From the IMG/VR virus record IMGVR_UViG_3300028666_000024, positions 105,232-169,231 of that record: DNA of 64,000 bases; one strand, given 5' to 3'. Made by a program: the position numbers and the translations under genes. The notes under the pieces are model-generated. The model did not search any database. It was not told where the DNA came from and worked only from the letters and a program-made list of their open reading frames with translations. The DNA is from a virus. Shown here in pieces: positions 1-64,000 of the stretch (positions are counted from its first letter, which is position 1; each line of letters begins with the position of its first letter).

Positions 1-535
1 TATCACCACCATTAAAACCATCACCAGCAGTAACAAGTGGATTAATATTTCTCTCAACATCAACAGTATTAAAAAATTTCTTCTGAATTTCAAATGTAAT
101 TTTATCTGCAAGAGATTCAGCAAAATCAAGAGGTTCAACACTATCTGGAGTTTGTGCTTGATTGTCGTTGAATGTAATAGTAAAGACCGCGCTATTAGTA
201 TTCACGTTGATACCAAACTGAAATGAAATAGTAGACATTCCTTTAACATAAAAATTAAAATCAATAATATCCTTCACAACCTTTACAACTTCATATAGTT
301 TTGAATTATCATTAATTTTAAAACCTTTTTCATCTGCATAAAGATCTACAAGTCCAGCGTTCGGATACATTATTTCTGAAGTATCTTTAGGTTCAACTCC
401 ACCTACAGCTTGAGTAGTTGCACCAAACCCTGACTGAACTCTCTGCGTGAATCCACTTTCTTTTGGGAGTGTTCCTGTACCAATCTTGCCGTTAAGTCCC
501 AACATCTTAGATATTTTTTTATCAATTTTTGGCAT
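1..535 (-). CDS. Unknown phage protein, N-terminal part (late gene, cut by window edge)
   Basis: An open frame runs on the minus strand from an ATG at 535 to the window edge, about 178 codons with no stop. The start has a GGAAGG Shine-Dalgarno about 10 nt upstream. The protein begins MPKIDKKISKMLGLNGKIG and has no motif I recognise. A T4-type late promoter lies at 603-610, so this gene is probably expressed late and could be a virion or assembly protein. That role is inference from the promoter only. Confidence 0.7.
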   Translation of the reverse strand, partial: MPKIDKKISKMLGLNGKIGTGTLPKESGFTQRVQSGFGATTQAVGGVEPKDTSEIMYPNAGLVDLYADEKGFKINDNSKLYEVVKVVKDIIDFNFYVKGMSTISFQFGINVNTNSAVFTITFNDNQAQTPDSVEPLDFAESLADKITFEIQKKFFNTVDVERNINPLVTAGDGFNGGD

Positions 536-602
536 AATTTCTTAATTCCTTCCAAATTTTGTTGCCGCTCAATAGGGCTTTGTTATATATTTCATCACAA
601 AG

Positions 603-610
603 TATTTATA
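603..610 (-). promoter_or_regulatory. T4-type late promoter
   Basis: On the minus strand the sequence reads TATAAATACT, matching the T4 late promoter box recognised by gp55. It lies about 70 bp upstream of the minus-strand gene starting at 535. Confidence 0.6.
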
Positions 611-643
611 ATTTTATGAATCTGAAGATAAAGAACAAAACTA

Positions 644-672
644 TTGACTTTGATTCTGCCATGATATATTTT
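644..672 (+). promoter_or_regulatory. Sigma70-like promoter, CATGA/TATATTTT type
   Basis: TTGACT at 644-649 and TATTTT at 667-672 are 17 bp apart (TATATT at 665 gives 15). The spacer ends CCATGA, as in the other accessory-region promoters. It would start transcription at about 679, reading into the genes from 681 or 790. Confidence 0.6.
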
Positions 673-680
673 GAATCATT

Positions 681-803
681 ATGAAAATTAAACCATTAAG
701 AATACCTCTTCCAAAACAAATTGAAAAACCTTTTAAAGATAAGAATAAATATTCAAGGAACCCGAAGCATAAGAAAGACTTTGTAAAATATGCAAAAGAC
801 TGA
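681..803 (+). CDS. Small basic protein (40 aa), uncertain
   Basis: ATG at 681 opens a 40-codon frame rich in Lys and Arg that ends inside the start of the next gene. The start sits only about 8 nt past the promoter -10 box and has no Shine-Dalgarno, so translation would have to be leaderless. The alternative is that this stretch is the leader of the gene at 790. Confidence 0.35.
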   Translation: MKIKPLRIPLPKQIEKPFKDKNKYSRNPKHKKDFVKYAKD

Positions 804-1419
804 TTTTAAACCATTTCAAAGAATTAAATTTCTTGAAGAAATAGAATATAAATATTCTAACCCTACAGGAACTATTACTGGTAAATATATTCCTATAAAC
901 TCTACAGGAACTATTATTGGTATAGATAATTCTTATGGTGTTGATTTACTGGTTGAAATGGATGAACCTATCGTCTGCGGCCATGATTTTACAGCAATTA
1001 AAAATTGGAAATCCTTTTTAAAACGACCCTGTAAACCTAATTGTGGAATTTGGATATTAGATAAAGAATTAGATATATTTAATATTCAAATAATTGATGA
1101 AAATTATTCTAAATATAGATTTAAAACTCTTGATAAAATAAGAATTGAAAAGGATCATGAACTTATTCCAAAGGGTTCTGTCGGAGTTATTCTCTATATT
1201 GATCCAGATGGAAGTATGGCCGTTGAATGGGAAAATATATCGGACGGTCATGAATTTTTAAAAAACAAAGATCTTATTCGTCGTTGTAAGAAAAATCACG
1301 GCAGATGGATAAATACCGAAAGTGATCCTAAAATTTTAAAATTTGTAAAGATTTTTTCAAAGGCGGAAGTTCCACTTATACTATCAAAAAGAAGAAGATT
1401 CTTTTTTGATGAGGAATAA
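790..1419 (+). CDS. SH3-like repeat protein with C-terminal RRRFFFDE tail
   Basis: The 209-residue protein has two copies of a beta-rich module with the pattern GTIIG or GVILY, then VEM or VEW, then a G-H stretch and a Cys before a G-x-W. The same module appears in the genes at 49216, 51885 and 54719, so this is a dispersed paralogue family. All members end in a short basic-aromatic-acidic tail; here it is SKRRRFFFDEE. The fold looks like small KOW/SH3 barrels, which is inference from spacing. No catalytic residues are visible and the function is unknown. The next gene begins 10 nt downstream. Confidence 0.75.
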   Translation: MQKTDFKPFQRIKFLEEIEYKYSNPTGTITGKYIPINSTGTIIGIDNSYGVDLLVEMDEPIVCGHDFTAIKNWKSFLKRPCKPNCGIWILDKELDIFNIQIIDENYSKYRFKTLDKIRIEKDHELIPKGSVGVILYIDPDGSMAVEWENISDGHEFLKNKDLIRRCKKNHGRWINTESDPKILKFVKIFSKAEVPLILSKRRRFFFDEE

Positions 1420-1429
1420 AGGGGGAGTT

Positions 1430-1594
1430 ATGATCAGATATAGTCCGGTAGTAGACAGCAGTGGTAACTTTTGTAAATGTATTCCAAGTGTGAGTGGTAA
1501 ATATTACCTTGCTTCAGAAGTCGATGTCGAAATAGCAAGGTTGAGGGAGAAATGTAATTTATTAAAAACAAGACTGGAATCATTTTATGACTGA
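1430..1594 (+). CDS. Small unknown protein (54 aa)
   Basis: I chose the ATG at 1430 because a strong GGGGGAG sits just upstream; an in-frame ATG at 1406 lies within the previous gene. The C-terminal half looks like a short amphipathic helix or coiled coil (VEIARLREKCNLLKTRL). It overlaps the next gene by 8 nt. Function is unknown. Confidence 0.6.
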   Translation: MIRYSPVVDSSGNFCKCIPSVSGKYYLASEVDVEIARLREKCNLLKTRLESFYD

Positions 1595-1838
1595 TATAAA
1601 AATAATAAACGATACAAAAAGTTTAGTTGGTATTCGAATAGAAATGGTAACAATTTTTGTTTCAAGAAGAAAAGTTGGTCGTGTTTTAAAATACATAACC
1701 AATGCTGGTATAGAATGGAAGCGTCAAGGTATAACACAGTTTCCTGATGATTATAAGATTTTTCACTTCTCTGTACCAACAAATTATGTGGATGAAACAC
1801 ATTCTATCTTAATTACAGTGTGGGAAAACCAAAAATGA
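1587..1838 (+). CDS. Unknown protein (83 aa)
   Basis: A compact open frame that overlaps its neighbours on both sides, as expected in a phage early operon. It has no recognisable motif. Its stop codon overlaps the ATG at 1835 (ATGA), suggesting translational coupling to the HD hydrolase. Confidence 0.6.
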   Translation: MTDIKIINDTKSLVGIRIEMVTIFVSRRKVGRVLKYITNAGIEWKRQGITQFPDDYKIFHFSVPTNYVDETHSILITVWENQK

Positions 1839-2338
1839 TAACATCCAGAGATTTTGCAATTCAAGCACATAGCAATCAGATGTATGGAGATAAACCATAT
1901 TCTGTTCATCTTGAAAATGTTGTCGAAGTTTTACAAAGATTTAAAATGCTTGATGAATATCCAGAACTTGAGGCTGCTGGTTGGTTACATGACACGATTG
2001 AGGATTGTCATATCAATTTTACAGATATTCGAAAAGAATTTGGAACTGATATTGCCGAGATAGTATATTGTGTTACAGATGAACTCGGTAGAAGTCGAAG
2101 GGAACGACATATGAAAACTTATCCCAAAACAGCGGGAAATAAAAGAGCAGTAATTTTAAAATTTGCTGATAGAATTGCAAACGTTGAATATTCTATTACA
2201 ACAAAGAATTTTAAAAAATTTCAAATGTATTATAAAGAATTTCCAATTTTCTCAGGATTTTTCAAAGACTTCGAAATAATTTATACAATGCATCAACATT
2301 TAAAAGAACTCTTAGAAACTCAGATGAAGGAGATATAA
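1835..2338 (+). CDS. HD-domain hydrolase of the SpoT/MESH1 type, possible (p)ppGpp hydrolase
   Basis: This 167-residue protein carries the metal-binding pattern of the SpoT and MESH1 hydrolase domain: His25, His52-Asp53, the following Glu56-Asp57 (HDTIED), and Asp112 in KFADRIAN. Its length fits a stand-alone hydrolase with no synthetase domain. In that family the enzyme removes the 3' pyrophosphate from (p)ppGpp; other nucleotides are possible substrates. The ATG at 1835 overlaps the upstream stop (ATGA); a GTG at 1820 is the alternative start. It sits directly before the CoA-biosynthesis fusion. The family call is fairly sure, the substrate is inference. Confidence 0.8.
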   Translation: MITSRDFAIQAHSNQMYGDKPYSVHLENVVEVLQRFKMLDEYPELEAAGWLHDTIEDCHINFTDIRKEFGTDIAEIVYCVTDELGRSRRERHMKTYPKTAGNKRAVILKFADRIANVEYSITTKNFKKFQMYYKEFPIFSGFFKDFEIIYTMHQHLKELLETQMKEI

Positions 2339-2341
2339 AAG

Positions 2342-3469
2342 ATGGCAACAGGTTTTTATCCCGGTTCTTTTGATCCAATTACAAACGGACATTTGGATAT
2401 TATTGAGAGGGCAATTCCTTTCTTTGATAAGGTTATTATTGGGATTGGTTCAAATTCAGGTAAGGCCGGGACATTCTCTATTAATCATCGTATACAACTT
2501 GCTGAAGAGGCATTACGAAAGTTTGGAGATAAAATTAAGGTTATATCTTTCTCAGGACTCTCTGTTGATTATGTTTACATTAATAATCTTGTAATGATTC
2601 GTGGATTACGGGATGGAATGGATTTTGAATATGAGAAGGCTGTTCATGATGCAAATTATTCTCAGCGGAAATTTGAATGTATTAATTTCTTTACCAATCC
2701 TGAAGTTGCTGGTGTTTCAAGTTCTATCGTAAAAGAAATGCAGAAACATCAAGGTAATATCCTGAAGTATGTTCCTATGAATGTCAAGGTTGCATTGGAA
2801 TGTGTTGTCTCTAAACGACTTATTGTCGGCCTGACTGGTTATATCGGAGCAGGAAAAACATATGTTGGTAAACTCCTCGGAAACCAGATTGAATTAGATC
2901 AGATAGGTAGAGATCTTCTTTGCACCGATACAAGACCTTTTGCTGTTAATATGAGAAACCAACTTTGGAATGAATTAAATTTAAAATCTATTATTGGAAT
3001 GAAGAGACCTGATAATTATAATTTCATCGACCCAAAAGTTATCTCTGGTGTTATCTTTAAAAACAAAGAATTTATGAATATTTACAATGAAATTACAAAG
3101 GAACCAATTCTTTGTGAAATGTATCAACAATTACGAAAGATGAATGGAATTGTTTATATCAACAGCGCAATCTTGGTTGAAGGAGGACTCTTACCGATAT
3201 GTAACAATACATTTGTCTTTGTCACTGCACCGGTAGAATTAAATATTAAGAGATTGGTTGAGAGAGGTTACAGTGAAGAAGATATTATAAACAGGGCAGA
3301 GACACAGATGAGTGGAGTAGATAAGGTCGATGCTATCACGAAGGCTGTTGAAAGAGATAATTTCGGAGAGATTTTTTATATAAATAATAATGAAGATGGA
3401 ACACTCAACATCCAAATAACAGAACTTAAAGTTAAACTTAATAAAAGGTATAACCAATATGAGTTATAA
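2342..3469 (+). CDS. coaD-coaE: CoaD-CoaE fusion: phosphopantetheine adenylyltransferase plus dephospho-CoA kinase
   Basis: Residues 1 to about 160 are a full-length CoaD domain: the nucleotidyltransferase motif TNGH at 14-17 in PGSFDPITNGH, the RGLRDGMDFEYE block, and SSSIVKE. From about residue 163 a CoaE-type P-loop kinase starts with GLTGYIGAGKT and runs to the C terminus. The two domains would carry out the last two steps of coenzyme A synthesis. In most bacteria these are separate proteins; a fusion in this order is known from animal CoA synthase. The gene starts 3 nt after the HD hydrolase and overlaps the next gene. The CoaE half is divergent, so its activity is less certain. Confidence 0.9.
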   Translation: MATGFYPGSFDPITNGHLDIIERAIPFFDKVIIGIGSNSGKAGTFSINHRIQLAEEALRKFGDKIKVISFSGLSVDYVYINNLVMIRGLRDGMDFEYEKAVHDANYSQRKFECINFFTNPEVAGVSSSIVKEMQKHQGNILKYVPMNVKVALECVVSKRLIVGLTGYIGAGKTYVGKLLGNQIELDQIGRDLLCTDTRPFAVNMRNQLWNELNLKSIIGMKRPDNYNFIDPKVISGVIFKNKEFMNIYNEITKEPILCEMYQQLRKMNGIVYINSAILVEGGLLPICNNTFVFVTAPVELNIKRLVERGYSEEDIINRAETQMSGVDKVDAITKAVERDNFGEIFYINNNEDGTLNIQITELKVKLNKRYNQYEL

Positions 3470-4082
3470 TTTTCTTCAAAACCCTGATAATTTTTTGAAT
3501 GCTGTTAGTTTAATGATAGATGCTTATATGCAACCTCAATCTGTTATGATTTATAACCAGATTGAAGATGCTTATATGCAACCTCATAGAAAATATCATG
3601 ATTCTGAACATATTCAAGAAGGTTTAGACCTGATTAATAAATATTCAAAACTTTTTACAAATCTTCCTGAAGTCTATTATGCTTGGTATTTTCATGACTT
3701 TGTTTATATGCCGGGAAGTAAGGTAAATGAAATTGCAAGTGCTGATGCTGCTGAAGTCTATGCTCATTATCTAAATCTGTCTGAAGAACAAATTAAAATC
3801 ATTAAAGGTCTTATTCTCAACACAAACACAGAGGATGAAAAACTCCTGCATGATATTGATTTTAGTATTTTGGCAAAAGAAGAGACACGATATAATAGAT
3901 ATGTTGAAGATGTTTCAAAAGAATATTTCTTCAAGGATAAATCACTCAGAGCAAATTTTTTAATTTTTACGCTTGCAGACGATAAGATTTTTCTTTCAAA
4001 ACATTTTCATAAATTATTTGAAAAGAAGGCTCGAAAGAATCTTGAAAAAGAATTAGAAAAGTATCAAACGACAGTAAAGTAA
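3459..4082 (+). CDS. HD-superfamily predicted metal-dependent phosphohydrolase
   Basis: The protein (207 aa) shows the pattern of the COG4339-type HD family: RKYHDSEHI, then WYFHDFVYMPGS, an N-E at the start of the next helix, and a later HDID. These residues would bind metal. Near the N terminus the stretch DAYMQP occurs twice, 16 residues apart, the trace of a small DNA duplication at about 3519-3586. The start overlaps the end of the CoaD-CoaE gene. The substrate is unknown; in this operon a nucleotide or phosphorylated cofactor is likely. Confidence 0.8.
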   Translation: MSYNFLQNPDNFLNAVSLMIDAYMQPQSVMIYNQIEDAYMQPHRKYHDSEHIQEGLDLINKYSKLFTNLPEVYYAWYFHDFVYMPGSKVNEIASADAAEVYAHYLNLSEEQIKIIKGLILNTNTEDEKLLHDIDFSILAKEETRYNRYVEDVSKEYFFKDKSLRANFLIFTLADDKIFLSKHFHKLFEKKARKNLEKELEKYQTTVK

Positions 4083-4095
4083 TATTGACGATAAC

Positions 4096-4172
4096 GCTCC
4101 CGTAGCTCAGTTGAATAGAGCAAGAAACTTCTAATTTCTAGGTCACAGGTTTAAATCCTGTCGGGAGTACCA
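4096..4172 (+). tRNA. tRNA-Arg (UCU)
   Basis: The acceptor arms GCTCCCG and CGGGAGT pair. The D stem is GCTC/GAGC, the anticodon stem AGAAA/TTTCT encloses loop CTTCTAA (anticodon TCT, reading AGA), and the T arm is ACAGG/CCTGT. CCA is encoded. AGA is the Arg codon favoured by this AT-rich genome. Confidence 0.93.
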
Positions 4173-4178
4173 ATTTAC

Positions 4179-4256
4179 AGAGGTATAGTTCAATTGGTTA
4201 GAACGCTTGGTTTTGAGCCAAGATGTTTGAGGGTTCGAATCCTTCTACCTCTGCCA
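4179..4256 (+). tRNA. tRNA-Gln (UUG)
   Basis: The acceptor arms AGAGGTA and TACCTCT pair, the discriminator is G and CCA is encoded. The anticodon stem CTTGG/CCAAG encloses TTTTGAG, giving anticodon TTG (reads CAA). The T arm GAGGG/CCTTC has one G-T pair. It follows tRNA-Arg by 6 nt. Confidence 0.92.
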
Positions 4257-4296
4257 CTATTACAGGCTCGTAACTCTGACCTTATCTCATTAATTA

Positions 4297-5913
4297 TCAT
4301 TTTAAATCATTTATATTTAATTTAATTGATTTATATGGAAATTTTTCTTTATTATAAATTGCTAATCTTCCCAACCAGTGATCATATGAGTAATTTGTTC
4401 CGATAGTTCCTGTTCTCTTTGTATATGTTAGATCATCAACAACATCCCAACAGAATATAGTTTCTTTAGAAGAATGCTTTCTAAGACCTCTTCCAAAAGT
4501 TTGAATAGTTTGAATCCTGCTTTTAGAACCACTTGCAAAGATTAAATGATGCAACTTCTTGATATTCAATCCAACCTGTATAGTTTTATAAGTTCCAAGA
4601 AGAACAACCCCATTATATCCTTCGATACTTGTTCTGATTTCTTCCCGGACAGAAGCCTTTGTTGCACCGTAAATTACAAAAACTTTTCTTTTCAAAGTAT
4701 TTTCAAGATATTCCTGAATACTTTTCAAATGTTCAATACGTTTACAAATAATCATAATGTTGTGATCTGGATTTAATTTATTTAAAATATAACCAAAAAT
4801 CTTATTCCTGTCTGGTTGTCTTATTATCTCCTCAACTTCAAGATCATAAATCCTTACCTTCGGGTTTTCTTTTTTCCATTCAGGATCATGAGCAAGACTT
4901 CGTAACTTTTTGAACTTTTGAATAGTCTCTTCAGAATATTTTACAAGAACATTTACAATCTCAACTTTAGAACTTATTCCTCTTGCAATCAATTCATCTG
5001 TAGTTACCTGTAAAAGTCTTGGTCCTAAAAATCCAAAAATTGTTAATAAATCAAGTTTTTCTTCCGGGAGAGTTCCAGTGCATCCAAACCTATATTCTGC
5101 ATTATCAAGATTTGTAAGAATATCTGCAACAAGTTTTGACTTAAAATTTGAACCATGAACCTCATCTACAAGAACACTTCCAAATTCTTTCAAAAATTCC
5201 TTTCTAATATTATTAATCTTTATAAGTTCTTGTTTTTTATCATAATCTTTTTCTTTATCAACATCTTTTAACATTAATGACTGCCATGTTGAAATTTGTA
5301 CTCTCTTTGATAAATCTTTTGTTTCACTCTGAGAACTTATAATCGATATAATTTCTTCTGCATTTTTCCAACCATATTCCTTAAAATCAGAGAACATCTG
5401 GTTTGTGAGGGTAATATTTGGCACTATCAGAAGTATCTTTTTGTCTGTGTTTTCTAGAAGGTATCGAATGAGCAAATATATCACAAAACTTTTTCCGGAA
5501 TTAACTGCCAGCTCAATTACCCCTCTTTTGGCACTCAGGAGGCGTTTAAAGGCATCTTCTTGGTAATCCCGTAGTTTGATACCCTTAGAAATTAAAGTGT
5601 CTAAAAAGGGCCTTAGAAACGTTTTAAACGAATATTCAGAAATTTCATTCGTTAGAGTCTTTTTATCGAAGTCAAATCCATACTCGTAACCGTTGTTGAT
5701 ACAGAACTTTTCAAACATCTTTAAAAGTCCTATTGGAAACTTTCCTGCTTTGTAAAATGAAATCTTTCCATCCCATTGCTTTGCACGAAACTTAGGATTA
5801 AATTTATAATCTTTTACAAAGAAAGACATAAATTCTCTAAATTCAATTGCTTGCGAAGTTGTTTCGAAAGTAACATTAAAAAATACTTCTGAAGGTTTGG
5901 AAAGGGTTATCAT
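4297..5913 (-). CDS. uvsW: UvsW-like superfamily 2 DNA helicase
   Basis: The 538-residue protein aligns by eye along its whole length with T4 UvsW. The N-terminal domain has FNPKFRAKQWDGKI. The helicase core has a Walker A variant (AVNSGKS), the DEVH box, GCTGTL (motif III), and QTFGRGLRKH (motif VI, arginine fingers). In T4, UvsW unwinds R-loops and branched DNA and helps switch from origin-dependent to recombination-dependent replication. It is the last gene of a minus-strand operon with uvsY, as in T4, and its start overlaps the previous stop by one base (TAATG). Confidence 0.95.
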   Translation of the reverse strand: MITLSKPSEVFFNVTFETTSQAIEFREFMSFFVKDYKFNPKFRAKQWDGKISFYKAGKFPIGLLKMFEKFCINNGYEYGFDFDKKTLTNEISEYSFKTFLRPFLDTLISKGIKLRDYQEDAFKRLLSAKRGVIELAVNSGKSFVIYLLIRYLLENTDKKILLIVPNITLTNQMFSDFKEYGWKNAEEIISIISSQSETKDLSKRVQISTWQSLMLKDVDKEKDYDKKQELIKINNIRKEFLKEFGSVLVDEVHGSNFKSKLVADILTNLDNAEYRFGCTGTLPEEKLDLLTIFGFLGPRLLQVTTDELIARGISSKVEIVNVLVKYSEETIQKFKKLRSLAHDPEWKKENPKVRIYDLEVEEIIRQPDRNKIFGYILNKLNPDHNIMIICKRIEHLKSIQEYLENTLKRKVFVIYGATKASVREEIRTSIEGYNGVVLLGTYKTIQVGLNIKKLHHLIFASGSKSRIQTIQTFGRGLRKHSSKETIFCWDVVDDLTYTKRTGTIGTNYSYDHWLGRLAIYNKEKFPYKSIKLNINDLK

Positions 5914-6212
5914 TATTCTTTTTCTAAAATTTCACCTGTTTGTGGATTAATTGCAACAAATTGATCACATTGACCATATTCAATATCTGCAATCATCTGT
6001 TCAGTTAGGGTTGGATAATGAATCACACCATCTTTAAACCACCCTTGTTGAACAGGATGTGAATTATGGGAGATTGTTGAAACCTTACAATTACAAACAT
6101 CTGATTGAGGATTGATATGAAGCATAACTCCTGTAAATTCATACTTCAGATTATATCCTTTACCTCTTACCAAGTCACCAATTTTTGCTTCTCTACCGTT
6201 TGAATAGTGCAT
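5913..6212 (-). CDS. Unknown 99-aa protein between uvsY and uvsW
   Basis: The N terminus (MHYSNGREAKIGDLVRG) resembles a small beta-barrel start, but I cannot assign a family. It lies where T4 carries the small genes uvsY.-1 and uvsY.-2. It is coupled to uvsW by a one-base overlap. Confidence 0.7.
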   Translation of the reverse strand: MHYSNGREAKIGDLVRGKGYNLKYEFTGVMLHINPQSDVCNCKVSTISHNSHPVQQGWFKDGVIHYPTLTEQMIADIEYGQCDQFVAINPQTGEILEKE

Positions 6213-6235
6213 AGTTATCTATCTCCTTTTAAAAT

Positions 6236-6251
6236 TGTTTCATGTGGAACA
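6236..6251. promoter_or_regulatory. parS-like imperfect palindrome
   Basis: The 16-mer TGTTTCATGTGGAACA differs at two positions from the bacterial ParB-binding consensus TGTTTCACGTGAAACA. It lies between two minus-strand genes. A chance match is quite possible. Confidence 0.2.
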
Positions 6252-6252
6252 T

Positions 6253-6672
6253 TTAATTGATAATTCCTAACTGCAACTTCTTTAACTCAATGTAATTTCT
6301 GATACTTGTGGTAAATTTATCAATGGTTGTTATCGTTCCTTCGAGATATTCAACCTTCAATTCCTGACCTAAACACTGTCTGAGTTGAGCAAAATATTCT
6401 TTATCAAGCATCAGATAGGTTTCAATGTCTGTTTTAAACTTACCGATTTCGTGACCGTTAAAACCTTTCGTTCTGAGATTATGACCTTTTTCTGCTGCCA
6501 TTTTATCCTTCAAAAGATTCATACTTCTAAGAATTTCAATCTCGTTTCGATACATGTTAAAGTATTTGCTCCTGAGTCTGCAAAAATATAGAGAACAATC
6601 AACCGCTGTTTCTGGTGTGAGTTGTAATTCTTTTTCAGCCATGTCTTTTATTTCTTGCAACGTAAAACTCAT
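6253..6672 (-). CDS. uvsY: UvsY-like recombination mediator
   Basis: This 139-residue protein has almost the length of T4 UvsY (137) and a similar all-helical layout: a central helix ending in a short polar loop, then TYLMLDKEYF, and a C-terminal helical segment (TSIRNYIELKKLQLG). UvsY loads the UvsX recombinase onto ssDNA coated by gp32; both partners are encoded in this window. It is first in the operon leading to uvsW, the same order as in T4, and has a late promoter 45 bp upstream. Sequence identity is low, so synteny carries part of the call. Confidence 0.75.
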   Translation of the reverse strand: MSFTLQEIKDMAEKELQLTPETAVDCSLYFCRLRSKYFNMYRNEIEILRSMNLLKDKMAAEKGHNLRTKGFNGHEIGKFKTDIETYLMLDKEYFAQLRQCLGQELKVEYLEGTITTIDKFTTSIRNYIELKKLQLGIIN

Positions 6673-6716
6673 GAATACCTCGTTTGGTAAATTTGGATGT
6701 GAACTGAACCCAAAAG

Positions 6717-6724
6717 TATTTATA
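6717..6724 (-). promoter_or_regulatory. T4-type late promoter for uvsY-uvsW
   Basis: The minus strand reads TATAAATACTT about 45 bp upstream of the uvsY start. T4 uvsW is also transcribed late. Confidence 0.65.
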
Positions 6725-6735
6725 CGTTTCAGTTA

Positions 6736-7165
6736 TTGACTCTGCTTCAAAAAGATGGTAAGGTGAGTAGCCAGAGGTGTATCTTGTCGGCAGACTCACC
6801 CGGAGCGCCGCGCGATGTCAGTTTCAAATAACGGACTGTTTGACAATTGATGGACACAGTGTTTATTAACTAGAAACAAATGAAGTCTAATTTTGTCAAA
6901 GCAGAATGGTGCCGTTTTTGTGACGAAGGAACAAAAACGTCAATACCTTGATAATATATAAACAACTTCAAAATATAAAGATATTGTTTTGATATTTGGT
7001 TATCATATCCAGTTATTTGTTTTAAAACACATATCTAGATATTAATCGCGCGCGCGCGTACTATATAATATATGAACTTGACAAATGAATATATTCTGTG
7101 AGTTTGTGAAATTTTTCACAATCTTCGGTTCCTTCAAAATTCATCAAAAAGACATTAAAAAATCC
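6736..7165. other. Gene-free structured region between uvsY and gp46; candidate replication origin
   Basis: No convincing gene lies here. The region holds a degenerate promoter (TTGACT at 6736, poor -10), a hairpin GGTGAGT/ACTCACC at 6762-6800 within an unusually GC-rich patch, a possible promoter TTGACA at 6840, and a 9-bp hairpin CGTTTTTGT/ACAAAAACG at 6913-6939. A (CG)6 run at 7047-7058 is followed by TATATAATATATG. In T4 one of the R-loop origins, ori(uvsY), lies beside uvsY. The combination of promoters, hairpins and easily melted DNA at the divergence point fits an origin, but this is inference. Confidence 0.35.
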
Positions 7166-7194
7166 TTGCATTTTGAAAAATAAGATGGTATTAT
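7166..7194 (+). promoter_or_regulatory. Sigma70-like promoter, TGGTATTAT type, for gp46
   Basis: TTGCAT and TATTAT are 17 bp apart, with TG just before the -10 (extended -10). The spacer ends AAGATGG as in the other core promoters. Confidence 0.8.
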
Positions 7195-7213
7195 TAAGGG
7201 TGAGGAAACGCAT

Positions 7214-9403
7214 ATGAAAATAAACATCAATAAAATCAGTCTTCAAAACTTCATGATATTCGGAAGTGAATCAATTGATTTCACGTTTCGGCAAGGACTT
7301 CACCTGATTACCGGCAAGAACGGTTCAGGCAAATCATCTCTTCTCAACGAAGTTTTGTCATTTTGCTGGTATGGGAAGCCTTATCGAGAAATCAAAATAG
7401 AAAAACTTTTCAACAGAAAGAACAAGAAAAATTTAAAAACATATTCAGAATTCACGATAAACGACAGAGACAAGTATGAAATTTCAAGAAATCTTCAACC
7501 AGATTCTTTTCAAATTACAAAAAACGGAGAGGATTTAAAAACTCTTTCGTCAAAAAAACTGAATCAAGATGAAATTGACAAGATTATTGGTGCTGCTTAT
7601 AATGTCTTCAAAAATGCAATATCTCTATCAATTTCTTACAATACTCCGTTCTTAAAACTCAAATCAGAAGAGAAGCGTAAATTAATTGATAATATGTTTT
7701 CATTAGCAATTATCGGGAAGATGCTTGCTAATGTTAAAAAACAACTCTCAGAAAAGACCAAAAAATTAGAACTTCTTATCAAGGACTATGAAAATCTTTA
7801 TAATCACACCCTTTTGCTTCGAACCCAATGTGATGAATTCAAGGCACACAACAAGAAAATTGAAAATGATAAACAAACAAAGATTAAAAATTGTGAAGAA
7901 AGTATTATAAATCTTAAAAATAATTTAAAAACTTTAGAATTTCATCTTGCCAAGAAAGACAGACGTAAAGATAGAATTCTGAAGGTTCTTTCAAAATTTG
8001 ATTTAAAATTTATTGAAGATTTTAAGAAAAGTATTACTAATATAATTTTTGAAAATCAAACAAAAATAGCGGCAGAAAAGTCCCGTAAGGAATCTCTTGA
8101 GAAACATGTCAAGGATATTGGAGTAATCAAGACTACAATTGTTGATAAGAGTAAGGTTGCCGCAAAGAATGCTTGGAGAATTAGTAGATTAGAATCTCTC
8201 AAGTTTAATGACAAAGAATTGAATGATAAAAATATTGAATTTGCAAAAGAATTTAATATCATTAAGTTTCAACGTGGAAGTAACAATGATAGAATTAAGT
8301 TTTTGAATGAAAATGAAATATGTCCCACCTGTAAAAATGTAATGACTGAGGAACATAGATATGAAGAAATAAGAAAACTCAACAACGAAGAACTTATATT
8401 GATTGAACGGCAGAGAATCATAACTGTTGAAACAAATAAAATTTCAAAAATTCTTAATAAGATTTCTAAACTTCAAAAACAACTTTTAAAAACATCTTCT
8501 GAAAACACTTTTATAGAACTTAATCTTAGAAATGATATTGAAAAACTTGATAAACTTCAGGAATTAATTGATAAGAGTAATAATGATTTCGGTGTTGATA
8601 TATTAAATCTTCAAGATGATATAGACAAAGGCAAAATTAAATTACGAGAAATTGAAAAGAAATTAACAAAGATTAAAAATTTAAAAAATATTATTGCTGA
8701 TGTAGAGTTAAAAATTATTCAAACAAATTATGAAATTAAAAATAATGAGAGTAATATAACTAAACTTCTTTCTGATCTTGATAATATTCAAAAGACAGAT
8801 AACCAGATAGACCTGAAGAAACATGCAGCAAACTACGAGACCAAGAGAGAAGAGTTTGTTAAGATGAAGACCGATAGAAAACTACTTGAGGGTGAGGTTG
8901 AGGATTTGAATGTTATGGTTGATGTCCTCTCTGATAAGGGTGCAAAATCTTATATCATAGACAAGTTAGTTCCTTTGTTCAATAAGAAGGTTAATGAGTA
9001 TCTTGATATTTTTGAAATACCTGTTAAAATAATATTTGATAAATTTATGAATGCACAGATATATGATGTGTCTGGTGTGACTGAGGAAATCTCTTATTAT
9101 AGCAACTCAGCCGGAGAACAGAAGAGAATAGACTTTGCAATAATGCTTTCTTTGATTGAAACTATGAAGATTATATCCAACTGGAATTCAAATATTCTCT
9201 TGATTGATGAATTGCTTGATGGTTCTGTTGATGGAGAAGGTCTTGAGAAAATGGTTGTGACTTTGAAACAATTGGCTGAGGATAAACAACTTGGAATATA
9301 TCTGATTTCTCATAGGGTAGATAATAGTTTAGATAAATACTTTGGGGATAAGTTTGAAATATCACGGACTGCAACAGGTTTTGGAAAGGTTGAAAAATTA
9401 TGA
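7214..9403 (+). CDS. 46: gp46-like recombination nuclease subunit (SbcC/Rad50 family)
   Basis: The protein (729 aa) has the Rad50/SbcC layout. Walker A is GKNGSGKSS at about 30-38, followed by a long coiled coil with the zinc hook CPTC at about 370-373 and a second coiled coil. The ABC signature NSAGEQKR is at about 631 and Walker B (ILLIDELLDGS) at about 660. It is longer than T4 gp46 (560 aa), mostly in the coiled coil. With gp47 (11211-12263) it would resect DNA ends for recombination and recombination-dependent replication. Its own promoter lies just upstream. Confidence 0.96.
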   Translation: MKININKISLQNFMIFGSESIDFTFRQGLHLITGKNGSGKSSLLNEVLSFCWYGKPYREIKIEKLFNRKNKKNLKTYSEFTINDRDKYEISRNLQPDSFQITKNGEDLKTLSSKKLNQDEIDKIIGAAYNVFKNAISLSISYNTPFLKLKSEEKRKLIDNMFSLAIIGKMLANVKKQLSEKTKKLELLIKDYENLYNHTLLLRTQCDEFKAHNKKIENDKQTKIKNCEESIINLKNNLKTLEFHLAKKDRRKDRILKVLSKFDLKFIEDFKKSITNIIFENQTKIAAEKSRKESLEKHVKDIGVIKTTIVDKSKVAAKNAWRISRLESLKFNDKELNDKNIEFAKEFNIIKFQRGSNNDRIKFLNENEICPTCKNVMTEEHRYEEIRKLNNEELILIERQRIITVETNKISKILNKISKLQKQLLKTSSENTFIELNLRNDIEKLDKLQELIDKSNNDFGVDILNLQDDIDKGKIKLREIEKKLTKIKNLKNIIADVELKIIQTNYEIKNNESNITKLLSDLDNIQKTDNQIDLKKHAANYETKREEFVKMKTDRKLLEGEVEDLNVMVDVLSDKGAKSYIIDKLVPLFNKKVNEYLDIFEIPVKIIFDKFMNAQIYDVSGVTEEISYYSNSAGEQKRIDFAIMLSLIETMKIISNWNSNILLIDELLDGSVDGEGLEKMVVTLKQLAEDKQLGIYLISHRVDNSLDKYFGDKFEISRTATGFGKVEKL

Positions 9404-9483
9404 AAGTTGAACTTCAAAAGAACGGCCTTTTAATAACCTTTGAAACTGATTTTGAAAAAGAATTTTTAAAAGAAAATTTTTAA
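9400..9483 (+). CDS. Very small protein (27 aa)
   Basis: ATG at 9400 overlaps the gp46 stop (ATGA) and the frame ends at 9483, where the next small frame starts (TAATG). T4 also has tiny genes next to gene 46. The tight coupling is the main support; function is unknown. Confidence 0.5.
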   Translation: MKVELQKNGLLITFETDFEKEFLKENF

Positions 9484-9557
9484 TGGGTGAGAATTTGGTT
9501 GCACATATAAAAACTTCATTAAGTCCTGTTGATTTTATCGGGATTAAAATAAAATAA
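9483..9557 (+). CDS. Very small protein (24 aa)
   Basis: This frame is coupled to the previous one by a TAATG overlap. It begins MGENLVAHIKTSLS and ends 21 nt before gp55. Only position and coupling support it. Confidence 0.4.
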   Translation: MGENLVAHIKTSLSPVDFIGIKIK

Positions 9558-9578
9558 AATATAGCGAGGCATAAAGTA

Positions 9579-9983
9579 ATGGTAAAAAAAGAACGTTCAA
9601 ATAACTATGTTGATAATAAGGTTTTCTATGCTCTACTTTTAGAATATTCTTTAACAAAATCTAAAAAAACTCATAATGATATTGCAAAAATATTTTTAAA
9701 GATTGCAAATAATTTTTTAAATAGACCTAGATATATTAATCTTACAATTGACAGAAAAAATGAAATGGTAAGTGATGCTACTTGGTATATGTTAAAAGCT
9801 GTACCAAAATATAATCTTGAAGAGAAAAATCCACATGCATATTTTACCAAGGTTGCAGAGAATGCATTTCTCCAATATATAAATTCATATGTTAAGAGAG
9901 ATAAAACATTCACAAGTCTTGAATATTTGTATGGTGAAGATTCTATCAAGAGTTCTGATAAATATGCAGAAAGTGAGAATTAA
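9579..9983 (+). CDS. 55: gp55-like late-transcription sigma factor
   Basis: The 134-residue protein matches T4 gp55 in length class and in the block SDATWYMLKAVPKYN followed by NPHAYFTKVAENAFLQYI, the region related to sigma region 2. In T4, gp55 directs host RNA polymerase to the late box TATAAATA and works with the sliding clamp gp45. Both the clamp gene (34045) and five late boxes are in this window. Its place near genes 46 and 47 is as in T4. A C-terminal hydrophobic clamp-binding tail is not obvious. Confidence 0.88.
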   Translation: MVKKERSNNYVDNKVFYALLLEYSLTKSKKTHNDIAKIFLKIANNFLNRPRYINLTIDRKNEMVSDATWYMLKAVPKYNLEEKNPHAYFTKVAENAFLQYINSYVKRDKTFTSLEYLYGEDSIKSSDKYAESEN

Positions 9984-9984
9984 A

Positions 9985-10251
9985 ATGGATGATACTATCA
10001 ATAACTACTTTGAATCACTTAAAAATAAAGAAATACAATCATATAAAAATAATTTAGAAAAACCAGAAGTTGTAGATAATAAAAGAAAATATATATCTGC
10101 TTTCGAATCATGGTGGGAAGATAATTACAAAGGTAAAATAGGAATTGATGAAGGAAGAATAAAAGAAATTGTAGAGAAGACTTGGAAAGCTGGATATAAA
10201 GAAGGATATGAATGGGGTCAAGAACCAACTGGATTTGGAGGTGGGTGGTAA
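9985..10251 (+). CDS. Small WW-motif protein A (88 aa)
   Basis: I chose the ATG at 9985 because it directly follows the gp55 stop and has AGTGAG upstream. The C-terminal half carries FESWWEDNY, then TWKAGYKEGYEWG. The next gene repeats this layout, so the two are tandem paralogues. The function is unknown. Confidence 0.65.
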   Translation: MDDTINNYFESLKNKEIQSYKNNLEKPEVVDNKRKYISAFESWWEDNYKGKIGIDEGRIKEIVEKTWKAGYKEGYEWGQEPTGFGGGW

Positions 10252-10389
10252 ATGGATTTTGAAACGTGGTGGAAAGAAAATTATGCTTCCAAGATGCCGG
10301 ATTCAATAATAACTACTTCTTATAAAGAACTTGCAGAGGATGCTTGGTATGCAGGTTATGGAAGAAGATGCGAAGAGGAGAATCAGTAA
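10252..10389 (+). CDS. Small WW-motif protein B (45 aa)
   Basis: It starts directly after the previous stop and reads MDFETWWKENYASK, then AEDAWYAGYGRR. This is a shortened copy of the module in the gene before it (F-E-x-W-W-x-[ED]-N-Y, then W-x-A-G-Y). It ends in a TAATG overlap with the next gene. Confidence 0.65.
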   Translation: MDFETWWKENYASKMPDSIITTSYKELAEDAWYAGYGRRCEEENQ

Positions 10390-10964
10390 TGATAAGAATT
10401 GGTCTTAGTGGAATACCGGGCAGTGGAAAGACTACATCAACAAGAGCAATATCATCAAAACTTAAAAATGTTGAAGTTGTTTCTGAATATGCTCGAAGAT
10501 ATATTTCTAAACATGGAAATATTAATAGTATTTACGAACAGTTTAGGATACTTCAAAAGCAACTTGATTGGGAAAACTCAGTAACAAATGATAAATTAAA
10601 ATATCTCATCACAGATTCACCAATTTTTTTAGGATTTATTTATTGCTCTGAACTTCCTAAAAGAGATTCAAAAGAGATTATGTTTTTCATAGATACTTTT
10701 AAACAGTTAGTAAAATTAAATTTTCCAATTCCGAGATATGATTTAATTATCCATCTGAATCCATCAAAGTCTCCAGTTAATGATGGAATCCGTGCTGAAC
10801 ATCAATTCAATTCTGAGTGGAGAAATAAAACAAATAATTTAATATTGTCAACTTATAATATTTTTCCTCCTAAAAAGCTAGTAATTATTGACAAGTATGA
10901 TATTGATGAAATAGTTGAAAAATCTTTAGAAATTATAAAGGAGATAGAAAGTGGGGAAGAATAA
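10389..10964 (+). CDS. P-loop kinase/ATPase of the NadR-like AAA_28 type
   Basis: The protein starts with a Walker A motif (GLSGIPGSGKTT) and has EYARRYISKHG soon after, the E-x-A-R-x-Y pattern typical of NadR-type nicotinamide riboside kinases and their relatives. A Walker B-like ITDSP follows. No HTH or adenylyltransferase domain is present. It may phosphorylate a nucleoside or cofactor precursor; the exact substrate cannot be read. Start at 10389 by TAATG coupling. Confidence 0.65.
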   Translation: MIRIGLSGIPGSGKTTSTRAISSKLKNVEVVSEYARRYISKHGNINSIYEQFRILQKQLDWENSVTNDKLKYLITDSPIFLGFIYCSELPKRDSKEIMFFIDTFKQLVKLNFPIPRYDLIIHLNPSKSPVNDGIRAEHQFNSEWRNKTNNLILSTYNIFPPKKLVIIDKYDIDEIVEKSLEIIKEIESGEE

Positions 10965-11068
10965 AAGGTAGTGATGGTTGGGAATATTTTGAAGTATCAG
11001 GATATAATACAGTTTTTAATAAAGAAAAAATATTTACAATTAACGTGAATTATTAAATAGGAGATTAA

Positions 11069-11218
11069 ATGGAAACCTTATTGGTTATTGGATTTTATAT
11101 TTTCGTTTTTATTGCCGTTGGTAGTGGAATTTTCAAAGTTAAAAATGATGTTAAAAATTATTGTGAAGGTAATACTTTAGAAGAAGATTTGAAAGGTATT
11201 GATATATCTAATGAATAG
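11069..11218 (+). CDS. Small single-pass membrane protein (49 aa)
   Basis: ATG at 11069 has TAGGAGAT upstream. Residues 2-22 are hydrophobic (TLLVIGFYIFVFIAVGSGIF) and would span the membrane; the rest is polar and acidic. Its stop overlaps the gp47 start (ATGAATAG). Confidence 0.65.
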   Translation: METLLVIGFYIFVFIAVGSGIFKVKNDVKNYCEGNTLEEDLKGIDISNE

Positions 11219-12263
11219 TTCTCAAACCAATAATCAAATAGCTCTAATATCCGACATTCATTTTGGTGTCAGGAAAAATAGTGAATTATTTTTAAAAAGT
11301 CAAACTAAATTTTTCTACGAGCAATTCTTTCCATATCTTAAAGCAAATGGGATTGAAAAGATTTTGATTCTTGGAGATGTATTTGAAAGCAGGACTTCTA
11401 TTGATGTTCGGATAGAGGAAGCTGCACTTGATTTTTTCAAGGAACCTTTTCAATTTGATATTCTTATTGGAAATCATGATTTGTATTATAACAATGACAA
11501 TTCTACATCATCTTTGAAAATGCTTGAAAAATATGAAAATGTAAATATTATCAATGCTGTTACTTTGGATAATGAAACAGGATTTGCTTATATTCCTTGG
11601 ATTGTAGATAAAGATAAATTTCTCAGCGGTATTGAATCACATATGACATCTGATGTGTGTTTCGGGCATTTTGATTTGTGTGGATTTAATATCCTTGGTA
11701 ATCATATTTCAAAGAATTGGTTGACTCCAGAACATTTGAAAGGTTTCAAGAAAGTATATTCTGGACATTTTCACACAAAAAGTTGTCGTCAATATGGAAA
11801 CACAACGGTTACTTATTTAGGTTGCCCTTACTGGTTGGATAGAAATGATAAGGGGCAGGAAAAAGGTTTTTATATTTTTAATACAGATACATATGAGGAT
11901 AGATTTATTGAGAATACTGTTTCTTCGAGATTTATTGATATTAAGTATCCTGAACCAATCAACAAGGATATTATTAGAGACAACTTTATAGATGTATATG
12001 TCAAAGAGGATGATGTTAATTTAAATGAGATTGAGTTCAATAAATACTTAGCAGAAATTAATGCCTGTAATCCAATTCGAAATGCAACCGTGGTAGTAGA
12101 GAAGAATAAAGATTATCTGAATAATGATGTTGAAATTGTTACAGAATCTAAAAGCATTATTGATCTTATTAAAGATTTTGTAAACGTTCAGGAAAAAATT
12201 GAAAATAAAGAATCTTTAGTTGAAAAACTTTTTAAAATTTATGAAGAATGTTTGGAGGAATAG
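11211..12263 (+). CDS. 47: gp47-like recombination nuclease subunit (SbcD/Mre11 family)
   Basis: This metallophosphoesterase has all the usual blocks: SDIHFG, LGDVFE, IGNHDLYY, GHFDLCG and SGHFHTK. At 350 residues it is close to T4 gp47 (339). It pairs with gp46 to form the Mre11-Rad50-like end-processing nuclease. I prefer the ATG at 11211, which overlaps the preceding stop, over the TTG at 11199. Confidence 0.95.
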   Translation: MNSSQTNNQIALISDIHFGVRKNSELFLKSQTKFFYEQFFPYLKANGIEKILILGDVFESRTSIDVRIEEAALDFFKEPFQFDILIGNHDLYYNNDNSTSSLKMLEKYENVNIINAVTLDNETGFAYIPWIVDKDKFLSGIESHMTSDVCFGHFDLCGFNILGNHISKNWLTPEHLKGFKKVYSGHFHTKSCRQYGNTTVTYLGCPYWLDRNDKGQEKGFYIFNTDTYEDRFIENTVSSRFIDIKYPEPINKDIIRDNFIDVYVKEDDVNLNEIEFNKYLAEINACNPIRNATVVVEKNKDYLNNDVEIVTESKSIIDLIKDFVNVQEKIENKESLVEKLFKIYEECLEE

Positions 12264-13511
12264 ATGTTACCAACAAGTGATATGAAAATTTTTGAAGAAC
12301 AGTTGAAAAATCCCAATATAGATTTTACTAATCAAAATGTAGAAGTTAAAAATAAACCTTCTAAAGTAATGAAGGTAAATAAGAATATTGTAATAACATA
12401 TCCGTGCGACAAGGGTGGTTGTTCATTCTATCGTGCAAATCAACCGTTTAATTACCTTAACTATATTTTTAAGGAAAATTTTGAAATTATTCAATCAAAC
12501 CATCAAGCATTTATTTATCAAGAAGACATCCTTGCAAGAACAAGAATGATATTTTTCCAACGTGTGTTTTCTCCTTCAGCACTTCCGGGAATGAAATTAT
12601 ATAAAGAACTTCAAAAGAAGTATGGATTTAAAATCATCTTCGAACTTGATGATTTCATATGGAAAAATCTTGATAATCCACTTGAGGGTATTCCACCTTA
12701 CAATCCGGGATACGAAGGTATTACAGACGATATAAGAAAAGCAACAAATGAGATAATGAGTATGTGTGATCTCATTACGGTTTCTTCGGAGTTTATGGGA
12801 AATTATATCAGGGATGTTGTAGGTATAAAGGTTCCAATTGTCTTTATTAAAAATTCTGTTGCTCAATATATGTGGGGAACTAAGCGCAGACCACAGATAA
12901 CAGAAAAGATAACTAAACCTAAAGTAATTTACACAGGATCTCCACTTCATTACTCAAACGGTGTAGTTCAAAAAAATGGTAAACTTTATTTTGATAAATC
13001 TAAACAACTACTTGGAGATTTTGAAATTTCTTGGGCTGAGTGGATTTTGAAGGCCGTTAAGGATGATAAGATTGAAATGTGTTTTATGGGTGGACTTCCA
13101 TTTTTCCTTGAAGAGGTAAAAGACAAAATCAAAGTTATCAAATGGATTAATCCTTGGGTATATCATATTCCCATTCAAAGTTACCAACCTGATTTCTTTA
13201 TCGGTCCTCTCTGCAAGAATCATTTCAATGCATCAAAATCCGATATTAAGATGATTGAAGCATTTGCCTCTGGTGGAGCGTTTGTAGGCACTGTTTTCTC
13301 AGGTGACTCTAACTACACCTCACCTTACGATACCGCCTTCCTGAAGCTCCCTGACACGGCTACGGTACAGGATATTGAAAGGTGTATTGAAGATGCTTGT
13401 GAACCAAATATATATAACGCCATAACTGAAAAACAGTATAATTTTATGTTATCTGAAGGTAGATATTTGGAGTCTGCTGCCGCTATTAAGATGTGGAGTT
13501 CGATATTATAA
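12264..13511 (+). CDS. GT-B fold glycosyltransferase (GT4-like)
   Basis: The 415-residue protein has a GT-B layout. The N-terminal half contains FELDDFIW and a phosphate-binding-like SSEFMG stretch, then VIYTGSP at the domain junction. The C-terminal half has ASKSDIKMIEAFASGGAFVGT, which resembles the nucleotide-sugar-binding E-x7-E region of GT4 enzymes. It starts directly after gp47. Possible roles are modification of phage DNA, host surface or virion; the sequence does not decide. Confidence 0.75.
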   Translation: MLPTSDMKIFEEQLKNPNIDFTNQNVEVKNKPSKVMKVNKNIVITYPCDKGGCSFYRANQPFNYLNYIFKENFEIIQSNHQAFIYQEDILARTRMIFFQRVFSPSALPGMKLYKELQKKYGFKIIFELDDFIWKNLDNPLEGIPPYNPGYEGITDDIRKATNEIMSMCDLITVSSEFMGNYIRDVVGIKVPIVFIKNSVAQYMWGTKRRPQITEKITKPKVIYTGSPLHYSNGVVQKNGKLYFDKSKQLLGDFEISWAEWILKAVKDDKIEMCFMGGLPFFLEEVKDKIKVIKWINPWVYHIPIQSYQPDFFIGPLCKNHFNASKSDIKMIEAFASGGAFVGTVFSGDSNYTSPYDTAFLKLPDTATVQDIERCIEDACEPNIYNAITEKQYNFMLSEGRYLESAAAIKMWSSIL

Positions 13512-13530
13512 ACCAAGGTGAAGATTTTTC

Positions 13531-13559
13531 TTGACTTCTCTATTTTAAAATGGTATTAT
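13531..13559 (+). promoter_or_regulatory. Sigma70-like promoter, TGGTATTAT type
   Basis: TTGACT, 17 bp, TATTAT with TG upstream of the -10. It would start transcription at about 13566, so a micro-frame beginning at 13562 is unlikely to be a gene. It drives the operon from 13614 to the polymerase. Confidence 0.8.
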
Positions 13560-13613
13560 ATATGCAACAAAATCAGTTCAACCTTATGGATAAGATGAGA
13601 AAACAGGGACGAA

Positions 13614-13988
13614 ATGAAAAAACTGCCAGAAGAGGTTAAGATTTTTGACACTGTTTATCCGATACAATACTTTGATTCTTATGAAGATGTAGATCCTGAT
13701 AAAAATTCTGAAGATGATCTTGCTGGTTGTTATGATCCATCTACTACAACAATTAGAATTTGGCGTGGGGAAAGAAGCAGGACAGAAATCATGAAAATTA
13801 TCCTTCATGAGGTTATCCATATTATAGGTGAAAAATTTAATGTTGAGATGCTTAGAAGTGACTCCCCGAAGAATGATTGTTTCGTTGATGTTTTAGCTAT
13901 GGCGTTTAATACACTTCTTGTAGATAATCCAGAAGTTTTTAACTACGAAACCACCGTACAGACTGCGATAGAGGAGATGACTGAATGA
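13614..13988 (+). CDS. Putative zinc metallopeptidase (HEVIH)
   Basis: The protein (124 aa) has ILHEVIHIIGEKF, an HExxH zinc site in a helix, followed by a helix with an acidic DVLAMAF. This resembles ImmA/IrrE- or SprT-like zincins. Whether it is an active protease is unknown. A second small HExxH protein is encoded at 44930. It overlaps the next gene by 4 nt. Confidence 0.6.
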   Translation: MKKLPEEVKIFDTVYPIQYFDSYEDVDPDKNSEDDLAGCYDPSTTTIRIWRGERSRTEIMKIILHEVIHIIGEKFNVEMLRSDSPKNDCFVDVLAMAFNTLLVDNPEVFNYETTVQTAIEEMTE

Positions 13989-14365
13989 GTTTTTTCAAAT
14001 CTGATACAGCAAAGAAGTATAAACTGAAAAGATGTCCCTTCTGTGGTAGTTATGAAATTCATTTTCAAGAGACGAGACGAGGTTATGTTGGGTGTAGTAA
14101 AGAAGATATAAAACTAATTGTAGAAAAAGATAGATTGTGGAATGTTTCATGTTTTGATTGTGATTGTGAAACTTTATCATATTCAAAAGATGATTTTGAA
14201 ATGTGTTTTAAAGATTACTTTCCAACCTTTGAAGATCTTCTTGTAAAGGAATGGAATAGAAGGACTTCTCTTTTAAAAAGGATTATAGAATTTTTTCAAT
14301 GGAACTGGAAAAATTACTATTATATAATTTATTATAAAATATTCAAAATTAAAGAGGAGAAATAA
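13985..14365 (+). CDS. Lar-like zinc-finger protein
   Basis: The N-terminal part has KRCPFCGSYEI, then WNVSCFDCDCE, and later VKEWNRR. This is the CPFCG - C-x-x-C - WN-x-R pattern of the restriction-alleviation (Lar) zinc ribbon family. The C-terminal tail is rich in Tyr, Trp and Ile. The family is clear; whether it affects restriction here is not known. Confidence 0.65.
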   Translation: MSFFKSDTAKKYKLKRCPFCGSYEIHFQETRRGYVGCSKEDIKLIVEKDRLWNVSCFDCDCETLSYSKDDFEMCFKDYFPTFEDLLVKEWNRRTSLLKRIIEFFQWNWKNYYYIIYYKIFKIKEEK

Positions 14366-14586
14366 TGATTATAAGCATGAGTCAAAAATACTGTGATAAG
14401 TGTAAGAAAATTACAGACCATAACTTTGATATCTGTTGTGAATGTAAAGAAAGAAATATTGCTAAAGCAAAGCAGAAATATGAAGATAATTGGAATAAAA
14501 TGTCAGTTGATGAAAAGTTATTATATCTTAGAGATAGAATAGATGAAAAATCAAACAACACATCAATTTACGACAGGTTATATTAA
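14365..14586 (+). CDS. Small zinc-ribbon protein (73 aa)
   Basis: It has YCDKCKKITDHNFDICCECKE, two C-x-x-C pairs that probably bind one zinc, then a charged helix. An in-frame ATG at 14377 is an alternative start. It ends 2 nt before the DNA polymerase start. Confidence 0.6.
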   Translation: MIISMSQKYCDKCKKITDHNFDICCECKERNIAKAKQKYEDNWNKMSVDEKLLYLRDRIDEKSNNTSIYDRLY

Positions 14587-14588
14587 AA

Positions 14589-17165
14589 TTGACTGAAAAC
14601 AAAGTAGATGTCAAAAAAGCATTTGTGGGAATATTTTTTGATAAGCAGTCGAAGAAGATGTATCATTGGTATATCAACTCCGAAAACAAACTCAAAAAAG
14701 AAACGGTTAAAGTAGCTTACGATTATTACACTCAGAGAGAATACTTTGGGTGTAAGGATATTAAAAAAGATTTGTGGGGCAGGAAGGTATATCACAAAAC
14801 AACTGATAATTTCGGAGAACTTCAACGTGCTACAGAAGTTGGTAGTTGTGAAGCAAAGGTTCCTCAAGAGATAAAGTTTCTTCACAGGATGTATGAAAAA
14901 ATAGATCTCAAACCTGATCTCTCTAATTTTAATATTGCTATCATAGATATTGAAATTGAATCTGAAAAGGAATTTCCACTACCTGAACAGGCCAAATTTC
15001 CAATTAATCTAATTTCAATCTGGACATCAAAAACAAACAGAGTTCAAACGTTTGGTTTAAGACCCTATACTGGAACAAAAGAAATAAATTATACATATTG
15101 TGCTACAGAACAGGAACTTTTTGAAAAGTTTTTTGATTTTTATTCTTCAAAACTTGTAAATATTCTTTCAGGATGGTATTGTAAACTTTTTGATATTCCT
15201 TATATGATTAAAAGGTGTGAAATTTTAAAAATTAAAAATAGATTTTCACCACTTGGAATTTGTATTGAGAATCAGAATAAGGGTGGTTATCATATTGATG
15301 GTGGTGGATATTTTATCGGTGGTGTATCAACTCTTGACTATATTGACCTTTATAAGAATTTTGTGTATGATAAGAAAGAATCCTACCAACTTCATAGTAT
15401 TTGTATGGGTGAGATAAAAGAAGGTAAGGCTGAGTTTGGTGGAACTATTAATACAGGTTGGAAAGAAGATTGGAATGGATTTGTAGAGTATAACATTCAG
15501 GACGTTATGCTTGTAAAGAAACTTGATGATAAAATGAGATTTTTTGATTTAGCGGTTAATTTATCCTATCAGTGTCTTGTTCCGTTTGAGAAGGTGTTTA
15601 GTTCGGTTAATCTACTCACCGGGATTCTTATGCGGTATGCTCACCAGAAGGGACTTGTTCTTCCTGATGTGACCGGAACAAAAGAAGAGAAATTTGAAGG
15701 TGCATATGTCGAGGCAAAAGAAGGATTATATCATTATGTTGTTAATTATGATGTTCAGTCTCTATATCCTACATTGATTCGTGCTTTTAATATTTCACCA
15801 GAAAAACTTGTAATGAATCCTTCAGAAACACAAAAGAAGGATTTAATTTCTACTCCACTTACAGGAGTTTATTACAAGAAGGAAAAGGGATTGCTTCCAG
15901 ATGTTATTGAGGATTTTTTCAATAAGAGATTGCGTTTTATTGACAAAAATAAGGTTTGTATAGGTCTTGACCAGAAACTTTCAGATGAAGAAATTTCCAA
16001 AAGGTTTAAAGTTGATATTGAAAAGATTTCAGAACTTAAAACAGAAATTGTATCAGAAAATGGCGATGCTATTTATTACAAGAGACAAGAACAAATTATA
16101 AAAATTTTCATGAATAGTTTATATGGAGTGCTTGGAAATCCTTATTTTTGTATGTTTAATTTAACCAATGCAAAGACTATTACGGGTTGTGGTCAGGATG
16201 TTATTAAATATCTTACAAGTGGTGTTGATTCTTGGTTTAAAGAAAATTGGCATAAGAAGTATCAAATATTCTTTCCTGAATATAATAAAGGTGAAATAAA
16301 ACCCATAAAGAAAGATATGATTTGTTTGATTGATACAGATTCAGGTCATGTATCGTTGGAAGAACTTATAACTAATATGGGACTTACCTTCAAAACAAAT
16401 CAGGAGTTTCTTGATTTTGTTTTAAAACTTGATGAAAAATTTTTCAAACCCTTCTTTAAAAGAAAATTGGAAATATATTCTAAAAAGTATGGTTGTAAAG
16501 ATTTGATAAATTTTCAAAAGGAAAAGATTATTCTGAAGAAAATTATCATGGCGAAGAAGAAATATTGTGATTATACTTTGGATAAAAAGGGAGAACGTTT
16601 TGATCCACCTAAACTCGGTGTTACTGGTATTGAAATTATTAAAAGCGACACCTGCCGATTTGGTCGTAAGTATCTCCGACAGATTTTACAGTTAATTGTG
16701 GAAACTGAAGATAAGAAAAAAGTTTTAGAGTTTATAAATAGTATTAAAGATGAATTTTTTAATAACACTTCAATTGAGGATATAGCAGTCCCAAAAGGAA
16801 TAAATGACTATGATAAATATGCAAATGGTAATGTTGAAGATACTCTACAGTTTAAACTCCATTGTCCTATATACACCAGAGCAGGTATTTGCTACAATAA
16901 TTTGGTTAGAAAGTATGATCTCCCTTATCCACTAATTGCAAATAAATCTAAACTTCGTTATGTTTATGTTTCTGAAGAGAATGAAATCCGACAGAATGTA
17001 ATTGGTTTTATGGAAACTTATCCTGATAAATTTAAAGAAATTTTTAAAGTTGATATGAATACTCAATGGGAAAAAGCAATTGAAAATATTTGTGGAAGAT
17101 TTTTTAAAGTTTTAAAATGGGGAAATGTTTGGGATGTTGAAACAGATTGGAGTATATTAGACTGA
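14589..17165 (+). CDS. 43: gp43-like family B DNA polymerase
   Basis: The replicative polymerase (858 aa; T4 gp43 is 898). The 3'-5' exonuclease site is IDIEIES at about 118. The polymerase motifs are A (DVQSLYPTL, about 387, followed by FNISPE as in T4), B (KIFMNSLYG, about 504) and C (DTDS, about 582). It starts with TTG at 14589, two nt after the previous stop. It should act with clamp gp45, loader gp44/62 and gp32, all encoded nearby. Confidence 0.97.
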   Translation: MTENKVDVKKAFVGIFFDKQSKKMYHWYINSENKLKKETVKVAYDYYTQREYFGCKDIKKDLWGRKVYHKTTDNFGELQRATEVGSCEAKVPQEIKFLHRMYEKIDLKPDLSNFNIAIIDIEIESEKEFPLPEQAKFPINLISIWTSKTNRVQTFGLRPYTGTKEINYTYCATEQELFEKFFDFYSSKLVNILSGWYCKLFDIPYMIKRCEILKIKNRFSPLGICIENQNKGGYHIDGGGYFIGGVSTLDYIDLYKNFVYDKKESYQLHSICMGEIKEGKAEFGGTINTGWKEDWNGFVEYNIQDVMLVKKLDDKMRFFDLAVNLSYQCLVPFEKVFSSVNLLTGILMRYAHQKGLVLPDVTGTKEEKFEGAYVEAKEGLYHYVVNYDVQSLYPTLIRAFNISPEKLVMNPSETQKKDLISTPLTGVYYKKEKGLLPDVIEDFFNKRLRFIDKNKVCIGLDQKLSDEEISKRFKVDIEKISELKTEIVSENGDAIYYKRQEQIIKIFMNSLYGVLGNPYFCMFNLTNAKTITGCGQDVIKYLTSGVDSWFKENWHKKYQIFFPEYNKGEIKPIKKDMICLIDTDSGHVSLEELITNMGLTFKTNQEFLDFVLKLDEKFFKPFFKRKLEIYSKKYGCKDLINFQKEKIILKKIIMAKKKYCDYTLDKKGERFDPPKLGVTGIEIIKSDTCRFGRKYLRQILQLIVETEDKKKVLEFINSIKDEFFNNTSIEDIAVPKGINDYDKYANGNVEDTLQFKLHCPIYTRAGICYNNLVRKYDLPYPLIANKSKLRYVYVSEENEIRQNVIGFMETYPDKFKEIFKVDMNTQWEKAIENICGRFFKVLKWGNVWDVETDWSILD

Positions 17166-17199
17166 TGTTGAATCGTTGTAAATAAACCAATAAAAGTTC

Positions 17200-17228
17200 T
17201 TGATTTCTCAAAAATAAGATGGTATTAT
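17200..17228 (+). promoter_or_regulatory. Sigma70-like promoter, TGGTATTAT type, for uvsX
   Basis: TTGATT, 17 bp, TATTAT with an extended TG. It is nearly identical to the promoters at 23938, 29047 and 43506. Confidence 0.85.
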
Positions 17229-17261
17229 TACATGTAGATAACAATTCAAAGGAGAATAAAT

Positions 17262-18455
17262 ATGGATTTGTATAAAAAAATCATGGCAGATAAAGGGAAA
17301 ACTGGAAGTAAAATTTTTAATCTTCCTATGTCAGAACTCCTAATGAATGAGGATGATGAAAAAAATGCAAAATATATTCATAGTGGGGTTATAGCATTTA
17401 ATCTTCTTGCGACCGGACATGTTGATAAAAGTTTACGGGTTGGTGGTCAACTTCTTCTTTCAAGTCCATCCAAACACGGAAAAAGTCTTCAAGTTTTGGC
17501 TCATATCCTTAATGCACAACAATCAGGAGAAATAGATAAGATTATTGTATTTAACACAGAGGGACCGACAGGATTCAGTTATACTCTTGCAAGACAATTT
17601 GGTGTTGATATGGATAAAACTAAAGTGTTTGTTTTTGAAGATTGTATAATTGAAAGCATTATGAATACATTAGCAAAAAATTGTGAAGATTTGACAATTG
17701 AACAGCGTAGGAGAATTTTTGTTGTTATTGATAGTTGGGGTGGATTGACTACATTAAATCTTGAGGATAAGGCCGTTGCTGGTTCTATTACGAAAGATTT
17801 TCAAGAGACTCAGTTGAAGAACAGGTTAGCTCTCTTCCTTAATAATATGAGAGTTACCAGATTGCTCATTGCACACTGTTACGACAACGTTGGTGGATTT
17901 GGCGATCCATTGAAAATTGGTGGTGGAACAAAATTTTATTATCTCTCTGATTCTGCTGTTTTGTTCGCTTCACGTAAAAAACAGAAAGATTCTTCAGATG
18001 AAATTAGTGGTTGGATTATCACTGGAAAAACTCATAAATCCCGATATCATATCGAGGGAACAACACAACTTGAAGTTCTTATTGAAACTAAGGGTTGTTT
18101 AAATCAATTTTTTGGTTTGTTGCCCGATGCTTTAGAAGGTGGTTTTGTCTTGAAGGAACAGGGGAAAATTACCAGAGCACATATTGAGAACGATCCTCCC
18201 GTTAAAGAACTTAATATTTACACTGAGGATTTTTGGGGACCGATTTTTCTTGATACTGATTTTCAAAAGTATTTAGAAGACAAGTATCAGTATTCTAAAG
18301 ACAATATAACCTTAGCAACATCAAACATCAACAAACTTTTCAAGAATCGTTCGACAGGAGAATCTAATGAAATTGTTTCAGAAGATGTTCCATCCGAGAC
18401 AAAAGGTAAGCGAGGAAGAAAATCCAAAACAGAATCTACAGATCCAACAGAATGA
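17262..18455 (+). CDS. uvsX: UvsX-like RecA-family recombinase
   Basis: The protein (397 aa; T4 UvsX is 391) has Walker A SPSKHGKS at about 68-75, a Walker B-like FVVIDSWGG, and NNMRVTRLLIAHCY in the RecA core. It should polymerise on ssDNA with help from UvsY and drive strand invasion. The last 30 residues are charged and low-complexity and overlap the next gene. It has its own promoter and an AAAGGAG Shine-Dalgarno. Confidence 0.95.
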   Translation: MDLYKKIMADKGKTGSKIFNLPMSELLMNEDDEKNAKYIHSGVIAFNLLATGHVDKSLRVGGQLLLSSPSKHGKSLQVLAHILNAQQSGEIDKIIVFNTEGPTGFSYTLARQFGVDMDKTKVFVFEDCIIESIMNTLAKNCEDLTIEQRRRIFVVIDSWGGLTTLNLEDKAVAGSITKDFQETQLKNRLALFLNNMRVTRLLIAHCYDNVGGFGDPLKIGGGTKFYYLSDSAVLFASRKKQKDSSDEISGWIITGKTHKSRYHIEGTTQLEVLIETKGCLNQFFGLLPDALEGGFVLKEQGKITRAHIENDPPVKELNIYTEDFWGPIFLDTDFQKYLEDKYQYSKDNITLATSNINKLFKNRSTGESNEIVSEDVPSETKGKRGRKSKTESTDPTE

Positions 18456-18750
18456 TTTTGTAGATATACTTAATTCAATACCTTTGGAAGAATTTTCTTT
18501 ATATAAACAAGTATTAGGTGTAATGATACTTGAATGTAAAAATTTAAATTTAACATTCTTTAATGATTCTATAATGACTGGACAAGGTAATATTGATATT
18601 CCAAGTGACAAACTGGTTGATTATAAGTCTGTTTTTAGAGGTATTTATTATAATGTTTTAAACCTTGAAAAACTTAAAAAACAAAAAGATTCTGAAAAAT
18701 TTAAAAATTCTATACAAAAAGAGATAAAGGAGAAGTATGGGTCAAATTAA
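18367..18750 (+). CDS. Unknown protein (127 aa), overlapping uvsX
   Basis: The ATG at 18367 has a good ACAGGAG Shine-Dalgarno, which gives an 89-nt overlap with the tail of uvsX. No motif is recognised. The start at 18367 is chosen for its ribosome site; no other good start exists in the first part of the frame. Confidence 0.6.
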   Translation: MKLFQKMFHPRQKVSEEENPKQNLQIQQNDFVDILNSIPLEEFSLYKQVLGVMILECKNLNLTFFNDSIMTGQGNIDIPSDKLVDYKSVFRGIYYNVLNLEKLKKQKDSEKFKNSIQKEIKEKYGSN

Positions 18751-19099
18751 TAATCTTGCCGATGAGATATATGAAGATGCAAAGAAAAAGGGTTGGTATG
18801 ATAAGGAAGAATCAGAAAACCAATATATAGAACGAATGTGTAATAATTTGCATGATGAGGTTTCTGAATTACATGAGGCATGGAGAAATGGTTTATTGAG
18901 AGTAGATTGTGATAAGACAGACAAAATGACTGCTATGGGTCTACCAGCTATTACATCGTTAGAAGAAGAACTTGCAGATATAATAATCCGAGCACTGGAT
19001 AATTCTAAAAGACTTGGTGTTAATATAGAAAGAGCAATTGAAATCAAACTTAAATTCAATAAATCTCGCCCTTATAGACATGGGAACAAACTTTCATAA
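18737..19099 (+). CDS. MazG-like nucleotide pyrophosphohydrolase
   Basis: The 120-residue all-helical protein shows the MazG metal-binding pattern: LHDEVSELHEAW, then LEEELADIIIRALD. MazG-type enzymes cleave nucleoside triphosphates to monophosphates, and in some phages have been linked to dNTP or ppGpp balance. It overlaps the previous gene by 14 nt. Confidence 0.8.
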   Translation: MGQINNLADEIYEDAKKKGWYDKEESENQYIERMCNNLHDEVSELHEAWRNGLLRVDCDKTDKMTAMGLPAITSLEEELADIIIRALDNSKRLGVNIERAIEIKLKFNKSRPYRHGNKLS

Positions 19100-19137
19100 T
19101 TAATAACAAACCAAACCTTATAGACACGGAGGAAAAT

Positions 19138-19638
19138 ATGTTAATTAATTCAGGTAAAACAAAGCAGTGTTCTTGTTGTAAAGAAGTTAAAAATGTTGAA
19201 GACTTTCATAAATGCTTAAAAATGAAAGATGGACTTTTCTCAATTTGTAAAAAATGTAATATTAATAGGGCATCAAAATATATATCAGAAAAAAGAAGAA
19301 ACGATCTAAATTATAATAAAAGAAACAGAACAAAAGATAGGATCAAGAGAAAATTAAAGACTCCATTCGGAAAAAAATCTAAATTTATTTTAAATACAGT
19401 TGGAATATCATTGGATGAATTTAAAAAATATTTACAAGAATCAGCAAATTATTCAGATTTTAATATTGAAAATTATGATGGAAATAAATATCATATCCAT
19501 CATTTAAAAGATTGGCATGATTTTAACTTTTGTAATGAATTAGAATTAAAAGATTATTTTTATTATAAAAACTGTGTAATATTATCCAAAGAAGATCATT
19601 TAAAAGTCCATAAGGAGATAAATGCTAATGTTAAATAA
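19138..19638 (+). CDS. HNH endonuclease with N-terminal zinc ribbon (likely homing)
   Basis: The N terminus has CSCCKEVKNVEDFHK...CKKC, a zinc ribbon often found on phage HNH nucleases, and the core is YHIHHLKDWHDF with a later EDHLKVHK. It lies between mazG and the gp41 helicase, a typical free-standing homing endonuclease position. A relative is at 22936. Confidence 0.8.
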   Translation: MLINSGKTKQCSCCKEVKNVEDFHKCLKMKDGLFSICKKCNINRASKYISEKRRNDLNYNKRNRTKDRIKRKLKTPFGKKSKFILNTVGISLDEFKKYLQESANYSDFNIENYDGNKYHIHHLKDWHDFNFCNELELKDYFYYKNCVILSKEDHLKVHKEINANVK

Positions 19639-19744
19639 ATACGTCTGTGGTTTTAATATTGTTCCGATGTCTATTCCATTTCTTATTGGTGATACTGGTG
19701 AATTCTACTTTATAAAATTAGAAGAGGTTGAAATTGGATATTAA
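19628..19744 (+). CDS. Small unknown protein (38 aa)
   Basis: ATG at 19628 overlaps the HNH gene end and lies 11 nt after AAGGAG. The frame ends inside the start of gp41. No motif; support is from the ribosome site and tight packing. Confidence 0.45.
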   Translation: MLNKYVCGFNIVPMSIPFLIGDTGEFYFIKLEEVEIGY

Positions 19745-21194
19745 TGTTCCTACTAAAGAAGAAGTAAAGTTCAAAGACATAGACCTTGAGAAGATGATTA
19801 TAAAACTTATTCTCACAAACAAAATTGTGCAGGACCGAGCATTTCCCTTTTTAAAGTTGGAACTCTTTGCAAATGAAGGACATAGAGAAATTGTAAAGAG
19901 GATTTTAAATTTTTATGAAGAGTTTAGCAAGGTTCCAACTCTTTCTGATTTACGTTTACAACTTTCTTCAGAAGGAACTAATGAATCACTCAAGGAAGTA
20001 TATCTTGAAATTCTTGACACTTCAGTTGCAGATTATGAAAATGAATTTCTTTTAAAGAAGGTTGAAAATTTTTATAAGAGAAGATTAATTTCATGGAAGA
20101 ATACAAATATTGCAATGGCATTGATGGATAACAAACTCAATGAGATTCCGGCAATAGTTAATGATCTCAATAATGTTTTAGGTTTTAATTTCAATGATGA
20201 TGTTGCCTTTGATATGTTTGCTGAAGATACTGGTGATTATGTTATGGAGTTTATCAAAAACACCAATAAGGTAGTTTCTTCTGGTATTCCTTCTCTTGAC
20301 AAATATCTAAATGGTGGATTCAACGATGATAAGTTGACGGTGTTTACAGCAGAATCAAATTTGGGAAAGAGTTTAATGATGGGATCTCTAGCGGCATCAT
20401 GTCTTCTTCGTAATAAAAAGGTTTTGATTGTTACAATGGAGCAATCAAACAAGGTTTATACAAGAAGAATTCTTTCAAATATATTAGATATGGATATGGA
20501 AAGTTTTTACAATGATGAAAAGAAAAATGAAAAACTTGCAAATTATAAAAAATATAAAGATAGAATCAAAGGAAAGATTTTTATTGCAGAATATGTGCCG
20601 GGAATAACTCATAATAGAATTTTAAATCTTCTCACCGAATTGAAGTTGAAGAAAAACTTTGTTCCTGATATTATCTTTGTAGACTATATCAAATTAATGA
20701 GTTCTGCAAGACTTCAAAAGGGTGCAAATACAAATACTCAGTTGCAATATGTTTGTGAAGATTTGAGAAGTATTCCACAAACTTTTAAAATTCCTGTTGT
20801 AACGGCAATGCAAGTCAATCGAGGAGCATATGGTTCAACAATAATTGATAAGAAAGATACTGGAGATTCTATAGGTATTGTTCAAACTGCTGATGTTGTT
20901 ATTGGACTTTCTCAACCACAGGATTATAAAGGAGATAGAGAAACAGGTCTTGGTAAGTGGTTAGCTAACTTTGCAAAGAACCGAGATGGTATAGCAGATG
21001 TATCTATAACACTAAATGTTAATTATAAAAATATGCGTGTGTCAGATGATCCTTCAAACACAAAACAAAACACTTCAGTATCGACAGCGGAAGCAGTTCA
21101 GAAAGTATTATCCAAGGAAGAGACAGAGAAACAGAACGTAGTCAACACAATATTTGAATTGGTTGATCCAGAGAGTGGGGCATCACAATGGTAG
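19734..21194 (+). CDS. 41: gp41-like replicative DNA helicase (DnaB family)
   Basis: The 486-residue hexameric-type helicase has a DnaB-like N-terminal domain and a RecA core with Walker A (AESNLGKS, about 205), VTMEQS, Walker B (IIFVDYIKLM, about 311) and AMQVNRGAYGS. I place the start at TTG 19734, six nt after GAAGAGG; the in-frame TTG at 19728 is too close to that site. It unwinds DNA ahead of gp43 and works with primase gp61. Confidence 0.94.
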   Translation: MDINVPTKEEVKFKDIDLEKMIIKLILTNKIVQDRAFPFLKLELFANEGHREIVKRILNFYEEFSKVPTLSDLRLQLSSEGTNESLKEVYLEILDTSVADYENEFLLKKVENFYKRRLISWKNTNIAMALMDNKLNEIPAIVNDLNNVLGFNFNDDVAFDMFAEDTGDYVMEFIKNTNKVVSSGIPSLDKYLNGGFNDDKLTVFTAESNLGKSLMMGSLAASCLLRNKKVLIVTMEQSNKVYTRRILSNILDMDMESFYNDEKKNEKLANYKKYKDRIKGKIFIAEYVPGITHNRILNLLTELKLKKNFVPDIIFVDYIKLMSSARLQKGANTNTQLQYVCEDLRSIPQTFKIPVVTAMQVNRGAYGSTIIDKKDTGDSIGIVQTADVVIGLSQPQDYKGDRETGLGKWLANFAKNRDGIADVSITLNVNYKNMRVSDDPSNTKQNTSVSTAEAVQKVLSKEETEKQNVVNTIFELVDPESGASQW

Positions 21195-21208
21195 TATCTG
21201 AGGTTATT

Positions 21209-21526
21209 ATGGGCGAAAGAATAGACCAAGTTACATTTTTAAGACTTTTCAAGGAATATGGTTATGATGAGAAATCTTTAAATGATTTGTTTGATTGTGA
21301 CCATATTACTACAGGCGATAAGATTCAATTCAATCAATCTCTACAGAAGATAAACAAAGAACAAGGTATTGATATTTTTGATATGCTTATTGTTCTTGAA
21401 AAGTTTTTTACTTCTTCTAAAAAGATTGTAGAATTTTTAGATGTAAAGACTTTTGAAAAACTTAAAAAGGAAATTCGAAAGGATTATTTTATTAATGACC
21501 GGCAGGGTGAGTGGGGAAATTTGTAA
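21209..21526 (+). CDS. Unknown 105-aa protein after gp41; weak resemblance to late co-activator gp33
   Basis: The ATG at 21209 follows CTGAGG by five nt and is preferred to the ATG at 21188. The helical stretch KINKEQGIDIFDMLIVLEKF followed by KLKKEIRKDYFIND has a pattern a little like the C-terminal half of T4 gp33, which bridges gp55-polymerase and the clamp. The acidic-hydrophobic clamp-binding tail of gp33 is not seen here. I treat it as unknown. Confidence 0.55.
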   Translation: MGERIDQVTFLRLFKEYGYDEKSLNDLFDCDHITTGDKIQFNQSLQKINKEQGIDIFDMLIVLEKFFTSSKKIVEFLDVKTFEKLKKEIRKDYFINDRQGEWGNL

Positions 21527-22332
21527 TGAATAAATCTTTTCTCAAATGGGTTGGTGGTAAAACAAAATTACTTTCTCAAATAGAAAAATATCTACCAGAG
21601 GGAAATAGATTAGTTGAACCTTTTTGTGGTAGTTGTGTTGTTTCTTTAAATTCAGAATATAAAAATTATTTAGCAAACGATATAAACTCTGATTTGATAA
21701 ATCTTTTTAATATTATCAAAAATGAAGATACTTTTAATTTTGTAAAACAATCCAAAAAATACTTTATTGATGGAAATGATTTAGAAAAATATAATAGTCT
21801 AAGAAGTATGTTTAACAATACAAAAGATTTAAAATTAAGGGCCTTTCTATTTATTTATTTAAATAGACATTGTTTTAACGGCATGTGTAGATATAATTCA
21901 AGTGGAGGATATAATATTCCATTTGGAAAATATAACACGATTTATTATCCTGAAAAAGAAATTTTTCTATTTTCTAAGTTGTCACAATCTATAACATTTT
22001 CAAATAAAAATTTTTTAAATTTAAAATTAAAACAGGGAGATATTGTTTATTGTGATCCTCCATATATTCCTATAAATGAAACTTCTTCTTTTACTAATTA
22101 TACCGGAAAGGATTTTAGTTTAGAAGAACATAAACAATTAGCAAACTGGTGTGAAGTTAATAATAAAGAGTTAAAAATTCCATTTTTAATTTCAAATAAT
22201 GATACAAAACTTACAAGAGAGATTTATAAAAAAGCAGATGATATAATAGAAGTTGAAGTAAGCAGGTCTATGGGTTCTAAAAAAGGAACAAAAGAAAAAA
22301 AGAAAGAAGTATTAATAATATACAAAGGATAA
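21526..22332 (+). CDS. dam: Dam-type DNA adenine N6-methyltransferase
   Basis: Motif order is that of Dam/DpnM enzymes: FLKWVGGKTKLL at the N terminus, VEPFCGSCVVSLN (SAM binding), and the catalytic DPPY at about 176-179. At 268 residues it is the usual length for a GATC-type methylase, though the target is not certain. The ATG overlaps the previous stop (TAATG). It is followed directly by a possible nuclease. Confidence 0.92.
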   Translation: MNKSFLKWVGGKTKLLSQIEKYLPEGNRLVEPFCGSCVVSLNSEYKNYLANDINSDLINLFNIIKNEDTFNFVKQSKKYFIDGNDLEKYNSLRSMFNNTKDLKLRAFLFIYLNRHCFNGMCRYNSSGGYNIPFGKYNTIYYPEKEIFLFSKLSQSITFSNKNFLNLKLKQGDIVYCDPPYIPINETSSFTNYTGKDFSLEEHKQLANWCEVNNKELKIPFLISNNDTKLTREIYKKADDIIEVEVSRSMGSKKGTKEKKKEVLIIYKG

Positions 22333-22334
22333 TT

Positions 22335-22934
22335 ATGAGAGCAGAAGGAAACGGTTCAGCATTTGAATATTTTGTTAAAAAACCACTATCAAAATTTACC
22401 TGTGTTACTTATTTAGATTGGAAGAAAAAAGATCCAAATTATTATGGAGATAATTTAATAATTACACAATATCCATATTATAATCATTTCGGTGACAACT
22501 CTATATCAAAAACAGATTTTGTTTTAATATCAAAAGAATATAACTTGGATAATGTTAGAGTTGAATGTAGAAGTCAAATTGTGCAAGGAACATGTTCTGA
22601 AAAATTTGAAAATTTAGTTTTTAAAACACTTCATAAAAATAATATATTTAAAAATTTTATATTTATAATTGAAGGTAATGGGACTCCTTCAAAAGTTAAA
22701 AGGTGGTTTAAAGAAGATATTATAATTGGAAAAATGCTTCAAGATTATGATCCATTTACTACCAAAAATATAAAATTAGTTGATTTTGAAGGATTTAAAA
22801 ATTTTGCAAATTCTAATTTTAAAGATTATGATATAAATAATTTTAAAATTTCAAAAAAAATAAATTATAATCCTGAATGGATAAAAGATTTTAACCCAGA
22901 TTTTGAAACTACACATTTTCCTGAAGGAATGTAA
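22335..22934 (+). CDS. Possible PD-(D/E)XK nuclease next to Dam
   Basis: The protein (199 aa) has TDFVLIS at Asp61, then VRVECRSQIVQGTCSEKF with Glu77-x-Arg79, resembling a PD-(D/E)XK site with Arg in place of the usual Lys. A glycine-containing FIIEGNGTPSKVKRWF follows. It starts 2 nt after the methylase. A restriction-like partner or a DNA-repair nuclease is possible; neither is proven. Confidence 0.5.
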   Translation: MRAEGNGSAFEYFVKKPLSKFTCVTYLDWKKKDPNYYGDNLIITQYPYYNHFGDNSISKTDFVLISKEYNLDNVRVECRSQIVQGTCSEKFENLVFKTLHKNNIFKNFIFIIEGNGTPSKVKRWFKEDIIIGKMLQDYDPFTTKNIKLVDFEGFKNFANSNFKDYDINNFKISKKINYNPEWIKDFNPDFETTHFPEGM

Positions 22935-22935
22935 G

Positions 22936-23409
22936 ATGTCTTATAAAGATAAAGAAGATGAAAGAAAATATCGTATAGAACATAAAGAAGATAAAAGAAA
23001 ATATGATAAACAATATCGTATAGAACATAAAGAAGATAAAAGAAAATATATTAAACAATATCGTATAGAACACAGATTAGAATACAGATTAGAACAAAAC
23101 TTAAGGAGAAGATTAAGATATGCACTAAAAGGAAATAAAAAATGTACAAAAACTTGGATACTTATAGGTTGTTCAAAAGATTTCTTAAAAGAACATCTTC
23201 AACAAACAGCAATAAAGAATGGATATTTAGACTTTGATATTAATAATTACTCAGGCAAACAATATCATATTGACCATATAATTCCATGTAGTAGTTTTGA
23301 TTTAGAAAAATCAGAAGAACAAGAGAAATGTTTTCATTATACAAATTTACAAATTTTAACGGCAAGTGAAAATCTAAAAAAATCAAATAATTATATTAAA
23401 CCATTTTAA
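22936..23409 (+). CDS. HNH endonuclease with N-terminal charged repeats (likely homing)
   Basis: The core YHIDHIIPCSSFDL, then NLQILTASENLKKSN, is a classic HNH motif. The N-terminal third repeats YRIEHKEDKRKY two to three times and is very charged, probably for DNA contact. The start at 22936 has GAAGGA upstream. It sits in the Dam cluster between gp41 and gp32, again a homing-like position. Confidence 0.82.
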   Translation: MSYKDKEDERKYRIEHKEDKRKYDKQYRIEHKEDKRKYIKQYRIEHRLEYRLEQNLRRRLRYALKGNKKCTKTWILIGCSKDFLKEHLQQTAIKNGYLDFDINNYSGKQYHIDHIIPCSSFDLEKSEEQEKCFHYTNLQILTASENLKKSNNYIKPF

Positions 23410-23436
23410 ACAAACTTTTGAAGCAACTCCTTCAGA

Positions 23437-24048
23437 TTGGAAAATATAGTGGACAACTTGGATATTATAAACCAGCGTGTTAAGATAATATTCTACGGTT
23501 TCTTTTTCAAGATAATGAAAGAGCGGGAGATAAAGTATAATGAGATAGTTTTTAAAAAGGTTTTCAAAGGTTATAAAAATTTAGAATTTACTCTTCAATA
23601 TGTTGCAAAGGATATTCAAAGTTTAAAAATTTCAGAAATGGATTTTATAAAGTTTTTATTTTTAATGTTTTTGAAGCACGGATTTCATGCTGTTATGAGA
23701 TTCAATTCTATAGGTATTAAAAAGGATATTTCAGTTTTGTTATCTACAGAACAATATGAAAAAGATAAGAAAATATTAAATGATATAATGAAACTTGAAC
23801 CATCAACTTTTAAGACTAAACAGGATTTTTTAACGCTTAGAAGTGATGGTGTTTCGATGTTATATATTCTTTTTAAGGACAAGAAAATAACGGAACATAT
23901 TTCAATTCTACCATTCTTATCTTTCGATAAAAAAGACTTGATTTCTCCAAAAAAAGATGGTATTATTAGTAGTGTAGAGATTGAGAAGAACTACAAACGG
24001 TTCCTTGAAGTCTTGATAAAATTTAAAGAACTAATGGAAAAGGAGTAG
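23437..24048 (+). CDS. Unknown protein upstream of gp32 (gp59 position)
   Basis: A helical, lysine-rich 203-residue protein with no clear motif. In T4 the helicase loader gp59 (217 aa) lies directly upstream of gene 32, and size and position fit, but I see no convincing sequence match. The start is unclear (TTG 23437 or GTG 23449). The gp32 promoter lies inside its 3' end. Confidence 0.6.
   Translation: MENIVDNLDIINQRVKIIFYGFFFKIMKEREIKYNEIVFKKVFKGYKNLEFTLQYVAKDIQSLKISEMDFIKFLFLMFLKHGFHAVMRFNSIGIKKDISVLLSTEQYEKDKKILNDIMKLEPSTFKTKQDFLTLRSDGVSMLYILFKDKKITEHISILPFLSFDKKDLISPKKDGIISSVEIEKNYKRFLEVLIKFKELMEKE
23938..23966 (+). promoter_or_regulatory. Sigma70-like promoter inside a coding region, for gp32
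   Basis: TTGATT, 17 bp, TATTAT with an extended TG, located within the gene at 23437-24048 and 90 bp before the gp32 start. It encodes LISPKKDGIIS in that gene. Confidence 0.8.
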
Positions 24049-24055
24049 TTGAATT

Positions 24056-24910
24056 ATGAATGATTTAAGTTATCGTGAAAAGATGGATGCATTGAATGTT
24101 AAAGTTAAGAATAAAACTTTTGATAAACCAGTGAAGCAGGTAAAGGAAAATTACTGGAGTCCTGACTATACTACTAAGGGTTCGTTTGATGGTATTATCA
24201 GGGTTCTTCCATCTGCATGTTTGGATGAGTGTTGGTTTCATAAGGATTTTTCCCACAATTTTAATGTAGGAAGTAAGTTTTATAGTGAACTTTGTCCTAC
24301 AACTATTGGTAAGGAATGTCCGGTTTGTAATAAGAATAGTGTAGATTGGAAGGGTTTGAAGAAGGAAGATATTTCTAAGAAGGATATTCTTCGTTCACGC
24401 AAGTGGAGATTTACTTCAAATATTCTTGTTGTAAAAGACCCTATTCATCCTGAGAACAACGGCAAGGTTTTTCTCTATGAATATCCTTTTGAAATTAAGA
24501 AGAAGTTTGATTTGAAGATTGAACCTCCAGAAGATAGTAGTGATGAACAGTCTTTTATTTATGATTTCGACAATGGTTGTAATTTCAAACTGAAGGTTAA
24601 TGTTCAGAAGCTTGAGAGTGGTTATGATTGTCCACGATTCGTAAATTCAACCTTCAGTGATACTAATACTTCAATTGGTGATGCATCTTTTATCGAAAAG
24701 GTTATCAGTCAGTTGCATGATGTGAAAGAACTCAAGGACGAAAAGAGATTCAAGAGTTATGAAGAACTTGAAAAGAATATGAATCTTACTTTTGGAATTG
24801 TAACTCCTGAGAAGATTATTGTTCCGGAAGTTCCAACACAAGAGGAAACATTTGTTATTGAGGAAGTAAAGTTTGAAAGTGCTGATGATGTTTTCAAAGA
24901 CATTAAATAA
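24056..24910 (+). CDS. 32: gp32-like single-stranded DNA-binding protein
   Basis: The 284-residue protein resembles T4 gp32 (301 aa): an OB-fold core with a zinc-binding stretch (WFHKDFSHNF, then ELCPTTIGKECPVC), a DILRSRKWRFTSNILVV segment and an acidic C-terminal tail that would contact other replication proteins. It coats ssDNA and partners with UvsX/UvsY, gp41 and gp43. It has a dedicated promoter, as expected for an abundant protein. Confidence 0.92.
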   Translation: MNDLSYREKMDALNVKVKNKTFDKPVKQVKENYWSPDYTTKGSFDGIIRVLPSACLDECWFHKDFSHNFNVGSKFYSELCPTTIGKECPVCNKNSVDWKGLKKEDISKKDILRSRKWRFTSNILVVKDPIHPENNGKVFLYEYPFEIKKKFDLKIEPPEDSSDEQSFIYDFDNGCNFKLKVNVQKLESGYDCPRFVNSTFSDTNTSIGDASFIEKVISQLHDVKELKDEKRFKSYEELEKNMNLTFGIVTPEKIIVPEVPTQEETFVIEEVKFESADDVFKDIK

Positions 24911-25224
24911 TGATTAATAATGTTGTTATTAATGTTCTTAGAAAGAAAGCTTTAAAAAGTGTTTGTAATTACAAGATAGGAGCTATAGGTTTTAATCGTA
25001 GAGGTGATTATATTTATAGTTCCTTTAATAAACCAAAGTTCGACAGGAAGCATGGTTCGATACACGCAGAAGAAGATATAATGAATAAGGCGCGTTCAAT
25101 CAAAACTATACTGATAGGTCGAGTTAATGCAGAAGGTAAGTTCCTACCGATTCACCCTTGTAAAAGATGTAAGCAAGCGGCGGATAAAAGAGGAATAAAT
25201 ATAATAACTGTTTTAGATGTCTAA
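24910..25224 (+). CDS. Small cytidine-deaminase-fold protein
   Basis: This short protein (104 aa) has the zinc deaminase signature HAEEDI followed by HPCKRCKQAA (H-A-E ... P-C-x-x-C). It is shorter than most dCMP deaminases. It could deaminate a pyrimidine nucleotide, fitting the nucleotide-metabolism genes nearby, or a nucleic acid base. It overlaps the gp32 stop by one base. Confidence 0.75.
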   Translation: MINNVVINVLRKKALKSVCNYKIGAIGFNRRGDYIYSSFNKPKFDRKHGSIHAEEDIMNKARSIKTILIGRVNAEGKFLPIHPCKRCKQAADKRGINIITVLDV

Positions 25225-25248
25225 CTAACACTAACAAGGAGTTGTACT

Positions 25249-25410
25249 ATGGCAGTAAAGGTTTGTATTGCAAAGGGTTTCAAGAAGTTGTCAAAGACAG
25301 AGCGTGATGAGAAGATTCGTGACATGTACGCTACTGGTAAGTTCTCCCACCGTACTCTTGGACTCAAGGTCGGCCTTAGTAAGTCCCATATTGGTCGAAT
25401 CCTTGGTTAA
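25249..25410 (+). CDS. Small helix-turn-helix protein (53 aa)
   Basis: ATG at 25249 with AAGGAG upstream. The C-terminal half (KIRDMYATGKFSHRTLGLKV, then GLSKSHIGRILG) looks like a resolvase- or Trp-repressor-type HTH. It is lysine-rich and uses more GC-rich codons than its neighbours. Two strong hairpins follow directly. It may be a small DNA-binding regulator. Confidence 0.65.
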   Translation: MAVKVCIAKGFKKLSKTERDEKIRDMYATGKFSHRTLGLKVGLSKSHIGRILG

Positions 25411-25419
25411 ATGAAGTGA

Positions 25420-25490
25420 CTCTTTAACCATCGGTTAAGGAGTTATCAAGGCTTTGTTAGGTTGTGCCAGTCCTACCGAAACAACCTAAC
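25420..25490 (+). other. Two strong adjacent hairpins after the HTH gene
   Basis: Hairpin 1 (25420-25442) pairs CTCTTTAACC with GGTTAAGGAG around a 3-nt loop. Hairpin 2 (25456-25490) pairs GTTAGGTTGT with ACAACCTAAC around a 15-nt loop. No T-run follows, so a simple terminator is unlikely. It may be a small RNA, a processing site or a protein-binding RNA. Confidence 0.5.
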
Positions 25491-25511
25491 ACTTATTATG
25501 GTTTATAAATC

Positions 25512-25767
25512 ATGAATATATCAACTGCTGATACTCCAAACAGATTAAGAGTCTGAATGGAAGTGTATAAGAAAAGGTATTGGATATTATAATAAATGGT
25601 ATCCTGTCGATGGAAGTAATACTCTTCTCTATGAACAAAGAATGCATGTGAAAAATATTCCTAATCCTCCAAAAGGAAAGTATTCTTGTAATCATAATAG
25701 AGTTGATGGATATGCTGATTATAAAATTGGAAGGTTTTATATTTCTCCTTATGATTTGGTAATATAA
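25512..25767 (+). pseudogene. Unknown gene split by a frame change
   Basis: ATG at 25512 opens a 14-codon frame ending at TGA 25554. The +1 frame then runs open to 25767 with good coding character (SEWKCIRKGIGYYNKWYPVD) but no start codon. Its TAA overlaps the primase ATG (TAATG), as true genes do here. Either a frameshift mutation, a sequence error or +1 frameshifting at GTC-TGA joins the halves. The product would be about 85 aa and is not recognised. Confidence 0.5.
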
Positions 25768-26747
25768 TGTTTCTACTCACAGATGCTTTCCTCATTGATG
25801 AACAAATCCGGCAGATTCTTAGAACTCATATTAAAGGTGGTTTCAAAGAGACTTCTGAATATTTTAATTTTCGATGTCATATCTGTGGTGATGATCAATA
25901 TAACAAGACAGTTCGTAAAGCATATATTTTAAAAGAGGGTGATCGCAGGACTTATTATTGTCATCATGCAACTTGTGGATATTCAAAGTCTGTAACAACT
26001 TGGATGAAAGAGTATTTTCAATATGCTTTCAATGATTATATAGCATCTCTTATCAGAAACGATTCATCAGAATATGATATTTCACCAATTGTTGAAGAAG
26101 AGGTTTATGATGAAAAGAAAGATACAAAATTCTTCATTCCAATTTTAAAAGGTTTTGGAAATAATTTTGAAATTGCAAAACAACTATGTTATGATAGAAA
26201 GATTCCTTTTGAAGTTTGGAAAAAGTGGGGAGTTGCGACAGGTGGAACTTTTAAAAATAGATTGATAATTCCATATTTCAACGGATCAGAGATTTATAAT
26301 TGGCAGGCACGTAATCTGAATGATTGGGAACCGAGATATATTTCCCGTAAGGGTGATCATAATAACATTTATAATTTTTATAATGTAGATAAAACAAAAC
26401 CTGTTGTTATATTTGAGGGAGTGATTGATAGTTTGTTTGTTGAAAATTCTATTGCTATTTCTGGTGCAGGGAAGATTAAAACAAAATTACTTAGAGAAAT
26501 TCCTTATAAATACTTTTTGATGGATAGTGATGCAGCAGGCCGGAAGAAATCCTTACAACTCTTAAATGATGGAAAATATGTATTCTCTTGGAAAAACTTT
26601 GCTGAGGATTTTAAAATAGATTTGACAAAAGAAAAAATAGATATGAATGATGTTATTTTACTTTTAAATCGTTCTGAAGGTTTTAAATTTTCTGAACTTG
26701 AAAAGTATTTTACAGATTCAATATTTAGAAAGATTGAGTTCTTATGA
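25767..26747 (+). CDS. 61: gp61-like DNA primase
   Basis: The 326-residue primase (T4 gp61 is 342) has an N-terminal zinc domain (CHICGDD at about 37, CHHATCG at about 66) and a TOPRIM core: VVIFEGVIDS at about 213 and FLMDSDAAG at about 250. It makes the RNA primers for lagging-strand synthesis and functions on gp41. Confidence 0.93.
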   Translation: MFLLTDAFLIDEQIRQILRTHIKGGFKETSEYFNFRCHICGDDQYNKTVRKAYILKEGDRRTYYCHHATCGYSKSVTTWMKEYFQYAFNDYIASLIRNDSSEYDISPIVEEEVYDEKKDTKFFIPILKGFGNNFEIAKQLCYDRKIPFEVWKKWGVATGGTFKNRLIIPYFNGSEIYNWQARNLNDWEPRYISRKGDHNNIYNFYNVDKTKPVVIFEGVIDSLFVENSIAISGAGKIKTKLLREIPYKYFLMDSDAAGRKKSLQLLNDGKYVFSWKNFAEDFKIDLTKEKIDMNDVILLLNRSEGFKFSELEKYFTDSIFRKIEFL

Positions 26748-26890
26748 AAACATACGGTAGAAGAAGACAACATCCCGGCAATACTCCTGATAATCATCCA
26801 ACCAAAGGATATGTAAATTGGTGGGAGATTGAATATAGTAAAGTTAAGTCAAAGAAAACAGAGAGACAAACCTTTAAACAAGATAAATAA
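26744..26890 (+). CDS. Small basic protein (48 aa)
   Basis: ATG at 26744 overlaps the primase stop (ATGA) and the frame ends right before the RuvC-like gene. It reads MKTYGRRRQHPGNTPDNHPT and later VNWWEIEY. Function is unknown. Confidence 0.55.
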   Translation: MKTYGRRRQHPGNTPDNHPTKGYVNWWEIEYSKVKSKKTERQTFKQDK

Positions 26891-27562
26891 ATGAAAATTA
26901 TAGGTGTAGATTATTCAATAAATTCTCCAGCAGCTTTCAAATTTCAACTTTCAAAAGATTTAAAAGATATTGAAAATTTTGATTTCATAGGATTTTCAAC
27001 TACTAAAAGACTTGCAAAGAGTTGTGCCAATATATTATATTATGATTTGGAGGACTTTCAGAATCAATTCGAAAGGATATTCTGGTTCCGAGATCATATA
27101 TATCGGTGGATGAATATTTCAAAGGATGATGCTGAAGGAACCTATATCGGGATAGAAGGTTATGCAATGGGAGCTAAAGGTAGGGTTTTTGACATCGCAG
27201 AGGCCACATTTAGTCTCAAAGAGAAGATATACCTTACCGGAGTACCTTTGAGAATTTATGCTCCTACAGCGGTTAAGAAACATGCTACAGGGAACGGCAG
27301 GGCGAAGAAGGGAGATATGTCAGATTGTTTTGACAAGACTTCTTATTCAAACATCTTTCCCGGATTTTCAAAAGGTTCGCCGAGAGAAGATATCATTGAT
27401 GCTTTTTTTGTGGCACAACTTTTGATAATGGAATTGAGACTTAAAAAGGGAGTTTTAAAATTTGAAAATTTAACTTTGAAACAGAAAGAAATTTTCAAGA
27501 ATAAAAAAGTTGACCTTATTAAAGAAGATTTTATTATAAATAATTTAGAGGAGAAGGTATGA
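26891..27562 (+). CDS. RuvC-like Holliday junction resolvase
   Basis: The RNase H-fold pattern of RuvC-type resolvases is visible: GVDYSINSP (first Asp), YIGIEGYAMG (Glu), VKKHATGNGRAKK (Lys-rich), and PREDIIDAFFVA (last Asp). T4 uses the unrelated endonuclease VII (gp49) for this step; I see no gp49 in the window. It would resolve branches before packaging. It overlaps the next gene by 4 nt. Confidence 0.82.
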   Translation: MKIIGVDYSINSPAAFKFQLSKDLKDIENFDFIGFSTTKRLAKSCANILYYDLEDFQNQFERIFWFRDHIYRWMNISKDDAEGTYIGIEGYAMGAKGRVFDIAEATFSLKEKIYLTGVPLRIYAPTAVKKHATGNGRAKKGDMSDCFDKTSYSNIFPGFSKGSPREDIIDAFFVAQLLIMELRLKKGVLKFENLTLKQKEIFKNKKVDLIKEDFIINNLEEKV

Positions 27563-28371
27563 ATTTCAAAGATTATTATTGCAAAGAGATTATGAATGAA
27601 TCAAGTTATTCCAGACTCATGAATATGATTGTTGGTCTTATTCCTAAAGTCAGAGAGTTTGGTATTATTACGTGGGAAAATCCACATAGTAAAAAACTTT
27701 CAACGGAAGAAAATAATTCTAGAAATGAAGAATTAAAAGAAATACTTCAGGGTTTGAATTATGGATATGTTCAAATTATTGGGAAGTATGGTAATATTGA
27801 AAATCCTTTCTTTGTACCTAACATTATCAGAGAAGATATTTTTAAGCTTGGTTTGGAAGGGGAGCAGGATTCCGTCATTCATGGTAAAATCATAAAAGAG
27901 TTTGATGTGTCTTATGAAATGATTTATATGGATGGTCGTGAATCTTTGTTTAGGAGAATTTTAAGAACTATCAAAGGTGGTAAAGTTGTTTGGAATCAGA
28001 GTAAAGATGAAAGATTTATGAGTAAGTTAGGTGATAAGGTTTCTGATAATTATTATTCTGAATACAAAGGAAAGAGGTTTATCATTCCCTTTTATGATGA
28101 TAAAGCTGAGAATGCATTTTTTACTCGGTTGAAGAAAGATAATGGACAACTTACAGGTGTTGGAATAAAAGAATCCTTTAGAATTTATTTCAAAGAGGAT
28201 TTTAAAGAAGAGTTTGTAAGCAATATTGAAGAAATTTTTGAAGAGAATGATATTATGAAACAAAGGGGGAAGATTCATCAGTGGGATGCTAGAGGACAAA
28301 TTTACTATTATCTCCTTAAAGAATCTATTGAACCCGGAAAAATCAACATAAGGAAGAAGGAGATATTATAA
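27559..28371 (+). CDS. Unknown protein, DUF3293-like N-terminal part
   Basis: The stretch GIITWENPHSKKLSTEENN, then ELKEILQGLNYGY, then GKYGNIENPFFVPNI resembles the DUF3293 pattern (I-T-x-x-N-P ... E-N ... L-x-G). The protein is longer than that family (270 aa). Function is unknown. It overlaps both neighbours. Confidence 0.55.
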   Translation: MNFKDYYCKEIMNESSYSRLMNMIVGLIPKVREFGIITWENPHSKKLSTEENNSRNEELKEILQGLNYGYVQIIGKYGNIENPFFVPNIIREDIFKLGLEGEQDSVIHGKIIKEFDVSYEMIYMDGRESLFRRILRTIKGGKVVWNQSKDERFMSKLGDKVSDNYYSEYKGKRFIIPFYDDKAENAFFTRLKKDNGQLTGVGIKESFRIYFKEDFKEEFVSNIEEIFEENDIMKQRGKIHQWDARGQIYYYLLKESIEPGKINIRKKEIL

Positions 28372-28976
28372 TGGGACTCAAGTATTCAGCATATTGGATT
28401 GCACCGTCTGGACAGATTATACCTGTTACCGGCAATGACATTAGACACATTCATCAGATAATCAACAATCCTGATAAGTTTGGTTTGACGCTTGATTATA
28501 TCAAAAAGGTATATCGGGCACATAAGGAAAAACTTTATAGTGAGGGAAATGCTAGAGAAGAAATTATGGCTCACCTGATTAAAGATGGTTGGACTAGAGT
28601 TCGTTACGTCCCTCATTATGATTTCTTTACCATTCAAACCAATAAACTTGATCATGACTCAAAGGAAGGTATTTGGGATTGGGCTGTTGGTGTCACCAGA
28701 AAATTTGACAAAGCTTCAAAATATGCAGGTGTAAAAATTATGAACCTTTTTGGAGATTTAATTTATAATGGTGATGTAGCCGGGATAATCTCATATAATG
28801 CCTTCCAAGAAGATGTTAAATTTACCTTTAAAGATAGATTCTGTTTCATTGAGGACTATTATCCTTCTTTTTCAGATTTTATTCGGTCAGAGGAAGTTTC
28901 TAAGAAAAACACTCTGAAGTTGGATGAATCAAAAAAGTATAAGATTGAACTAGATGATGAAGTTCCTGTAGAATAA
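28371..28976 (+). CDS. Unknown phage protein (201 aa)
   Basis: It starts MGLKYSAYWIAPSGQIIPV, then a DIRHIHQIINNPDKFGL segment and DGWTRVRYVPHYDFFTIQT. This layout looks like a conserved phage protein, but I cannot name a function. It is the last gene of the primase operon, followed by a terminator. Confidence 0.6.
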   Translation: MGLKYSAYWIAPSGQIIPVTGNDIRHIHQIINNPDKFGLTLDYIKKVYRAHKEKLYSEGNAREEIMAHLIKDGWTRVRYVPHYDFFTIQTNKLDHDSKEGIWDWAVGVTRKFDKASKYAGVKIMNLFGDLIYNGDVAGIISYNAFQEDVKFTFKDRFCFIEDYYPSFSDFIRSEEVSKKNTLKLDESKKYKIELDDEVPVE

Positions 28977-28994
28977 ACCAGACATCATACCCGG

Positions 28995-29026
28995 AAAGGC
29001 TGCTGAAAAGTGGCCTTTTTTATTTT
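28995..29026 (+). terminator. Rho-independent terminator
   Basis: AAAGGC pairs with GCCTTT across a 12-nt loop, followed by TTTATTTT. It closes the primase-resolvase operon, 20 bp before the next promoter. Confidence 0.75.
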
Positions 29027-29046
29027 AACCAAACCATTAAAAATAC

Positions 29047-29075
29047 TTGATTTCTCCAAAAAAAGATGGTATTAT
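29047..29075 (+). promoter_or_regulatory. Sigma70-like promoter, TGGTATTAT type
   Basis: TTGATT, 17 bp, TATTAT with an extended TG. It starts the RNase H operon just after a terminator. Confidence 0.88.
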
Positions 29076-29103
29076 TAAGGTAGAAATTCAGCAAAGGAAA
29101 TAT

Positions 29104-29280
29104 ATGAGTGACGATGTGAATGAAGGATTTGATAAAACTAACGGTAGAAGGATATCAAGTTATACTTATCATGAAAAGACAAATTCAATATTTGCTCTAT
29201 GTGTAGATGGTACACTTTGGAACTATAATATTGAAAATGAATTGTGGAATAAAGTCCCGGAAATTCCTAAAAATGAATAG
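29104..29280 (+). CDS. Small unknown protein (58 aa)
   Basis: ATG at 29104 follows AAAGGA; the upstream in-frame TTG lies in the promoter itself and is excluded. It contains SSYTYHEKTNSIFALCVDGTLW, like a single blade of a beta-propeller. It overlaps the RNase H start. Confidence 0.6.
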   Translation: MSDDVNEGFDKTNGRRISSYTYHEKTNSIFALCVDGTLWNYNIENELWNKVPEIPKNE

Positions 29281-30136
29281 AAAAGTTTTAATAATTGATT
29301 GTGGAAATTTGATGTATCGAACTCTTCATGGTTGTATACATCAATGCCCCGAAGACCAAGAGAATTTCTACTTGTGGAGACATGCCTTCATAACATCTCT
29401 GTTTGAAAATATTAGAAGATTCAAACCAGATCATGTTGTTGTCGCTCAAGATTCAAAGATAAATTGGAGATATAACATTTATCCTGAATACAAAGCCAAT
29501 CGTAAACTCAGGAGAGCGAAGTCAGATATAAACTTTGAAAACTTCTTTCCTATTTCAAATAAGTTTTTTAAAGATATTAAAAATATCTTTTCAAATATTG
29601 TTTTTTTAAAAGTTGATGATTGTGAAGCAGATGATATTATTGCAACTCTTTGTTATAAATCAACAGGTGAAGAGATTACAATTCTTTCTTCTGATACAGA
29701 TTTACTTCAACTTCAGATAGGGTTTCCAAAAATCAAACAATATGATCCTATGAAGAATGAGTATATTCAAAGTATTAATCCAAAAAAAGATTTATTTATC
29801 AAGATTATTGCCGGAGATCGTGGAGATTTTATTTATGGTATCAAACCTCGTTGTGGAATTAAAACGGCAGAAAAAATAATTGAAAAAAATTTGCTTGAAG
29901 AAGAACTTAAAAATGAAGAAGTTAGAAAGATTTATGAACGTAATGTAAAACTTATAGATTTGAAAAATATTCCAAAAGAAATTTCAGAAAATGTTTGGAA
30001 TATCTATTCAAGTTATCAGAAGCCTCAATTAAATTTAACAACTAAGGTCTTGGATTTCTGGTATCAAAATAAACTTGTTGATTTGATGGAGAGATGGGGA
30101 GAAGATTACAAACCATTTATAAAAGAATTAACATAA
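29273..30136 (+). CDS. rnh: T4 RNase H-like 5'-3' exonuclease (FEN family)
   Basis: The 287-residue protein shows the flap endonuclease acidic blocks: IIDCGNLMYR, PEYKANRK, CEADDIIATL, SSDTDLLQL and IIAGDRGDF. T4 RNase H (305 aa) removes lagging-strand RNA primers. The start at 29273 overlaps the previous stop (ATGAATAG). Confidence 0.92.
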   Translation: MNRKVLIIDCGNLMYRTLHGCIHQCPEDQENFYLWRHAFITSLFENIRRFKPDHVVVAQDSKINWRYNIYPEYKANRKLRRAKSDINFENFFPISNKFFKDIKNIFSNIVFLKVDDCEADDIIATLCYKSTGEEITILSSDTDLLQLQIGFPKIKQYDPMKNEYIQSINPKKDLFIKIIAGDRGDFIYGIKPRCGIKTAEKIIEKNLLEEELKNEEVRKIYERNVKLIDLKNIPKEISENVWNIYSSYQKPQLNLTTKVLDFWYQNKLVDLMERWGEDYKPFIKELT

Positions 30137-30765
30137 TGATACAACTAAACTTTGATGGTATTTGTTCCAGACAACCAACATATTATTATAAATTGAACGA
30201 TATAGATGCTAATGTTATATTCTCATACACAGGACAAGATTTAAGATTCAAAGATTGTTTTGTTTATATGGGGGGATTCTACGATTTGTTCTATTTTAAT
30301 TCAGTTGTTATAAATTCTCTCCCGGACGCAGATAAAGAAGAATTTTTAAAGTTTATAAATGATTTGAAAGTTCTCAGAGATAATAAACCCAATGTTAATG
30401 ATTATTTAAAACAAGCAGAGAAAATCAAACCTTTACCTGTTAATGTTGATACAATTGTTTCTGCAAACTCATTTATGGAAGATTATCAACCTCTTGACTA
30501 TACTTTTAAAGAGGTTAGTAAGAGAGAACAGACCGAGCAATATATCAATAACGAAGGTTTCAAAGAATTTATAAAGTTTAAAATTATTTTCAATGTTATT
30601 AATAAAATATTTGATATCAATGATAAAATTGTTAGATTTCAAATTAAAAATATACAGAAAACTATAGATAAAAAAATAAAAAATAAAATTGAATATTCTC
30701 ATAAAAGTCTTATGTTAAGAAATAAAATATGTGATTTATTTATAACCTCTAAAGGAGAAAAGTAA
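30136..30765 (+). CDS. Unknown protein (209 aa)
   Basis: It starts by TAATG coupling to RNase H. The first 130 residues look globular; the C-terminal part is helical and basic. No motif is recognised. Confidence 0.6.
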   Translation: MIQLNFDGICSRQPTYYYKLNDIDANVIFSYTGQDLRFKDCFVYMGGFYDLFYFNSVVINSLPDADKEEFLKFINDLKVLRDNKPNVNDYLKQAEKIKPLPVNVDTIVSANSFMEDYQPLDYTFKEVSKREQTEQYINNEGFKEFIKFKIIFNVINKIFDINDKIVRFQIKNIQKTIDKKIKNKIEYSHKSLMLRNKICDLFITSKGEK

Positions 30766-31002
30766 ATGGCAAGACTACTGATTGAAGTGAATTGCGAGAA
30801 AGAAATTTGTGGAGAGTGTAGCTGGAAATTTGGTGGACTAAATGAAGAAGAAGCGGCTGAGTATTTTGGATGCGCCCTTTTCAATGGCGAGGATTTATGT
30901 TATAATGATGATGAAAATCCACTTCGCTGCCATGCCTGTCTCACCTCCGAAGCCGACGCAGAAATATCGAGGAGTGAAGGAGGAGACAGCAAATGTATCT
31001 AA
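30766..31002 (+). CDS. Cysteine-rich small protein (78 aa)
   Basis: The N-terminal CEKEICGECSW, then CALF...C and CHACL, suggest one or two zinc sites. The C-terminal tail is acidic. It starts right after the preceding gene with AAAGGAG upstream. Confidence 0.6.
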   Translation: MARLLIEVNCEKEICGECSWKFGGLNEEEAAEYFGCALFNGEDLCYNDDENPLRCHACLTSEADAEISRSEGGDSKCI

Positions 31003-31124
31003 GTAAGGACCGACAGGAGAAGAAGTATGTGATGGAAAATCTTGGAATCAAAAGCGGTAAAACTCTTCGCCGCTTATTAAAGAAGAGTAAGGCAAAACAA
31101 AAACAAACCAAAGGAGCAGTATAA
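30993..31124 (+). CDS. Small basic protein (43 aa)
   Basis: ATG at 30993 with GAAGGAGGAG upstream; it overlaps the previous gene and couples to the next by TAATG. The sequence is Lys/Arg-rich (LRRLLKKSKAKQKQTKG). Function is unknown. Confidence 0.55.
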   Translation: MYLSKDRQEKKYVMENLGIKSGKTLRRLLKKSKAKQKQTKGAV

Positions 31125-31423
31125 TGGCAAAAGACAGGAAGTTTGTCGGCAGTGGTAAGGTAATTGGTAACTTCGGTCAGATTAAGCTTGGTATCAGGGT
31201 TTCAGATCTTCCGGAACCTAATGAAAGGGGATACATCAATCTTATCGTTGCTGCACGGAAAGAAACCAATGAGTGGGGACAGACTCATTTCGTTTACGTT
31301 GATGATTTTGTTCCGAATGGTGGGAAATCCCCCGTTGCAGCAAATCAACCGAGTGGTGTTGCTGGAGAGGTTGTTGAAGGAGAATTTGCTGAAGGTATTG
31401 TTGAAGAAAACCTTCCCTTCTAA
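31124..31423 (+). CDS. Small protein with SSB-like acidic PF tail
   Basis: The core (GSGKVIGNFGQIKLGIRVSD, then GYINLIVAARK and THFVYVDDF) looks beta-rich, and the C terminus is EGIVEENLPF. That ending resembles the DDDIPF tip of bacterial SSB, which recruits repair proteins. An OB-fold DNA-binding role is inference. gp32 is present separately. Confidence 0.55.
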   Translation: MAKDRKFVGSGKVIGNFGQIKLGIRVSDLPEPNERGYINLIVAARKETNEWGQTHFVYVDDFVPNGGKSPVAANQPSGVAGEVVEGEFAEGIVEENLPF

Positions 31424-31435
31424 AATAGTCTTCTT

Positions 31436-31443
31436 TATAAATA
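31436..31443 (+). promoter_or_regulatory. T4-type late promoter for gp4-like gene
   Basis: TATAAATACTTTC lies 58 bp before the gp4-like gene. The box overlaps the left arm of the terminator at 31439-31485. Confidence 0.75.
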
Positions 31444-31485
31444 CTTTCAGGAACCTTCAAAAATTTCTGAAAGTATTTTTATTCT
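31439..31485 (+). terminator. Strong terminator overlapping a late promoter
   Basis: AAATACTTTCAG pairs perfectly with CTGAAAGTATTT (12 bp) and is followed by a T-run. Transcripts from upstream would stop here; transcripts started at the late promoter would lack the left arm and read through. Confidence 0.8.
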
Positions 31486-31500
31486 TCGAAAGAACTACTA

Positions 31501-31971
31501 ATGGCAGGATGGAAACAGGGTGATTATATTGTTAAGAACCGAGAAAAATATAACGGGGAGAAAAATCCTCGTTATAAATCTAATCTCGAAGAACGTATGA
31601 TGTGGTATCTGGACAATAATCAAAATGTTATAGGTTGGGGTTATGAAAAGAATACAATATATTACAAGAAACCTATTTTTGTGAATTGGAAATTACATCA
31701 TGTAGAAGATCATCGTTATATCATAGATTACTGGTGTGAGGTTAAAAATAAAGATGATGGAAAGGTTACAAAATTCCTCATTGAAGTTAAATCTCATGAA
31801 CATACAAAACCACCAGTAAGACCTAAGAAAATGACACAGAAAGCACAGCGTAGATATATGCATGATTGTATGACATATGCTATCAATCAAAATAAATGGA
31901 TGTTTGCTAAAGAATATGCTAAAACAAAGGGTTGGAATTTTGTAATCATTACAGATAAAGATTTACTTTAA
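31501..31971 (+). CDS. 4: gp4-like head completion protein (TnsA-like nuclease fold)
   Basis: The N terminus (AGWKQGDYIVKNREKYNG, then NPRYKSNLEERMMWYLDNN, then GWGYE) follows the pattern of T4 gp4. The later DYWCEVK and LIEVKSHEH supply the D and E-x-K of a restriction-nuclease-like site. T4 gp4 finishes the packaged head and may trim DNA. It is under a late promoter, as expected. Confidence 0.88.
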   Translation: MAGWKQGDYIVKNREKYNGEKNPRYKSNLEERMMWYLDNNQNVIGWGYEKNTIYYKKPIFVNWKLHHVEDHRYIIDYWCEVKNKDDGKVTKFLIEVKSHEHTKPPVRPKKMTQKAQRRYMHDCMTYAINQNKWMFAKEYAKTKGWNFVIITDKDLL

Positions 31972-32023
31972 AATTACTTTAAAATTATTTTAAAACTAAA
32001 TTCGAAAGAGAGATTTTGTTGAA

Positions 32024-33883
32024 ATGATAAAATATCCTAATATTGCTTCAGAGTTTGTTAGTTTGGTTCATTATTGCAGATGGAATGAAAGTAAGGGTAG
32101 AAGAGAAAATTGGGAAGAGGTTACAGAAAGAGTTATAAATTGGTTGAAAAGTAAAGAACATTTGTCAAAAGTTCCTACAAAGGTTTGGAAAAAAATTGAA
32201 GATGGTCTTTTAAATTTTTCTGTAATGCCTTCAATGAGATTAGTTGCAACAGCAGGACCAGCAGCAGATTCTAATAATATTTGTCTTTATAATTGTAGTT
32301 ATCTTCCTATTGATACCTTAGAAAGTTTCTCCGAATTAATGTATATCTTGATGCATGGAAGTGGAGTAGGTTATAGTGTAGAAAAAGAAAATGTCAATAA
32401 ACTTCCTGAGATTAAACATTGCACAGGAATCATGAGAGATGAATATACCGTTGAGGATTCAAGAGAAGGTTGGATGAAAGCAATTCTCTTCGGATTACAA
32501 ACATGGTATGCAGGAGAAGATGTTGAATATAATTTTGGTAAAGTCAGACCTAAAGGTGCTCCCCTCAAAACTATGGGTGGAACTGCTTCTGGTCCTGAAC
32601 CTCTTAAAAAACTTTTGGAAGATGTTAAAAAAATAATTTTAAATGCTGTTGGAAGAAAATTGAAAACTATCGAATGTCATGATATTTGTTGCATGATAGC
32701 AAGTTGTGTTGTTATGGGTTCAAAAAGAAGATCTGCATGTATTTCATTTAGTGATTTTGATGATGATGAAATGAGAGATGCTAAACATATTCCTTTTCCT
32801 TCGTATAGATATATGTCAAATAATAGTGCAGTATATAAAGATAAACCACAATCAGCAAAGTTTATGAAGGAGTGGGCTGAACTTGCTATGAGTGGAACAG
32901 GTGAACGAGGAATTTATATTGAACAGGAAAGAAACGGGCATAAACTCAGAACAAATCCTTGTGGGGAAATCCTTCTTCGTCCTAATGAATTTTGTAATCT
33001 TTCAGAAGCAGTTATTCGACCCGGAGATGATATTGATGATTTAGTTGAAAAGGTTAAGACTGCTACTTGGTTGGGTTGTATTCAAGCAACATTTACAAAT
33101 TTTCCAAATCTTCGTCCTATATGGAAACAAAATTGTGAAGAAGAAAGACTTATTGGAGTTTCATTAACAGGGCAGATGGATAATTCAGAAATTCTTACTG
33201 AAGAAGTTTTGAAACAACTTCGAAAGACTGTTGAAAAGGTTGCCAAACATGCTTGTAAAATATTAGGAATTAATTTTTCTGCTGCTCTTACGGCGGTTAA
33301 ACCTAGTGGGACAGTTTCACAATTAGTTAATAGTTCTTCGGGTTGTCATGCAAGATATGCTCCTCATTATATCAGGAGATATCGTATTAATACAAGTGAC
33401 CCTATGTTTCATATGATGTGTGATCAAGGTATGGAATGGTTTCCTGAAGTAGGACAAACAAAGGATAATTGTTCAACGGCGGTCTTTGAATTTCCTATCA
33501 GGGCAGTTGCAGATAATATGATTTATAGGTCACAGATGAATGCTATTGACCAGTTAAATTGGTATTTGAAACTACAGGATAATTGGTGTTCTCATAATAC
33601 TTCTATCACAATTTATGTTCCTGATTCTGAATGGTTAAAGGTTGGTTCAGAAGTTTATGATAAGTGGGGAAGGATTAATGGTGTTGCATTTTTTCCGCTT
33701 GATGAACATAATTATCCTTTGGCACCTTATGAAGAAATTACTTCAGAAAGGTATTTAGAAATGTTAGAAAATTTTCCAAGATTAGATTTTACAAAGTTAG
33801 GGGAGTATGAAAAAATCTCCGGGGATACTACCAAAACATCAAGGGAATTTTCTTGTAGTGGTGATAGATGTGAGTTAAAATAA
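32024..33883 (+). CDS. nrdJ: Class II (B12-dependent) ribonucleotide reductase
   Basis: The protein resembles monomeric adenosylcobalamin-dependent reductases. It has MPSMRL, a first redox Cys region (ICLYNCSYLPID), NPCGEI with the active-site Cys at about 312, FCNLSEAV, TAVKPSGTVSQL and a C-terminal Cys pair (CSGDRC) for re-reduction. At 619 residues it is shorter than many relatives. It converts ribonucleotides to deoxyribonucleotides and needs host B12. No small radical subunit is needed or seen. Confidence 0.9.
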   Translation: MIKYPNIASEFVSLVHYCRWNESKGRRENWEEVTERVINWLKSKEHLSKVPTKVWKKIEDGLLNFSVMPSMRLVATAGPAADSNNICLYNCSYLPIDTLESFSELMYILMHGSGVGYSVEKENVNKLPEIKHCTGIMRDEYTVEDSREGWMKAILFGLQTWYAGEDVEYNFGKVRPKGAPLKTMGGTASGPEPLKKLLEDVKKIILNAVGRKLKTIECHDICCMIASCVVMGSKRRSACISFSDFDDDEMRDAKHIPFPSYRYMSNNSAVYKDKPQSAKFMKEWAELAMSGTGERGIYIEQERNGHKLRTNPCGEILLRPNEFCNLSEAVIRPGDDIDDLVEKVKTATWLGCIQATFTNFPNLRPIWKQNCEEERLIGVSLTGQMDNSEILTEEVLKQLRKTVEKVAKHACKILGINFSAALTAVKPSGTVSQLVNSSSGCHARYAPHYIRRYRINTSDPMFHMMCDQGMEWFPEVGQTKDNCSTAVFEFPIRAVADNMIYRSQMNAIDQLNWYLKLQDNWCSHNTSITIYVPDSEWLKVGSEVYDKWGRINGVAFFPLDEHNYPLAPYEEITSERYLEMLENFPRLDFTKLGEYEKISGDTTKTSREFSCSGDRCELK

Positions 33884-33886
33884 CTA

Positions 33887-33915
33887 TTGCTTTCTTCAAA
33901 ATAATGTGGTATTAT
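33887..33915 (+). promoter_or_regulatory. Sigma70-like promoter, TGGTATTAT type, for tRNA-Leu and clamp
   Basis: TTGCTT, 17 bp, TATTAT with an extended TG, just after nrdJ and 17 bp before the tRNA. Confidence 0.82.
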
Positions 33916-33931
33916 TAAGGTATAGAAATTT

Positions 33932-34011
33932 GGCTTCGTGGTGGAATTGGCAGACACACCTGACTCAAGATCAGACGCGAAAGCATAAGAGTTCAAATCT
34001 CTTCGAAGCTA
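33932..34011 (+). tRNA. tRNA-Leu (CAA)
   Basis: The acceptor arms GGCTTCG and CGAAGCT pair (first pair G-T). The anticodon loop CTCAAGA gives anticodon CAA (reads TTG). A long variable arm (GCGAAAGC) and T arm AAGAG/CTCTT mark a class II tRNA-Leu. One mismatch sits at the top of the anticodon stem. CCA is not encoded, unlike the other two tRNAs. Confidence 0.88.
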
Positions 34012-34044
34012 CTAACATTTAAATCTTAATAGGAGTAACATCTA

Positions 34045-34785
34045 ATGTCTAACGAAGTTCAGTTTAAAAAGAAGTTTTTTGAAGTTTTGAAAGATCTTTC
34101 CAAGATTACCACACAAGTAATTATTACCAAGGAAGATGGTCATTTAGTTTGCAGACAGAAGACAGATGATGAGTCGATTCGTTATACTCTCACTGCCCCG
34201 TTGGATAATTTTACTTTTGAAAAGGATGAAGTTGGTATATACAATTATCCAGAATTCTATCAATTCTTTTCACTTTTTAAGAATCCAAAAATCCTCATTG
34301 AAGATGATAAGATTCGGTTTGAAGAAGGAAATTCTCTCATTGAATATTACTTCTCAAAACCAGAAGTTTGTGCAAGGGGAGTAAACACTAACTGGTCAAA
34401 GTATCCGACTGCTGTTAAGTTTAAAATTCTTCAAAAGGATTTAGAATCTCTTGTAAAAGCATCAAGTCTTATTGTTTCTTCCGACAAGAGAAAGAAAGCC
34501 AGAATCAGTGTTGAAAATGATATGGTTAAAATTGAATTGATTGGAACTAACATCAATCAAAAGAGTAGTGAGTATAATCAATCATATAGCAAGGTTTTTG
34601 ATGCAGAGAAGGTTACTGATTATGAACCATTCAATTATACTATCAATGCTGATTTCTTCATTAACTCTGCAAAGAACACAGACTTTGAAGTTGAGATTAA
34701 ACAGATTGGGGCAATAAAGTCCTCCTATAAAGTTGACGATATTTGTGTTGATATTTTCACAACATTTATTAAAGAGAGATCATAA
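34045..34785 (+). CDS. 45: gp45-like sliding clamp
   Basis: The 246-residue protein (T4 gp45 is 228) has the clamp layout of two similar domains. Recognisable stretches are FKKKFFEVLKDLSKIT, NYPEFYQFFSLFKNP and a C-terminal VDDICVDIFT. It tethers the polymerase to DNA and, in T4, also activates late transcription with gp55. It shares a promoter with tRNA-Leu and has an AGGAG ribosome site. Confidence 0.88.
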   Translation: MSNEVQFKKKFFEVLKDLSKITTQVIITKEDGHLVCRQKTDDESIRYTLTAPLDNFTFEKDEVGIYNYPEFYQFFSLFKNPKILIEDDKIRFEEGNSLIEYYFSKPEVCARGVNTNWSKYPTAVKFKILQKDLESLVKASSLIVSSDKRKKARISVENDMVKIELIGTNINQKSSEYNQSYSKVFDAEKVTDYEPFNYTINADFFINSAKNTDFEVEIKQIGAIKSSYKVDDICVDIFTTFIKERS

Positions 34786-34787
34786 TA

Positions 34788-35315
34788 ATGACCACAGAGA
34801 AAAATGTAGAAGAATTGAAAGTTGTAAAGACTGAACAAGACCAACTTATTCACGAAGAGTATGTTGCACCTGCTCCGGTAGAGAAGTTTATTGACTCAGT
34901 AACAGGTGAGGTTATTGATAAGTCTAAGTTGACTCATTGGCAGAAGATTAAGATAGCTGCTGAAGCAACAGGAACACAAGTCAGAGAACCGAAGTCTGGT
35001 TGTAAGAAGTGTTTCGGTCGAGGATATGATATTTATCTTCAAGACGGAACTCCTCATCCATGCAACTGTATTTATCCTAACAAGACAGAGGCCGAGAAGA
35101 TGAAGGACCAATCACTCTCTTCATTTGCAGTTAATAGGAAGATGAAGCGGGATGCTATGAAGGAAAATAAAAATCTTTCAAATAAACTTGCTAATCTGAT
35201 TCGAGAAGGTAAGATTAAGATTAAGAAAGAACTTGAAAAAGATGTTCCTGAAATTGTAAAGGAAAATCTTGAAGTTACTCCTGATGCTTCTGAAGTTATT
35301 GAGGTTTGTAAATGA
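34788..35315 (+). CDS. Protein with a DnaJ-like zinc finger (175 aa)
   Basis: The centre has SGCKKCFGRGYDIYLQDGTP followed by CNC, a C-x-x-C-x-G-x-G motif as in DnaJ zinc fingers. The ends are acidic (N-terminal) and lysine-rich then acidic (C-terminal). It lies between the clamp and the loader subunit, so a replication role is possible. Confidence 0.6.
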   Translation: MTTEKNVEELKVVKTEQDQLIHEEYVAPAPVEKFIDSVTGEVIDKSKLTHWQKIKIAAEATGTQVREPKSGCKKCFGRGYDIYLQDGTPHPCNCIYPNKTEAEKMKDQSLSSFAVNRKMKRDAMKENKNLSNKLANLIREGKIKIKKELEKDVPEIVKENLEVTPDASEVIEVCK

Positions 35316-35362
35316 AAAAGTTTATAATCTATAAAGAAACAATATTCAATAATGGATAAGTT

Positions 35363-35497
35363 GTGAGAACTGTATATTTTGTGAAGAAGGTTCTTTGGTT
35401 TTGGAAGGACATGAAAGGATCTCTTTATAGATTTGAATTTAAAACTCCTCAAGACGCAGAAGAAACTATTAGAGTTATTTATGATAATAACCTTTGA
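35363..35497 (+). CDS. Small unknown protein (44 aa), uncertain
   Basis: GTG at 35363 with a weak ribosome site. It reads MRTVYFVKKVLWFWKDMKG and ends 18 nt before gp44. Only the open frame and its place in an otherwise empty gap support it. Confidence 0.4.
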   Translation: MRTVYFVKKVLWFWKDMKGSLYRFEFKTPQDAEETIRVIYDNNL

Positions 35498-35515
35498 GAA
35501 AGACTTATAATCTAA

Positions 35516-36475
35516 ATGAACATTCAAGATCTTAACAGTGCAGTGTGGTATAAGAATTATCAACCGAAGAATATGAATAATATTATGCTTCCTAAGTCTA
35601 TGAAAGCATATTTTACAAAACTTATGAAGAGTGGAAAAGATTTACCTCCTCTTCTTTTTCATTCAGTTTCTCCGGGAACTGGTAAGAGCACATGTGCATG
35701 GTGTCTAATCAATGACCTTGATGTTGATTATATTTACATTAACGGATCTTTGGAAAATGGTATTGATATGATCCGCGATAAGATTGTTGTTTTCTGCACG
35801 ACAGCATCTTTTGAAGGTAAGAAGAAGATTGTTTTTCTTGATGAGTTTGACGGTATTACTATGCAAGCGCAGAAAGCATTACGTGGTCTTGTTGATGAAT
35901 TTATAAATTATTGTGGATTCATAGTTACTTTAAATTATGTGTCCACTATCATTGAACCTATCACTTCAAGATTTACAATGAAAGATTTTAATTTTACTTC
36001 TGAAGAAATCAAAACAGAACTTGTTCCAAAATTTGCAAAATATATCAATGATATTTTGGATATTGAAAAGGTTGAGAGATCTTCAGAAATTATTGAAACT
36101 GTTGTAAAGAAATTTTATCCTGATGTTCGTAAGATGGTAAATATTTGTCAGGAATATTCTGAACAAAACAACGTTATTGATTCTGGAATTTTAAAGTTTG
36201 AAGAGATTTCAAATGAACTTATAGAATTTATTTTAAAAAGAGATTTTTTAGGAGCAAGAAGATTTGTAATCAATAATAATATCAGTCACCGAGTTATATT
36301 CTCTCATCTTTACAAACATCTATTACCAAGACTTTTAAATACTCCTTTACAAAAAAGGTTTCCAGAAATTTTGATAATTCTTGCAAAGTATGACCGAGAG
36401 AGTTATTATGCAAATGACAAAGAATTACAAGTTGCTGCATGTTTATTAGAGATTATTCAAAGAATTAGTATATAA
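35516..36475 (+). CDS. 44: gp44-like clamp loader AAA+ subunit
   Basis: The protein is 319 aa, the same length as T4 gp44. It has Walker A (SPGTGKST), Walker B (VFLDEFDG) and the SRF arginine finger (ITSRF). Four copies with one gp62 would load the gp45 clamp. In T4 genes 45, 44 and 62 are adjacent; here gp62 lies 3 kb downstream. Confidence 0.94.
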   Translation: MNIQDLNSAVWYKNYQPKNMNNIMLPKSMKAYFTKLMKSGKDLPPLLFHSVSPGTGKSTCAWCLINDLDVDYIYINGSLENGIDMIRDKIVVFCTTASFEGKKKIVFLDEFDGITMQAQKALRGLVDEFINYCGFIVTLNYVSTIIEPITSRFTMKDFNFTSEEIKTELVPKFAKYINDILDIEKVERSSEIIETVVKKFYPDVRKMVNICQEYSEQNNVIDSGILKFEEISNELIEFILKRDFLGARRFVINNNISHRVIFSHLYKHLLPRLLNTPLQKRFPEILIILAKYDRESYYANDKELQVAACLLEIIQRISI

Positions 36476-36483
36476 CATTTTAT

Positions 36484-36601
36484 GTAGGTGATAATCGTTG
36501 TCTGCGGATGTATCTCTGAAAGGTGGTGTGTATACCACAACTACATGAGAATTGGGAACACTATAGCTCTCTTCCCTACCCTAAGTGCGACAACAACCTA
36601 C
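36484..36601 (+). ncRNA. Candidate structured RNA (about 118 nt)
   Basis: No gene fills this gap. GTAGGT at 36484 pairs with ACCTAC at 36596, and GTTGTC at 36497 with GACAAC at 36589, making a closing stem. Inside are ATGTA/TACAT (36508/36542), GTGGT/ACCAC (36523/36534), and GGGAA/TTCCC (36554/36572). GAGA at 36547 could also pair with TCTC at 36568 as a pseudoknot. This is a multi-branched fold. I do not recognise a known family; it could be a small RNA or a leader for the gene at 36631. Confidence 0.6.
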
Positions 36602-36630
36602 AGATTTAATTTAAAGGAAAGAATAAATAA

Positions 36631-36876
36631 ATGGAAGAACATCTTAATGCAACCTTAATACCATATGAATCTGAACCAATAAAAAATTATAAACTTGTAG
36701 CTCTAATATATTTTCTCATTCGAGATCATATTCAACCCGGAGTAATTGAAACATTAATGAAAGATATATCTTATGAAGGAAATATAAATTTTCTTTCAAA
36801 TTATTGGCTTGTTGGATACTCAAAAGATATAGTTGAAAGATTAACAGAAAACACAAACGAGGAGAAAATATCATGA
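36631..36876 (+). CDS. Unknown protein (81 aa)
   Basis: A short, probably helical protein with no motif. It follows the candidate RNA by 30 nt, has AAAGGAAAG upstream, and overlaps the VWA gene by 4 nt. Confidence 0.6.
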   Translation: MEEHLNATLIPYESEPIKNYKLVALIYFLIRDHIQPGVIETLMKDISYEGNINFLSNYWLVGYSKDIVERLTENTNEEKIS

Positions 36877-37508
36877 AAAAGGGTTTGACTGAAATTACAG
36901 TAGTTATGGATAAGTCTGGTTCAATGGAACATCTTACAAAAGATACAATAGGTGGTTTTAATTCTTTTATTGAGGGACAGAAGAAAATTCCCGGTGATGC
37001 AACACTAAGTCTTTTTCTTTTTGGTACAGAAATTTATCCTCTTTATGAAAACAAAGATATTAAAACAATTAACCCTATTACTTCAGAAGAATATGTTGCT
37101 GATGATTATTCGACTGCTCTTTGTGATGCTATAGGAAAAACTATTGATAGTGTTGGAGCACGACTTTCTGCAACAAATGAAAACGACCGTCCTGAAAAAG
37201 TTTTGATTGTTATTCTTACTGATGGATTTGAAAATGATAGTAAAAAATATAATCAATCAAAAATCAAGGAGATGGTTGAAAATCAGAGGAAGACTTATTC
37301 ATGGGAATTTATTTTTCTTGGTGCAAACATGGATGCTTTTACTGTTGGTGGAAGTTATGGAATTCAAAATAATATCAATTACTCTTCCACCAATATTGGA
37401 ACCAGAAAGGCATATGAAACTGTATGTTATGCTGCTACTAATATAAGACTCGGTAAATCTATAATGGATGGTGTTAGTAATGATATAAGGGACAATACAA
37501 ATGTATAA
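36873..37508 (+). CDS. von Willebrand factor A domain protein
   Basis: The MIDAS metal site is clear: VVMDKSGSMEHL (D-x-S-x-S) and later ILTDGFEND. The whole 211 residues are one VWA domain with no signal peptide, so it acts in the cytoplasm, probably binding a partner protein via the metal. The partner cannot be identified. Confidence 0.85.
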   Translation: MKKGLTEITVVMDKSGSMEHLTKDTIGGFNSFIEGQKKIPGDATLSLFLFGTEIYPLYENKDIKTINPITSEEYVADDYSTALCDAIGKTIDSVGARLSATNENDRPEKVLIVILTDGFENDSKKYNQSKIKEMVENQRKTYSWEFIFLGANMDAFTVGGSYGIQNNINYSSTNIGTRKAYETVCYAATNIRLGKSIMDGVSNDIRDNTNV

Positions 37509-38190
37509 ATTAATTGTTCCAAGAGTTCCCGGCGACGATGTTCTTTTCGATAGTATCGTATATGCTAACGTTAAAAACATTTCAACTCAGACAGAGATAA
37601 TCAACATCACAGACGATTATCCTAACGAAACAATTCATTCAAAATATTTCAAAGCTTTGATAAATTTGAAAGAAAATGATTTGAAAGATGATGATGTTCT
37701 TATATTCTGTCATAATGATTGTGGAATTATTGATCCTCTTTTCAAAGAAAAAGTTGATAGGTTTTTTGAAACTACAGATGTTGCTCTTCTTGGTTTTGTT
37801 GGAAGTAGCAAAATGAAAGAGGATTTGTGTTGGTGGAATAGTGAACCTCAATATCTTCGAGGTCATTTGATGCAGGGTAATAAGGATGATAATAATGCAA
37901 CACATTTGATAAAGGGAGCAATAGGATTTTATAACGATTTAATAATGATTGATGGTTTTTGTTTTGTAACGCTTGGAAAGTATTTTAAAAATTTTCCAAT
38001 CAATTTTGATAATAGTTATAAAGGAAATCATTTTTATGATATGGACCTTTGCCGTCAGTTTATGTTTCAAGATTTAAAAATTGGAGTTGCAGATATTCTT
38101 ATGTATCACAAGTCTCCCGGTAGTTCTCCAAGTGATGAAAATTGGAAATCCGATAGAGCAAACTTCTTATTGAAAGCAGATTACATTTAA
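37501..38190 (+). CDS. GT2-like glycosyltransferase
   Basis: The C-terminal half has MIDGFCFVTLGKYF, then GNHFYDMDLCRQFMFQDLKIGV and MYHKSPGSS. This order (D-G ... H-x-Y-D-x-D ... G ... H-x-S-x-G-S) is that of the Glyco_tranf_2_5 type of glycosyltransferases. The target is unknown. It overlaps the VWA gene by 8 nt. Confidence 0.72.
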   Translation: MYKLIVPRVPGDDVLFDSIVYANVKNISTQTEIINITDDYPNETIHSKYFKALINLKENDLKDDDVLIFCHNDCGIIDPLFKEKVDRFFETTDVALLGFVGSSKMKEDLCWWNSEPQYLRGHLMQGNKDDNNATHLIKGAIGFYNDLIMIDGFCFVTLGKYFKNFPINFDNSYKGNHFYDMDLCRQFMFQDLKIGVADILMYHKSPGSSPSDENWKSDRANFLLKADYI

Positions 38191-38634
38191 ATGATGTTTC
38201 TTACTTGTTTGAGTATAATTATCTATCAGTGTTGGACAGGTGTAGTTGAAGGACTGAAGAATCGTTGGTCAACTCTTCCGGTTCTTTGGTGGTCTAAAGA
38301 TGGTTCATATCATGAGTGGAGATTGATGCAGGGAGTTTTTATTATTTTTGCTGTTATCTTCGGGATGTTTGCTGGTTTTACTTGGTTACATGTTGCTGCC
38401 CTTGTTTGTTCGTGGATAGGTGGTAACGCAATCTATAACAGATTCCTTGTATGGGTTGCACAAGCTAAACATTCACTACTCGATATAAATCGTAATGTAG
38501 ATGGAACACCAGCCTCTTTTTGTTTTGGAAAGTTGATTTTAAAACAATATCCAATTTTTACAACGGGTTGGACAGAACTTGTGTTTACCTTTCCAATCTT
38601 TACAATTTTTGCAATAATCTTAGCAATAGTTTAA
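38191..38634 (+). CDS. Membrane protein (147 aa)
   Basis: Three hydrophobic segments are visible: residues 2-14, about 50-76 (VFIIFAVIFGMFAG...) and the C-terminal 20 residues. It starts right after the glycosyltransferase stop, so the two may act together at the membrane. Function unknown. Confidence 0.65.
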   Translation: MMFLTCLSIIIYQCWTGVVEGLKNRWSTLPVLWWSKDGSYHEWRLMQGVFIIFAVIFGMFAGFTWLHVAALVCSWIGGNAIYNRFLVWVAQAKHSLLDINRNVDGTPASFCFGKLILKQYPIFTTGWTELVFTFPIFTIFAIILAIV

Positions 38635-38645
38635 AAGGAGTTAAA

Positions 38646-38855
38646 ATGGATTATAAAATAACTGTTCATTTTAAAGATATTAATGATAAAGAATCTTTTA
38701 GATGTTTTATAGGAGAAGATAAAAATTTTAAATATTTTATAAAAGATTCCTTTTCTTTCTATTATAATAGTAATTTTTATGATAAAAAAGTAAAAACTAT
38801 CAAAATTAATTATAATACAGAAGAAACACCAACTGTAGATATTATCACTATTTAA
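38646..38855 (+). CDS. Small unknown protein (69 aa)
   Basis: ATG at 38646 with AAAAGGAG upstream. The sequence is Lys/Asp/Tyr-rich and looks beta-stranded. No motif. Confidence 0.6.
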   Translation: MDYKITVHFKDINDKESFRCFIGEDKNFKYFIKDSFSFYYNSNFYDKKVKTIKINYNTEETPTVDIITI

Positions 38856-38868
38856 CAAAGGATTTAAA

Positions 38869-39435
38869 ATGGAAAAAATGAATGATGGTTATGATGGTTT
38901 GCGACAGATTGTTTTAGATGCTGTTGGTCGTGCTGCAATTGGTAAGGGTAAGGAACGTCATGCTTCGGGAGAGGATTTTGAGGACCAACAGATTTGTCAA
39001 ATTCCCCGATGGCAGAAGAGTATTCATGGGTTGCTTTTTCAGGTAACTAAGAAGGCAATGGAGATTGAGCGTCTTCCTACACTTGAGGCACAGATTAAGG
39101 AGTTGCAGGATATTATTATCTACAGTGCAGCGGCAATCATTGTTAAACATGAAGAACTTGGAAAGGCCTATCAACAAAATATTCAACAAAATATTTATCA
39201 AAAGGCTTCAGACTTTATTGATGAAAATACTGTTTCACAAACTATTTCACCAACAAATATTGGAAAGGACTATCAACAAAATATTTATCAAAAGGCTTCA
39301 CAAACTATTTATCAAAAGGCTTCAGACCTTGTTGATGAAAATACTAATATACCTGTTTCACAAACTATTTCACCAACAAATATCGGTAGTATTGATGTTG
39401 ATGCTGTTCAAGATATTATTGGAAAGACCAACTAA
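38869..39435 (+). CDS. Phage protein with GKGKERHA motif and internal repeats
   Basis: The N-terminal part has GRAAIGKGKERHASGEDF, then EDQQI; this G-K-G-x-E-R-H-A block is common in phage proteins of unknown role, often near nucleotide-metabolism genes. Residues from about 100 are built of near-repeats of YQQNIYQKAS and VSQTISPTNIG, some with DENT between them. The repeats look recent at DNA level. Confidence 0.65.
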   Translation: MEKMNDGYDGLRQIVLDAVGRAAIGKGKERHASGEDFEDQQICQIPRWQKSIHGLLFQVTKKAMEIERLPTLEAQIKELQDIIIYSAAAIIVKHEELGKAYQQNIQQNIYQKASDFIDENTVSQTISPTNIGKDYQQNIYQKASQTIYQKASDLVDENTNIPVSQTISPTNIGSIDVDAVQDIIGKTN

Positions 39436-39438
39436 ACA

Positions 39439-39828
39439 ATGAAGATTTTTGATTATCTTAATGGAATGACCTCTGAAAAGAAGGAACTTAATTTTGACTT
39501 GGATGAGGTTTCAAAGGGATATGATTCATACATGACTAACCGATGGGTTTCTATGTGTGAGTTATATCTTCCGATAGCAGCAGAAATAAATCGTATAAAT
39601 ACTTCTGACGAGGATAATTACAATTATTATCGAATATCGTTACCAAAGAATCATGTTTATTTTTCATACATTAAAAAGAACAAGTCAGAATCTTTAAAAG
39701 AAAAAGAATACTTAGCAAAGTTTTATAAGGTAAATTTAAAAGAAACTGATGAACTTTTAAAAATTTTAAAACCCGAACAGATTAAAAAAATAGTTGAATT
39801 TTATGAACGTGGAGGAAAGGTTAAATGA
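39439..39828 (+). CDS. 62: gp62-like clamp loader small subunit
   Basis: The 129-residue protein starts MKIFDYLNGMTSEKKEL and contains YDSYMTNRWVSM, NYYRISLPKNHVYFSYIKK and LAKFYKVNLKETDELLKIL, ending in ERGG. This is the layout of small clamp-loader subunits of T4-like phages, though shorter than T4 gp62 (187 aa). It bridges the gp44 ring. Confidence 0.8.
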   Translation: MKIFDYLNGMTSEKKELNFDLDEVSKGYDSYMTNRWVSMCELYLPIAAEINRINTSDEDNYNYYRISLPKNHVYFSYIKKNKSESLKEKEYLAKFYKVNLKETDELLKILKPEQIKKIVEFYERGGKVK

Positions 39829-40079
39829 GTAATGCAGGAAACAAACCTTATATAAAAGGATATGATGTAAGTGAAATTGAATGGTTAAGAATTTTTCCAA
39901 AGGAGAGTTTTATGATACCAAAGAAAGTAAAGTGTTTGCATTGTGGTGAGATTATTGATGTGAATGTGCAGCGTAATCATTCTTGTACTTGTAATACAGT
40001 AGTGATTGCAGAGGGTAGGGTTTATGGAACTCCCGGAACTGATTGGACTGATGTATCTCCAATGTTGTTGAATGAGTAA
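39825..40079 (+). CDS. Small zinc-ribbon protein (84 aa)
   Basis: It has VKCLHCGEIIDVNVQRNHSC with C-x-C after, a single zinc ribbon. The ATG at 39825 overlaps the gp62 stop. A second strong ribosome site (AGGAG) precedes an in-frame ATG at 39912, so a 55-residue form may also be made. Confidence 0.6.
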   Translation: MSNAGNKPYIKGYDVSEIEWLRIFPKESFMIPKKVKCLHCGEIIDVNVQRNHSCTCNTVVIAEGRVYGTPGTDWTDVSPMLLNE

Positions 40080-40084
40080 ATTAA

Positions 40085-40267
40085 GTGGAATTTAAATTTT
40101 ATGTAGATCAAAATTCCAGTTTGGATTATGTGAAGTCATTAATGAAAACCCAATTGGACGCTATCGTTGATCAGAACTTCTATAGAACTTTGAAACTTTT
40201 TAAAAAAGATTGCAAAGATAAGAAGGCTGTGAGAATGGTTGTAAAAGTAGAAGTTGAAGAGATTTAA
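40085..40267 (+). CDS. Small unknown protein (60 aa)
   Basis: It opens with GTG and a weak ribosome site. It ends with an alternating charged strand (VRMVVKVEVEEI). Function is unknown. Confidence 0.45.
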   Translation: MEFKFYVDQNSSLDYVKSLMKTQLDAIVDQNFYRTLKLFKKDCKDKKAVRMVVKVEVEEI

Positions 40268-40290
40268 AATATATTTTAAACAAACAAAAT

Positions 40291-40298
40291 TATAAATA
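40291..40298 (+). promoter_or_regulatory. T4-type late promoter for the co-chaperonin
   Basis: TATAAATATT, 22 bp before the gene at 40320. A long AT palindrome (TTTAAAATATATTTTAAA, 40264-40281) lies just upstream. Confidence 0.65.
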
Positions 40299-40319
40299 TT
40301 TTAACAGGAGATTTAAAAG

Positions 40320-40733
40320 ATGAGTGAATCAGGAGTAGATACAAACGCACCAGTGTATTTGACCAATAGTATGATTGACTTCAAGACAGATAATATTAAC
40401 AAATTCATTCCATTGAGAGATAGAGTTGTTGGTAAGTTGGTGAAAGATGCTCGTAAAGAAACAAAGGTTGGTAGTATTATTCTTACATCAAATACCAAAG
40501 AACCTTATTCTGAATGTGAAGTGTTATCAGTAGGTAGAGGAGTTACTACTTCTATCGGTGTTATTCCTCCAGAAGTTGCAGTCGGAGATATTTGTCTGCT
40601 TTGGACTGGTAAGTGGTTTGAACTGACAGATGGAGATAATCAATATATCATCTTTCAGGAGAATGATATTGTTGCAAAGTATAGACCCGTTGCTCCTACC
40701 TCAGTTCCTATAACCGAAGAGGAAAGTACATAA
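40320..40733 (+). CDS. GroES-like co-chaperonin (functional analogue of gp31)
   Basis: The core has PLRDRVVGKLV, GSIIL, PYSECEVLSVGRGV, PPEVAVGD and YIIFQENDIVAKY, which is the GroES barrel layout. T4 gp31 replaces GroES to fold the major capsid protein. The late promoter just upstream fits a role in head assembly. The N-terminal 25 residues are an extra extension. Confidence 0.85.
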   Translation: MSESGVDTNAPVYLTNSMIDFKTDNINKFIPLRDRVVGKLVKDARKETKVGSIILTSNTKEPYSECEVLSVGRGVTTSIGVIPPEVAVGDICLLWTGKWFELTDGDNQYIIFQENDIVAKYRPVAPTSVPITEEEST

Positions 40734-41062
40734 TGGGTAAGTTTTCAAATTTCTATTATTTTGAAAATCCTAAATCAGAAACAGAGACTTTAGAAGTTTC
40801 AGAAGTCTCTTTTCTAATTCATGAAAAAGAATTTGATAGACTTTTGAAAGAGTTTCAACAGGATTATAAATACTTTCTGGATGCAAATGAGTTTAAAGAT
40901 GATTGGGGTTACGGTTACACGTTCAAAAGTAGAGATGGAACAGTAACCCTTTTAAATCGTTGGAAAGATGAAGTAATAAACGAAGATTCAAAAATTATTT
41001 GTTGTTGTGAAGATATTTTTAAAACAGTAAAAGAATTATTTAAAATTACATTAAAGGAGTAA
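40733..41062 (+). CDS. Unknown protein (109 aa)
   Basis: It is coupled to the co-chaperonin by a one-base overlap (TAATG). A Cys triplet (IICCCED) lies near the C terminus. No family recognised. Confidence 0.6.
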   Translation: MGKFSNFYYFENPKSETETLEVSEVSFLIHEKEFDRLLKEFQQDYKYFLDANEFKDDWGYGYTFKSRDGTVTLLNRWKDEVINEDSKIICCCEDIFKTVKELFKITLKE

Positions 41063-41067
41063 TAAAT

Positions 41068-41373
41068 ATGTCATTTGAGAATTATGTATTATTTGAATCT
41101 GAAGTTAGAGGATTTGCAAAGAAATTTGAATCTTTGAAAAGTTCTATTCAAAAGACTTTGGAAAGTATTAATAAGTTCAAAGAGAATAAGGATATTATCG
41201 AATCTGGTAATATGGAAGTTATTCGACAGTTTAATAAGGTTGGTGAGACTCTTGAGGATGCATTGCGGGAGATTGATGTTTTGGTTGATATTGCATCTGA
41301 AAAGAAAGATGAACCTGTTAAAGATGTTAATAAGAAGAAAATGGCTGATTATTTGATTAAGGAGACAAAGTAA
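41068..41373 (+). CDS. Coiled-coil protein (101 aa)
   Basis: Mostly amphipathic helix (EVRGFAKKFESLKSSIQKTL, then EVIRQFNKVGETLEDALREI). An AAAGGAG site precedes the start. Function unknown. Confidence 0.6.
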   Translation: MSFENYVLFESEVRGFAKKFESLKSSIQKTLESINKFKENKDIIESGNMEVIRQFNKVGETLEDALREIDVLVDIASEKKDEPVKDVNKKKMADYLIKETK

Positions 41374-41726
41374 TGTCTAAACAAACTGCTGGTGAATATC
41401 TTGAAGAGATGAGAAAGTATCTGACCGAGGAACCTACAGATGCGGAACAAGGGTTTGCTGATGGAACAATGCCTGAACCTAATGATGATCTTGCTCCCGG
41501 AGATGAACCCGGAGAGGATATTGGAGATGATGATACCATTAAGATTTACTTCAATGATTTAACCGAAGAGATTCAAGAGAAGGTTATTGATAAGATGAAG
41601 AAAGCTTTGAAAGTTACCGAAGAGGATGATGTTTCAATCAATAAGATTAAAGATCAAATTAATGATAATCCTCTGGTTGAAATGGATGTAGAGGAGTTTA
41701 AACGTAAGATGGGTTTGAAGATTTAA
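41373..41726 (+). CDS. Acidic protein (117 aa)
   Basis: A central acidic, proline-rich linker (PEPNDDLAPGDEPGEDIGDD) joins two helical parts. It overlaps the previous stop by one base. Function unknown. Confidence 0.6.
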   Translation: MSKQTAGEYLEEMRKYLTEEPTDAEQGFADGTMPEPNDDLAPGDEPGEDIGDDDTIKIYFNDLTEEIQEKVIDKMKKALKVTEEDDVSINKIKDQINDNPLVEMDVEEFKRKMGLKI

Positions 41727-41770
41727 TAGTAACTAACTAAATCATTCACTTTAAAAGAAGAGGTGTGTAT

Positions 41771-42106
41771 ATGGGTTTTGTAATTCTTTCTGCTATTCTT
41801 GTTGGTTCAGGATTTATTGTCGGTTTGTGGACTGTTAATTCCGGACTTGAAGCAAAGGTTGAGGCAAAGGTTAAGACTGCTGTTGATGATTTTGAAAACA
41901 GAGTGTCAAGTATTGAGGGTGATGTTGCTTCTATTAAGACTAGAGACGAAGCCGCTTTTATTCAGAAGTATGCTCAGGTGACACAAGTTATAACAACTAC
42001 TGCAAGTGATGTGAAGAATGATGTTGAAAATGTTGGTGCTACTGTAACAAGTGATGTTGCTGTTAAGGTTGCCGCTGTAGAAAATACTTTGAATACCGCT
42101 GTTTAA
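41771..42106 (+). CDS. Membrane-anchored coiled-coil protein (111 aa)
   Basis: Residues 2-24 form one membrane segment (GFVILSAILVGSGFIVGLW) followed by a long Ala/Val/Asp-rich helix. I chose the ATG at 41771, five nt after AGAAGAGGTG. Followed by a terminator. The layout resembles phage anchor or spanin-type proteins, but no specific match. Confidence 0.6.
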   Translation: MGFVILSAILVGSGFIVGLWTVNSGLEAKVEAKVKTAVDDFENRVSSIEGDVASIKTRDEAAFIQKYAQVTQVITTTASDVKNDVENVGATVTSDVAVKVAAVENTLNTAV

Positions 42107-42125
42107 TTCTGTTAAGATGAAGAGA

Positions 42126-42150
42126 GGGAGGATTTTAAATCTCCCTTTTA
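42126..42150 (+). terminator. Rho-independent terminator
   Basis: GGGA-GATTT pairs with AAATC-TCCC (one bulge) followed by TTTTAAATTT. A late promoter follows 8 bp later. Confidence 0.7.
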
Positions 42151-42157
42151 AATTTAT

Positions 42158-42165
42158 TATAAATA
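42158..42165 (+). promoter_or_regulatory. T4-type late promoter
   Basis: TATAAATATT, 39 bp before the membrane protein gene at 42204 and directly after a terminator. Confidence 0.65.
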
Positions 42166-42203
42166 TTTTTGAATAGACTTTTCATCTTCACAAGGAAATA
42201 TCA

Positions 42204-42608
42204 ATGATTATAACTTTGATTTGTTTTGGGGTTTTTCTTGTTTGGTCTACAATTATGTCTATGATCTTCGCAGGTTTTGTTAAAACACTTATCTATGGAT
42301 CAGATCCTTATGAAGGTGTTGATTTAAATGATGATTCTACATTACCCGAAGAATATAAGAAGAAGTTTATTGAACTGACTAGATTTGGAATCACTCAGGG
42401 ATTAAATTTACAACTCCTCGCAACTTTTAAAATGCTTGAGGATTGTGGTGGAATTTATACAGGAACATTTGAAAATATCAAACAAGAAACTAATAAAAAT
42501 ATTGACTGGTTGATGGGTGATGTAAAACGTATGGAAGAATGGAACGGTAAATATTCCGAATATATTAAACAATCTAAAGCAGAAGATAGTGGAACAGAAA
42601 ACAAATGA
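42204..42608 (+). CDS. Membrane protein (134 aa)
   Basis: One N-terminal membrane helix (residues 3-30) and a polar helical domain. It lies behind a late promoter and overlaps the next membrane gene by 4 nt; the pair might act at the envelope late in infection. Confidence 0.6.
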   Translation: MIITLICFGVFLVWSTIMSMIFAGFVKTLIYGSDPYEGVDLNDDSTLPEEYKKKFIELTRFGITQGLNLQLLATFKMLEDCGGIYTGTFENIKQETNKNIDWLMGDVKRMEEWNGKYSEYIKQSKAEDSGTENK

Positions 42609-42985
42609 TAATTTTAATAATTATTCAAACCTTAATCCTTATAGGGTTTATATTTTTTGGTTGGAGGATGAAAGGCGGGACAGAATTTCTTCTTGGAAAA
42701 TTTGTTGACCAAGTTCAAAAACTAACAACCGAAAGCAATGCAGCAACCAAAGCATTTGCAAATGAAATAAAAGAATTAAAAAATCTTACAAAGACTGTTC
42801 AAGATTTTAAAGAAGAAGGTAAAACTTTTCAAAATGCTAATAAAACATTGGTAATAACTTCACAAACTTTAAATAACGAGGGAGTTAGAAATTATAAATC
42901 AATAGACTCCTCAGTTAGAAGATTAGATGTTGCAACAAAAAATTTAGAATTAATAACAAGAAATATAAATGCAAAACTCAAATAA
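42605..42985 (+). CDS. Membrane-anchored coiled-coil protein (126 aa)
   Basis: Residues 1-20 are a membrane segment (MIILIIIQTLILIGFIFFG), the rest a long polar helix rich in Asn, Thr and Lys. The build is like the protein at 41771. It overlaps the next gene by 17 nt. Confidence 0.6.
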   Translation: MIILIIIQTLILIGFIFFGWRMKGGTEFLLGKFVDQVQKLTTESNAATKAFANEIKELKNLTKTVQDFKEEGKTFQNANKTLVITSQTLNNEGVRNYKSIDSSVRRLDVATKNLELITRNINAKLK

Positions 42986-43523
42986 GATTCAATCTGTAAT
43001 AGAAAATTGTGATGTCAAAACAGCTTTTATCAAAGTTGTAGATTTTTTTGATCCTAACCGTGGAAAAAACCAAAAAACAAATATTTTGGATTTCTCGAAT
43101 CTCTTTATCTGGAATGACAGAGATATTAATTTATATAACGTGACCAAGACCCGTAATATGAATAGTGCCTCACAGAAACGATTTGATTTAATCCTCTATG
43201 AACCTCCATACAACAAAACCTACATCACCAATGCTACCGAAGCCTCTAAGACCTTTCATGCTGTCCTGAACGACCGTGGAGTGGTTATAATCAAAACTAC
43301 AGACTTCAAGGCAAATACTCCAAAGCTTATAGGTGGATATGATTTAAAATTTGTTATGGAAATTAATGATTTTTATCTCTCTGACCAACTAATTTATAAG
43401 TATAATTTTAAAAATGCAGGTAACACGAAAAAAGAACCCCAAAACAACGCTGTCGATACAATTCATTTTTATTTCATGATATTTCGAAAGAATGATAAAA
43501 AAGACTTGATTACTCAAAAATAA
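42969..43523 (+). CDS. Degenerate methyltransferase-like protein (EPPY)
   Basis: The stretch FDLILYEPPYNKTY, then GVVIIKTTDF, looks like motif IV and the next strand of an amino-methyltransferase, with Glu in place of the usual Asp/Asn of DPPY. SAM-binding motif I is not obvious. It may be an inactive or divergent methylase. A core-type promoter lies over its last codons. Confidence 0.5.
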   Translation: MQNSNKIQSVIENCDVKTAFIKVVDFFDPNRGKNQKTNILDFSNLFIWNDRDINLYNVTKTRNMNSASQKRFDLILYEPPYNKTYITNATEASKTFHAVLNDRGVVIIKTTDFKANTPKLIGGYDLKFVMEINDFYLSDQLIYKYNFKNAGNTKKEPQNNAVDTIHFYFMIFRKNDKKDLITQK

Positions 43524-43534
43524 GATGGTATTAT
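43506..43534 (+). promoter_or_regulatory. Sigma70-like promoter, TGGTATTAT type, overlapping a gene end
   Basis: TTGATT, 17 bp, TATTAT with an extended TG. The -35 and most of the spacer are in the 3' end of the previous gene. Confidence 0.82.
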
Positions 43535-43565
43535 TTATTGAAACAAACAGAGAGAGGAAAAGTAA

Positions 43566-43703
43566 GTGGCAAAGATTAGGATTGAAGATTTAGACCAGTT
43601 GGAAGAAGAATTTGATGATGGCCGATATCAGGACCAACGAGAGAAAAACAGGAACAGAGATTCCAAAAACAAATTTAAAAAAGAGGAATATTTTGAAAAC
43701 TAA
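43566..43703 (+). CDS. Small charged protein (45 aa)
   Basis: GTG at 43566 follows GAGAGGAAAA. The sequence is highly charged (LDQLEEEFDDGRYQDQREKN). It overlaps the next gene by 11 nt. Confidence 0.55.
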   Translation: MAKIRIEDLDQLEEEFDDGRYQDQREKNRNRDSKNKFKKEEYFEN

Positions 43704-43902
43704 CAAATTAAAATATTTGTCTGATTTTGAACTTCTTAATATAATTTGTAAAAAACAACGTAAAAGTTTTTGTAAACATTGTCCTTTTGAATATTGTGTT
43801 GCCTCTATAGGATTATTTAATAAAGCAGAAGCAAAAAGAATAACAGAAATCATAAACAAATATAGAGAAGATCTTCCCGGAACAAAAAATGCCAAATCCT
43901 AA
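43693..43902 (+). CDS. Cysteine-containing small protein (69 aa)
   Basis: I chose TTG at 43693, five nt after AGAGGA, over the ATG at 43612 which would lie inside the previous gene. It has CKKQRKSFCKHCPFEYC, possibly a metal site. Confidence 0.55.
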   Translation: MKTNKLKYLSDFELLNIICKKQRKSFCKHCPFEYCVASIGLFNKAEAKRITEIINKYREDLPGTKNAKS

Positions 43903-44155
43903 TCTTTTAAAAGAACTTCTAAATATTTACAATCTTCTTTCTGAAGGTAAAGATAAAAAAGATTTAGAATACATTTTAAATCTTATCAAGATCAGTATAA
44001 CTACTAATAAGGTTTCTTTAAAATTTATTTTACTTTATTTAAAAAACAAACTCAAGAGTGTAAGTGTTGCTTCAAATGTGGATGGTAAGTCGTTGATTCT
44101 TTGGAGAAAAATTCTAAACATCTTTCAGGAGAATGTAAAAAGTGAAAATAATTAA
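43889..44155 (+). CDS. Unknown protein (88 aa)
   Basis: A leucine- and lysine-rich, probably all-helical protein. It overlaps both neighbours by 14 nt. No motif. Confidence 0.55.
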   Translation: MPNPNLLKELLNIYNLLSEGKDKKDLEYILNLIKISITTNKVSLKFILLYLKNKLKSVSVASNVDGKSLILWRKILNIFQENVKSENN

Positions 44156-44762
44156 ACCAAGTTTTGAAATTCTTTCTAAGATTGATGGAGAAGAAATTTT
44201 AAAGAATTTAGAATTGGTAGGAAGAGTTTGTTATAAATCAGAAGAAAAGATTACAGAAGATTCAGCAAGAAAATTTGTAAAAGGAATTATAAAGTCAGGA
44301 CATGAAACTATTCTCGAACATGAAAAGGTTACAGTCAGGATTATTTGTGACCGTGGTGTATCGCATGAATTGGTAAGACATAGAATTATAAGTCCAAGTC
44401 AGGAGTCTACTCGTTTTGTAAAATATAATGATGTTACTTTTATTGAACCATGTTTTTGGAATGAAGATCCTGAAATGTTTACTGCTTGGAAGACTGCTTG
44501 TGAATCTGCTGAGAAAGTATATTCTTTTATGCTTGATAGTGGAGCAAAACCACAAGAAGCCCGTTCAGTTCTTCCTAATTCATTAAAGACTGAACTTGTT
44601 ATTACTGCTAATATGAGAGAGTGGAGACATATATTTAAACTTCGTGCTATCGGAACAACTGGTAAACCTCACCCTCAAATGTTAGAGATTATGGTTCCTA
44701 TGCTACAAGAATTTAAAACAAGAATTCCTGTTATCTTTGACGATTTAACCTTTAACAATTAG
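44142..44762 (+). CDS. thyX: Flavin-dependent thymidylate synthase ThyX
   Basis: The ThyX signature RHRIISPSQESTRF starts at about residue 80 (consensus R-H-R-x(7)-S-x-R), preceded by HETILEHEKVTVRI and followed by LPNSLKTELVITANMREWRHI. It makes dTMP from dUMP using FAD and folate. With NrdJ, MazG and the deaminase it forms the dNTP supply set of this phage. Start GTG at 44142. Confidence 0.94.
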   Translation: MKIIKPSFEILSKIDGEEILKNLELVGRVCYKSEEKITEDSARKFVKGIIKSGHETILEHEKVTVRIICDRGVSHELVRHRIISPSQESTRFVKYNDVTFIEPCFWNEDPEMFTAWKTACESAEKVYSFMLDSGAKPQEARSVLPNSLKTELVITANMREWRHIFKLRAIGTTGKPHPQMLEIMVPMLQEFKTRIPVIFDDLTFNN

Positions 44763-44770
44763 GAGTTATT

Positions 44771-44929
44771 ATGGGTTCAGATGATGCAAATTGGTTGTTT
44801 AGTGATAGTCCAAGTCTTGAGGATACAACAGCAGGTATGGTGTTTCATGGTGATTTCAACTTAGAAAAGTTTGTAAGGGAAGTTGGAGTTGAAAAGGTTC
44901 AGGAAACTATTAACAAGTTAAAGGTATAG
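44771..44929 (+). CDS. Small acidic protein (52 aa)
   Basis: ATG at 44771 follows AGGAG by five nt. It reads MGSDDANWLFSDSPSLEDTT and ends one base before the next ATG. Function unknown. Confidence 0.55.
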   Translation: MGSDDANWLFSDSPSLEDTTAGMVFHGDFNLEKFVREVGVEKVQETINKLKV

Positions 44930-45373
44930 ATGGACAAGAAAGAAGTTCTCAATTTTGTTTATGAGGTTATCAAGGATGAAAACCTCCAGATTTATCCAAT
45001 AGTGAAATATAAATACAAACACATCTCCTATCCTTGTGAGATAATATTATTCAAAGGTAAAGATAAGAAGAATCTTTTAATCTGTAATCTTATTTTGAAC
45101 AGAAATGTTTTTAACAACAAAACAAACAGAAATCTACTAAAGGCATATATTCTTCATGAATTTGGACATTGTTTCTTTGAATCAAAAAGTAAATATAAGA
45201 ATGAACTGTATGCACAAACGTGGGCCATCTATAAAGCAAGGAAGATGGGAATTAAATTCATCGAAAGACATTTGATAACTATTATGAAAGAATGGTTGGA
45301 AATGAATTGGCAAGATTTTGAATTTCGTAGATACATAACGGCAGCTAAAGAATATTTCAAAGAAAAAAAGTAA
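44930..45373 (+). CDS. Putative zinc metalloprotease (HEFGH)
   Basis: ILHEFGHCFFES with a downstream NELYAQTWAI (possible third ligand Glu) gives the HExxH...E pattern of small zincins. It has 147 residues and no signal peptide. It lies directly upstream of the radical SAM gene but has a separate transcription unit, so a link is only possible. Confidence 0.6.
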   Translation: MDKKEVLNFVYEVIKDENLQIYPIVKYKYKHISYPCEIILFKGKDKKNLLICNLILNRNVFNNKTNRNLLKAYILHEFGHCFFESKSKYKNELYAQTWAIYKARKMGIKFIERHLITIMKEWLEMNWQDFEFRRYITAAKEYFKEKK

Positions 45374-45381
45374 TATAGTTC

Positions 45382-45410
45382 TTGACTTTTATTTACCCAT
45401 AATATATTTT
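45382..45410 (+). promoter_or_regulatory. Sigma70-like promoter for the radical SAM cluster
   Basis: TTGACT, 17 bp, TATTTT (TATATT at 45403 gives 15 bp). The start point would be near 45417, downstream of the ATG at 45412. Confidence 0.7.
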
Positions 45411-45450
45411 AATGACAACCAAATTAAACAACTTTAGAAAGGGTTTTAAA

Positions 45451-46470
45451 GTGAATCTTTTTGAAAATAAAAAAATAAAGTCTCTGAGTTCACCTGAAGT
45501 TAATTATATATTTAACAAAGAAAACGGACTGATGGGAGTTTGGGGTAAAGAAATAGAAGAAGATCCTACTCATTCTCCCTATGGTCCTTTCATTGCAGAT
45601 ATTGAACTCTCTACTATCTGTGCAAATGGTTGTCGTTTCTGTTACAAAGACAATACTTCTAAGGGTGAGAATATGAGTTTCGAAACCTTTACAAAACTTT
45701 TCAAAAAGATTCCAAAGACCCTTACACAAATTGCTTTTGGAATTGGTGATATTAATAGTTGTCCAGACCTATTTCCCATTATGAATTATTGCAGAAACAA
45801 TGATTATAATTATGTTGTTCCTAATATCACTATCAATAGTTGCACAGAATATCAGGCTTCTTGTCTTGCTTCTATTTGTGGTGCTGTTGCTGTGTCTCTT
45901 TATGATTATGATACCTGTTATAATTCAGTCAAACGTCTTACCGATGCAGGTTTGACTCAGGTTAATATTCATGCCGTTGTTAGTGAAGAAACTTATGACA
46001 GATGTATGAAGGTTGTTGAAGATGTAAAGACTGACCCACGCTTGAATAAACTCAATGCTATTGTTTTCTTGATGTTGAAGAACAAAGGCCGGGGAGAAAC
46101 CTTTCATAAGATTTCTTTTGAAAAGTATAAAATTCTTGTGAATACTGCCCTTGAAAAAAAGATTAATATTGGATTTGATAGTTGTTCAGCATTTAGTTTT
46201 CTTTCGGTTGTTGATAATCAAAATAAATATAAACAGTTTGTTGAAGAATGTGAAAGTGCAAGGTTTAGTCTTTATATCAATGTTAAAGGTGAATATCATC
46301 ATTGCTCATTCGCGGAAAAGGGAGATGGTATCAGTATCCTTGATTGTGAAGATTTTGTAAAGGATATTTGGAATCATGAAAAAGTTGTAAATTTTCGAAA
46401 TACTTCTATAGAGAATTGTAAAAAATGTGTTTCTTGTCAACTATTTGATTTGAAACTGGAGAAAGAATAA
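45451..46470 (+). CDS. Radical SAM enzyme with SPASM-like C-terminal cysteines
   Basis: I start at GTG 45451, seven nt after AGAAAGGG; the in-frame ATG at 45412 lies upstream of the predicted transcript start. Cys57, Cys61 and Cys64 form the C-x3-C-x2-C radical SAM cluster site (CANGCRFC). The C-terminal region has Cys285, Cys299, Cys323, Cys326 and Cys329, like the auxiliary-cluster SPASM/twitch domain found in peptide-modifying enzymes. It is followed 1-2 nt later by six small paralogues with a shared N terminus, which are candidate substrates. The substrate link is inference. Confidence 0.88.
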   Translation: MNLFENKKIKSLSSPEVNYIFNKENGLMGVWGKEIEEDPTHSPYGPFIADIELSTICANGCRFCYKDNTSKGENMSFETFTKLFKKIPKTLTQIAFGIGDINSCPDLFPIMNYCRNNDYNYVVPNITINSCTEYQASCLASICGAVAVSLYDYDTCYNSVKRLTDAGLTQVNIHAVVSEETYDRCMKVVEDVKTDPRLNKLNAIVFLMLKNKGRGETFHKISFEKYKILVNTALEKKINIGFDSCSAFSFLSVVDNQNKYKQFVEECESARFSLYINVKGEYHHCSFAEKGDGISILDCEDFVKDIWNHEKVVNFRNTSIENCKKCVSCQLFDLKLEKE

Positions 46471-46471
46471 T

Positions 46472-46774
46472 ATGAAAATTAGAATGGGGTTTGTCAGCAA
46501 TTCAAGTAGTTCTTCTTTCGTATTTTATGTTAAGAAAGAAGATTTTCAAAAGGTACTTGATAAACTTCCTGAAGATATTAAGAAAGATTTTACAGAAGCA
46601 GACCCCAAAGACCCCGAAGACTATTATGCTAACTACCGGGAAGAGAATCATTTTGGAGTTAATATCATAAGATGTTATTTTTCTGTAATTGAAGGTTGTG
46701 AAACATATGAAATTATTCAAAATATTTTTAAAGATATTGATAATATTTCTTCAAATCTTGGGAGGAATGAATGA
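46472..46774 (+). CDS. FVSNSSSSSF-family protein 1 (100 aa)
   Basis: It begins MKIRMGFVSNSSSSSF, the block shared by all six paralogues here, then a KKEDFQKVLDKLPEDIKKDF helix. It starts one base after the radical SAM stop. The body is unlike proteins 5 and 6 but shares KKEDFQK with protein 4. Candidate substrate of the radical SAM enzyme by position. Confidence 0.8.
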   Translation: MKIRMGFVSNSSSSSFVFYVKKEDFQKVLDKLPEDIKKDFTEADPKDPEDYYANYREENHFGVNIIRCYFSVIEGCETYEIIQNIFKDIDNISSNLGRNE

Positions 46775-47049
46775 AAATTCGAACAGGTTTTGTTTCAAAT
46801 AGTTCATCATCAAGTTTTATAATTCTTATGAAGAAAGAAGATTATAAAGAGTTTTACAAATCTTTAGAACCAAAACTAAAAAAAATTATTAAAAGTAATG
46901 ATCTTGGTTGTTGTGTAAATGATTTGAAACATTTTAATATAGATTTAAAAGAAATTAATATGAGTGGAATGGATGGAGATGATTGGATGCAAGATATTCA
47001 AAAAACAGCATCTAAGTTTGATATTATAAAATATTATATTGATAACTAA
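46771..47049 (+). CDS. FVSNSSSSSF-family protein 2 (92 aa)
   Basis: It begins MKIRTGFVSNSSSSSF and continues IILMKKEDYKEFYKSL. It overlaps protein 1 by 4 nt. Two adjacent Cys (GCCVND) lie mid-protein. Confidence 0.8.
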   Translation: MKIRTGFVSNSSSSSFIILMKKEDYKEFYKSLEPKLKKIIKSNDLGCCVNDLKHFNIDLKEINMSGMDGDDWMQDIQKTASKFDIIKYYIDN

Positions 47050-47085
47050 TGAAGTTCAATTAACAAAGTTCAATAGGAGTATGAT

Positions 47086-47454
47086 ATGAAAATCAGAACA
47101 GGTTTTGTCAGCAATTCATCATCGTCTTCTTTTATTGTTGATACTGAGGCAGACAAGAATGAATTGGAACTAATGAAAGTTAAATCATTTTCGGTTGATG
47201 AAATTATAAAGTATTATGAAAATATTTTAAAATCTCTTTCTAATGTCGATACTGCCGAAGAGATTATGCCTTACTTTATGACTCTAACTTATTCCTATAG
47301 ACCAACTATATCTTCTATCAAAAAAGAACTTATGGAAGAGATTGAAGTTATGAAAAATTATAAAGGTAAATACATAACAGAAGCAGTCGATAGGGATTGG
47401 GCGTATGAAAATATATTAACATTTAAACTCTCAACTTTCGAAACAGACTTATAA
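47086..47454 (+). CDS. FVSNSSSSSF-family protein 3 (122 aa)
   Basis: It begins MKIRTGFVSNSSSSSF, then a body unlike the other copies with no Cys. Its own ribosome site (AGGAG) is 36 nt after protein 2. Confidence 0.8.
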   Translation: MKIRTGFVSNSSSSSFIVDTEADKNELELMKVKSFSVDEIIKYYENILKSLSNVDTAEEIMPYFMTLTYSYRPTISSIKKELMEEIEVMKNYKGKYITEAVDRDWAYENILTFKLSTFETDL

Positions 47455-47455
47455 T

Positions 47456-47812
47456 ATGAAAATCAGAACTGGTTTTGTTTCAAATAGTTCCAGCGCAAGT
47501 TATTTGATTATAGTTAAGAAAGAAGACTTTCAAAAGATTTATAATGGTTTGAAAGATTTTGAACAAAGTATGATTAATGAAGTTTCAAAACCTTTTAAAA
47601 AATTTGGAATGAATCTTGTAGAAATTTATTTTAAACGTGATGAAGATTATACAACTCTTGATGATTGGGAAGAATCTAATAAGGATGATTTTACTCAAAA
47701 ACAAAATTATTTATTTGAAGAAAAATATTATGGAGTAGGAAGATATTTTGAAGATAAAGTTATAAAAAATTTTGAAAGTGTTGAAAATATTACACATTGT
47801 GATTTTGAATAA
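47456..47812 (+). CDS. FVSNSSSSSF-family protein 4 (118 aa)
   Basis: It begins MKIRTGFVSNSSSASY, the most altered copy (Ala for Ser14, Tyr for Phe16). The body starts LIIVKKEDFQKIYNGL, like protein 1. It starts 1 nt after protein 3. Confidence 0.8.
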   Translation: MKIRTGFVSNSSSASYLIIVKKEDFQKIYNGLKDFEQSMINEVSKPFKKFGMNLVEIYFKRDEDYTTLDDWEESNKDDFTQKQNYLFEEKYYGVGRYFEDKVIKNFESVENITHCDFE

Positions 47813-47836
47813 ATAACTAAATTCAAGGAGATTAAT

Positions 47837-48172
47837 ATGAAAATTCGTATGGGTTTTGTATCTAACAGCAGCAGTTCAAGTTTCTGTATTTATGGAGTAG
47901 AAATAACTGAAAAAGATATTTGTAAAATTTTAGATGTTCAAGACTTTAATTCTATCAATCATTATGTAGAAGATATTACCGAGAAGACAGATCTTGAGAT
48001 GCATGGTAACGGAAATTCTGAAACTTATTATCTCGGTCGTAGTTTCAGTACAATTGGAGATGATGAAACAGGCAAGGAATTTAAAAAGTCAATTGAAAAT
48101 ACTTTGAAAAAGTTTCTTGGAAATGATATTAAATGTTGTGATATTGAAGAAACCGGATATGATGTTTATTAA
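47837..48172 (+). CDS. FVSNSSSSSF-family protein 5 (111 aa)
   Basis: It begins MKIRMGFVSNSSSSSF and then CIYGVEI. The block EKTDLEMHGNGNSETYYLGR is nearly identical in protein 6, so 5 and 6 are a recent duplication. An AAGGAG site precedes it. Confidence 0.8.
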   Translation: MKIRMGFVSNSSSSSFCIYGVEITEKDICKILDVQDFNSINHYVEDITEKTDLEMHGNGNSETYYLGRSFSTIGDDETGKEFKKSIENTLKKFLGNDIKCCDIEETGYDVY

Positions 48173-48196
48173 CATTAACATTAACAAAGGAGTAGT

Positions 48197-48541
48197 ATGA
48201 AAATTCGTATGGGTTTTGTATCTAACAGCAGTTCAAGTAGTTTTTGTATCTATGGGATGGAAATGGACAAAGAAGACCTTCTAAAGATTATTGGTAAGAC
48301 TGAAGAAGAGTTTGGTGGAATGTATGATTCATTAGAAGAAGCGGCAGAGAAGACAGATCTTGAGATGCATGGTAACGAAAATTCTGAAACTTATTATCTC
48401 GGTCGTAGTTATTCTCGTATTGGTGGTGAAGAAACAGGCAATCAATTCAAGGCAGATGTTGTAAAGAAACTTAGTGATGCTCTTGACAGGAATGTTTCTG
48501 CATCTTGTAGTTATATTTCAGAAGCTTGGTATAATGGATAA
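48197..48541 (+). CDS. FVSNSSSSSF-family protein 6 (114 aa)
   Basis: It begins MKIRMGFVSNSSSSSF and then CIYGMEM, and shares the TDLEMHGN-NSETYYLGRS block with protein 5. It is the last gene of the cluster, followed by a terminator. Confidence 0.8.
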   Translation: MKIRMGFVSNSSSSSFCIYGMEMDKEDLLKIIGKTEEEFGGMYDSLEEAAEKTDLEMHGNENSETYYLGRSYSRIGGEETGNQFKADVVKKLSDALDRNVSASCSYISEAWYNG

Positions 48542-48566
48542 GCATTTTTATGAAGTATAATTGTAT

Positions 48567-48597
48567 GAGAGGGAGTTTTTAAATTCCCTCTTTCAAA
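48567..48597 (+). terminator. Rho-independent terminator after the radical SAM cluster
   Basis: GAGGGA pairs with TCCCTC across a 10-nt loop, followed by TTTCAAATTTTT. Confidence 0.75.
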
Positions 48598-48618
48598 TTT
48601 TTATAAAGAGGATTTAAA

Positions 48619-48936
48619 ATGCCAATTGATAATATTGAACTTTTAAATAAATTAGTAAAGAAAATCGAAGATACTTTCAAAGTCGATGAATGGACATATG
48701 ATTTAATTCCTCCAGATTACAAAGAGAAAGTTTTTAAGAAAGATGGTAGCATAGAAATATTAGATCATTGTATAGGTGTTAGAAATATTAATAGTAGAAC
48801 TCAAAAATTGTGGTTTACTTCTACAAAAGAATCTAAAATTCTTTACAAGTTTATTATAAAAAAAATTGATGATAAAAGATTTGAAATACTTACAAAAGAT
48901 ATTGAAGATTCTATTGAAAATATTTTAAAATCATAA
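48619..48936 (+). CDS. Unknown protein (105 aa)
   Basis: A charged alpha/beta-like protein with AGAGGA upstream. It overlaps the next start by one base. No family recognised. Confidence 0.6.
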   Translation: MPIDNIELLNKLVKKIEDTFKVDEWTYDLIPPDYKEKVFKKDGSIEILDHCIGVRNINSRTQKLWFTSTKESKILYKFIIKKIDDKRFEILTKDIEDSIENILKS

Positions 48937-49223
48937 TGTCCAAACAATCCGAACTTTATAAAAGAAATTGGATATATGTTCAAAATCCAAAGGTGTATGG
49001 TTTTCACTGTGATGTCTGTGGTGAAAGTAATATTGAATGGTCTGAATTTGAAGGACATATTTTTTGTAAAGATTGTAAGATAGATACTAAAGGAACAGGA
49101 AGTATTTTTGATGGGCCAATTGATGTGAATGCTGCAACAATGTTAGGAATATCTTTCGACCGTCTCGATATTCAAACTAACAAACTTCAAAAATTTAATT
49201 TAAAAACAAAACAATATGAATAA
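48936..49223 (+). CDS. Small zinc-ribbon protein (95 aa)
   Basis: It has FHCDVCGESNIEW and IFCKDCK, two C-x-x-C halves of one zinc ribbon. The C-terminal part is polar. It overlaps the next gene by 8 nt. Confidence 0.6.
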   Translation: MSKQSELYKRNWIYVQNPKVYGFHCDVCGESNIEWSEFEGHIFCKDCKIDTKGTGSIFDGPIDVNAATMLGISFDRLDIQTNKLQKFNLKTKQYE

Positions 49224-49887
49224 TTTTAACATTCAAGATTATGTTGTTTCCTTAATTGATAATATGAGTCTTAAAAAAGGAAGCATAGGAATTGTAAAAG
49301 GTATTTTGATACAAGAGAGTATGCTTGCTGTAGAATGGAATGATTTTTATTCTGGTACTTCCTGTAATGGACTTTGTAAAACCAATTCCGGTTTGTTTGT
49401 TAATTTCGATACAGTAAAATTATTTTATATATTTAAATTAGGTGATTATGTCGAAATTAATGATAAAACAAGTATCTATAACGGATTCAAAGGTTTGATC
49501 ACTTCTTTCAGATATACCCCTCCATATAAAAAAGAAGTAATTATTAGTTGCGAAAACAACAATAAAATATCAACTTCAGAATATTCTATAAGACTTGTAA
49601 AAAGTTCAGAAGAAATTATAAAAAGTTCAGAAGAAGTTGTAAAGAAAAAAAGTTCAGAAGACACTTCTTATATAGAATTAGATGAACTGTTTAAAAGAGC
49701 TTCTGAAGATTTAAAAAATTCTTTTTTAAAACAAATAAATAATGTTCAAATTATTCCACAAGATAAAGTAGAGTTTTTTTCTTTGGGTTTTAGTGATTTT
49801 AAATATATACCAGTTGAAAAGAAAATAGAACCATTTCAAAGTATTTTTATGAACAAGAGAAAAAGATTTTTCTTTATAGATAACTAA
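49216..49887 (+). CDS. SH3-like repeat protein with KRKRFFF tail
   Basis: A relative of the genes at 790, 51885 and 54719. Module 1 has GSIGIVKGI, LAVEWNDFYSG and CNGLCKTNSGLFV; module 2 is partial (VEINDKTSIYNGFKGLI). A charged linker repeats KSSEE three times (SSEEIIKSSEEVVKKKSSED). It ends NKRKRFFFIDN. Confidence 0.75.
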   Translation: MNNFNIQDYVVSLIDNMSLKKGSIGIVKGILIQESMLAVEWNDFYSGTSCNGLCKTNSGLFVNFDTVKLFYIFKLGDYVEINDKTSIYNGFKGLITSFRYTPPYKKEVIISCENNNKISTSEYSIRLVKSSEEIIKSSEEVVKKKSSEDTSYIELDELFKRASEDLKNSFLKQINNVQIIPQDKVEFFSLGFSDFKYIPVEKKIEPFQSIFMNKRKRFFFIDN

Positions 49888-49902
49888 CTAACAGGAGATA
49901 AG

Positions 49903-50634
49903 ATGGCAAATCCAATTAATAAAAAAGATTTAATAATTACAGATTTTGAAACAACAGGAACAGATTTTAGAACACATGAGATTATTGAGATAGGTGCAAT
50001 CAGAGTTGATTATCAATTGAATATTATTGAAGAATATTGTCAAAAAACAAAGATAAATCATCCTGAGTTGTTGACCGAGAGTGCAAAACGTTGTAATGGT
50101 TATCAAGAACATCTTTGGAAGAATTCAAAAGATTTAGAAGAATCTATCAAAGAATATCTCGTCCTTGCTAAAAGTGCTATCTTCGTTGCTCATAATACTA
50201 CATTTGATTGGTTATTTCTAAATCAAGCAATGTATAATTTTAAAATTAAGGATACCTTTGATAGATATAAATATGATATTCCAACTATCTTTCATACGCT
50301 TTATCCAGATGCTGAGTATATTGGGGTTGATAGCATAAGTAAAATGTTAGGTCTGCCGGAAGAAGTTAAACCACATGCCGCTATCAATGGTGTACGACAG
50401 TCTTTGAAAATTTTGAGAAGATTGAAAAATTTACCAATCGATGATTTAGAAGAACTTGAAAAGAAGAGAAGTCCTTATTCATATGGTCAAATGTTTGGAT
50501 CTAAATATTCTAATACTGTTTGTGTAATATGTAATAATAAAATCAAAGAAGGTGAAATGATGTGTAAGCAATATGATAACAGAGATAAAAATAATATCAA
50601 CTATGTTCATGTTGATTGTATTGGGAGGATTTAA
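49903..50634 (+). CDS. DnaQ-like 3'-5' exonuclease, possibly impaired, with C-terminal zinc site
   Basis: The DEDDh start is clear (ITDFETTGTDF with Asp and Glu; FVAHNTTFDWLFL with the second Asp). In the last motif the His is present (PHAAINGVRQ) but the Asp expected five residues later is Gly. The C-terminal 60 residues carry CVICNNKIKEGEMMC and HVDC, a possible zinc site. Either activity is reduced or the alignment shifts. Confidence 0.78.
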   Translation: MANPINKKDLIITDFETTGTDFRTHEIIEIGAIRVDYQLNIIEEYCQKTKINHPELLTESAKRCNGYQEHLWKNSKDLEESIKEYLVLAKSAIFVAHNTTFDWLFLNQAMYNFKIKDTFDRYKYDIPTIFHTLYPDAEYIGVDSISKMLGLPEEVKPHAAINGVRQSLKILRRLKNLPIDDLEELEKKRSPYSYGQMFGSKYSNTVCVICNNKIKEGEMMCKQYDNRDKNNINYVHVDCIGRI

Positions 50635-50663
50635 AAATATCACATGATAATCTTGGTGATAAA

Positions 50664-50801
50664 ATGAAGAGCAAACTAACCTGTGAGTTCTTTTACGACT
50701 ATATTGATTTTGATGATAGACTTAGACACTCATTAAAATTATCTTCGATTGTAGAGGATCTTAGGTGTGTTAAATTAAAAAGGCTCCAGAATTTCTTCTG
50801 A
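50664..50801 (+). CDS. Small protein running into a terminator (45 aa), uncertain
   Basis: ATG at 50664 with weak GGTGA upstream. The last codons (LKRLQNFF) lie inside the hairpin at 50779-50808, which would be unusual. It may not be a gene. Confidence 0.3.
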   Translation: MKSKLTCEFFYDYIDFDDRLRHSLKLSSIVEDLRCVKLKRLQNFF

Positions 50802-50808
50802 AGCCTTT
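50779..50808 (-). terminator. Rho-independent terminator for the minus-strand gene
   Basis: AAAGGCT-CCAGAA pairs with TTCTG-AAGCCTTT. On the minus strand it is followed by TTTTTAATTT; on the plus strand the T-run is weak. Confidence 0.72.
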
Positions 50809-50830
50809 GAAAGAATTTGAAAAATTTTTA

Positions 50831-51769
50831 TCAATCTTCGGAAGCAAAATTAAACTTCCGGAGCGGTTTGACCTCGATCATGCTCGGAAGAATTTTTTCA
50901 ATCTTTTCAAACTCCTTTTTGATTTCTTCCCGAAAATCATCATTTTTCCGAAGAACTTCAACATCACATCCCTTCATGACAAGTTTTGCCTTTTCCACCA
51001 ACTCAGTCAGGTCGTTATCATCCGTGATGTTCAGGTTTTTGAAGTTGTTGATGAATTCCTCAAAATTTTCAAAGGAGTTCTTTTTGAATCGCCGTTTATT
51101 TCCATCCGGACTGTCACCGAGGACTTCTGCAAGATGAGATATCAATTCTGCAAACTTCACCCGTAATGCCTGTTGAATCTCGATGGCGGCATTCTTCAAC
51201 TTATCCGAGAACTCTGCACGTTCCCTCTTGAAGATTTCCGGAGAGATTGACTTCAGACGACCGGGGAGGGTTTCTTCGATGTAGTTTGTCTCGACCCCGA
51301 ACTCAGCAGCGATGCTTTCCTTTGATAAATAGTCGGCAGGATTAAATACTCCACCGAGATCATTTTTGGCATCCCTGACAGCTTGTTCGTAAACGTCGAT
51401 GAACTTTGAGATTTCCATCAAGCGCCGACTCCGGTATTCCTGAATCATGCTGTCAACAACTTCCAGATTGGCAAGGGGAATCAGGTAAACACCACGACCG
51501 AACGGAGAGGGAAGACTGAGTTTCAGGATATCCGACCTGATTGCATTGTCGGAACTCATGATTTCATCAAACTCCGGGCAACTGAAAAGTTTCTTCGATA
51601 CCCCGATGTTCTCGGTCTTCGGTTGCTCACCATGACCTTCCTTGAGTTGCATCGAATCGCTTTGCACCTTGCGACGAATACCCGGACGGCTGATCTCAAT
51701 ACGGAACGCGATACACTTGTCAAAAAGATTTGGTTGGGTTTCGAGGAACGACTTTTTAGGCTTCTGCAT
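50831..51769 (-). CDS. DUF3150-like protein, GC-rich gene
   Basis: The 312-residue protein is helical and charged. GRGVYLIPLANLEVVDSMIQ, then a long helix and FGVETNYIEETLPGRL, resemble the DUF3150 family, often found near MoxR-type ATPases and VWA proteins. No such ATPase is seen here, and the VWA gene is 14 kb away. The gene uses visibly more G and C than its neighbours, suggesting a different origin. Confidence 0.6.
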   Translation of the reverse strand: MQKPKKSFLETQPNLFDKCIAFRIEISRPGIRRKVQSDSMQLKEGHGEQPKTENIGVSKKLFSCPEFDEIMSSDNAIRSDILKLSLPSPFGRGVYLIPLANLEVVDSMIQEYRSRRLMEISKFIDVYEQAVRDAKNDLGGVFNPADYLSKESIAAEFGVETNYIEETLPGRLKSISPEIFKRERAEFSDKLKNAAIEIQQALRVKFAELISHLAEVLGDSPDGNKRRFKKNSFENFEEFINNFKNLNITDDNDLTELVEKAKLVMKGCDVEVLRKNDDFREEIKKEFEKIEKILPSMIEVKPLRKFNFASED

Positions 51770-51828
51770 AACAACCTCCGGTTTAGTTTTGGTGTTGATT
51801 GATGTCGTTTCAAACTTCCTACAACTAA

Positions 51829-51857
51829 AATATACAACATCCCGGACAACAATGCAA
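51829..51857 (-). promoter_or_regulatory. Sigma70-like promoter, TATATTTT type
   Basis: On the minus strand TTGCAT, 17 bp, TATATT, drives the gene starting at 51769. The spacer GTTGTCCGGGATGTTG is almost the same as that of the promoter at 63800. Confidence 0.82.
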
Positions 51858-51884
51858 GTCTTTTTAAATCTATTTTAAAATATT

Positions 51885-53165
51885 TTACTCCCATTCATTG
51901 AAAAAGAATCTGCTTTTCTTCGGTAATAGTTTTGAATTCAAGGACTTAGAATCTTTTATACACTCACATTTCCTAATTAGTTTCAAAAACCTTAAAGATA
52001 CTTCTGTATTATACGCTGATCCGTTGTTCGAAGCAAACCATCTGACGATAACTCTTTTGGGTTTTTCAAAATTAATAATCTTTCCTCTTCTACCCACATT
52101 AATGGATTGAGAGAATCTAGTATCTTCCAAACAATTCTCTACAATATCACCAACATCAAACATTTCATACTCTTCTTCCCGCGAAATCATATCATCTTCA
52201 CAATACCAACCATAACCAGCAGAACAAAGTCCGTTGCAGTTGATTCCTCCAACGTATTCATCCCATTCAACTCCGATTAATTCAGAGTCAAATCCTATAA
52301 TGGTTCCAGTCAAATCTTTCCAAATCTTTCCAAAATTTGTTTTAATATCCTGAGTTGCAGTGACCTTATCCCCGATCTGAAGTTCCCGAAAAGTGAATTT
52401 ACTTACAAATCGTATTTGATTAAAATTACAAGTTATAAAAGCATCTCCTGATGATCTTTTATCTGGAGATTTGTTTTTTATATAAAATTGAATAGTTCCT
52501 TGTCCTACACTTGCAACCTCAAGAATTTTTCCACTTAGATATTTAAAGCAATCATCTACACAATAAATAATCTTTACATACTCTCCCGGTTTGAGTGCAT
52601 CTTTATCTTCAAAAGATTTTTCCGAATATTGTGGTGAAGGAGTTGTGGATTTAGTTAGATCATCACAAGAAATAAATTCACACCGGGACTTATCGATATA
52701 CCAAAGGGAATTTTTTGGACCATCACCAGTAGTTAAAGTATTCCAATCAACATAATAACATGAAGTACTTTCATCAACAATAGTTCCAACCATACCCCCT
52801 ATGATTTTATCTTCCATAAAACCTTTAACTTCATTTTTAATACAAATAACATAACTTCCAATCTTTGATATCTTTGGTATTGGTGGTTGAAGAGATGTAT
52901 AATTTAATTTTATTTTATTTTCTTCTTCAGGCGAATCTATTTTTTTGATGAATTTTTCTAATTCATTTTTAGGCCATATTATAATCCACCCATTCATTGG
53001 GTTTCCAGCAGAACTTATAATGGGAATATCCCAATCAACAATAAAATCTCCATCACTATCGATTTTTATAATTTTTCCTTTCATACCAACTTTTAAATTC
53101 CAAGGAGTATCAAAACTTGAATAGTTTTTTATGACTTCAATCCTATCTTTTACTTTAAAATTCAT
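51885..53165 (-). CDS. Large SH3-like repeat protein with KSRFFFNE tail
   Basis: This 426-residue protein is the longest of the family, with about five modules of the type G-x-x-G-x-I - V-D/E-W - G-C. Examples are FIVDWDIPIISSAG, YYVDWNTLTTGDGP and IGVEWDEYVGGINCNG. It ends LLPKKSRFFFNEWE. The plus-strand copies are at 790, 49216 and 54719. Function unknown. Confidence 0.75.
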   Translation of the reverse strand: MNFKVKDRIEVIKNYSSFDTPWNLKVGMKGKIIKIDSDGDFIVDWDIPIISSAGNPMNGWIIIWPKNELEKFIKKIDSPEEENKIKLNYTSLQPPIPKISKIGSYVICIKNEVKGFMEDKIIGGMVGTIVDESTSCYYVDWNTLTTGDGPKNSLWYIDKSRCEFISCDDLTKSTTPSPQYSEKSFEDKDALKPGEYVKIIYCVDDCFKYLSGKILEVASVGQGTIQFYIKNKSPDKRSSGDAFITCNFNQIRFVSKFTFRELQIGDKVTATQDIKTNFGKIWKDLTGTIIGFDSELIGVEWDEYVGGINCNGLCSAGYGWYCEDDMISREEEYEMFDVGDIVENCLEDTRFSQSINVGRRGKIINFEKPKRVIVRWFASNNGSAYNTEVSLRFLKLIRKCECIKDSKSLNSKLLPKKSRFFFNEWE

Positions 53166-53200
53166 TTTGAATTCCTTTTGAAGAAGATTTTGAATCTTTA

Positions 53201-53229
53201 AAAATAATTCATGGCAGAAATAAAATCAA
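53201..53229 (-). promoter_or_regulatory. Sigma70-like promoter for the SH3 repeat gene
   Basis: On the minus strand TTGATT, 17 bp, TATTTT; the spacer ends TGCCATGAAT like the other accessory promoters. Confidence 0.72.
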
Positions 53230-53272
53230 GATTTATTTTGAAAGGGATTTAAAATAATTGAAAATAAAGTTC

Positions 53273-53301
53273 TTGCATTTGATTGTACCATGAATTATAT
53301 T
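53273..53301 (+). promoter_or_regulatory. Sigma70-like promoter, CATGA/TATATTTT type
   Basis: TTGCAT, 17 bp, TATATT. It points away from the promoter at 53201 and drives the operon from 53330. Confidence 0.82.
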
Positions 53302-53329
53302 TTGATATCATTTCCGAAAGAGGTTTATC

Positions 53330-53881
53330 TTGCTGCTCCCTGAAGAAATAATTGTCGGCAAACAAATCTATATTGTTTATGATTTTAATGAATTGTGGGG
53401 AGGATTTCCAAAACTAATTATTTTAAAAACTGAAATCATAGATATCTCTCAAGGACTTATACATACAGGTTGGGTTCGTTCACCTGATCCTAGAGATATG
53501 AAATTTAAAGATAGTTGGTTCCCGGAGGAGATACAAAAACATGGACATAAAACATATATCTCTGCTTCCTTTGATAAAGATAATTGGATTGATGAAATAA
53601 TTCAAAAGTTAAATCTTCAAAAGAATATTTCAAAAACACTTTATTATAGTTCGGAGTCATTTATGCCAACTGAAAAAGAATTTAAAAGAATTGCTAATAA
53701 CAGCACTTCCAAAGATTTTCAAACTGTTTGTGAAAAGAAAATTCGATGGGTAACTATCTTCAGTCATGAGAAAGAAGGATTTGCAAAGGTTGATATTTTT
53801 CCTGAAACTTCGGAAGAATATGAAAAGATTGAAAACTGTTTTAAAGAAATTTTAAACAAACGGAGAGAAAATCCCGTTTAA
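53330..53881 (+). CDS. Unknown protein (183 aa)
   Basis: TTG at 53330 is supported by GAAAGAGG six nt upstream. The N-terminal half looks beta-rich (VGKQIYIVYDFNELWGGF), the C-terminal half alpha/beta. No family recognised. Confidence 0.6.
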   Translation: MLLPEEIIVGKQIYIVYDFNELWGGFPKLIILKTEIIDISQGLIHTGWVRSPDPRDMKFKDSWFPEEIQKHGHKTYISASFDKDNWIDEIIQKLNLQKNISKTLYYSSESFMPTEKEFKRIANNSTSKDFQTVCEKKIRWVTIFSHEKEGFAKVDIFPETSEEYEKIENCFKEILNKRRENPV

Positions 53882-53898
53882 ACGAAAGGATAAAGAAA

Positions 53899-54096
53899 AT
53901 GAGTAACTTTTTTTGGGGGGTTTTCTTTAGTGCGGCAGTTACACTTTTAATAACATTGAGTATTGGTGATGATAAATCTAAACATATGATGGAGAGACAT
54001 CTTGGAACTCAGGTTGTTAATGGAGTAGTTTATAATGTCTCTATTGATAGCACTGCGACAGATTCACTTCATAAAATTGAATGGAGGAAAAAATAA
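53899..54096 (+). CDS. Small membrane or secreted protein (65 aa)
   Basis: Residues 4-22 are hydrophobic (FFWGVFFSAAVTLLITLSI), a membrane anchor or uncleaved signal. The rest is polar. Function unknown. Confidence 0.6.
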   Translation: MSNFFWGVFFSAAVTLLITLSIGDDKSKHMMERHLGTQVVNGVVYNVSIDSTATDSLHKIEWRKK

Positions 54097-54171
54097 TTTG
54101 AAAGAAGTTTAAAATTTACAGAAGAAAATAATGTCAAACTTTTAATAACTCATAAAGATTTAAATATCTAT

Positions 54172-54423
54172 GTGGATTATTTCTTTGTTCCTTTAAAATT
54201 AAGAGGACAAGGATTAGCAAAGAAGACTATGAAACTTCTTTGTGAACATGCTGATAAATTTAAAACTAATATAGAATTATTTCCTTGTCCATTAGATAAA
54301 CAAACTGACCGGGAAAAACTTCTAAAATTTTACAGAGATTTTGGATTCAAGAGAGAATTATTTTCCCACAAATACAAAAGGAAATTTAACCGTGGCAGAC
54401 GAATACCGAAGGGAAATGGATAA
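54172..54423 (+). CDS. GNAT acetyltransferase-like fragment, 5' end doubtful
   Basis: The frame contains YFFVPLKLRGQGLAKKTMKL, the acetyl-CoA loop (R-G-x-G-x-A) of GNAT enzymes, and LLKFYRDFGFKRE, the usual last helix. Starting at GTG 54172 it lacks the first strands. The frame is open back to 54097 and encodes plausible missing residues, but no start codon is there. It is either a truncated gene or uses an unusual start. Confidence 0.55.
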   Translation: MDYFFVPLKLRGQGLAKKTMKLLCEHADKFKTNIELFPCPLDKQTDREKLLKFYRDFGFKRELFSHKYKRKFNRGRRIPKGNG

Positions 54424-54613
54424 TAAAGTTGGTGTTGGAGGTGTAAAGTGTTTCTGTTGCAACGTATATCATGGTAAATCCAAGGCAATACTTAATAGGA
54501 TAGTACGACGAAAACTCAAGGAGAGAATTAAAAACGAAATACATGAAGAGTCAAACCCCAAAATCACAATCAACTATCTCAGGAGTAATACAAATGGATC
54601 AGCAGACAAGTGA
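54392..54613 (+). CDS. Small basic protein (73 aa)
   Basis: GTG at 54392 follows AAAGGAAA. It has VGGVKCFCCNVYHGKSKAIL and a Lys/Arg-rich helix. It overlaps its neighbours on both sides. Confidence 0.55.
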   Translation: MADEYRREMDNKVGVGGVKCFCCNVYHGKSKAILNRIVRRKLKERIKNEIHEESNPKITINYLRSNTNGSADK

Positions 54614-54719
54614 AGTTTTGACAAACGAAATTATGTTGGGTGCCGGATGCTCTGAAGTTTTTCTGTGCTGCGATTGTCCAATTCAAAACAAATGTGATGA
54701 TTATTTCCTGAAAGATTAA
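54594..54719 (+). CDS. Small cysteine-rich protein (41 aa)
   Basis: ATG at 54594 follows CAGGAG. It has GCSEVFLCCDCPIQNKC, five Cys likely to bind metal. Coupled to the next gene by TAATG. Confidence 0.6.
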   Translation: MDQQTSEVLTNEIMLGAGCSEVFLCCDCPIQNKCDDYFLKD

Positions 54720-55471
54720 TGTTTAACCCAAAAGATTTAAATATAATAGAGGTTGATAACGGAAATTATAATGTTAATTATAATGTTTCCTATAATCCAG
54801 ATTTTGATAACGGAAATTATAATGTTAATTATAATGTTTCCTATAATCCAGATTTTGATAACGGAAATTATAATGTTAATTATAATGTTTCCTATAATCC
54901 AGATTTTGATTGGTATTATTATCCTCCTGATGAAAAAAAACCTGAGATAGAAGAATGTAGTGTTGTTGCAAAGAATAATTATTTAAATGTTATTAAGAAG
55001 GGAATGATTGGTGAAGTTGTTGTAAAAGATATAGTAAACAAAGAACCCCTTTTTGGTGTTGATTGGGCGGATTTTACTGGAGGTCATGATTGTAATGGTA
55101 ATGGTAGAAAAAAACATTGCTTGTGGATGAGGGAAGAATATTTAAGATTGGCAGAGAAATCTGATTATAATGAAGTTCCCATCACTCCAAATTGTATTTT
55201 TAAAATAAATGATCTTGTAGTTTCTGAGGTAAATCAATATGAAAATCAGTTGATGAAAGGTATGGAAGGAATAGTAAGAAAAATCAAACCAGAATCTACA
55301 AGTTTTGCCGTTGCTGTAGAATGGTTTGGTATTGTTGATGGATCTGATTGTGAAAAAAGTTGTAAAGAAAACAATGGATTATGGATGTTATATCCTGAAA
55401 TTAAATTGAAAAATGATTTTAAAGATTCAAAATTTTTCTTTAAAAAGAGGAGATTCTTCTTCGATGAGTAA
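54719..55471 (+). CDS. SH3-like repeat protein with triple 17-residue repeat and KRRFFFDE tail
   Basis: Residues 13-63 are three identical copies of a 17-residue unit beginning DNGNYNVNYNVSYNP, encoded by a perfect 51-bp triplication. Two SH3-like modules follow (FGVDWADFTGGHDCNGNG and VAVEWFGIVDGSDCEKSC), and the protein ends FKKRRFFFDE. Paralogue of the genes at 790, 49216 and 51885. Confidence 0.75.
   Translation: MFNPKDLNIIEVDNGNYNVNYNVSYNPDFDNGNYNVNYNVSYNPDFDNGNYNVNYNVSYNPDFDWYYYPPDEKKPEIEECSVVAKNNYLNVIKKGMIGEVVVKDIVNKEPLFGVDWADFTGGHDCNGNGRKKHCLWMREEYLRLAEKSDYNEVPITPNCIFKINDLVVSEVNQYENQLMKGMEGIVRKIKPESTSFAVAVEWFGIVDGSDCEKSCKENNGLWMLYPEIKLKNDFKDSKFFFKKRRFFFDE
54755..54907 (+). repeat. 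Perfect 51-bp direct repeat, 3 copies
   Basis: Three identical in-frame units inside the gene at 54719. Identity at every base points to a recent expansion. Confidence 0.92.
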
Positions 55472-55520
55472 AAATTCTTATGGGACTAAACGTAAATTCT
55501 TTTTCGAAGATGAGGAATAA
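55464..55520 (+). CDS. Micro-gene encoding almost only the KRKFFFEDE tail (18 aa)
   Basis: ATG at 55464 overlaps the stop of the SH3 gene (ATGAGTAA). The product MSKNSYGTKRKFFFEDEE consists of nine residues plus the same tail that ends the four SH3 proteins. It ends 5 nt before the next ATG. It is either a real micropeptide or the remnant of a fifth family member. Confidence 0.5.
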   Translation: MSKNSYGTKRKFFFEDEE

Positions 55521-55525
55521 GATTA

Positions 55526-55855
55526 ATGATAAATAGTTTATGGTCACAGGATATTTTTATTCAACTTGCTGTACTTTTTAGTTGTCATTATTTCGCCGAT
55601 TTTCCGATGCAGGGAGATTGGTTGAGTGAAGGAAAAAAGAAATCATGGTACTTTATGTTTGTTCATTGTATGATTTATGCATCAACCTTTGTTCTCTTTG
55701 CTCATATATCTTTAACGGCAGCATTAATATTATTCGTAACACATTTTATAACAGATCCTATCAAAGCAAGATGGAATCTGATTTCATTTGAGATGGATCA
55801 AGCTATTCATTGGTGTGTAATAATTTTTATATGGTTACAATTTTATGTTCACTAA
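55526..55855 (+). CDS. DUF3307-like membrane protein (109 aa)
   Basis: Three to four membrane helices with the DUF3307 pattern: CHYFADFPMQGDW, a K-rich turn, HCMIYAS, HFITDPIKARW, and MDQAIHW. Function of the family is unknown. Confidence 0.72.
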   Translation: MINSLWSQDIFIQLAVLFSCHYFADFPMQGDWLSEGKKKSWYFMFVHCMIYASTFVLFAHISLTAALILFVTHFITDPIKARWNLISFEMDQAIHWCVIIFIWLQFYVH

Positions 55856-55862
55856 ATTTAAC

Positions 55863-55942
55863 GAAGTCTTTAACGAAGTCCTTTAACGAAAGGTAGTGTT
55901 TATGTCTAACAAAGTCTTTAACAAAGTCTTTAACAAAGTCTT
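55863..55942 (+). repeat. 12-bp repeats of the AACGAAGTCTTT type
   Basis: The unit GAAGTCTTTAAC occurs before the gene at 55902; a close variant (AACAAAGTCTTT) repeats three times inside it, giving KVFNKVFNKVFN. The reverse complement of the same 12-mer forms the array at 61935-62006. Confidence 0.7.
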
Positions 55943-56135
55943 TAATGTTTCTTATAATGATATCGAAAATGTTTGTTATGATGATGTCGAACAACTCCAA
56001 CGGGAATATAACAAAACTCTCCGGGAATATAATGATACTAATGATTTATATTCTTACGAAAAACTTGAAAATCTTCTTGCAAAAATTCATAATCTTGATT
56101 CTAAAATTTTGAAAGAAACAGGTTATCAAAGTTAA
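55902..56135 (+). CDS. Small helical protein with KVFN repeats (77 aa)
   Basis: ATG at 55902 follows AAAGGTAG. The N terminus is SNKVFNKVFNKVFNVSYND, from a 12-bp repeat; the rest is a charged helix. Function unknown. Confidence 0.6.
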   Translation: MSNKVFNKVFNKVFNVSYNDIENVCYDDVEQLQREYNKTLREYNDTNDLYSYEKLENLLAKIHNLDSKILKETGYQS

Positions 56136-56160
56136 AATTTAAAATAGATTTAAAAAAGAC

Positions 56161-56189
56161 TTGCATTCTTCCAAACCATGATGTATATT
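56161..56189 (+). promoter_or_regulatory. Sigma70-like promoter, CATGA/TATATTTT type
   Basis: TTGCAT, 17 bp, TATATT with CCATGATG in the spacer; 38 bp before the gene at 56227. Confidence 0.83.
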
Positions 56190-56226
56190 TTAAGTGTAAT
56201 AAAATTCTTTATCTCAAGAGGATATT

Positions 56227-56481
56227 ATGGCATACAAATACGTCAGGTTTGAGAATGGAAGATATCAGGATGGTCCGGAAGATTTTATCATTATCTTTCC
56301 GGGAAGCATCAATCATAAATCTTTTGCTCGAACAATTAGAGGAAAACCTGTTTCTGCCGGGAAGGTTGATGTTGATGTAGAAGGTAAGTATTATGCATAC
56401 GATGAATCTGAAAGTCTAAATTTGAAAAGTAATCCTGAAGCAGATTCAAAACTCCTTAATATTCAAAATAGGATTTATTAA
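56227..56481 (+). CDS. Unknown protein (84 aa)
   Basis: Looks beta-stranded (YKYVRFENGRYQDG, DFIIIFPGSINHKSF). AAGAGGA precedes the start. It ends one base before the GC-rich cassette. Confidence 0.62.
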   Translation: MAYKYVRFENGRYQDGPEDFIIIFPGSINHKSFARTIRGKPVSAGKVDVDVEGKYYAYDESESLNLKSNPEADSKLLNIQNRIY

Positions 56482-56664
56482 ATGAAAACCTATCGAAAAT
56501 GGACCGTGACTCTCACCAACGGAAAAACCCAAGTATACACTGAGGACGGAGACAATGTACAGATCGACGGTACCAGCACGGTATATCCGTTGCCGGTATT
56601 TTGGGCCGGGCTCGATAAGATGCGGGCGGCGGGGGGCACGATCACAGAGACTATCACGCACTAA
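56482..56664 (+). CDS. Unknown protein of GC-rich cassette, gene 1 (60 aa)
   Basis: It starts directly after the previous stop. From about 56500 the base composition changes sharply to GC-rich, with CCG, GGC and CGG codons that are rare elsewhere in the window. Beta-rich start (KTYRKWTVTLTNGKTQVYT). Likely acquired from a different genome. Confidence 0.55.
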   Translation: MKTYRKWTVTLTNGKTQVYTEDGDNVQIDGTSTVYPLPVFWAGLDKMRAAGGTITETITH

Positions 56665-56683
56665 TGCAAGAGGGGAGATGATC

Positions 56684-56884
56684 ATGACGTATATCGCACG
56701 ATGGGACACGGGCAGCACGTACGGCAGTTTTGAGGGCGACAATTTACGCATAGTAAAGATTGAGGTCCGCAGGGTACTCGCGGGCAGCTTGCCGCGTGGC
56801 ACGCGCGGTCGCTGGTCAATTGACTATCTCGATCAGACCAAAAGACAGATCGACCCTATCGCAGCCGGGATTATCAGCAACTAA
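56684..56884 (+). CDS. Unknown protein of GC-rich cassette, gene 2 (66 aa)
   Basis: ATG at 56684 lies six nt after GGGGAG. Arg-rich middle (IVKIEVRRVLAGSLPRGTRG), GC-rich codons as in gene 1. The AT-rich composition returns right after its stop. Confidence 0.55.
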   Translation: MTYIARWDTGSTYGSFEGDNLRIVKIEVRRVLAGSLPRGTRGRWSIDYLDQTKRQIDPIAAGIISN

Positions 56885-57004
56885 CCACAACACAACTTTA
56901 AGGATGAACAAATTCGAAATCTTATTAAGTTGATTTCAAAAAAAGCTTGGGAAGCCGGAAAAAAGAACAAAATGATTTCACCATTAGCAGTTGTGAAAGG
57001 TTAA
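56885..57004 (+). pseudogene. Gene remnant after the GC-rich cassette
   Basis: An open frame without a start codon reads NFKDEQIRNLIKLISKKAWE and then AGKKNK, ending at 57004. It looks like the 3' end of a gene whose front was lost. The A-W-x-A-G element recalls the small proteins at 9985 and 10252. Confidence 0.4.
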
Positions 57005-57008
57005 ACTA

Positions 57009-57875
57009 ATGTGTAACTCTGCCTCTTTCATCGTAACTCAAAATGATGTTTTGTTTTCCAAATATTCAGATAGTCATGAAAATATCATATCGGAAAATAA
57101 ATTGAATGACAAAACAGATACACCTGATTTTGTTCGAATAGAAATTTCTCCAAAGGATAATGATTATCGAACTCCTATGGAGAATTGGATATTTAAAACA
57201 GATCAGGATTTTCTGCCGGAATGGTTTAATATCCAAGAAGCAGAAATCGCCTGTCGAGATAAAATAAACGAATGGGCGAAAACTCATATCATTCGAAAAG
57301 ATACAAAAATTCCAATTGAGTTCACCAAACTGAATTTGATTATTTTATCCGGTAATGTGAAAATCGATACAGTGTCTAGTGGATATGTCAGGAGTTATAA
57401 TAAATCCAAACTGACAATCAATACATTATCTGGTGGATATGTCAGGAGTTTTGATACCTCCAATGTGACAATCGATACAGTGTCTGGTGGATATGTCCGG
57501 AGTTATGATACCTCCAATGTGACAATCGATACAGTGTCTGGTGGAGATGTCTGGAGTTATGATACCTCCAATGTGACAATCGATACAGTGTCTGGTGGAT
57601 ATGTCAGGAGTTATGAGACCTCCAATGTGACAATCGATACAGTGTCTGGTGGAGATGTCGGGAGTTATGATACCTCCAATGTGACAATCGATACAGTGTC
57701 TGGTGGAGATGTCCTGAGTTATGAGACCTCCAATGTGACAATCAATACAGTGTCTGGTGGATATGTCCGGAGTCGTGATACCTCCAATGTGACAATCGAT
57801 ACAGTGTCTGGTGGATATGTCAGGAGTTGTGGGACCTCCAATGTGACAATCAAAAATGATAGGAGGAGTAAATAA
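57009..57875 (+). CDS. 18-residue-repeat protein A (288 aa, 9 repeats)
   Basis: A conserved N-terminal domain of about 115 residues (MCNSASFIVTQNDVLFSKYS, then SPKDNDYRTP, FLPEWFN, EWAKTHIIRKDTKIP) is followed by nine 18-residue repeats of the pattern V-T-I-D-T-V-S-G-G-x-V-x-S-x-D-T-S-N and a cap KNDRRSK. Such repeats probably form a beta-helix. Paralogues B and C are at 59149 and 62834. There is no signal peptide. Function unknown; binding surfaces that vary between copies are suggested by the changing Y/D/W/R positions. Confidence 0.85.
   Translation: MCNSASFIVTQNDVLFSKYSDSHENIISENKLNDKTDTPDFVRIEISPKDNDYRTPMENWIFKTDQDFLPEWFNIQEAEIACRDKINEWAKTHIIRKDTKIPIEFTKLNLIILSGNVKIDTVSSGYVRSYNKSKLTINTLSGGYVRSFDTSNVTIDTVSGGYVRSYDTSNVTIDTVSGGDVWSYDTSNVTIDTVSGGYVRSYETSNVTIDTVSGGDVGSYDTSNVTIDTVSGGDVLSYETSNVTINTVSGGYVRSRDTSNVTIDTVSGGYVRSCGTSNVTIKNDRRSK
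57354..57839 (+). repeat. 54-bp tandem repeats, 9 copies
   Basis: In-frame repeats within protein A. Most units are near-identical; the variable bases cluster at the Y/D-V-x-S-x-D/E positions. Confidence 0.92.
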
Positions 57876-57877
57876 CC

Positions 57878-58075
57878 ATGATAATAATCCCAACTAGATA
57901 TCGAGAACTCAAGAAGGAACTTGATAAGCAGACCTCAATATTCAAAAAATATGAGGCTGCATATAATCCAAGTGACCGTGACTCTCCTCTCACAAGGTTA
58001 AATCTTTCTCGAATGGATAGAGCAAGACAAGTAATCATAGAAATTAATAAATCACTCAAAACCAACCGAGGTTAA
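57878..58075 (+). CDS. Small helical protein (65 aa)
   Basis: Charged and helical (YRELKKELDKQTSIFKKYE). It starts 2 nt after repeat protein A. Function unknown. Confidence 0.58.
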   Translation: MIIIPTRYRELKKELDKQTSIFKKYEAAYNPSDRDSPLTRLNLSRMDRARQVIIEINKSLKTNRG

Positions 58076-58077
58076 TT

Positions 58078-58779
58078 ATGTCACAACTAACTGAACGGCC
58101 TTTAAAAGAACAAATAAATAAATTCAAGAAGAATAAAGAGATAGAGAATGAAATGATAAAGAATCTCTATAACTCTCTTCTTCCACATCACAAAAATCTT
58201 CAGTTGGATATTCTCGACCGTGAAAAAATATTTTCTTCAGATGTAGGCAGTCAGGAAGATGTTGAAAAAATTATAATTCCTTTTCAAATTTTTAAAATTG
58301 TTCTTAAAGATTTTTTCAATATTATTGCAACAGGACATAAGGTTTGGAATAATTATTATAATCATTTAAAAGGAATTGAATATTTTGTAAAGTTTGAAAA
58401 TGATTATAAAGAGCATTGGTATAAAAATCCAAACTCTGTTATCAAAGCAGTTTCTAAATTTGTTGAAGAAGAAACTACTCGCCGGGATATTGTGGGGAAA
58501 GAAGAAAAGATTTATCAATCAGGATTAGAAACTATAAAACTTTTAAATTCATCAGCAAATTGTTTTTTTGTTGTAAAAACGTATAGCAAATTCGAACCGA
58601 GTAATAAACCAACTTCGCTTGTTCAAATTATTTATCCAAATGAATTTTCTTTTGTTATGAGTATTAATCCGGCGGAATATGTAAAGGATAAAGGAGTACC
58701 AGTTGATTTGAAAATTTGTTCAATAGATGTTTCAAAGTTGAATTTTGAAAAACTTGTAGAAACTCTTTCGAAAATTTAA
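58078..58779 (+). CDS. Unknown protein (233 aa)
   Basis: Mostly helical with a beta-rich C-terminal part (TSLVQIIYPNEFSFVMSIN). It starts 2 nt after the previous stop. No family recognised. Confidence 0.6.
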   Translation: MSQLTERPLKEQINKFKKNKEIENEMIKNLYNSLLPHHKNLQLDILDREKIFSSDVGSQEDVEKIIIPFQIFKIVLKDFFNIIATGHKVWNNYYNHLKGIEYFVKFENDYKEHWYKNPNSVIKAVSKFVEEETTRRDIVGKEEKIYQSGLETIKLLNSSANCFFVVKTYSKFEPSNKPTSLVQIIYPNEFSFVMSINPAEYVKDKGVPVDLKICSIDVSKLNFEKLVETLSKI

Positions 58780-58793
58780 TAAGGAAATTTGAA

Positions 58794-59147
58794 ATGAATT
58801 TTAAAAAATATCCGAAGGAGTTAAGAATAATGATTAAACATAATATAGTATTTGAAGCAGATAAAACCAAACAACAAACCGTCTGCGTTATTGGTAATGG
58901 TGATGTTTGTTGTGGTTTCAAAACCCTTGATAAATCTTTAAACTTTTATAAGATTAAAAAGGGAACTTTCAAATCCGGCAAAGTTGATTTTAAAGAATTT
59001 GATAAAGTTGTCAAAGACAAGAAACCAGATTTAATTCTGAAGATAACTAATATCAAAACATTAAACGTTATTCAAAAATGTCTTGATATATTATATGGAG
59101 TTTTACTACAGAAATCTCTTTCAAAATCTTTAAAGGACATTAATTAA
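58794..59147 (+). CDS. Unknown protein (117 aa)
   Basis: It has TVCVIGNGDVCCGFKTL and a lysine-rich second half. It ends 1 nt before repeat protein B. No family recognised. Confidence 0.58.
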   Translation: MNFKKYPKELRIMIKHNIVFEADKTKQQTVCVIGNGDVCCGFKTLDKSLNFYKIKKGTFKSGKVDFKEFDKVVKDKKPDLILKITNIKTLNVIQKCLDILYGVLLQKSLSKSLKDIN

Positions 59148-59148
59148 T

Positions 59149-60285
59149 ATGTGTAACTCAGCCTCGTTCATCGTAACTCAAAATGATGTTTTGTTTTCCA
59201 AATATTCAGATAGTCATGAAGATATCATATCGGAAAATAAATTGAATGACAAAACAGATACACCTGATTTTGTTCGAATAGAAATCTCTCCAAAGGATAA
59301 TGATTATCGAACTCCTATAGAGAGTTGGATATTTAAAACAGATCAGGATTTTCTGCCGGAATGGTTTAATATCAAAGAATCAGAAATTGCTTGTCGAGAT
59401 AAAATGAACGAATGGGCGAAAACTCATATCATTCGAAAAGATACAAAAATTCCAATTGAGTTAACCAAACTGAATTTGATTATTTTATCCGGTAATGTGA
59501 CAATCAATACAGTGTCTGCTGGATATGTCAGGAGTTATAATAAATCCAAACTGACAATCAATACATTATCTGGTGGATATGTCCGGAGTTATGATACCAC
59601 CAAACTGACAATCAATACAGTGTCTGGTGGATATGTCCGGAGTTTTGATACCTCCAAACTGACAATCAATACAATATCTGGTGGATATGTCCGGAATTAT
59701 AATACCTCCAAACTGATAATCAATACAGTGTCTGGTGGATATGTCTGGAGTTTTGATACCTCCAAAGTGACAATCGATACAGTGTCTGGTGGATATGTCC
59801 GGAGTTATCATACATCCAAAGTGACAATCAATACATTGTCTGGTGGAGATCTCTGGAGTTATAATACCTCCAAAGTGACAATTGATACAGTGTCTGGTAG
59901 AGATGTTAGGAGTTGTGATACCTCCAAACTGACAATCAATACAGTGTCTGGTGGAGATGTCAGGAGTTGTGCTACCTCCAAACTAACAATCAATACATTA
60001 TCTGGTGGAGATGTCCGGAGTTTTGATACCTCCAATGTGACAATCGATACAGTGTCTGGTAGAGATGTTAGGAGTTGTGATACCTCCAAACTAACAATCA
60101 ATACATTATCTGGTGGAGATGTTAGGAGTTGTGATACCTCCAAACTGACAATCAATACAGTGTCTGGTGGATATGTCCAGAGTTTTGATACCTCCAAAAT
60201 GACAATCAATACATTATCTGGTGGAGATGTCCAGAGTTATGAGACCTCCAAACTAACAATCAAAAATGATAGGAGGAGTAAATGA
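59149..60285 (+). CDS. 18-residue-repeat protein B (378 aa, 14 repeats)
   Basis: The N-terminal domain is nearly identical to that of protein A (57009), followed by 14 repeats, more of the K-L-T-I-N-T-L/V type, and the same cap KNDRRSK. Repeat number and order differ from A and C while the N-terminal domain is held almost constant. This pattern points to recombination among the repeats. Confidence 0.85.
   Translation: MCNSASFIVTQNDVLFSKYSDSHEDIISENKLNDKTDTPDFVRIEISPKDNDYRTPIESWIFKTDQDFLPEWFNIKESEIACRDKMNEWAKTHIIRKDTKIPIELTKLNLIILSGNVTINTVSAGYVRSYNKSKLTINTLSGGYVRSYDTTKLTINTVSGGYVRSFDTSKLTINTISGGYVRNYNTSKLIINTVSGGYVWSFDTSKVTIDTVSGGYVRSYHTSKVTINTLSGGDLWSYNTSKVTIDTVSGRDVRSCDTSKLTINTVSGGDVRSCATSKLTINTLSGGDVRSFDTSNVTIDTVSGRDVRSCDTSKLTINTLSGGDVRSCDTSKLTINTVSGGYVQSFDTSKMTINTLSGGDVQSYETSKLTIKNDRRSK
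59494..60249 (+). repeat. 54-bp tandem repeats, 14 copies
   Basis: In-frame repeats within protein B, homologous to those at 57354-57839 and 62864-63436. Confidence 0.92.
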
Positions 60286-60590
60286 TTATACTTATTATGC
60301 TTTGTAGTCTTGCATCAATATATTTAGTCATTACAAGTGGTCGGAATGAAAAAGTTTTTAAATTTAGAATAAATGTTATTGATTTTGTTTTTGAATATAA
60401 CATGCAACTGATTAAGGCATGTTGTAAAAATTTGGAAGAGCTTCAAAAGCTTAAACTTATAAACTCTGAAAATGTTCTTCCAATAAGTTATGGAAAGATG
60501 GTATGGTTGTATATCTGGATATGGGACTTTACAAAATGTATAAATCCTGAGTATAAGAAACAATATGAAGAATGGAAGAAAAACAATTAA
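60282..60590 (+). CDS. Membrane-anchored small protein (102 aa)
   Basis: Residues 1-17 are hydrophobic (MIILIMLCSLASIYLVI). The rest is helical and polar with WLYIWIWDF. It overlaps repeat protein B by 4 nt. Confidence 0.6.
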   Translation: MIILIMLCSLASIYLVITSGRNEKVFKFRINVIDFVFEYNMQLIKACCKNLEELQKLKLINSENVLPISYGKMVWLYIWIWDFTKCINPEYKKQYEEWKKNN

Positions 60591-60615
60591 ACTTTAACAT
60601 CAAAAGGAAACAGTT

Positions 60616-60966
60616 ATGCCTATCAAAGACGAATCAGGATGGAAGAAATGTCAAGAGAATAATCAAGATGCTTATGGTGGATGTTGTGTTAATGTTGCAA
60701 GGAAAGTTATGGAAATCCTTGACACAGAACCCGGAGACTTTGATCCACACCTTTTGATTTGTCGTGCTGATAACGAAACAAACTCAGGAGGTATTACAGG
60801 TTATATGGCAGGTGCAGTAGCTTCTATAGTATCTAGTGTTCATTCAAGAGGAGATGAGTTCAGAAAGAAATGGAACAATGATACTCAAATAGGAAATGAA
60901 GGCGAGGAGGCAACAGCAAAAGGCAGAACGTTGAATCCAGCACTGATTTCAATTGGAAGGAAATAA
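60616..60966 (+). CDS. Conserved hypothetical protein (116 aa)
   Basis: The block ICRADNETNSGGITGYMAGA, then VSSVHSRGDEFRKKWN and LNPALISIG, looks like a conserved bacterial and phage family of unknown role. AAAGGAAAC precedes the start. It ends just before a strong bidirectional terminator. Confidence 0.7.
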   Translation: MPIKDESGWKKCQENNQDAYGGCCVNVARKVMEILDTEPGDFDPHLLICRADNETNSGGITGYMAGAVASIVSSVHSRGDEFRKKWNNDTQIGNEGEEATAKGRTLNPALISIGRK

Positions 60967-60970
60967 ATTT

Positions 60971-61009
60971 AAAAGGCTTTCCAAACTTTAAAAACTTGGA
61001 AAGCCTTTT
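60971..61009. terminator. Bidirectional terminator
   Basis: AAAAGGCTTTCCAA pairs perfectly with TTGGAAAGCCTTTT (14 bp). It separates convergent genes ending at 60966 (+) and 61073 (-). Confidence 0.88.
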
Positions 61010-61074
61010 GAAATCTTTTTGAAATCTTTTTGAAATCTTTTTGAAATCTTTTTGAAATACTTTTGAAATCTTTT
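61010..61074. repeat. 11-bp tandem repeat GAAATCTTTTT
   Basis: Four perfect copies and two degenerate ones directly after the terminator. The A/T tracts recur every 11 bp, close to one helical turn, which would bend the DNA. Confidence 0.85.
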
Positions 61075-61375
61075 AAACTTTGACAACATTACAAAAGTTC
61101 TCCCGAAACTCCATTTTGTTTATATCATTCCCATACTTCCGATTAATTGCCGTTGCATAAATAAAACAAAACTTATTATCCTTATCCTTCCCTTTCACCA
61201 TTCGAATCTTCGGGGCTATCGACTTCACAACAAATAACTCTCCCGGTTCAATAACAACATCCTCTCCCCATGTGGTGGTTTCCTTAACAATGTTCTTAAC
61301 GGTAACTTTATCTCCTACAGAAATACCATTGCAGGATAAAGGATGAAAAGATAATTTACAATTTTTACAAGACAT
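61073..61375 (-). CDS. Unknown protein (100 aa)
   Basis: The N terminus MSCKNCKLSFHPLSCNG has three Cys and a His. The rest looks like a small beta-barrel (ISVGDKVTVKNIV, GELFVVKSI). It is last in the minus-strand operon that starts at 63781. Confidence 0.6.
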   Translation of the reverse strand: MSCKNCKLSFHPLSCNGISVGDKVTVKNIVKETTTWGEDVVIEPGELFVVKSIAPKIRMVKGKDKDNKFCFIYATAINRKYGNDINKMEFRENFCNVVKV

Positions 61376-61387
61376 TTTAAATTCCTT

Positions 61388-61771
61388 TCAAACTGCTTTC
61401 TGAAGAATCTGAATAACCTCTTCAAGAATCCCTTGAGCAGCATAGATGTTGGGAGAATAGGTTCTTGCATATCGATTAATACTTTCCTCCACAAGAATAG
61501 CAACAGTCATGGCGTTCTTCTTCATCCTCCTCTTGTCTGCTCTTTCCATTGACCTAATCTTCTTGATGTTGTTTAGAAATTTTAATTTACCTTTCCCGGC
61601 AATGAGTTTATTTATCTCCTCCTCTACCAACTTATCATTATCATCCCTTACTCCATTAATGATTTCACTACCGATAATTTTTCCCTTATAGAAGATATCA
61701 TAATAGAAGATATCATATCCACAAGGATTTGAAAAAAATTTAAAATCTGATTGTAAAAGTTTCATAGTCAT
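61388..61771 (-). CDS. Unknown protein (127 aa)
   Basis: Helical and basic in the middle (KIRSMERADKRRMKKNAMT). The stretch YDIFYYDIFYKG comes from a 15-bp tandem duplication. Function unknown. Confidence 0.6.
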   Translation of the reverse strand: MTMKLLQSDFKFFSNPCGYDIFYYDIFYKGKIIGSEIINGVRDDNDKLVEEEINKLIAGKGKLKFLNNIKKIRSMERADKRRMKKNAMTVAILVEESINRYARTYSPNIYAAQGILEEVIQILQKAV

Positions 61772-61795
61772 TTTAAAACTCCTTTCAAAGATTTT

Positions 61796-62023
61796 TCAAA
61801 GGATGATAATACTTGACTTATCCGATTTGATAACTACAGCATATGCTACGATAGACTTCCCATAACACTCCGGACGGATTCGAACAATAGAATCATCAGG
61901 AACACCATCAAGAAGTTCCTTGAGATATTTGACAGTTAAAGACTTCGTTAAAGACTTCGTTAAAGACTTCGTTAAAGACTTCGTTAAAGACTTCGTTAAA
62001 GATTTATTCAATTTCATTATCAA
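61796..62023 (-). CDS. Small protein with SLTK repeats (75 aa)
   Basis: The N terminus is KSLTKSLTKSLTKSLT and onward, about six SLTK units from a 12-bp repeat, followed by a short domain (YLKELLDGVPDDSIVRI). The repeats may be neutral expansion. Confidence 0.6.
   Translation of the reverse strand: MIMKLNKSLTKSLTKSLTKSLTKSLTKSLTVKYLKELLDGVPDDSIVRIRPECYGKSIVAYAVVIKSDKSSIIIL
61935..62006 (-). repeat. 12-bp tandem repeat, 5 perfect copies plus 1
   Basis: The plus-strand unit is GTTAAAGACTTC. Its reverse complement GAAGTCTTTAAC is also found at 55863, upstream of an unrelated gene. Confidence 0.88.
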
Positions 62024-62270
62024 TCCTCCCTATTGTCTCAGGGAAATATGCTTCTTGTAAAATATACTGATCCTTTTTGAACATATCATTCAGAGCCTTG
62101 TAGAACTCAGGTGTTGATACAGGAATAGAGTTACCATCTTCCTCAGCAAACATATCAACACCATCTCCCATCCCCTTACATTCTCCGGTTAAGGTATCCT
62201 CTATCTGGAAATCATGAAAGGTTTCCCTCCAGATAAACCGATGAACTTTTGAAAGTCCTTTGGAATTCAT
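62004..62270 (-). CDS. Unknown protein (88 aa)
   Basis: ATG at 62270 has AAAGGAGATTTCAA before it, so longer starts are rejected. It has SKVHRFIWRETFHDFQIEDT and an acidic middle. It overlaps the next gene by 20 nt. Confidence 0.6.
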   Translation of the reverse strand: MNSKGLSKVHRFIWRETFHDFQIEDTLTGECKGMGDGVDMFAEEDGNSIPVSTPEFYKALNDMFKKDQYILQEAYFPETIGRIDNEIE

Positions 62271-62293
62271 TTGAAATCTCCTTTGAAAAGATT

Positions 62294-62545
62294 TTAAATA
62301 GTTTGAAACTTTTTGAGATATTCCATTCCCCAAGTTTCAATATCATCATCCGGATTATATGGAAGAATATCAAAGTTGCCATTATAAATATCATTAGGCA
62401 AAGAAGATAATCCAGAACCATCTTTGAATTTGATGGATATCTTTAAAATCTTCTCCATCAAAGCAACTGACGCTCCACGTATCCAAAGTTGATAACATAA
62501 CATCTTGATGGTTTCTTCAGAAACTTTTTCTTTGGAAGAGTTCAT
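62294..62545 (-). CDS. Unknown protein (83 aa)
   Basis: Helical N-terminal half (SEETIKMLCYQLWIRGASVA) and a GNFDILPYNPDDDIETWGME end. AAAGGAATTC precedes the ATG. Confidence 0.6.
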   Translation of the reverse strand: MNSSKEKVSEETIKMLCYQLWIRGASVALMEKILKISIKFKDGSGLSSLPNDIYNGNFDILPYNPDDDIETWGMEYLKKFQTI

Positions 62546-62557
62546 AATGAATTCCTT

Positions 62558-62831
62558 TAAACCTTTTCAAGTCGTGTATTGATATGATCTTGCAAATCTT
62601 TGGAAAGACTTTCAAAAGTAATCTTCTTTCCAAGATGCTTTCCAACCTGACATGTGGAAAATTGAGAGAATCCTGTATATGATGTTGGATAGACAAAGGC
62701 AGGGTCGAAGTCCTTTTATTTCCGCTGACTCACTCCACTCTTTACCATATATCACAACAGTATAACGGTCAAGTTGGTCTTCACCAGAATCATATATTGA
62801 TATTGAAGTTCCCCGTTCAATAACATGTCTT
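62558..62831 (-). pseudogene. Broken gene (no start, one frameshift)
   Basis: On the minus strand a frame without a start reads HVIERGTSISIYDSGEDQLD, then YTVVIYGKEWSES. At about AAAAGGAC it must shift +1 to continue as DFDPAFVYPTSYTGFSQF, then GKHLGKKITF, and ends in EKV. The two parts together look like one conserved phage protein. The front runs in the same frame as the stop of repeat protein C, so it was probably cut when C was inserted or expanded. Confidence 0.55.
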
Positions 62832-62833
62832 AG

Positions 62834-63781
62834 TTATCCTTTATCATTTTTGATTGTCAGTTTGGAGGTATTTAAACTCCAAACATCTCCACCAGACACT
62901 GTATCGATTGTCACATTGGAGGTCTCATAACTCTGGACATCTCCACCAGACACTGTATCGATTGTCACATTGGAGGTCTCATAACTCTGGACATCTCCAC
63001 CAGACACTGTATCGATTGTCACATTGGAGGTATCAAAACTCCAGACACATCCACCAGACACTGTATTGATTGTCAGTTTGGAGGTATTATAACTCCTGAC
63101 ATATCCACCAGACACTGTATCAAAACTCATAACATCTTCACCAGACACTGTATCGATTGTCACATTGGAGGTATCATAACTCCAGACATCTCCACCAGAC
63201 ACTGTATCGATTGTCACATTGGAGGTATCAAAACTCCGGACATATCCACCAGATAATGTATTGATTGTCACTTTGGATGTATGATAACTCCGGACATATC
63301 CACCAGACACTGTATCGATTGTCACATTGGAGGTATCAAAACTCCGGACATATCCACCAGATAATGTATTGATTGTCAGTTTGGAGGTATTATAACTCCG
63401 GACATATCCACCAGACACTGTATCGATTTTCACATTACCGGATAAAATAATCAAATTCAGTTTGGTGAACTCAATTGGAATTTTTGTATCTTTTCGAATG
63501 ATATGAGTTTTCGCCCATTCGTTTATTTTATCTCGACAGGCGATTTCTGCTTCTTTGATATTAAACCATTCCGGCAGAAAATCCTGATCTGTTTTAAATA
63601 TCCAACTCTCTATAGGAGTTCGATAATCATTATCCTTTGGAGAAATTTCTATTCGAACAAAATCAGGTGTATCTGTTTTGTCATTCAATTTATTTTCCGA
63701 TATGATATCTTCATGACTATCTGAATATTTGGAAAACAAAACATCATTTTGAGTTACGATGAACGAGGCAGAGTTACACAT
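62834..63781 (-). CDS. 18-residue-repeat protein C (315 aa, about 10.6 repeats)
   Basis: A third copy of the A/B family, on the opposite strand. The N-terminal 115 residues match B at nearly every position. The repeat block has ten full units plus an odd 11-residue remainder (DVMSF joined to DTVSGG), the scar of an in-frame deletion. The cap is shortened to KNDKG. It has its own promoter 20 bp upstream. Confidence 0.85.
   Translation of the reverse strand: MCNSASFIVTQNDVLFSKYSDSHEDIISENKLNDKTDTPDFVRIEISPKDNDYRTPIESWIFKTDQDFLPEWFNIKEAEIACRDKINEWAKTHIIRKDTKIPIEFTKLNLIILSGNVKIDTVSGGYVRSYNTSKLTINTLSGGYVRSFDTSNVTIDTVSGGYVRSYHTSKVTINTLSGGYVRSFDTSNVTIDTVSGGDVWSYDTSNVTIDTVSGEDVMSFDTVSGGYVRSYNTSKLTINTVSGGCVWSFDTSNVTIDTVSGGDVQSYETSNVTIDTVSGGDVQSYETSNVTIDTVSGGDVWSLNTSKLTIKNDKG
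62864..63436 (-). repeat. 54-bp tandem repeats, 10 copies plus a 33-bp remainder
   Basis: Homologous to the arrays at 57354 and 59494 but inverted, so recombination with them could invert the segment between. Confidence 0.92.
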
Positions 63782-63799
63782 TTTGAGTTATCCTTTTAA

Positions 63800-63828
63800 A
63801 ATATACAACATGCCGGGATAGAAGTCAA
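63800..63828 (-). promoter_or_regulatory. Sigma70-like promoter, TATATTTT type
   Basis: On the minus strand TTGACT, 17 bp, TATATT; it drives repeat protein C and the minus-strand genes down to 61073. Confidence 0.82.
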
Positions 63829-63857
63829 ATGTTTTTAAATCTATTTAAAATTATTTC

Positions 63858-64000
63858 AAAGTTCTTTCAAAGTTCTTTCAAAGTTCTTTCAAAGTTCTTT
63901 CAAAGTTCTTTCAAAGTTCTTTCAAAGTTCTTTCAAAGTTCTTTCAAAGTTCTTTCAAAGTTCTTTCAAAGTTCTTTCAAAGTTCTTTCAAAGTTCTTTC
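63858..64000. repeat. 11-bp tandem repeat AAAGTTCTTTC, at least 13 copies
   Basis: Thirteen complete, identical units run to the window edge and probably beyond. The 11-bp phase of A and T tracts suggests bent DNA. No gene is seen in it. Confidence 0.95.

Follow-up and report, generated by a model that had tools for sequence, protein, structure and literature searches.

Association of a radical SAM enzyme family with proteins sharing a 16-residue N-terminal tag in phages, bacteria and archaea

A radical SAM enzyme gene occurs in phages, bacteria and archaea together with genes for proteins that begin with a nearly constant 16-residue segment (the tag), and this enzyme-tag pair appears to be a means of chemical protein marking that has not been described. 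From sequence comparison, a probability of about 0.78 is given to the reading that the enzyme modifies the tag proteins post-translationally within their tag. The DNA analysed, a stretch of 64,000 nucleotides (hereafter the window), takes up the right-hand end of a 169,231-b virus record, and its source phage is taken as T4-like, to which genes for a DNA polymerase and for UvsX-like, DnaB-like and SbcC-like proteins point.

The original prediction of a radical SAM/SPASM-type gene followed by six same-strand open reading frames (ORFs) opening with MKIR[MT]GFVSNSSS[SA]S[FY] was confirmed. The tag pattern matched at six places in the window (expected number, 0.01), which were exactly the six tag ORFs, and no match beyond these was obtained across the 169,231-b record. 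The features of the locus are as follows.

45382..45410, + strand: promoter-like TTGACT-17-TATTTT (weak, no excess over chance)
45412-46470, + strand: radical SAM enzyme ORF, 352 aa from ATG 45412
45451..46470, + strand: radical SAM enzyme with degenerate SPASM/Twitch C-terminus, probable start GTG 45451 with AGAAAGGG upstream
46472..46774, + strand: tag protein 1, 100 aa, MKIRMGFVSNSSSSSF
46771..47049, + strand: tag protein 2, 92 aa, MKIRTGFVSNSSSSSF
47086..47454, + strand: tag protein 3, 122 aa, MKIRTGFVSNSSSSSF
47456..47812, + strand: tag protein 4, 118 aa, MKIRTGFVSNSSSASY
47837..48172, + strand: tag protein 5, 111 aa, body family of 39 tagged proteins
48197..48541, + strand: tag protein 6, 114 aa, same body family as protein 5, AlphaFold pLDDT 85.9 with the tag disordered
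48567..48592, + strand: terminator-like hairpin with T-rich tail (chance-level)

The genes from the enzyme through tag protein 6 are separated by 1, -4, 36, 1, 24 and 24 b. A single transcription unit had been proposed from the promoter and terminator; both matches are present at chance level (promoter-like, 27 found vs 22.5 expected; terminator-like, 1 found vs 1.1 expected), and the unit rests on gene spacing. The true start of the enzyme is probably GTG 45451, since it is preceded by a good ribosome site (AGAAAGGG), agrees with the starts of homologues, and ATG 45412 would lie ahead of the transcript start if the promoter-like sequence is in use.

The tag consensus is MKIRxGFV[S/T]NSSSSS[FY], from which tag protein 4 of the window deviates with SSSASY. 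The Ser9 codons of copies 1-6 are AGC, TCA, AGC, TCA, TCT and TCT, as had been claimed, and pairwise comparison of the six tag-coding segments gave 118 synonymous vs 19 non-synonymous codon differences. Because the codon differences are mostly synonymous and AGY and TCN serines are mixed, selection appears to hold the tag at the protein level. Recent DNA duplication as the origin of the shared tag is ruled out by the same codon mixing.

Conservation was computed over 509 distinct tagged proteins. Ser11 is invariant (509/509), as is Val or Ile at position 8 (509/509), and Asn10 (508/509), Ser12 (507/509), Arg4 (507/509), Phe or Tyr16 (506/509), Phe7 (495/509) and Gly6 (484/509) follow closely; only 23 of the 509 have a cysteine at positions 1-16. 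Invariance as an artefact of the search pattern was checked by a scan tolerating mismatches at any 5 of 14 positions, and this explanation was rejected. Tag variants group by genome (SFVANSS four times in locus L346, HVSNSS four times in L381), and a control record (G501) carries tags with Asp6 and Thr9; Thr9 is preferred by the cellular enzyme family, occurring in 37 of 58 cellular tags vs 2 of 451 tags from viral records. None of 2000 permutations matched the observed clustering of variants by locus, and judged from the sequences such grouping is the kind of constraint expected from a common trans-acting partner.

Within the tag, positions 7 and 9 are those on which a three-residue cyclophane would depend, that is, a triceptide-type C-C bond from the ring of residue 7 to the beta carbon of residue 9 in F7-V8-S9. 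Phe-x-Ser cross-links are made by 3-CyFE SPASM enzymes (MscB), and Tyr and His versions exist (PMC11002830); position 7 is F, H or Y and position 9 is S, T or A, each in 507 of 509 tags. However, the exceptions include two tags with Gly9, which has no beta carbon, one with Met7 and one with Leu7, the most constrained residues (N10-S11-S12) fall outside the ring, and no NCBIfam cyclophane model exceeded its cut-off, so that this chemistry is considered improbable. The presumed modification site is placed, at about even odds, at Asn10, Ser11 or Ser12, a placement favoured because Ser11 is unchanged in 509/509 tags and Asn10 and Ser12 are almost invariant. Thioether chemistry at the tag is unlikely, given that the tag as a rule contains no cysteine.

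The proteins behind the tag are diverse. The six products of the window had been described as paralogues; clear body homology was found only between copies 5 and 6, copies 1, 2 and 4 have a short KKEDF/Y stretch in common, and copy 3 stands alone. Grouping of the 509 distinct tagged proteins by body gave about 154 families, 117 of which have a single member at the chosen threshold; the bodies are acidic (median pI 4.6), and the length is about 135 aa. One body family has both phage and cellular members; some phage tag proteins are homologous in body to bacterial ones. AlphaFold gave a pLDDT of 89.5 for a cellular tag protein and 85.9 for tag protein 6 of the window, whose bodies are unrelated, and in both models residues 1-12 are of low confidence and the first strand begins at residue 13. 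According to these models, the most conserved stretch of the tag proteins is the predicted unfolded part. A fold search of the PDB with both modelled proteins returned nothing better than E = 0.2. The description of the tag as leader-like was not borne out, as no conserved peptidase or transporter was found and the tag stays ahead of a folded acidic body.

The window enzyme matched phrog_7293 (2.6e-83) and passed the cut-off of the SPASM profile (5e-5), and its score with Radical_SAM PF04055 (7e-6, 26.8 bits) fell just short of the cut-off of 29.5, a profile with which most cellular relatives tested score 53-57 bits. The CxxxCxxC cysteines (C70, C74 and C77) are invariant in 30/30 enzymes, which places the family in the radical SAM superfamily. 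The full seven-cysteine SPASM pattern, taken as Cx9-15GX4C-gap-CX2CX5CX3C-gap-C, is absent from the phage family, in which C258, C280, C298 and C342 are the only invariant C-terminal cysteines and would suit one auxiliary cluster; most members of the cellular family (A2) have the full pattern. Taken with the linkage described below, the profile comparisons establish phrog_7293 and this cellular sister family as one radical SAM family linked to tag proteins. Searches with Pfam, NCBIfam and PADLOC gave no specific model passing for enzyme or tag, and no NCBIfam maturase model, cyclophane models included, passed its cut-off for the enzyme. PHROGs lists the enzyme family (phrog_7293) and a tag-protein family (phrog_7397) separately, both as function unknown.

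Among solved structures, enzyme profile A1 matched BtrN, and A2 matched BtrN, anSME, CteB and SkfB. Since BtrN and anSME are alcohol dehydrogenases and Ser11 is invariant (509/509), oxidation of Ser11 or Ser12 to formylglycine, as by anaerobic sulfatase-maturating enzymes, was weighed as another chemistry. It too is considered improbable, because the enzyme reads YPCSF where anSME has YPCDF, with Ser in place of the catalytic Asp after the SPASM cysteine, and because the tag does not hold the C/S-x-P/A-x-R motif.

The linkage of enzyme and tag was examined in viral records in both directions. IMG/VR was scanned with the tag pattern, which gave over 120 stretches, many with arrays, and phrog_7293 was found in 39 of 50 large tagged records (every E below 1e-65); the remaining 11 records, which may be incomplete, had no phrog_7293 enzyme. 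For the reverse test, 80 viral loci were fetched by the enzyme profile alone (a single-sequence IMG/VR scan with the enzyme gave no match, and the profile scan recovered relatives). A strict tag lay within 10 kb of the enzyme in 65 of these 80 loci, the nearest at a median of 459 b, and all strict tags (268/268) were on the strand of the enzyme; a variant-tolerant scan in which any position may vary raised the count to 71 of 80. When whole records were viewed, a tag was present somewhere in all enzyme records except four fragments, each of 50 kb or less. The search for a third conserved gene at the 80 phage loci yielded no untagged family beyond the enzyme in more than 12 of 80.

Control viral loci fetched by an AAA motif (120 loci; 954 kb) contained 0 tags, and among 50 control records picked by a ThyX or AAA motif, the enzyme was found in 2 and the tag in the same 2. 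In the pooled table, phrog_7293 was present in 41 of 52 tagged vs 0 of 48 untagged records (p about 4e-18; when restricted to records of at least 80 kb, p = 5e-9); these p-values are too small because the records are related, but the two positive control records and the cellular loci each count as evidence apart from them. A mere habit of large phages, instead of a true enzyme-tag link, was rejected by means of the control records. Whether the search began from the tag or from the enzyme, radical SAM genes were found to adjoin the tag above chance, in phages as well as bacteria and archaea and against independent controls, and the motif was not equally common away from the enzyme, so that the neighbour test proposed with the original prediction came out in its favour. 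Tight linkage of a partner gene to the enzyme, as used to recognise RiPP systems, was also found.

Among 50,697 phage records, 173 carry the enzyme and 174 a tag protein, with near-equal counts by host genus, and the named carriers were nearly all Slopekvirus, Pseudotevenvirus and relatives. One of the carriers of the enzyme-tag system, RB16, infects laboratory E. coli. The two genes lie within 2 kb of each other in Vibrio phage D479 and about 24 kb apart in KP15 and RB16; because of this distance in the Slopekvirus/Pseudotevenvirus group, the link is more than adjacency. This bears on the alternative that the tag acts independently of the enzyme, for example in targeting to a virion or compartment, with the enzyme merely an operon-mate. 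The T4 internal-protein capsid-targeting sequence ends in a prohead-protease site with Glu. A constant N-terminus, diverse small bodies and a T4-like genome would fit such targeting, but the pair persists both in phages whose genes are distant and in bacteria and archaea outside phages, and the tag offers no Glu for prohead-protease cleavage, which leaves this explanation very unlikely.

A tag-only scan of 84,980 cellular species genomes gave 36 loci, 30 of which have a relative of the enzyme nearby, usually as the next gene. An enzyme-only search of 391 Clostridia genomes gave five new cases, four with an adjacent tag gene, and the second enzyme copy of Acetatifactor likewise has an adjacent tag gene. 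Genomes with a single tag gene also occur. A related STAND NTPase gene is present in 17 of the 36 loci and a shared gene of about 140 aa in 15, and several add a trypsin-like protease and a metallo-beta-lactamase (MBL) nuclease. STAND NTPase, MBL nuclease and trypsin-like protease, the combination that defines AVAST, were found together in a subset (L133, L159 and L403). As matches to Avs2 and Avs1b are partial, the STAND loci are called Avs-like and are assigned to no named type. From gene content, the cellular enzyme-tag pair often lies within a defence-like operon. The MBL nuclease-trypsin-like protease pair is known to work as an activated nuclease in both AVAST and Hachiman, and Lamassu has the pair too (PMC12799240).

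The data on linkage speak to partnership rather than to catalysis, and the tag might therefore be a docking or escort signal, the tag proteins being partners that deliver the enzyme to another protein or a small molecule. An adaptor role would agree with the presence of more than one tag protein for each enzyme in several cases and with the long fusions (LRR, a 717-aa protein). On the other side, single-tag genomes exist, phages have no other conserved neighbour as a common substrate, and the degree to which Ser11 and Ser12 are conserved goes beyond the usual requirement of a short docking motif; docking is accordingly given a small probability, on a par with formylglycine formation.

Modification within the tag, the preferred reading, would amount to a two-component protein-marking system of one constant tag, many bodies and one enzyme. 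The flexible N-terminal tail would be bound by the enzyme, with Arg4 and the core N10-S11-S12 serving for recognition, SAM would be cleaved at the [4Fe-4S] cluster of the enzyme (CxxxCxxC), and the resulting 5'-deoxyadenosyl radical would abstract hydrogen from one of the tag residues, with N10-S12 the most likely stretch. All six tag proteins of the window would then carry the same mark (oxidation, epimerisation or cross-link), and their acidic bodies would each have a function of their own, which for phages is probably takeover of the host or counter-defence; for bacteria, the marked protein may be a sensor or adaptor beside the Avs-like STAND NTPase. Weighing against this reading are the 11 of 50 tagged viral records with no phrog_7293 enzyme, the separation by about 24 kb in KP15 and RB16, the incomplete SPASM pattern of the phage enzymes and the negative fold search with both modelled tag proteins. 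Roles of the system in defence are suggested only tentatively. More doubtful is the proposal that the mark is an immunity-related modification on both sides, whereby a bacterial tag protein licenses or triggers the Avs-like STAND NTPase and phage tag arrays are mimics, decoys or marked effectors. If the preferred reading is true, a phage can have up to ten unrelated proteins marked by a single radical enzyme via a 16-residue tag, which would add a layer of protein modification to phage biology and, with the pair also beside STAND immune NTPases, to immunity; radical SAM chemistry would gain a portable substrate tag, and over 500 'hypothetical' proteins would become testable at once.

In the open-access papers searched (closed-access papers and preprints being outside the scope), neither the tag motif nor the enzyme-tag link was found, nor any account of the system under radical SAM-STAND NTPase, phage RiPP, jumbo phage, pseudotevenvirus or AVAST. 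PHROGs, which holds the phage enzyme and one tag-protein family, records no link between them. The tag also differs from the T4 capsid-targeting sequence in that its consensus contains no Glu. Like AVAST/Avs, Lamassu and Hachiman with their nuclease-protease pairs, several cellular tag operons carry an MBL nuclease, a trypsin-like protease and a STAND NTPase, but the tag operons add the gene of about 140 aa, a tag gene and a radical SAM gene; radical SAM is not mentioned in the paper on the nuclease-protease pair (PMC12799240), and no genes of AVAST/Avs, Lamassu or Hachiman type were recognised beside the phage cluster. The SPASM/Twitch radical SAM dehydrogenases anSME and BtrN are, with CteB and SkfB, among the best solved-structure matches. 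An anSME acts on Ser or Cys of a protein; here, unlike in anSME, the catalytic Asp is replaced and the tag has no sulfatase motif. The RiPP radical SAM/SPASM systems (sactipeptides, ranthipeptides, triceptides and KxxxW cyclic peptides) share with the present one the class of enzyme, a small ribosomal partner adjoining it, a constant N-terminal segment with a variable remainder, and several partners per enzyme. In contrast to short RiPP precursor peptides, the partners here are acidic proteins of about 135 aa with a predicted fold behind the tag; a conserved peptidase or transporter, a cleavage site in the tag segment and a passing NCBIfam maturase model are absent, and the cysteine thioether donors of sactipeptide and ranthipeptide substrates are mostly missing from the tag (23/509). 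The known kind to which the system belongs is the radical SAM maturase with a ribosomal partner, and what is new, as far as could be checked, is the tagging of multiple folded proteins, both in phages and in operons with STAND genes.

The enzyme, the radical SAM gene ahead of the six tag genes (those whose products begin with the shared N-terminus), was intact in phages RB16 and KP15, whereas in the RB43 record (L170, 180,500 b) its match was broken into two pieces with internal stops. In KP15 (L423), the tag gene KP15_97 was distant from the enzyme gene; close to it were the baseplate genes and a protein of 738 aa that carries a MIDAS (VWA-type) feature.

Three further genes of the virus record (G000) were noted:

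Window 44930-45373, +: 147-aa ORF, immediately 5′ of the enzyme-tag cluster
G000:C1:15101-15544, -: second radical SAM-like ORF of the record (263-aa frame), outside the window
Window 32024-33883: ribonucleotide reductase

The 147-aa ORF contained a zinc-peptidase-like HEFGH motif (as ILHEFGHCFF) but matched no family convincingly. Because the window also encodes ribonucleotide reductase, the second radical SAM-like ORF may be an activase.

The tag was also carried by large proteins:

L148 2640-3911: tagged LRR protein, Lokiarchaeota MAG
L409 7266-9419: tagged 717-aa protein with HELVHV motif, Fusibacter
L405 9058-10491: tagged 477-aa protein, Clostridia genome

In one large tag-protein family, with members at L022, L016, L066, L081 and other loci, a zinc-ribbon-like pattern (CDVCG...GWD...EAEMYEC..GHT) stood straight behind the tag.

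In cellular loci L133, L140, L145, L152, L159/L411 and L403, genes for an MBL nuclease, a (trypsin-)STAND NTPase, a ~140-aa product, a tag protein and a radical SAM protein followed in this order, with components varying between loci. This operon is a candidate defence system, and was absent as such from PADLOC. A further cellular locus was noted in Prevotella communis:

L417 5499-14682: tag and radical SAM genes, flanked by two large proteins

One flanking protein (1315 aa) was an Avs2-like STAND protein, and the other (1264 aa) resembled PD-Lambda-4 A.
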